A DNA stretch of 14,230 nucleotides, taken from an uncultured Candidatus Saccharibacteria bacterium. GTDB lineage: Bacteria; Patescibacteriota; Saccharimonadia; Saccharimonadales; Saccharimonadaceae. The stretch is from the NCBI GenBank assembly GCA_947364965.1, contig CANAUU010000017.1:1-14230 (forward strand). Direction: 5' to 3'. Below, piece after piece: positions 1 through 14,230 of this stretch. Within the stretch, counting starts at the first letter, position 1, and each line of letters starts with the position of its first letter. Position numbers and translations under genes: made by a program. The notes beneath the pieces are model-generated. The model ran no database searches and was not told where the DNA came from. It saw nothing but the letters and a program-made list of their open reading frames with translations.

Positions 1-127
1 AGCTTGGGCGAGCACCATTCTCGCTGTTGTCGCCCCAGGCTGAGACTAGGGAAGGAGTCACGACTGCGACACCCGCCACGGCTGTAGCGCCCGAAAGCAA
101 AGCAGCTAGTTTAGTAATTTTACGCAT
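1..127 (-). CDS. Secreted protein, N-terminal part (runs off the left edge)
   Basis: The reading frame starts at ATG 127-125, preceded at 8-nt spacing by an AGGAGA ribosome binding site (135-140), and stays open to the window edge, giving 42 residues. The start MRKITKL is followed by an Ala/Gly/Val-rich hydrophobic stretch and a likely signal-peptidase site after LVSA; the mature protein would begin with WGDNSENGARPS. A basic start, hydrophobic core and AxA-like cleavage site show that the product is exported by Sec. From memory, many Saccharibacteria secreted proteins have an AWG-type sequence right after the signal, which is one reason for the taxonomic guess. Nothing of the functional domain is visible. 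It is served by the promoter at 519-547 through a very long leader. Confidence 0.8.
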   Translation of the reverse strand, partial: MRKITKLAALLSGATAVAGVAVVTPSLVSAWGDNSENGARPS

Positions 128-512
128 TTGATATTCTCCTAATTAATTGTTTTGGCATCAATCGGCGTGATTGATACCAGTTAGTTGTCGGTGTTAATCT
201 TCGCGACTAGCACCGACCAGTTTATGACACTTTCATTGCGGTCAATGTCGACTGGTTTCAGCTTGAGGTAAGAACCGGTTATTAATGTTTAATTACGGTT
301 CTCATTTATATTCTTGGCTGAGGGACTGACTTTACGAACTGGCTTTTCGTGGTCTGATTTGTGGCTTGCCGTAATTTGATTATTATATTTTGGCTCAACC
401 TTGTCTACCTTTCGGCTAATCCCCTACTCTGGGAAATTACGATATTGGAGTAGGTCCCACGCTTTTTCAAGCTCGTTATTGTAAAGTTTCTGATAACCTA
501 TTTCAAGGTTAT
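128..512 (-). promoter_or_regulatory. Long structured 5' leader of the secreted-protein gene
   Basis: About 385 nt lie between the predicted transcription start (near 512) and the ATG at 127, with no convincing gene. Inverted repeats able to form hairpins: CCTACTC (423-429) with GAGTAGG (448-454); AGAACCG (271-277) with CGGTTCT (296-302); GTCGGTG (187-193) with CACCGAC (211-217); ATCAATC with GATTGAT (about 157-175). The last sits just upstream of the ribosome binding site at 135-140. A riboswitch, a protein-binding leader or an mRNA stabiliser are all possible; I recognise no known riboswitch core. Confidence 0.4.
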
Positions 513-518
513 GCTATC

Positions 519-547
519 ATTGTAGCACACCATAACCTTTTTGTCAA
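519..547 (-). promoter_or_regulatory. Sigma70-type promoter for the secreted-protein gene
   Basis: On the minus strand, TTGACA (547-542), a 17-bp spacer and TACAAT (524-519), with TGTGC just before the -10. This is a near-consensus promoter and has the same TGTGC extension as the promoters at 5794-5822, 13590-13618 and near 5716. Transcription should start close to 512. Confidence 0.8.
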
Positions 548-724
548 TACTTTTATGTTTTTTCGGGGGCTTAGCAAGGTTTTTATATGGATTTTTGATA
601 ATTGGCAATGGTTTTGTATGAATATTGGTGGTTTAGCAAGGTGTTTATGAGCATATCGATAATTTGGCAAGGATTTGCGGATAAACTGGGTATTTTGCAA
701 GCATAGACAAGAAGGCTCTGGACG
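541..724. repeat. Degenerate tandem array, 30-31 bp period (TTNGCAA units)
   Basis: On the plus strand the heptamer TTNGCAA recurs at 571 (TTAGCAA), 602 (TTGGCAA), 633 (TTAGCAA), 664 (TTGGCAA) and 694 (TTTGCAA), that is at steps of 31, 31, 31 and 30 bp. A weaker unit (TTGTCAA) at 541 overlaps the -35 box of the minus-strand promoter. Most units continue with a G/T-rich run such as GGTTTTTATATG. The period is close to three helical turns, so the motifs would lie on one face of the helix. The array sits directly upstream of the promoter at 519-547. One DnaA-box-like TTATCCGCA (minus, 684-676) lies within it. There are no unique spacers, so it is not a CRISPR array. Confidence 0.6.
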
Positions 725-797
725 ATATGTCCTCTGTAAGAACTGTTTGTCCCCTATTGGAGTAGCTATTATATTCCACGGTGGCAGATCGTTATGC

Positions 798-826
798 TTG
801 ACTTTTAGAGTATTGTGTGATACAAT
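798..826 (+). promoter_or_regulatory. Promoter for the 913-1716 secreted-protein gene
   Basis: TTGACT (798-803), a 17-bp spacer ending in TGTGTGA and TACAAT (821-826). The leader of about 80 nt contains a small hairpin, TCCCAT (841-846) with ATGGGA (852-857), and leads to the ribosome binding site at 898-903. The region 725-797 between the tandem array and this promoter shows nothing else I recognise. Confidence 0.75.
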
Positions 827-912
827 AGGGGTGTGTTAAGTCCCATATTTAATGGGATGAGGCATGGACTTTGTCAGCACTATCCCAAAAAATTGAAAGG
901 AAGATGATTCAA

Positions 913-1716
913 ATGAAGAAGTCCAAGCGTATCCTGTCCTATCTGCTGTGCCTGGTGATGGTTTTCGGGTTCACGGCGGCGGCTTATGCGGCCGATGCCA
1001 AAGACACGGCGCCGAACTCTGGCACCGTGGTCGGCGACGAGGTGACGAGAGTGCCGGATGGCCCCTGCACTGCGCCGCCGTCTGTGGAGCAGACGGTTCC
1101 TGACGAGCTGCCGACGACGGTCGGCCTCAGTATCGGCACGCTGAACGCGTATTCGATGGAATACGAGCGCTGCTACTTCGACCCGGAGCTGGAGTCGCTG
1201 ATGGCAGTTTTCCGCTTGAGCGACGCTGGCAAGATTCAGGCTCTGTTCGACTATTGTCCGCCGGCTTACCGGTTATCGGACGAGTTAGCACGCCTGAAGG
1301 CGGCCAAAGCTGGCTCCACTGAGTACACACTGGCAAAGCTGGACGTGGCCGAGATTCTGAACGACCTGCTCATGAACGCGGGCGGCGGTCCGGATTATCG
1401 CTTTGTTCCCTACGGGGAGCTGATCGACACGGCGGCTGAAGTCATTCAGACCGAGGAATTCAAGAAGCTCGTGACGACGCTGACGCCGGTTGCGGAACTG
1501 GAGGCGGAGGGCGGAAAGCTCGACGCACGGTCGCTAATGCTGGTCTTCACGCCCGAGGAGCTGGCGGGAATCTACACAGATTTGCGTGCGGTGGTCTATG
1601 GCGAGTACAGCCTGCGGCTGGACTGGTTGGATGAGATGGAGTTCTCGCTGGCGATTCCGCTGAAGGCGGAGGAAGGCGTAAGCTCTGGTCACGATTCGGC
1701 GCCGGCGTGCAGCTGA
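913..1716 (+). CDS. Secreted protein of unknown function with a Firmicutes-like signal peptide
   Basis: The predicted product is 267 aa. I choose ATG 913 because AGGAAG (898-903) is well spaced from it and because MKKSKRIL followed by a hydrophobic core and AAAYAAD is a textbook Sec signal peptide; an in-frame TTG at 871 and ATG at 904 are less likely. The mature part is acidic and mostly helical in appearance, with four cysteines (in DGPC, YERC, FDYC and the terminal PACS) that could form two disulfides outside the cell. I do not recognise the family. The gene stands alone, with its own promoter (798-826) and terminator (1791-1823). Its GC-rich third positions and its signal peptide, which resembles those of gut Clostridia, differ from the AWG-type protein at the left edge, so acquisition from a Firmicutes-like source is possible but unproven. 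Confidence 0.8.
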   Translation: MKKSKRILSYLLCLVMVFGFTAAAYAADAKDTAPNSGTVVGDEVTRVPDGPCTAPPSVEQTVPDELPTTVGLSIGTLNAYSMEYERCYFDPELESLMAVFRLSDAGKIQALFDYCPPAYRLSDELARLKAAKAGSTEYTLAKLDVAEILNDLLMNAGGGPDYRFVPYGELIDTAAEVIQTEEFKKLVTTLTPVAELEAEGGKLDARSLMLVFTPEELAGIYTDLRAVVYGEYSLRLDWLDEMEFSLAIPLKAEEGVSSGHDSAPACS

Positions 1717-1790
1717 GGATTCTCACAGCAGCGGTTTCAGAACTCCTCATGGCTGGCGATGAGCCGGCCTGCGGCCAAGGGTTAGTGCAA

Positions 1791-1823
1791 AGGGTCTCCC
1801 CGTGTGGGGAGACCCTATTTTTT
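1791..1823 (+). terminator. Strong intrinsic terminator
   Basis: A perfect 11-bp stem, AGGGTCTCCCC (1791-1801) with GGGGAGACCCT (1806-1816), closes a GTGT loop and is followed by A and six T. It ends the 913-1716 transcript. On the minus strand the T-run is too short for it to serve leuS well. Confidence 0.92.
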
Positions 1824-1899
1824 GATTTTCGCTCTGTTGTTTATAGATCGAGGGTGGCGAATGAGCTGGTGTGTGGCTCGATTTTTGTGCGATTTAGTT

Positions 1900-4542
1900 T
1901 TAGACGACAATGTTGATGAGTTTGGCGCCTTTCGGGACGATGACCTTGCGGATTTCCTTGCCGGCGATGAACTTTTGGACGTTCCCTTCGGCGAGAGCGA
2001 GTGCTTGGAGCTGGTCGGCGTCGCCGAGCAGGTCGGGCGAGACCGAGAGTTTGCCGCGAAGCTTGCCGTTGACTTGGATGACTACTTCAACCGTATCGGC
2101 AGCAAGGGCGGATTCGTCCCAAGTCGGCCAGACATCGTCTGCACCGAGTTTTTCGAGCATTTCGGAGGCAAGGTGCGGAGCAAAAGGCTTCAAGAGTTTC
2201 GCGAGGGCAACCTTATCCTCTTCGAGCGGCGCGGCAAAGATATTATTGACGAATTCCATGAGGGCGGCGACGGCGGTGTTGAAGCTGCAGCGGTGGATGT
2301 CTTCGGTGACCTTCTTGATGGTTTTGTGACGGATAACCGTAGAAGAGGCGGCCCCACTCATTGCGCGTCCTTCGGACACGCTCCGGGCCGCTCTGGCCGA
2401 GTCTTCATGTCCCGCAGCACCCGAACGAACGGGCTCGTCCCCGTCTACACTTTCTTCGTTATCATTTTTGAAACAAATGGTCCAGCAGCGGTTCAGGAAG
2501 CGATAAACTCCGCCGATAGCCTCGGTGTTCCAGGCGGCGTCTTGGTCGTAGGGGCCGATGAACATTTCGTAGGTGCGGAGAGTGTCGGCACCGTAGCCGC
2601 TGTCGATGACCTCGAGCGGGTCAATGACGTTTCCCTTCGACTTGGACATTTTCTTGCCGTCGGGGGCGTTGATATAACCATTATAGAGGAGCTTCTTGAT
2701 AGGCTCGCGGAAGGGCAAGTAGCCTTGGTCGGCGAAGAATTTGCACCAGAAGCGGATATATAAGAGATGAGCGACGGCATGGTCGCCGCCGACATAGATG
2801 TCGGTCGGGGCCCAATATTTAATTGCTTCGGAGTCCCAGGCAGCGTCCTCGTCGTGCGGACTGACATAGCGCCAGAGATACCAGGAGGAGCAAGCGTAGC
2901 CGTCGAGCGTGTCGGTCTCGCGGGCGCACTCAATATCATTGCCATTTTCGTCTTTCAGAGTGACTTTGAGCCAGTCCTTGGCCTTGGCGAGCGGTGAATG
3001 ACCGGTGTCGTCAGGCTTGTAATCTTCGATTTCGGGGTGGATGACGGGAAGTTGGTCTTCGGGGATTGGATGAGCGTTGCCGTCTTTGTCGTAAGCGATT
3101 GGAATTGGGCAACCCCAGTAGCGCTGGCGAGAAATCAGCCAATCACGCATTTTATAGGTGACTTTCGGGCGACCAAGTCCGCGTTCTTCGAGCCAGGCGA
3201 CGATTTGCTCGCGAGCGTCTTCGGTGCGGGTGCCGTTGAATTGGGCGGAATTGACAAGGACGCCTTCGCCGTGATAGAAACGGCTGCTTTCTGAACTGTC
3301 GTCTGGGGCTTCGACGACTTGGATGACGGGGAGATCAAACTTCTCAGCAAACTCAAAATCGCGATCATCGTGGGCCGGCACAGCCATGATGGCACCGGTG
3401 CCGTAGCCGCTCAAGGCATAATCAGCAACCCAGATGGGGATTTTTTCGCCACTGGCAGGGTTAATCGCGTAGCTGCCGGTGAAGACGCCGGTTTTTTCCT
3501 TGTTTTCTTGGCGCTCAATTTCGGATTTCTTGAGAGCATCCTGGCAGTATTGTTTGACTTTCTCGGCGGTCGAGTCAATGACGAGGTCGTTAATTAGCGG
3601 GTGTTCCGGGGCAAGGACGAGGAAGGTTGCGCCGAAGAGGGTGTCGGGACGGGTGGTGAAGACCGTAATGATATCCTTGCGGGACAAAGCGCCGTCTGCG
3701 CGTCCTTCGGACACGCTCCGGGCCGCTCTGGCCAAGTCTTCATGTTCCGCAGCACCCGAACCGGCGCTCTGCCCCACCGTTTGTTCATCATTGCCCGCGT
3801 TGGCGCTCCGACTCGTCGCCCGTTCATCACGAGCAATTTGAAACCCAACTTCGGCGCCTTCGGAGCGGCCGATCCAGTTTTTCTGCATGGTTTTGATCTT
3901 GTCGGGCCAGTCGAGAGCGTCGATGCCGTCGAGTAGTTCGTCGGCATAGGCAGTGATTTTGAAGAACCATTGCTTCATTTTCTTCTTTTCGACTTCATGG
4001 CCGCAGCGCCAGCAATGACCGTTTTCGACCTGTTCGTTAGCAAGGACGGTTTGGTCGACTGGGCACCACCACTGATACGACTCTTTCTGATAGGCGAGGC
4101 CGGCTTTGTAGAGCTGGAGGAAGCACCACTGGGTCCATTTATAATACTCGGGGTCGGAGGTGTTGATTTCACGACTCCAGTCGATAGCGTAGCCGAGCTT
4201 TTGGGCTTGCTTGCGGAAATTGGCGATATTGGTCGCGGTCGCGTTCTGGGGAGAAATACCGGTTTTGATGGCGTAATTCTCGGCGGGGAGACCGAAGGTG
4301 TCATAGCCGAAGGGGCGCAGGACATTCATTTCCTGCTGAGTATAGAAGCGGGCGAGGACGTCGACGATGGTAAAGTTGCGGACATGGCCGACGTGGAGAC
4401 CGGCGCCGGAAGGGTAGGGGAACATTTCGGCGAGGTATTTTTTGGGTTTTTGCTCGTCGAGCGGACCGGCCTTGAAAGCCTCGGTTTCGGCCCAGATTTT
4501 TTGCCATTTTTGTTCAATTTTCAGCGGGTCATATCTATCCAT
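1900..4542 (-). CDS. leuS: Leucyl-tRNA synthetase with two inserted repeat-derived segments
   Basis: 880 aa class I synthetase that charges tRNA-Leu in the cytoplasm. Visible landmarks in order: HVGH (residues 50-53, the HIGH motif); a zinc-ribbon-like CPVDQ...HCWRCGHE; NWIGRSEGAEV entering the CP1 editing domain; TTRPDTLFGATF and GTGAIMAVPAHDDRDF of the editing site; RDWLISRQRYWGCPIP; KMSKS (631-635); and a C-terminal anticodon-binding region ending in NGKLRGK and a KxIVPKGKLINIVV-like tail. The catalytic, editing and C-terminal parts look complete. Two stretches do not belong to the family: about residues 237-289 at the start of the editing domain and about 695-733 after the catalytic core. 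Each contains the same 22-residue repeat-encoded sequence. No Shine-Dalgarno precedes ATG 4542; the -10 box ends 7 nt upstream, so the mRNA is probably leaderless. Identity is very secure. Confidence 0.97.
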   Translation of the reverse strand: MDRYDPLKIEQKWQKIWAETEAFKAGPLDEQKPKKYLAEMFPYPSGAGLHVGHVRNFTIVDVLARFYTQQEMNVLRPFGYDTFGLPAENYAIKTGISPQNATATNIANFRKQAQKLGYAIDWSREINTSDPEYYKWTQWCFLQLYKAGLAYQKESYQWWCPVDQTVLANEQVENGHCWRCGHEVEKKKMKQWFFKITAYADELLDGIDALDWPDKIKTMQKNWIGRSEGAEVGFQIARDERATSRSANAGNDEQTVGQSAGSGAAEHEDLARAARSVSEGRADGALSRKDIITVFTTRPDTLFGATFLVLAPEHPLINDLVIDSTAEKVKQYCQDALKKSEIERQENKEKTGVFTGSYAINPASGEKIPIWVADYALSGYGTGAIMAVPAHDDRDFEFAEKFDLPVIQVVEAPDDSSESSRFYHGEGVLVNSAQFNGTRTEDAREQIVAWLEERGLGRPKVTYKMRDWLISRQRYWGCPIPIAYDKDGNAHPIPEDQLPVIHPEIEDYKPDDTGHSPLAKAKDWLKVTLKDENGNDIECARETDTLDGYACSSWYLWRYVSPHDEDAAWDSEAIKYWAPTDIYVGGDHAVAHLLYIRFWCKFFADQGYLPFREPIKKLLYNGYINAPDGKKMSKSKGNVIDPLEVIDSGYGADTLRTYEMFIGPYDQDAAWNTEAIGGVYRFLNRCWTICFKNDNEESVDGDEPVRSGAAGHEDSARAARSVSEGRAMSGAASSTVIRHKTIKKVTEDIHRCSFNTAVAALMEFVNNIFAAPLEEDKVALAKLLKPFAPHLASEMLEKLGADDVWPTWDESALAADTVEVVIQVNGKLRGKLSVSPDLLGDADQLQALALAEGNVQKFIAGKEIRKVIVPKGAKLINIVV
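2362..2426 (-). repeat. Gene-embedded small repeat, copy A (within leuS)
   Basis: 65 bp matching copy B (3697-3761) at 63 of 65 positions, in the same orientation and same reading frame. It encodes LeuRS residues about 706-727 (core ARAARSVSEGRA). In the leuS sense, GCGTGTCC-GAA-GGACGCGC forms an 8-bp hairpin with one G-U pair, and GGCC-AGAGC-GGCC a second one. It lies between the catalytic core and the helical domain that begins HKTIKKVTEDIHR, a place where linkers vary in LeuRS. Confidence 0.85.
3697..3761 (-). repeat. Gene-embedded small repeat, copy B (within leuS)
   Basis: The second 65-bp copy differs from copy A at only two positions (offsets 37 and 49), both non-synonymous (Leu for Ser, Glu for Gly). 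It encodes residues about 261-282 in an insertion of roughly 50 residues between EVGFQIA and DIITVFTTRPDT. It is bracketed by a perfect 7-bp inverted repeat, AGCGCCG (3688-3694) and CGGCGCT (3762-3768), which copy A lacks. Confidence 0.85.
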
Positions 4543-4549
4543 GGTTCAA

Positions 4550-4578
4550 ATTATACTTTATCTCGAGGGTTTTCGCAA
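4550..4578 (-). promoter_or_regulatory. leuS promoter (leaderless start)
   Basis: TTGCGA (4578-4573), a 17-bp spacer and TATAAT (4555-4550) on the minus strand. Only TTGAACC separates the -10 from ATG 4542, so transcription would begin at or next to the start codon. The gap 4543-4632 also holds a short CCCC-TGC-GGGG hairpin downstream of the 4633-5571 gene, a weak terminator at best. Confidence 0.75.
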
Positions 4579-4632
4579 GGCGGCGCGGTATGAAATTGCC
4601 CCGCAGGGGTTGGCTGCGAGGCGGATAAAGTG

Positions 4633-5571
4633 CTAGAGGTTTTTCTGTGATTTGAACATAGCCAGTGAGCGACTGGCACGGGCGCGTTCCTGCTCGAGGG
4701 AGCCACGTTCGTCGGAGCTAGTGAACTTGCGCCAAGCCTTCTGGAAGATGTTAAGCTTCTGATAGCTTGCGGTGGCTTGTTGGAGTTTCTCTTCGATCTC
4801 GGCAAGATTTTCCTCGAGACGTTCGAGTTCAGCCTGTTCGTCCACCTTTACGCGCTCAGCCCATGTATCGGCAGCTTTGCGTTCCAGTTCGGTTAGTTTC
4901 TTGCTTGTATCGAGATCGGCGAAGCGCTGAGCTTTATCGATTGCTTGGTTGAATGCCTGTAAGTCCGAGTAATCACTGCTAAGATTGGCGGCTCTTTCTC
5001 CCAACGCTTCTAGGTCGACCACTGGCAATTCGATGCTTTCTTCGGCTCCATCCTCGAGGTAGTTATTCTGCTGGTTCTGCAGGCGGAGCTGTTCCCGCTT
5101 CGCGATGTCGGCATTGTACTCTTGAAGCTTCCAGCCGCTCACGATCATGCCGTCGCCGGCTTCTGCGGCGCCAAGAATATGCATTCCGGTGTTTTCGCCG
5201 CTTAACCGACCGCGGTTAATCTCCAACATAAACGCTTCTTGCTGAACACTTTCCGGAGCAGCGTCGAGGTCAGGATAGGCACTTGCGATATAAACTAGGC
5301 GCTTCGTCATCTGATTGAACTGGTCACGATTGCGTTCGAGCTGTACTTCTGGGTCATCTAGGTCGAGCGTCTCACTCGTGCTTTCTGGCGTGTCTGAACC
5401 AGTTTCGACGGCTTCTAAATCGTTTAACCCTCCGGGTGTTTCGGACGTTTCTGGCAACGGTGTTTCAGCTGGCGAGGTTTCGCCGAAGTCCGGAACATTT
5501 GCCATAGCTTCCGCCCAAGGATTATCATTGCCGCCTCCGTACGCTTCAGGATTTTTAAGTTGCTCGCTCAT
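4633..5571 (-). CDS. Hypothetical protein with disordered N-terminus and C-terminal coiled coil
   Basis: 312 aa from ATG 5571, which has GAGAGG (5582-5577) at 5-nt spacing; an upstream in-frame start at 5628 would lie inside the leader structure and is rejected. There is no signal peptide or membrane segment. Residues about 20-80 are rich in Pro, Thr, Ser and Glu and look unstructured. The middle has a compact-looking stretch (QLERNRDQFNQMTKRLVYIA and on). From about residue 190 on the sequence is charged and heptad-like (AELERLEENLAEIEEKLQQA), then ends with the basic segment FQKAWRKFTSSDERGSLEQ. A cytoplasmic scaffold or structural role would fit, but I do not recognise the family. It has its own promoter and a complex leader that suggests regulated expression. 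Confidence 0.82.
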   Translation of the reverse strand: MSEQLKNPEAYGGGNDNPWAEAMANVPDFGETSPAETPLPETSETPGGLNDLEAVETGSDTPESTSETLDLDDPEVQLERNRDQFNQMTKRLVYIASAYPDLDAAPESVQQEAFMLEINRGRLSGENTGMHILGAAEAGDGMIVSGWKLQEYNADIAKREQLRLQNQQNNYLEDGAEESIELPVVDLEALGERAANLSSDYSDLQAFNQAIDKAQRFADLDTSKKLTELERKAADTWAERVKVDEQAELERLEENLAEIEEKLQQATASYQKLNIFQKAWRKFTSSDERGSLEQERARASRSLAMFKSQKNL

Positions 5572-5709
5572 TTTTACCTCTCTTTCCGCCACAACAAAAA
5601 TGCGGCTATTTACTAGTCGCGAAACCAAACAGCTTCTCGTTTACGAAAAACTGCGCAAATAGCCGCATAATTCTCATAAACGAGCTGGGTTAAAACTGTT
5701 TGATTTCGC
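5572..5709 (-). promoter_or_regulatory. Attenuator-like 5' leader with competing stems and a small ORF
   Basis: Order in the minus-strand transcript: C' (5709-5696), B' (5684-5677), A' (5668-5657), B (5643-5636), C (5632-5619), A (5611-5600). C'/C is a 14-bp stem with one G-U pair (GCGAAATCAAACAG with CTGTTTGGTTTCGC) and B'/B an 8-bp stem (CTCGTTTA with TAAACGAG); together they form one long arm that traps A' in its loop. A'/A is a perfect 12-bp stem (ATGCGGCTATTT with AAATAGCCGCAT) followed by TTTTTGTTG, as in a terminator. The two foldings cannot both form as simple stems. A 23-codon ORF (ATG 5677, TAG ending 5606; five Phe codons) runs across A', B, C and into A. I know of no named riboswitch with this layout. 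Confidence 0.55.
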
Positions 5710-5715
5710 AATTCT

Positions 5716-5726
5716 ATTATAGCACA
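5716..5726 (-). promoter_or_regulatory. Extended -10 promoter of the coiled-coil gene
   Basis: TGTGC directly followed by TATAAT (5721-5716) on the minus strand. No good -35 box is present at 17 bp. The start site would be near 5709, exactly at the first base of leader arm C'. Confidence 0.65.
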
Positions 5727-5793
5727 GCGGGGGGAGATTTAGGGATTTTTGGTGCTCCAGGGCAGTGGCGGAGCTTGGCGTTAGGCAAAATGC

Positions 5794-5822
5794 TTGACTT
5801 TTTATGAAATGTGTGCTATAAT
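5794..5822 (+). promoter_or_regulatory. Promoter of the 5966-6322 gene
   Basis: TTGACT (5794-5799), a 17-bp spacer ending TGTGTGC and TATAAT (5817-5822). It is divergent from the promoter near 5716. It resembles the promoter at 13590-13618 beyond the boxes: both have TTGACTTTTT at the -35, TGTGCTATAAT at the -10 and AAGTATAGG just after it. Confidence 0.88.
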
Positions 5823-5828
5823 GGAAGT

Positions 5829-5965
5829 ATAGGCTGTTTTCTGACGGCTTATGTACCTAGGAATGTTGGTTTTTGGTGTCTTTCGGAGTTGTTCAACTAT
5901 TCCCTGAGCCTAGATAAGTTCGCTGCGTTTTAGAAATCTATATCAGATACAGGAGGGGCTATAAA
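5829..5965 (+). promoter_or_regulatory. Structured 5' leader of the 5966-6322 gene
   Basis: About 137 nt of leader. GGAATGTTG (5860-5868) pairs with CAAC-T-ATTCC (5894-5903), nine pairs with one bulged T, flanked outside by GGCT (5846-5849) with AGCC (5907-5910). A small ORF MYLGMLVFGVFRSCSTIP (ATG 5851, stop 5905-5907) covers the hairpin but has no visible ribosome binding site. The main gene has AGGAGGGG at 5951-5958. Confidence 0.4.
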
Positions 5966-6322
5966 ATGAAGCAAATCTCGGCTTTACCCAGCATCACGTT
6001 TGATGAGGTCAGTGAAGGTTTCACAATCATTGGATTCGATTTCAAAGTCGTTGACACGTCCTCTGCCTCGTTTATCGAGGTGAAAGAGAAAATTGAGGCG
6101 AGGTCGCACGACACGTTGAGGGTTGATTATGCCTTAGGAAATGGGATAATTTTCCTGACGACGAATCTGGCAATTCATACGAGCGACACGACCTACACGA
6201 AGAACATGGCGATCAAGGATCTCGCGCTCACCGTGCGAAACAACTGCGCTCAATGCGCGGGGAAAGCTGATAGAAATTTTGAGGTATTCTTGACCGACGT
6301 TCAACTCGGCTGCGCACCCTAG
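5966..6322 (+). CDS. Small hypothetical protein (118 aa)
   Basis: Starts at ATG 5966 behind a strong AGGAGGGG ribosome binding site. There is no signal peptide or transmembrane segment, so it should be cytoplasmic. The sequence alternates short beta-like stretches (FTIIGFDFKVVD, GIIFLTTNLAIHT, NFEVFLTDVQLG) with polar loops, suggesting a small beta-rich fold. It has three cysteines (NNCAQC and the C-terminal GCAP); the CxxC could bind a metal but there is no second pair. Family not recognised. It is a single-gene transcript with a strong promoter, a structured leader and a terminator that overlaps its stop codon, which suggests a well expressed, possibly regulated product. Confidence 0.8.
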   Translation: MKQISALPSITFDEVSEGFTIIGFDFKVVDTSSASFIEVKEKIEARSHDTLRVDYALGNGIIFLTTNLAIHTSDTTYTKNMAIKDLALTVRNNCAQCAGKADRNFEVFLTDVQLGCAP

Positions 6323-6338
6323 CGCAGCCTTTCTTTTT
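6308..6338 (+). terminator. Intrinsic terminator overlapping a stop codon
   Basis: A perfect 8-bp stem, GGCTGCGC (6308-6315) with GCGCAGCC (6322-6329), loop ACCCTA and tail TTTCTTTTT. The stop TAG (6320-6322) of the 118-aa gene lies in the loop and the first base of the 3' arm, so the last codons are themselves the 5' arm. Confidence 0.9.
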
Positions 6339-6339
6339 G

Positions 6340-6348
6340 TGATAGAAT
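6340..6348 (+). promoter_or_regulatory. Extended -10 promoter for the 6357-8249 pair
   Basis: TGA-TAGAAT: an extended -10 whose hexamer (6343-6348) ends 8 nt before ATG 6357. There is no clear -35 because the preceding terminator occupies that position. The GGAAGT that follows matches the bases after the -10 at 5817-5822. With leuS it is the second case of a -10 placed for a leaderless mRNA. Confidence 0.55.
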
Positions 6349-6356
6349 GGAAGTTA

Positions 6357-7661
6357 ATGAGAGTAGGTGAAAGGTATTCGAGTGCTGACGCTCCGTTGGC
6401 TCCCTCGGAGGGTAGTAATGAGAGGACGGCGTCATTGAAGGTGGGTGAGCAGGCTTCGAGCCAGCGAAGCCGGGAGGGGTGGCAAGGGATTGGTCGACGA
6501 GCTATGCGGTCGGGGCGGCGAGCTGCCGGCGAAAGTGCTGAGGAAAGTTTTGATGCCGGCTGGCAAAAGCGAATGGGCGAATTTCAGGATATTTACGATC
6601 AAGAGACGATTGAACGCGACATTCGCTACGTTGAGCGGACCGAGCGGAGCTTTGCGCCCGAGGGCGAAAGGCGAAAGAGCGCATCAAAGAGGTTTGAGGA
6701 ATTGTTTTTGACAGGGGTGCGGCGTGGGCGATGGCTGGGCGATATCGCGCAAGCGGCTGACGGGGAGGCGCCTTTCCGGGTGAGCGCGGAACCGGCAACA
6801 AAGTTTGACGATTTTACACATCGGGTCGATGCCTATGCAACTCTGCATTTTCGGGAGCCGCTTGAGGATGAAGAGACCGAGATGACGCTTGAGCGAGCGC
6901 ATATGGGGTTTGATGTGACCTTGAACGGCGATTACGGCGCCGTGATGGACAAATTGACACGCAGTTGCAATGATGGGGCACGGATGCCTTTTGGGTTTTC
7001 GAGTTTGAAATATTACGACGATGACGGCGAACATGGCAGTGTGGGGATGCTGCCGAGGTATATGATTGGAGTGAGCGGGTATGACATGCGGGACGCTATC
7101 AGAGCAGCGACGAAGGATGAACGAACTGGACAGATTAGGGATTTTGGGCTGTATTCTGGACGTAATTTGGCGAGTCGTTTTAAGGTTTTGTCGGAAATTC
7201 GGGCGGAAAATGTCTTATATCAGGCCATGCTGCCGGATGAGTTGGATACGCCTGAGCTGAAGCTGGCAAGTGCGCAGCTTTATGCGGTCGACCAAGAGCT
7301 AAATTCGGCGCTGGCGGCATGCACGAAAGAATTAGTGGTCAGGAAGGCATTACCTCAGCATATTTTGGCGGAAATTGAGCGTGCGTCGCAGGGGCAAGGT
7401 GGACAGGGCGGTTTGCTGGGAGCACGGAAGATTATTGAGGAATTTTACTTAAAGCAGGGGCGCTTGAATTTTCAAGAGGAGCGACAGCGGCGAGAAAGGT
7501 GGCAAGGCTATCCCGATAGCGGCGATTCGGCCCATCCGGTGCAAGATACGTTCGTGCAGATTATGGACTGCTGCCGCGAGCTGACTGAAATGGCATACCG
7601 AGGCGAGCTGAACAACTACCGCGCACCTCAAGCAAGAAACAGATCAATTAAACGGGGTTAG
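6357..7661 (+). CDS. Hypothetical protein, probably lineage-specific (434 aa)
   Basis: I prefer ATG 6357, positioned for leaderless translation from the -10 at 6343-6348; GTG 6339 is also in frame but lies upstream of any likely transcript start, and ATG 6502 or 6571 would drop the low-complexity beginning. No signal peptide or membrane segment. The first 50-70 residues are polar, repetitive and rich in Ser, Arg, Glu and Gly. The folded part seems to begin at MGEFQDIYDQETIERDIRY, with later landmarks FREPLEDEETEMTLERAHMG, SGRNLASRFKVLSEIRAENV and a helical C-terminus with QIMDCCRELTEMAYRGELNN. No catalytic motif is recognisable. The methyltransferase starts 21 bp after its stop, so the two are probably cotranscribed. 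A second Arg/Glu/Ser-rich segment (TERSFAPEGERRKSASKR) interrupts an otherwise ordinary sequence and may be another repeat-derived insertion. Confidence 0.78.
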   Translation: MRVGERYSSADAPLAPSEGSNERTASLKVGEQASSQRSREGWQGIGRRAMRSGRRAAGESAEESFDAGWQKRMGEFQDIYDQETIERDIRYVERTERSFAPEGERRKSASKRFEELFLTGVRRGRWLGDIAQAADGEAPFRVSAEPATKFDDFTHRVDAYATLHFREPLEDEETEMTLERAHMGFDVTLNGDYGAVMDKLTRSCNDGARMPFGFSSLKYYDDDGEHGSVGMLPRYMIGVSGYDMRDAIRAATKDERTGQIRDFGLYSGRNLASRFKVLSEIRAENVLYQAMLPDELDTPELKLASAQLYAVDQELNSALAACTKELVVRKALPQHILAEIERASQGQGGQGGLLGARKIIEEFYLKQGRLNFQEERQRRERWQGYPDSGDSAHPVQDTFVQIMDCCRELTEMAYRGELNNYRAPQARNRSIKRG

Positions 7662-7682
7662 TTGTTGCGCTTTGGGGTTGGA

Positions 7683-8249
7683 ATGGAAATTATTACGGTT
7701 TTACATAATATCCGATCGGTTTATAACGTGGGAGCGATTTTGCGCACCTGCGAGGGGTTGGGGGTTTCGCGAGCGGTGTTTTCGGGGTATACGCCGAAAT
7801 ATAATGATGCCGATTTGCTGCCGCATTTGCGGGAGAAGTTGAACCGGCAGATTGAAAAGTCGGCGCTGGGAGCGGAGAAGATGGTACCACAGGAGACGGT
7901 GGCGGATTTGCCGGGGTGGTTAGCGGAGAAGCGCGCGGCGGGATGGATGGTTATCGGGCTGGAGAATAATTTGGCGCCAGAGGAGATGGGGCGACGCTGG
8001 GTGCTTGGGGAGAGTAGGCAGAGATTGGTTGAAACGGGAGTAATGCCGGCGAAGCTCGGGCGAGTGATTTTGATTCTCGGAGAGGAAGTGAATGGCATTC
8101 CGGAGGAGGTACGGCGCGAGATGGAAGTTTTTCTGGAGATTCCGATGCGGGGGCGGAAGGAGTCTTTCAATGTGTCGGTCGCGACTGGGATTGCGCTCTG
8201 GGGGATTGAACAGGTTGCGAAGGAAAGTCATGGTGAAGGAAAGGCATAA
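7683..8249 (+). CDS. TrmH/SpoU-family RNA 2'-O-methyltransferase
   Basis: 188 aa SPOUT-class enzyme expected to transfer a methyl group from S-adenosylmethionine to a ribose 2'-OH in tRNA or rRNA. The three family motifs are present: NIRSVYNVGAILRTCEGLG (residues 9-27, with the motif 1 Arg at 21), VILILGEEVNGIP (128-140), and IPMRGRKESFNVSVATGIAL (153-172), which builds the knotted cofactor site. There is no extra N-terminal substrate-binding domain, so it is of the minimal TrmL/SpoU size. I start at ATG 7683, where the conserved domain begins; a TTG at 7662 is in frame. The substrate cannot be told from sequence alone. It lies 21 bp after the preceding gene and before a terminator, so it closes that operon. 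Confidence 0.92.
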   Translation: MEIITVLHNIRSVYNVGAILRTCEGLGVSRAVFSGYTPKYNDADLLPHLREKLNRQIEKSALGAEKMVPQETVADLPGWLAEKRAAGWMVIGLENNLAPEEMGRRWVLGESRQRLVETGVMPAKLGRVILILGEEVNGIPEEVRREMEVFLEIPMRGRKESFNVSVATGIALWGIEQVAKESHGEGKA

Positions 8250-8295
8250 CGAGGGCTAGGTAGCCCGCGGAGATGGGATTGGCGAAAGCCGAAAA

Positions 8296-8326
8296 CACCG
8301 CCCAGCACAGTTGGCTGGACGGTTTT
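8296..8326 (+). terminator. Intrinsic terminator after the methyltransferase
   Basis: ACCGcCCAGC (8297-8306) pairs with GCTGGaCGGT (8314-8323), nine pairs with one C-A mismatch, followed by TTTTT. It separates this operon from the convergent gene at 8364-9005. Confidence 0.8.
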
Positions 8327-8340
8327 TAGGGATGTGATTA

Positions 8341-8384
8341 CTTATGGTGTATAGGCTGGCTCCTCATGGTATATAGGTCGGCTC
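8341..8384. repeat. 22-bp imperfect tandem duplication across a stop codon
   Basis: 8341-8362 and 8363-8384 match at 18 of 22 positions (core ATGGTRTATAGG). The copy at 8363-8384 encodes the C-terminus EPTYIP and the TGA stop of the minus-strand gene; the other lies just beyond the stop in the +1 frame and would read EPAYTP then stop. Confidence 0.7.
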
Positions 8385-9005
8385 GGGCTGGAACTCATCG
8401 AGGGACGGCACGTGCCAGTCAAAATTGCCGGTAGGGGCACCGTGAAGGGTCTCAGTGAACCGGACAGAATGGGCGCCTTTTTTGGAGCTACAGCTCATCG
8501 CGTAATCGATATGCCAGTTCAACTCGGGAATGTCGAAATTGAGACCGAGAGAGGCTGGCGAAATCAGGTAGGCGTAAGCGCAGCTGCGGAAATGCCCGAT
8601 TGAGCCGAATTCGGTGCCGCCGGCGCGGTAGTAGCGCTCATCACAGCTCGCGGCGTAAACGTAGTAGAGCTTCAGCCGACCAACGTAGAAATCAACGCGC
8701 CAGAGCGCCCAATCCGGGTTCCGACCGGTAATTACGTCCGGCAACTGATACCCAAAACTAGGCACGCCCTTGGGTTCGGCGACGGTACACTCGCATAGCA
8801 CCCTGTTGACTTCTTCGGACGGGGCGATAGTGCAATCGCGCAGTACGGCTTCGGCGTTTTCTCGGCTCTTTTCCGTAGTGCAGTACATTGGTGACAGGCT
8901 CATCTGGATGGTGGGTAGTTTACGGATGACGTCGAGCGACGGAATCCTCTCGGAATTGGCCGCCGTCATCACGCGCAAACATTGTTCGGATAATGGTTTA
9001 TACAC
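8364..9005 (-). CDS. Hypothetical protein (213 aa, Cys- and Tyr-rich)
   Basis: Begins with GTG 9005, chosen because AAGGAGGT lies 8 nt upstream (about 9013-9020) and no better start exists nearby. No signal peptide or transmembrane segment. The central part is rich in aromatic residues (WALWRVDFYVGRLKLYYVYAASCDERYY), suggesting a beta-rich core. About ten cysteines are spread along the chain, including CEC and two SC pairs, without a recognisable metal-binding pattern. Family not recognised. It has a separate promoter (near 9175) and a structured leader, so it seems to be its own transcript after the LOG gene. The C-terminus lies in a tandem duplication with the next 22 bp, so its length may differ between strains. 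Confidence 0.75.
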   Translation of the reverse strand: MYKPLSEQCLRVMTAANSERIPSLDVIRKLPTIQMSLSPMYCTTEKSRENAEAVLRDCTIAPSEEVNRVLCECTVAEPKGVPSFGYQLPDVITGRNPDWALWRVDFYVGRLKLYYVYAASCDERYYRAGGTEFGSIGHFRSCAYAYLISPASLGLNFDIPELNWHIDYAMSCSSKKGAHSVRFTETLHGAPTGNFDWHVPSLDEFQPEPTYIP

Positions 9006-9021
9006 GATTTAGACCTCCTTT

Positions 9022-9168
9022 TCTGGGGATTCGGGATTGTTGGGGCGTTGGTGTGGGGACTGGATGACTGGATGCGGAATGTCGGGTTTTAAGCTCACGA
9101 GTGACCGCGCTTTTAGCTAGAACATAAAATAATCACGAAAAGTGCGCGCTCTCCCAAGCGGGGTCGCA
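9022..9168 (-). promoter_or_regulatory. Structured 5' leader of the 8364-9005 gene
   Basis: About 150 nt between the promoter and the ribosome binding site. Near its 5' end GTGCGaCCCC and GGGAGagcgCGCAC can pair (GTGCG with CGCAC, CCC with GGG), and GTCACTCGTGAGC forms a second small hairpin about 60 nt later. No leader ORF or known riboswitch core is recognised. Confidence 0.3.
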
Positions 9169-9174
9169 CCTCTT

Positions 9175-9183
9175 ATTATAACA
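9175..9183 (-). promoter_or_regulatory. Extended -10 promoter
   Basis: On the minus strand TGT-TATAAT (9183-9175), with a weak ATAACA at -35 distance. It lies between the LOG gene and the hypothetical at 8364-9005. Confidence 0.5.
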
Positions 9184-9248
9184 TAGGTTTGCGCTTGTGT
9201 TATCTCGACGAGTGGGTTTATCTATAGTCTGCCGCTCAATGGACGGGG

Positions 9249-9980
9249 CTATTTTACAATCCGCTCATGTTCCGGGAGTTCGGGGATGTCGGACTGAGCA
9301 CTGAAACCATCGTAATAGTTAGTCTTGATGGGGGGATGACCAATTTTGTTGGCGGCTTTGACGATTTCGTTGACGTCGTCGGTTAATTTATAGATGTTAG
9401 TGTCGTTCTTGGCGATGAGGCCGAGCGGGAGCATTTTAGTCTGGAAGAATTTATCAAGCGAACGCCAGAAGCTTTTGCCGAAAAAGAAGACTGGCATCTT
9501 GGGCATTTTGCCTTCCTGCATGAGAATGATGATTTCGGAGAGTTCATCGAGAGTACCAAAACCACCGGGGAAGAAAACGTAGACTTTGGCGGACATGGCG
9601 AGCATGACTTTGCGAGCGAAGAAATATTTGAAGTTCATGGTGTCGGTGAGGTAGGGATTCGGGAATTGTTCGTGGCGAAGGGTGATGTTGAGCCCGATGC
9701 TTTTGCCGCCATATTCGAAGGCGCCGTGATTGGCGGCTTCCATGATGCCAGGACCACCGCCGGTAATAACGGCGTGACCGTTCTGGGCGAGGAGCTGGCC
9801 GAGCTCGCGGGCTTTTTTACAATATTTGCTGTCTTGAGCGAGGCGAGCAGAGCCGAAAATCGTGACACCCTGCGGATAAGTGCGGACGATTTTGAGGCCA
9901 CGTTCGAGATCGTTAGCATAAGCCTTGGCGCGTTCAATATCGGCTTGTTCTAGTTGTTTGAGGACTTCTTCGTCGAGCAT
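9249..9980 (-). CDS. LOG-family protein (nucleotide 5'-monophosphate phosphoribohydrolase-like)
   Basis: 243 aa with a Rossmann-type fold. Family motifs: VTIFGSARL (39-47), VITGGGPGIMEAANHGA (71-87) and PGGFGTLDE (138-146), the phosphate-binding and catalytic signature of LOG/YgdH/Rv1205-type proteins, with the ARK (122-124) that usually precedes it. In characterised LOG enzymes this motif releases ribose 5-phosphate and a free base from nucleoside monophosphates (cytokinin precursors in plants). In bacteria without cytokinins the natural substrate is often unknown; nucleotide salvage is a reasonable inference here. AGAAAGG stands before ATG 9980. It follows the pfkB-family gene by 100 bp on the same strand; released ribose 5-phosphate would connect with rpiB/rpe upstream, though this link is inference. 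Confidence 0.9.
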   Translation of the reverse strand: MLDEEVLKQLEQADIERAKAYANDLERGLKIVRTYPQGVTIFGSARLAQDSKYCKKARELGQLLAQNGHAVITGGGPGIMEAANHGAFEYGGKSIGLNITLRHEQFPNPYLTDTMNFKYFFARKVMLAMSAKVYVFFPGGFGTLDELSEIIILMQEGKMPKMPVFFFGKSFWRSLDKFFQTKMLPLGLIAKNDTNIYKLTDDVNEIVKAANKIGHPPIKTNYYDGFSAQSDIPELPEHERIVK

Positions 9981-10080
9981 AATTTCCTTTCTGTATATTT
10001 AATTATCCGGTTCGGCGGTTTCGAAACCTTTGAGGTTTTAGAGTCGTCCGCGCGCTCGCGCACGCTGAACCCTGAGTCTC

Positions 10081-11061
10081 TCAAGTCCAACCTGCCAAAT
10101 CTTCGACTTTTTGAATTGGCATAAGATGGGAATCTTCGTCACCGGTCAGGATGCCAGTTTCGGCACCATATTCTCTAGCGACCTTGGCGGCATTAGCGGA
10201 GGCGAATTTGAGAGATTGCTCGAAATCACCATTATCTGCAAAACTGGCTAGGAAGCCGGAGCCGAAGGCATCACCGACACCAGTCGCGTCGCGAACACGG
10301 ATTTGTTCATAAACTCCGAAGCGATAGGTTTCGTGATGATTGGTAGCAATAGCACCCATGGAGCCGTCGGTGATGATAACCGTTTCGCAATAGTTTGAGA
10401 GATGCGCCAAAAGTTCCGTCAAGAGGACGCCGGGGACGATCTGGGCGGCTTCTTTCTTATTGACGAGAAGAATATCGACGTCGTCGAGCAGGCCGATGAG
10501 TTTTTCGGGCTGTTTTAATTCGTCGGGGCCGGGGTTAAACATAACTTTTGCTTGGATAGCGTGAGCTTTTTCAAAAAACTCAAGCAGCTTTTCCGTATTG
10601 CCATAGAGCGTGCCAGCATAGAGCCAGTCAGGTTGAATGAGGTCGAGATCGGCGGCGGATAAATTATCAGATTTAGCTGAGGCGCCGCGGAAATTCAAGA
10701 CGGTTTGGTCGCTAGACTTGGCGTCAAGCAAGATAACCGAACAACCAGTAGCGGTGCGGGTAAAGCTAGCATAACTGCTATCAATGTTTTCGGCGTCGAA
10801 GCATTGGAGAACGCTCTCGCCGGCGGCGTCATGAGCGAGATTGCCGAGGAATACCGTTTCATGACCACGACGGGCAAAAGTAACCGCAGCGTTAGCACCG
10901 CTGCCGCCGACGCCGAAAAAGGTCTTATCGATGTCAACTTCAGTACCGATGACCATCTTGCCGAAAATCGACTGGCCTTCGATTTCGAGACCTTCAAAAT
11001 CGTCGCGGTCGATTAGATAGATTTCTTGACGAGCTGGACCGAGAGAAACGATGCGACTCAT
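10081..11061 (-). CDS. PfkB/ribokinase-family sugar or nucleoside kinase
   Basis: 326 aa. The first PfkB signature, GVGGSGANAAVTFARRG (50-66), and the second, RDATGVGDAFGSGFL (257-271), are intact; in the second, Asp264 is the expected catalytic base next to the anion hole (GVGD). MFNPGPDEL and LLVNKKEA fit the usual middle part of the family. Members phosphorylate ribose, fructose, adenosine or similar compounds with ATP; the sequence does not say which. The start at ATG 11061 follows AAAGGGG at good spacing. It is the fourth gene of the likely gap-rpiB-rpe-kinase operon, 58 bp after the rpe-like gene, so a pentose or nucleoside substrate is plausible. The following 100 bp hold a GC-rich GCGC-GA-GCGC palindrome (about 10047-10057) but no convincing terminator. 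Confidence 0.9.
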   Translation of the reverse strand: MSRIVSLGPARQEIYLIDRDDFEGLEIEGQSIFGKMVIGTEVDIDKTFFGVGGSGANAAVTFARRGHETVFLGNLAHDAAGESVLQCFDAENIDSSYASFTRTATGCSVILLDAKSSDQTVLNFRGASAKSDNLSAADLDLIQPDWLYAGTLYGNTEKLLEFFEKAHAIQAKVMFNPGPDELKQPEKLIGLLDDVDILLVNKKEAAQIVPGVLLTELLAHLSNYCETVIITDGSMGAIATNHHETYRFGVYEQIRVRDATGVGDAFGSGFLASFADNGDFEQSLKFASANAAKVAREYGAETGILTGDEDSHLMPIQKVEDLAGWT

Positions 11062-11119
11062 AGTTTAGCCCCTTTCGGGAGAAGTTTGATCCGAGTGTGG
11101 GAGAAAGTCATACGAAGGA

Positions 11120-11767
11120 TCATACGAGGACGCCTTTCTTTTCGGATTCAGCAACGAGAGACTGATACATGGCGGCCTTATCTGCGGCGCGAGAGAGCGC
11201 ACTACCGACATTGACAACATCAATACCAGCGTGTGCGAGCGCGCGGACGTTGCTCAAATTCGAACCACCATCCCAGCCGATTTCGACGTCGGGTTTGATG
11301 GCGCGGATGAGGGGAACTTTCTCTACTTGAAGCATATCAATGTTGCCGCCCTGATGGCCAAGGTCGCCAGCAAAAATCATGACATGGTCGGCGTTTACGA
11401 TTAGCTCCTTGACCTTCCCGGGAAAGGTGCCTTTAAGGAGGGCGAGACCGACTTTGATGCCGGCATTATGAAGCTCGTTGGTAAGGCTGGCGAGGTCGTC
11501 GTTAACTTCGGCGTGTATGATGCAGAGGGACGGCTTCAGGGCAAGAATAGTCGCAAGATGATCGCTCGGGCGGGCCGACATGACGTGAATGTCGACATTA
11601 AGGCCTTCGGGAAACTGAACATTATTGATCGGCACGGTGGTCGAGGGAGCAAAAGTGCCGTCCGAGGCATCGATTTGGACACGGCGAGAAAAAGTCTTAT
11701 ATTCTTCAAGCTGTGCCTGAAAAACGGCGGGGTCATCGGTCAAAATAGCAGGGCAGATGACGGCCAT
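11120..11767 (-). CDS. rpe: Divergent ribulose-phosphate 3-epimerase-like protein
   Basis: 215 aa TIM-barrel protein. In order: CPAILTDD (usually PSILSAD), QIDASDGTFAPS (31-42, usually HxDVMDGxFVPN), DIHVMSARP (59-67), IIHAEV, GIKVGLAL, VMIFAGDLGHQGG (usually VMTVEPGFGGQ) and IGWDGGSN (163-170), ending with NVGSAL. The known enzyme converts ribulose 5-phosphate to xylulose 5-phosphate with a metal held by two His and two Asp. Here Asp33, His61 and Asp166 remain, but the first ligand His is Gln31, and the Met of DVMDG is Ser35. It may be an altered epimerase or act on another phosphosugar. The start ATG 11767 is one base after the rpiB stop, and its GAGGAAG ribosome binding site lies inside rpiB, so the two are translationally coupled. 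Confidence 0.82.
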   Translation of the reverse strand: MAVICPAILTDDPAVFQAQLEEYKTFSRRVQIDASDGTFAPSTTVPINNVQFPEGLNVDIHVMSARPSDHLATILALKPSLCIIHAEVNDDLASLTNELHNAGIKVGLALLKGTFPGKVKELIVNADHVMIFAGDLGHQGGNIDMLQVEKVPLIRAIKPDVEIGWDGGSNLSNVRALAHAGIDVVNVGSALSRAADKAAMYQSLVAESEKKGVLV

Positions 11768-11768
11768 T

Positions 11769-12224
11769 CTAGGCTTCCTCTAACTTTTTCATACGGCGAT
11801 GATAGCGCTCGTCAGTGAGCGGGTGTGCATGGCAGAAGGCTTTGACAATCTGTTCCATCGTTGCGACTTCAAGCTGGTCGGCGGACAGGCAAACGATGTT
11901 AGCCCAGTCGTGACCGCGACCCAACACTGCGTCTTCGGAGTCCTTAGCACAGACGGCACGAGCGCCTTTGATACGGTTAGCCTGAATACAAACTCCTTGA
12001 CCAGAGCCACAAAGTAAGACACCGAGCGCGTGCTCATCATCGGCAACAGCTTTGGCGACGGCTTTGGCAGGTTCGTTGAAATCATCGTTTTCGACGTATT
12101 CGCTCGCCCCGAGGTCTTGAATCTCAACCATGCCGGGATGGCATTGCTTAAGTAATTCAGCGAGTTCGTTCTTTTTCTGAAAGCCGCGATGGTCGGCGCC
12201 GAGATAGATTATGTGTTGTGCCAT
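11769..12224 (-). CDS. rpiB: Ribose-5-phosphate isomerase B (RpiB/LacAB family)
   Basis: 151 aa, the normal length for RpiB. It interconverts ribose 5-phosphate and ribulose 5-phosphate in the pentose-phosphate pathway. GADHRGFQKK (9-18) matches the usual GSDHAGFxxK phosphate/substrate site; GVLLCGSGQGVCIQANRIKGARA (68-90) holds the catalytic Cys72 in CGSGxG; HDWANIV (105-111) supplies the ring-opening His. The start ATG 12224 follows AAAAGG. It lies 66 bp after gap and its stop is one base from the next start, so gap, rpiB and rpe are probably one operon. The change from the common CGTG to CGSG is conservative. LacA/LacB subunits belong to the same family, but the context favours RpiB. Confidence 0.93.
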   Translation of the reverse strand: MAQHIIYLGADHRGFQKKNELAELLKQCHPGMVEIQDLGASEYVENDDFNEPAKAVAKAVADDEHALGVLLCGSGQGVCIQANRIKGARAVCAKDSEDAVLGRGHDWANIVCLSADQLEVATMEQIVKAFCHAHPLTDERYHRRMKKLEEA

Positions 12225-12267
12225 GTTTATGCCTTTTGTCCTTTCCTTACTGATTATCCTTCCTTTT

Positions 12268-12299
12268 GTCTGCTTTATCGTCCGTCTATCTTATCGTCC
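12268..12299. repeat. 16-bp tandem duplication at the end of gap
   Basis: 12268-12283 and 12284-12299 match at 13 of 16 positions (shared TTATCGTCC). The second copy contains the gap stop codon (12291-12293) on the minus strand. It resembles in kind the duplication at 8341-8384. Confidence 0.6.
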
Positions 12300-13289
12300 A
12301 AAATCAACTGATAATTCGACGAGACGGTTCGAGTAGCCCCACTCATTATCGTACCAAGCAACCACCTTGACGAGATCGCCACCGACAACGTCGGTAAGCG
12401 GGAGGTCGATGATGGCGGAGTGAGAGTTGCCACGGAAATCAGAACTGACGAGCGCATCGTGACTAACGGCGAGAATGCCTTCGTAATATGGTTCACGAGC
12501 GGCTTGCTCGAAAACTTTGTTCAGCTCTTCGACGGTGGTGCGGCGCTTAAGGACGGCGGTGATATCGGCGAGCGAAACAACAAGGCTCGGAACGCGCACT
12601 GAAAGACCGTTGAACTTGCCGGCGAGGCTCGGAATGGTGAGCGCGGCGGCTTTGGAAGCGCCGGTCGTGGTTGGAGCAATATTGACGGCGGCGGCGCGGG
12701 CTTCACGAAGGTCCTTAGCCTGATCGTCGACTAATTTCTGGGAAGCAGTATAGGAATGGACGGTAGTCATCATGGCTTTTTCGATGCCAAAATTATCCTC
12801 AAGGATTTTCATAGCAGGGGCGATACAGTTCGTGGTGCAGCTGGCGCAGGAAATAATCTCGTCGTCAGCCGTGACGACTTCTTCGTTCACGCCGAGAACG
12901 ACAGTTTTGGCGCCAGGGCCCTTCGCGGGGGCAGAAATCACGACTTTGCGAGCGCCGGCTTTGATGTGGGCGCGGGCATCGGCGGGGTTCGTGAATGCGC
13001 CGGTGCACTCCATAACGGTGTCGATTTTTAGCTTATCCCAAGGCAGACGCAAAGGGTCAGGCTCGGAGAGGAAGAGGATTTTGTGGCCATCAACGATAAT
13101 ATGCTTGTCGTCAAAGTCGACTTCGTGATCATAAACACCGTAGGCTGAGTCATATTTCAGGAGGTGAGAGAAGGTTTCGGGGCTACCGAGGCTGTTGATG
13201 GCGATGATTTCGGCATCGCGACGCTCAAAAGCGATTTTGAACGCGCAACGCCCGATGCGTCCGAAACCGTTTATCGCTAGTCTTACCAT
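12291..13289 (-). CDS. gap: Glyceraldehyde-3-phosphate dehydrogenase, type I
   Basis: 332 aa, full length. It oxidises glyceraldehyde 3-phosphate to 1,3-bisphosphoglycerate with a nicotinamide cofactor. INGFGRIGR (6-14) is the dinucleotide fold; SCTTNC (150-155) carries catalytic Cys151; His178 is the general base; the C-terminus has WYDNEWGYSNR. Two cofactor positions are unusual: the Asp that normally follows Asn in the second strand (NDL in NAD enzymes) is Ser33 (AINSLGS), and the Leu-Pro pair of typical NAD enzymes (DLPHKDL) is Asp189-Gln190 (DDQAKDL). NADP or dual use is therefore possible. ATG 13289 follows AGGGAGG. It is the first gene of the sugar-phosphate operon, read from an extended -10 promoter at 13436 through a leader of about 140 nt. 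Confidence 0.97.
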   Translation of the reverse strand: MVRLAINGFGRIGRCAFKIAFERRDAEIIAINSLGSPETFSHLLKYDSAYGVYDHEVDFDDKHIIVDGHKILFLSEPDPLRLPWDKLKIDTVMECTGAFTNPADARAHIKAGARKVVISAPAKGPGAKTVVLGVNEEVVTADDEIISCASCTTNCIAPAMKILEDNFGIEKAMMTTVHSYTASQKLVDDQAKDLREARAAAVNIAPTTTGASKAAALTIPSLAGKFNGLSVRVPSLVVSLADITAVLKRRTTVEELNKVFEQAAREPYYEGILAVSHDALVSSDFRGNSHSAIIDLPLTDVVGGDLVKVVAWYDNEWGYSNRLVELSVDFGR

Positions 13290-13435
13290 TTTGCCTCCCT
13301 TGTCATCTTACCTCGCTTTGTTATTTCTTGTTCCCTGTTGCTAGATGTCGAACGCGGCATTTCGTCTACAGCCTGCGGTTGTTTTCGGCTCTTTACTGCC
13401 GCCACTGAACCCAGTACAGGAACATACTTAGGTTT

Positions 13436-13445
13436 ATTATAGCAT
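13436..13445 (-). promoter_or_regulatory. Extended -10 promoter of the gap operon
   Basis: ATGC-TATAAT (13445-13436) on the minus strand, without a good -35. The leader 13290-13429 has short self-complementary pieces but no clear riboswitch. The next 140 bp (13446-13589) is T-rich and separates this promoter from the divergent one at 13590. Confidence 0.65.
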
Positions 13446-13589
13446 AAGTTTGATAATTGGGAGAAGATTTTAGCGAGATTATAGTGCTGCTGGTTTTGGC
13501 GCAGGTTTTGATAATTTTGCCGTTTTATGGTTTTATGATGTTTTGATAGTATTTTTGGCTGAATTATTACATTTTTAGCACAAGGTATA

Positions 13590-13618
13590 TTGACTTTTTG
13601 AATGATGTGTGCTATAAT
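13590..13618 (+). promoter_or_regulatory. Promoter of the candidate small RNA
   Basis: TTGACT (13590-13595), a 17-bp spacer ending TGTGTGC and TATAAT (13613-13618), among the best promoters in the window and a close relative of that at 5794-5822. No protein gene follows on this strand; rpsG is convergent. Confidence 0.88.
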
Positions 13619-13624
13619 AAAAGT

Positions 13625-13735
13625 ATAGGGCTTTTTGTTGTCTTGAAGGCTGCAAACTTAGCGCATGAGTACCATATTGACTAGTAAGTATCTCTGTTGC
13701 GAGTAAAACCTCCCCCAGAATCTGGAGGAGGTTTT
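13625..13735 (+). ncRNA. Candidate small RNA of about 110 nt
   Basis: Transcription from 13590-13618 should start near 13625 and stop at the hairpin 13705-13735. The only ORF is 13 codons (ATG 13666, MSTILTSKYLCCE) with no ribosome binding site, so the product is more likely RNA than protein. The first bases (AAGTATAGGGCTTTTT) resemble those of the 5829 leader. I see no SRP, 6S, tmRNA or RNase P signature. Confidence 0.5.
13705..13735. terminator. Near-perfect palindromic terminator between convergent transcripts
   Basis: AAAACCTCC (13705-13713) pairs with GGAGGTTTT (13727-13735), and inside it CCAG with CTGG around an AAT loop, with one C-A mismatch. The plus-strand tail TTTTCTTCTGTCTTTT suits the small RNA; the minus-strand tail TTTT could end rpsG. 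A second small hairpin, AGCGT-TTTCGG-ACGCT (about 13759-13774), lies closer to rpsG. Confidence 0.85.
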
Positions 13736-13782
13736 CTTCTGTCTTTTGAAAGACCCTGAGCGTTTTCGGACGCTTGAGACTT

Positions 13783-14230
13783 TTAGGCGCGGGCGAAGTG
13801 CGCGAAGGCGCGGTTCGCTTCGGCCATGCGGTGGCAGTCTTCCTTCTTCTTGAAGGCGGCACCGGTTTCGTTGTAAGCATCAACAATTTCGGCCTCAAGG
13901 CGCTTGGCATATGGCATGCCCTGGCGAGCGCGAGCGCTCTGGACGAGCCAGGAGAAAGCAAAGTGTTGCTGACGATGACCGCTGATTGGGAATGGAATCT
14001 GATAGTTAGCACCACCGACACGGCGGGACTTAACTTCGAAATCTGGAGAAACGTTCGCGATGGCCTTTTCAAAGACGGCGACTGGATCTTCGGAGTTCAA
14101 CTTCTTGGCAGCGCCCTCGAGAGCGGCGTAAACGGCGCGCTCGGCGGCTTGCTTCTTGCCGTCAAGCATGGATTTCTTGATCAAGCGCTGAACCAAAACC
14201 GACTGGTATTTGCGATCTGGAACAACTTTG
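13783..14230 (-). CDS. rpsG: 30S ribosomal protein S7 (5' end outside the window)
   Basis: 148 residues are visible, and the frame remains open to the right edge; comparison with the usual length of about 155 aa suggests only some ten residues are missing. An internal Met at 14196 is not the start, because KVVPDRKYQSVLVQRLIKKS upstream is conserved S7 sequence. S7 nucleates assembly of the 30S head by binding the 3' domain of 16S rRNA and contacts mRNA near the exit. The signature VKSRRVGGANYQIP and the C-terminal GAAFKKKEDCHRMAEANRAF are clear. In most bacteria it lies in the str operon with rpsL, fusA and tuf; here it is followed by a terminator and unrelated genes, so it is the last gene of its transcript. 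Confidence 0.96.
   Translation of the reverse strand, partial: KVVPDRKYQSVLVQRLIKKSMLDGKKQAAERAVYAALEGAAKKLNSEDPVAVFEKAIANVSPDFEVKSRRVGGANYQIPFPISGHRQQHFAFSWLVQSARARQGMPYAKRLEAEIVDAYNETGAAFKKKEDCHRMAEANRAFAHFARA

Follow-up and report, generated by a model that had tools for sequence, protein, structure and literature searches.

The window, the whole stretch of 14,230 nucleotides that was analysed, contains a gene for an 880-aa leucyl-tRNA synthetase (LeuRS), and the T. thermophilus LeuRS was the top PDB match of its product (E 2.6e-214). This gene hosts two 65-nt segments, copies A and B (Table 1), which are listed as family D3 among the repeats of the window. A preliminary description had reported the segments to be 63/65 identical and both in frame, and the repeat list (97% identity) and the ORF translations confirmed this; as also described, both nucleotide differences alter an amino acid, as evident from the peptides GAAGHEDSARAARSVSEGRA (copy A) and GAAEHEDLARAARSVSEGRA (copy B). 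The 21-nt probe CGTCCTTCGGACACGCTCCGG had two matches in the window at up to 3 mismatches, compared with 0.00 expected from 200 shuffles. Both segments were found where the LeuRS family is short or poorly aligned, consistent with their reported absence from ordinary LeuRS. In particular, query residues 237 and 292 at site 1 were aligned to T. thermophilus LeuRS residues 237 and 243, and the second segment was located within the weakly aligned stretch preceding HKTIKKVTEDIH. The LeuRS structure model was of low quality (pTM 0.33, mean pLDDT 52.5) and was set aside.

Table 1. The LeuRS gene of the window and the parts of its two hairpin copies.
Feature	Positions	Strand	Basis
LeuRS gene, 880 aa, host of copies A and B	1900..4542	-	ORF list; PDB match
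Copy A, 65-nt repeat, in the loop that precedes HKTIKKVTEDIH (site 2), peptide GAAGHEDSARAARSVSEGRA	2362..2426	-	ORF and repeat lists
Copy A, complete hairpin of ~93 nt with decayed outer stem	2347..2439	-	covariance model, E 4.1e-11
Copy A, conserved tip motif	2379..2403	-	sequence against alignment A1
Copy B, 65-nt repeat, site 1 (start of editing-domain loop), peptide GAAEHEDLARAARSVSEGRA	3697..3761	-	ORF and repeat lists
Copy B, whole ~93-nt hairpin, surviving 14-bp stem	3682..3774	-	covariance model, E 1.1e-14; arm alignment; fold
Copy B, conserved tip motif	3714..3738	-	sequence against alignment A1

In the mRNA sense, for which folding had been proposed, the minus strand folded better than most shuffles, with z values of -1.86 for copy A and -2.72 for copy B (5/200 and 2/200 shuffles folded as well), and the plus strand folded more weakly (-0.73 and -1.09, respectively). 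The repeat unit, in contrast, was not the 65 bp originally given but a hairpin of approximately 93 nt according to the covariance model, the outer stem of which is not common to the two copies. The arm alignment revealed a 14-bp stem at site 1, consisting of 12 Watson-Crick and 2 G.T pairs, whereas no stem adjoining the core remains at site 2. The fold of the copy B hairpin was -53.9 kcal/mol.

We compared the two sites with the closest LeuRS by identity, that of G014 (97% over residues 1-238 and 89% over residues 290-880), which contains a 17-aa loop at site 1 and no repeat at site 2, as expected for empty sites in relatives. The 17-aa loop length was present in 53 of 119 readable LeuRS proteins, a total of 119 to which that of the window contributes. 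An old internal duplication in LeuRS would agree with the greater similarity between copies A and B than between copy B and two other copies in its own genome (91% and 86%), but the stretch common to A and B is 65 nt with nothing beyond it, G014 has neither copy, and copies also occur in unrelated genes and genomes. This explanation was rejected on the basis of the dispersed copies and empty sites, and we give it almost no weight.

In the source genome, sequence search revealed four places at E<=10 and the covariance model revealed five copies, and the hairpin family was found in 51/99 genomes of the genus (E<=1e-3), whose genomes are small (0.3-1.2 Mb as binned). Together with the empty sites, these results favour a dispersed mobile element over a duplication within LeuRS, as the preliminary description had suggested. 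Among 77 distinct Saccharibacteria copies, 39 were inside ORFs of at least 180 codons and 38 were not; L024, L027 and L033, although within long stop-to-stop frames, were scored as non-coding due to their position at the frame edge, and copies close to a locus end were left out of the 142 copies collected. Besides LeuRS, the element was found in frame within further conserved genes, which, judging by their sequences, are probably Der, TyrRS, TsaD, UvrA, TopA, PriA, TlyA, GatA and MnmA. The dispersed copies and in-frame insertions support the claim of a mobile mini-element in a CPR genome that resembles the Rickettsia palindromic elements (RPEs). No hairpin match above the gathering score was obtained from Rfam 15 using 10 sources (the window and nine hairpin-bearing loci), which returned only a tmRNA and a tRNA; two hairpins gave 3 and 8 matches at E<=10, all below the gathering score. 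Searches of viral contigs with the exact pattern yielded 0 matches, and there was no phage match. Three Streptomyces plasmid matches, each 25/38 nt with an E of 0.4, were taken as chance.

To size the insertions, forms with and without the element were compared at several sites, where the differences were whole codons. LeuRS site 1 in P0005 and P0007 measured 49 versus 17 aa (+32), TyrRS 56 aa compared with 23 aa (+33) in a relative of 90% identity, and Der 81 versus 49 aa (+32), although the difference was just +24 relative to the 57-residue P0146. TsaD showed a smaller gain of +17 to +26 aa, and one arm was host sequence; in L184 and L186, one arm spells the conserved FPLL, so that the arm reaches host codons. 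A general rule in which one arm is the host flank and the other its copy was favoured at first and later limited, because both arms fall within the gained residues in TyrRS, at LeuRS site 1 and, relative to the 49-residue form, in Der. The site patterns covered 12/120 proteins for TyrRS, 119/120 for Der, 119/120 for LeuRS site 1 and 107/120 for site 2, as well as 12/30 loci for TlyA and 25/30 for TsaD. The sites occupied by the element vary between species.

The overall architecture of the unit, approximately 92-99 bp, comprises a constant tip of approximately 30-60 nt on a stem of approximately 30 bp, the outer 16-25 bp of which are private to each copy. The tip is probably a recognition site for a protein or enzyme. 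In most copies the stem is self-complementary, yet it differs from copy to copy. In alignment A1 (50 chosen copies, 92 ungapped columns), 90.6% of cells were paired, the covariation was 0.732 (shuffled, 0.161; slid partners, no higher than 0.167), and 28 of the 32 stem pairs were changed on both sides; these copies were hand-picked and worn ones, including the window's own, were excluded, so that the pairing figures describe well-kept copies. The arms of 33 loci gave a mean inverted-repeat score of 18.4, against 6.4 in mismatched pairs. Arms complementary at 15 or more of 18 positions were present in 32/39 coding copies and in 0/1482 cross-copy arm pairs, and the remaining 7/39 coding copies were missing good arms. 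Between coding copies, the outer arms agreed at a mean of 6.6-6.9 out of 18 positions, while the cores were 87% identical. We also observed an intergenic subgroup in Saccharibacteria with arms in common (e.g. L057, L075 and L108). Capture of the arms from elsewhere was considered and rejected, as 1.7 Mb of searched sequence contained no clear excess of outside matches: 5/39 arms matched outside an element context, compared with 4/39 shuffled arms, which were counted without that filter, and a sixth match, L004, hit its own locus alone.

The coding copies numbered 22, 14, 3, 0 and 0 in the five frames that are open in the consensus (chi-square against equal use, p 5e-10); copies and genomes are phylogenetically non-independent, which makes this and the other p-value given below optimistic, and the coding class was itself selected by an open frame, so that openness alone is not evidence. 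The two frames used by 36/39 long-ORF copies are mirror images of each other about the hairpin axis, and 14/17 antisense copies use the mirrored frame, which selection on the peptide by itself could likewise favour. Given the preservation of the frame, the insert seems to be translated as additional residues of the protein. Alternatively, the segment could be an intron or translational-bypass element that is removed from the mRNA or skipped, leaving a normal protein. Long hairpins within essential genes recall the palindromic elements of Magnusiomyces mitochondria, which likewise interrupt many genes and, as relayed second-hand in the excerpted text of PMC6649704, are transcribed but untranslated. 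Here, the frame is kept, and a removed segment would need neither the bias toward two of five open frames nor gains in whole codons, and we consider this alternative very improbable.

A comparison of Der proteins revealed the tip flanked by the same arm peptides in both orientations, as GEPVAA-MCSAEHEDLARAARSVSEGHA-AAAGSP in L008 and GEPAAA-ACPSDTLRAALAKSSCSAEH-VAATGSP in P0141. The tip probably flips in place between its arms, a reading that draws on protein sequences only; a genus-wide Der search did not find the flipped form in the DNA of 30 loci.

The same hairpin was found in Bifidobacterium, at 2-61 copies per genome in 31 chosen genomes. Saccharibacteria are epibionts of Actinobacteria. 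Saccharibacteria and Bifidobacterium presumably came to have the family in common via horizontal transfer. At least nine opposite-strand pairs were present in Bifidobacterium, 135-187 bp apart from start to start, and several of these inverted doublets end, as judged by eye, in alike sequences resembling CAGCGGTGAC and GTCACCGCTG, an observation made in a comparison with MITEs, whose copies have terminal inverted repeats and a target-site duplication in common. The stem mismatches on the tip strand favoured G.U over A.C by 60:17 (two-sided sign test, 9e-7), and in four species the hairpin lies directly upstream of dnaJ despite partial rewriting of its stem. Both observations would suit a structured RNA signal for processing, stability or translation control that is selected in mRNAs and is tolerated or useful in genes, rather than selfish. 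In Saccharibacteria, however, the private arms showed little bias (18:13 in the sense frame and, for the antisense frames, 9:8 and 2:0), the hairpin occurs in both orientations, and its sites vary between species, which renders such a signal unlikely. These counts, without the shared inner stem, were preferred to those including it (27:14, 32:8 and 53:20), of which 27:14 and 32:8 are from Saccharibacteria genes with the inner stem still included.

The palindromic form, dispersal, copy abundance and inverted doublets also resemble REP/BIME/REPIN sequences moved by RAYT, a Y1 HUH transposase; the hairpin would then be a REP and the Bifidobacterium doublets would be REPINs. The source genome does contain a strong Y1_Tnp match (G000:C6, E 7.4e-39), but this domain was found in just 3/53 genomes (G000, G024 and G384; 2/33 Saccharibacteria and 1/20 Bifidobacterium), leaving 50/53 without it, among them the 61-copy Bifidobacterium genome G388. 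In REPs the stem sequence is conserved, but in the present hairpin it is the tip that is fixed and the stem that varies. RAYT was thus rejected as the mover, and we regard a REP/REPIN identity as improbable. Similarly, a reverse transcriptase was rejected since RVT_1 was not a consistent partner: it was present in 14/20 element-positive and 5/13 element-negative Saccharibacteria (33 genomes hand-picked from the 99, with element status from the E<=1e-3 search) and in 3/20 Bifidobacterium genomes, all 20 of which bear the hairpin. Among the ORF clusters listed around the 142 copies, we observed orthologous neighbourhoods and no evident shared mobile gene, and a gene travelling with the hairpin was not favoured. 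No mover was therefore found among the candidates examined, namely Y1_Tnp, RVT_1 and travelling genes.

RPEs, as described in excerpts of PMC2229807, are stem-loop repeats of 105-146 bp that occur between genes and fused in frame within conserved genes, and an RPE-bearing Gmk remains active with altered substrate affinity; an excerpt of PMC10969869 lists ten families. The present family, which we likened to RPEs as a class and by description, similarly has many dispersed copies in unrelated genes and between genes (39 and 38 of the 77) and is inserted into conserved genes without disrupting their frame, the forms that lack the insert in relatives being shorter by whole codons. In contrast to RPEs, it belongs to other phyla, conservation is limited to the tip and inner stem instead of forming a palindromic consensus over the whole unit, the outer stem is private yet complementary, and two mirror-image frames dominate. 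Protein-coding palindromes in Wolbachia are a parallel case, known to us by the title of a reference. In Nematomorpha mitochondria, according to the excerpted PMC6649704, inverted repeats within translated genes are gained and lost between species, and template switching was proposed as one process that makes and maintains the arms. They resemble our elements in their position in coding genes and varying presence among species but are longer, with arms reaching 142 bp, and encode conserved residues in both arms; a constant tip is not mentioned in that excerpt.

Taken with the comparisons above, the hairpins are probably a family of RPE-like translated mobile elements that re-copy their arms by fold-back synthesis. 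For the LeuRS segments, we favour, with some reservation, insertions of one small mobile hairpin, with flipping, fold-back arms and decay as the joint explanation. The whole hairpin would be inserted by an enzyme, and only insertions in protein loops and in frames yielding hydrophilic peptides would survive. The tip could flip in place by virtue of the inverted repeats that form the arms, and the two-fold axis would map a good frame onto another open frame. Fold-back (template-switch) copying would make, perfect and extend the stem, at times into host codons, giving each copy arms of its own, and a stem no longer used would decay, as may have occurred in the window's copies. More tentatively, the family might represent a new class of mobile DNA that crossed between Actinobacteria (Bifidobacterium) and Saccharibacteria, in which the tip is the sole heritable part and flips; each insertion would gain a fresh self-complementary stem of near-fixed length, copied from a neighbouring strand, and the sequence would be built so that either tip orientation encodes, in register, a stretch of protein that is tolerable. 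This second possibility is the less probable of the two.

Translated mobile mini-elements are described mainly from Rickettsia, with the Wolbachia parallel, in the excerpts of PMC10969869 and PMC2229807, and our search of open-licence literature, as far as its texts were available, found no published description of this hairpin, which does not prove its absence from print. The Saccharibacteria hairpin would add a further example, from a genus whose genomes are small and whose core genes are hit, presumably LeuRS, TyrRS, Der, TsaD, TopA and UvrA. Beyond the preliminary description, the copies have copy-specific self-complementary stems, use two mirror-image frames and occur in Bifidobacterium. 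The family may provide a natural experiment on loop gain in proteins and make it possible to test directly if new coding sequence is written by template switching at hairpins, and the Bifidobacterium hairpin offers a cultivable system for seeking a tip-binding factor. For annotation, some inserts of 20-60 residues in conserved proteins are probably mobile DNA. We also observed that the same loops of core genes are hit by several palindromic families.

Both 65-nt segments that the preliminary description placed in one LeuRS reading frame (copies A and B) were recovered, identical at 63 of 65 positions and sharing a minus-strand frame of 880 codons. A 21-nt probe taken from the segments had 0.00 expected matches in shuffled sequence, and folding of the two segments on the mRNA strand gave z values of -1.86 and -2.72. 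Spread beyond this gene, as suspected there, was borne out: a search of the window's own genome with 86 bases returned four places at E<=10, namely both LeuRS copies, contig C68 (91%) and contig C50 (86%), the last in frame within a gene that we take from its sequence to be MnmA, and a covariance model revealed another, for a total of five. Matches at E<=1e-3 were present in 51 of 99 genomes drawn from the genus, with up to at least nine per genome. A scan of named genomes gave at least 118 stretches; each of the 118 listed was titled Saccharibacteria (one Nanosyncoccus) or Bifidobacterium/Bifidobacteriaceae, and further hosts may exist beyond those listed. A phylum search with strict filters found matches in 6/286 genomes (3/247 genera), three of the six belonging to the window's genus.

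Sequence flanking the core at 33 loci had a mean inverted-repeat score of 18.4, compared with 6.4 for mismatched pairs (maximum 19); the four copies in the own genome scored only 7-10. Fifty copies, hand-picked out of 142 with worn copies excluded (35 Bifidobacterium and 15 Saccharibacteria), aligned without gaps over 92 columns. Column i paired with column 93-i across 30 bp, followed by a tip that held two small helices and was almost invariant among these picked copies. In their long helix, both sides changed in 28 of 32 pairs, and covariation was 0.732 compared with 0.161 after shuffling. The private arms, with medians of 19-21 bp beyond the shared inner stem in coding Saccharibacteria copies and 25 bp in Bifidobacterium, were almost constant in length, and this near-fixed stem length suggests an enzyme that measures the stem. 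In most copies, the arms started at about equal offset on either side. Between different coding copies, the arms mostly showed no relationship, agreeing on average at 6.6 and 6.9 of 18 positions and at no more than 14. One intergenic Saccharibacteria subgroup was exceptional, with arms common to several loci (e.g., L057, L075 and L108). Within single coding copies, arms were complementary at 15 or more of 18 positions in 32 of 39; the remaining seven scored 2-9. By arm comparison, the window's copies counted as worn. No match to the element was found in Rfam 15 at the gathering threshold (ten sources).

Two reports describe Rickettsia palindromic elements (RPEs) as stem-loops of 105-146 bp fused in frame in genes (PMC2229807, PMC10969869). 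The proposed RPE-like behaviour held insofar as the hairpin works as RPEs do; in contrast to RPEs, whose palindromic consensus covers the whole unit, the Saccharibacteria/Bifidobacterium hairpin has no such consensus, and we therefore did not class it as an RPE.

Open reading frames of at least 180 codons contained 39 of 77 distinct Saccharibacteria copies, in genes that we took from their sequences to include LeuRS, TyrRS, UvrA, Der, exonuclease I, GatA, TopA, TsaD, MutM, TlyA, PriA and MnmA. Five of the six frames of the consensus were open, and coding copies used them 22 (SAEHEDLARAARSVSEGHA), 14 (ACPSDTLRAALAKSSCSAE), 3, 0 and 0 times; the copies counted share ancestry, and p-values on them overstate. 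The frames SAEHEDLARAARSVSEGHA and ACPSDTLRAALAKSSCSAE are mirror images, as turning the hairpin about its axis maps them exactly onto each other. Of the 17 antisense copies, 14 lay in the mirrored frame. In Der, the tip lay between the same arm peptides in sense at locus L008 and in antisense in protein P0141, to which P0147 and P0178 were similar. We read this pair, at the protein level, as a tip that may have flipped in place; none of the 30 Der loci read held flipped-form DNA.

Relatives were compared for empty sites, as the preliminary description had proposed. The LeuRS of genome G014 (97% and 89% amino acid identity over two stretches) had a 17-residue loop at site 1 and lacked the repeat at site 2. 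This loop length occurred in 53 of 119 readable proteins (the window's protein counted in the 119), and the element peptide occurred in 3/119 at site 1 (the window's among them) and in 1/107 at site 2, the window's only. The site-1 loop is a hot spot for insertions in general. A TyrRS relative of 90% identity lacked 33 residues, both arms among them. The Der segment had 81 residues versus 49 in 23/119; a 66-residue segment in 76/119 differed in sequence in those listed, and a 57-residue segment occurred in two proteins, including P0146, which has SPYDK as at the right arm's edge. TsaD departed from this pattern: its element-bearing segments spanned 56-63 residues versus 37-39 in short ones. 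At TsaD loci L184 and L186, one arm contained the conserved FPLL codons, and stems can thus extend into host sequence. The same TsaD, TlyA and LeuRS loops also hosted other, partly related palindromic families, with peptides such as SDTLKGARPSL, PSSRGS, SPATAGADDA and RESPEATAEDEDAR (L184-L213, L214-L243 and P0001-P0120, respectively), and some of these families have a common tip, GACTTGGGC..GGAG. At L191, just TAAGACTTGGGC..GCCCCGGAGCG was left, with private arms of ~23 bp on both sides. Inserts of 172-253 residues were also observed in the LeuRS site-1 loop (L162, L168, L169 and 21/119 proteins), and the longer of the LeuRS proteins contain a Nudix domain (PF00293).

Bifidobacterium carried 2-61 copies each in 31/31 genomes, chosen since a locus of each had matched, with at least nine opposite-strand hairpin pairs; their ORF lists were rich in long chance frames. 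In doublets L284-L292, the starts of the two inverted hairpins were separated by 135-187 bp; the linker varied, and several doublets had similar outer ends. Upstream of dnaJ in four species (L074, L086, L111 and L128), the hairpin occupied one place directly before the ribosome-binding site; one arm was nearly exactly common to two species, and the upper stem of the others was rewritten yet paired. Stem mismatches on the tip strand favoured G.U over A.C by 60:17, as expected under selection on RNA (or single-stranded DNA). The corresponding counts in coding Saccharibacteria copies (18:13, 9:8 and 2:0) gave scant indication that mRNA structure is under selection.

The best-supported mechanism combines whole-hairpin insertion, in-frame survival, flipping and fold-back arm writing. 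A putative enzyme would insert the entire hairpin, inserts would persist where they are in frame within protein loops, the tip would flip between inverted arms, and fold-back synthesis would write or re-write the arms. Physically, a tip hairpin whose 3' end is recessed could, once joined to a strand, prime copying of that strand, which would yield arms beginning at about equal offset on both sides. For Nematomorpha, template switching has been proposed to be among the processes that generate coding palindromes (PMC6649704). As candidate movers, neither a Y1 transposase (3/53 genomes, though the window's own is included) nor a reverse transcriptase (22/53, with only 3/20 in Bifidobacterium) tracked the element. 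Y1_Tnp genes were rare among the genomes searched, and reverse transcriptase matches were common in the genus (19/33 picked genomes; L308, L309, L311, L313-L315). Related hairpins in genome G047 and minor repeats of the window are listed in the table.

Coordinates of the LeuRS copies, related hairpins and neighbouring features
Feature	Location	Details
LeuRS gene	window 1900..4542 (-)	
Copy A	window 2362-2426	LeuRS site 2
Copy B	window 3697-3761	LeuRS site 1
Insert-like stretch adjoining copy B	window 3790-3837	peptide RATSRSANAGND; ends weakly complementary; absent from G014; perhaps an older, worn element
Fifth own-genome copy	C31:8025-8112	
Y1_Tnp gene (L304), own genome	G000:C6:3576-3932	E 7.4e-39
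Related hairpin (L298)	G047:C4:18299-18387	in frame in a gene, presumably QueA
Related hairpin (L300)	G047:C14:21562-21650	in frame in a gene, presumably LysRS
Another related hairpin	G047:C4:19195-19282	host presumably a tRNA-guanine transglycosylase-like gene
Two alike promoter-like stretches	window 5794-5840 and 13590-13636	TTGACTTTTT..TGTGCTATAAT; 79% across 47 nt
Weaker third promoter-like stretch	window 794-826	same type
Three imperfect repeats	window 565-676	31-nt spacing (GGTTTAGCAAGG...)
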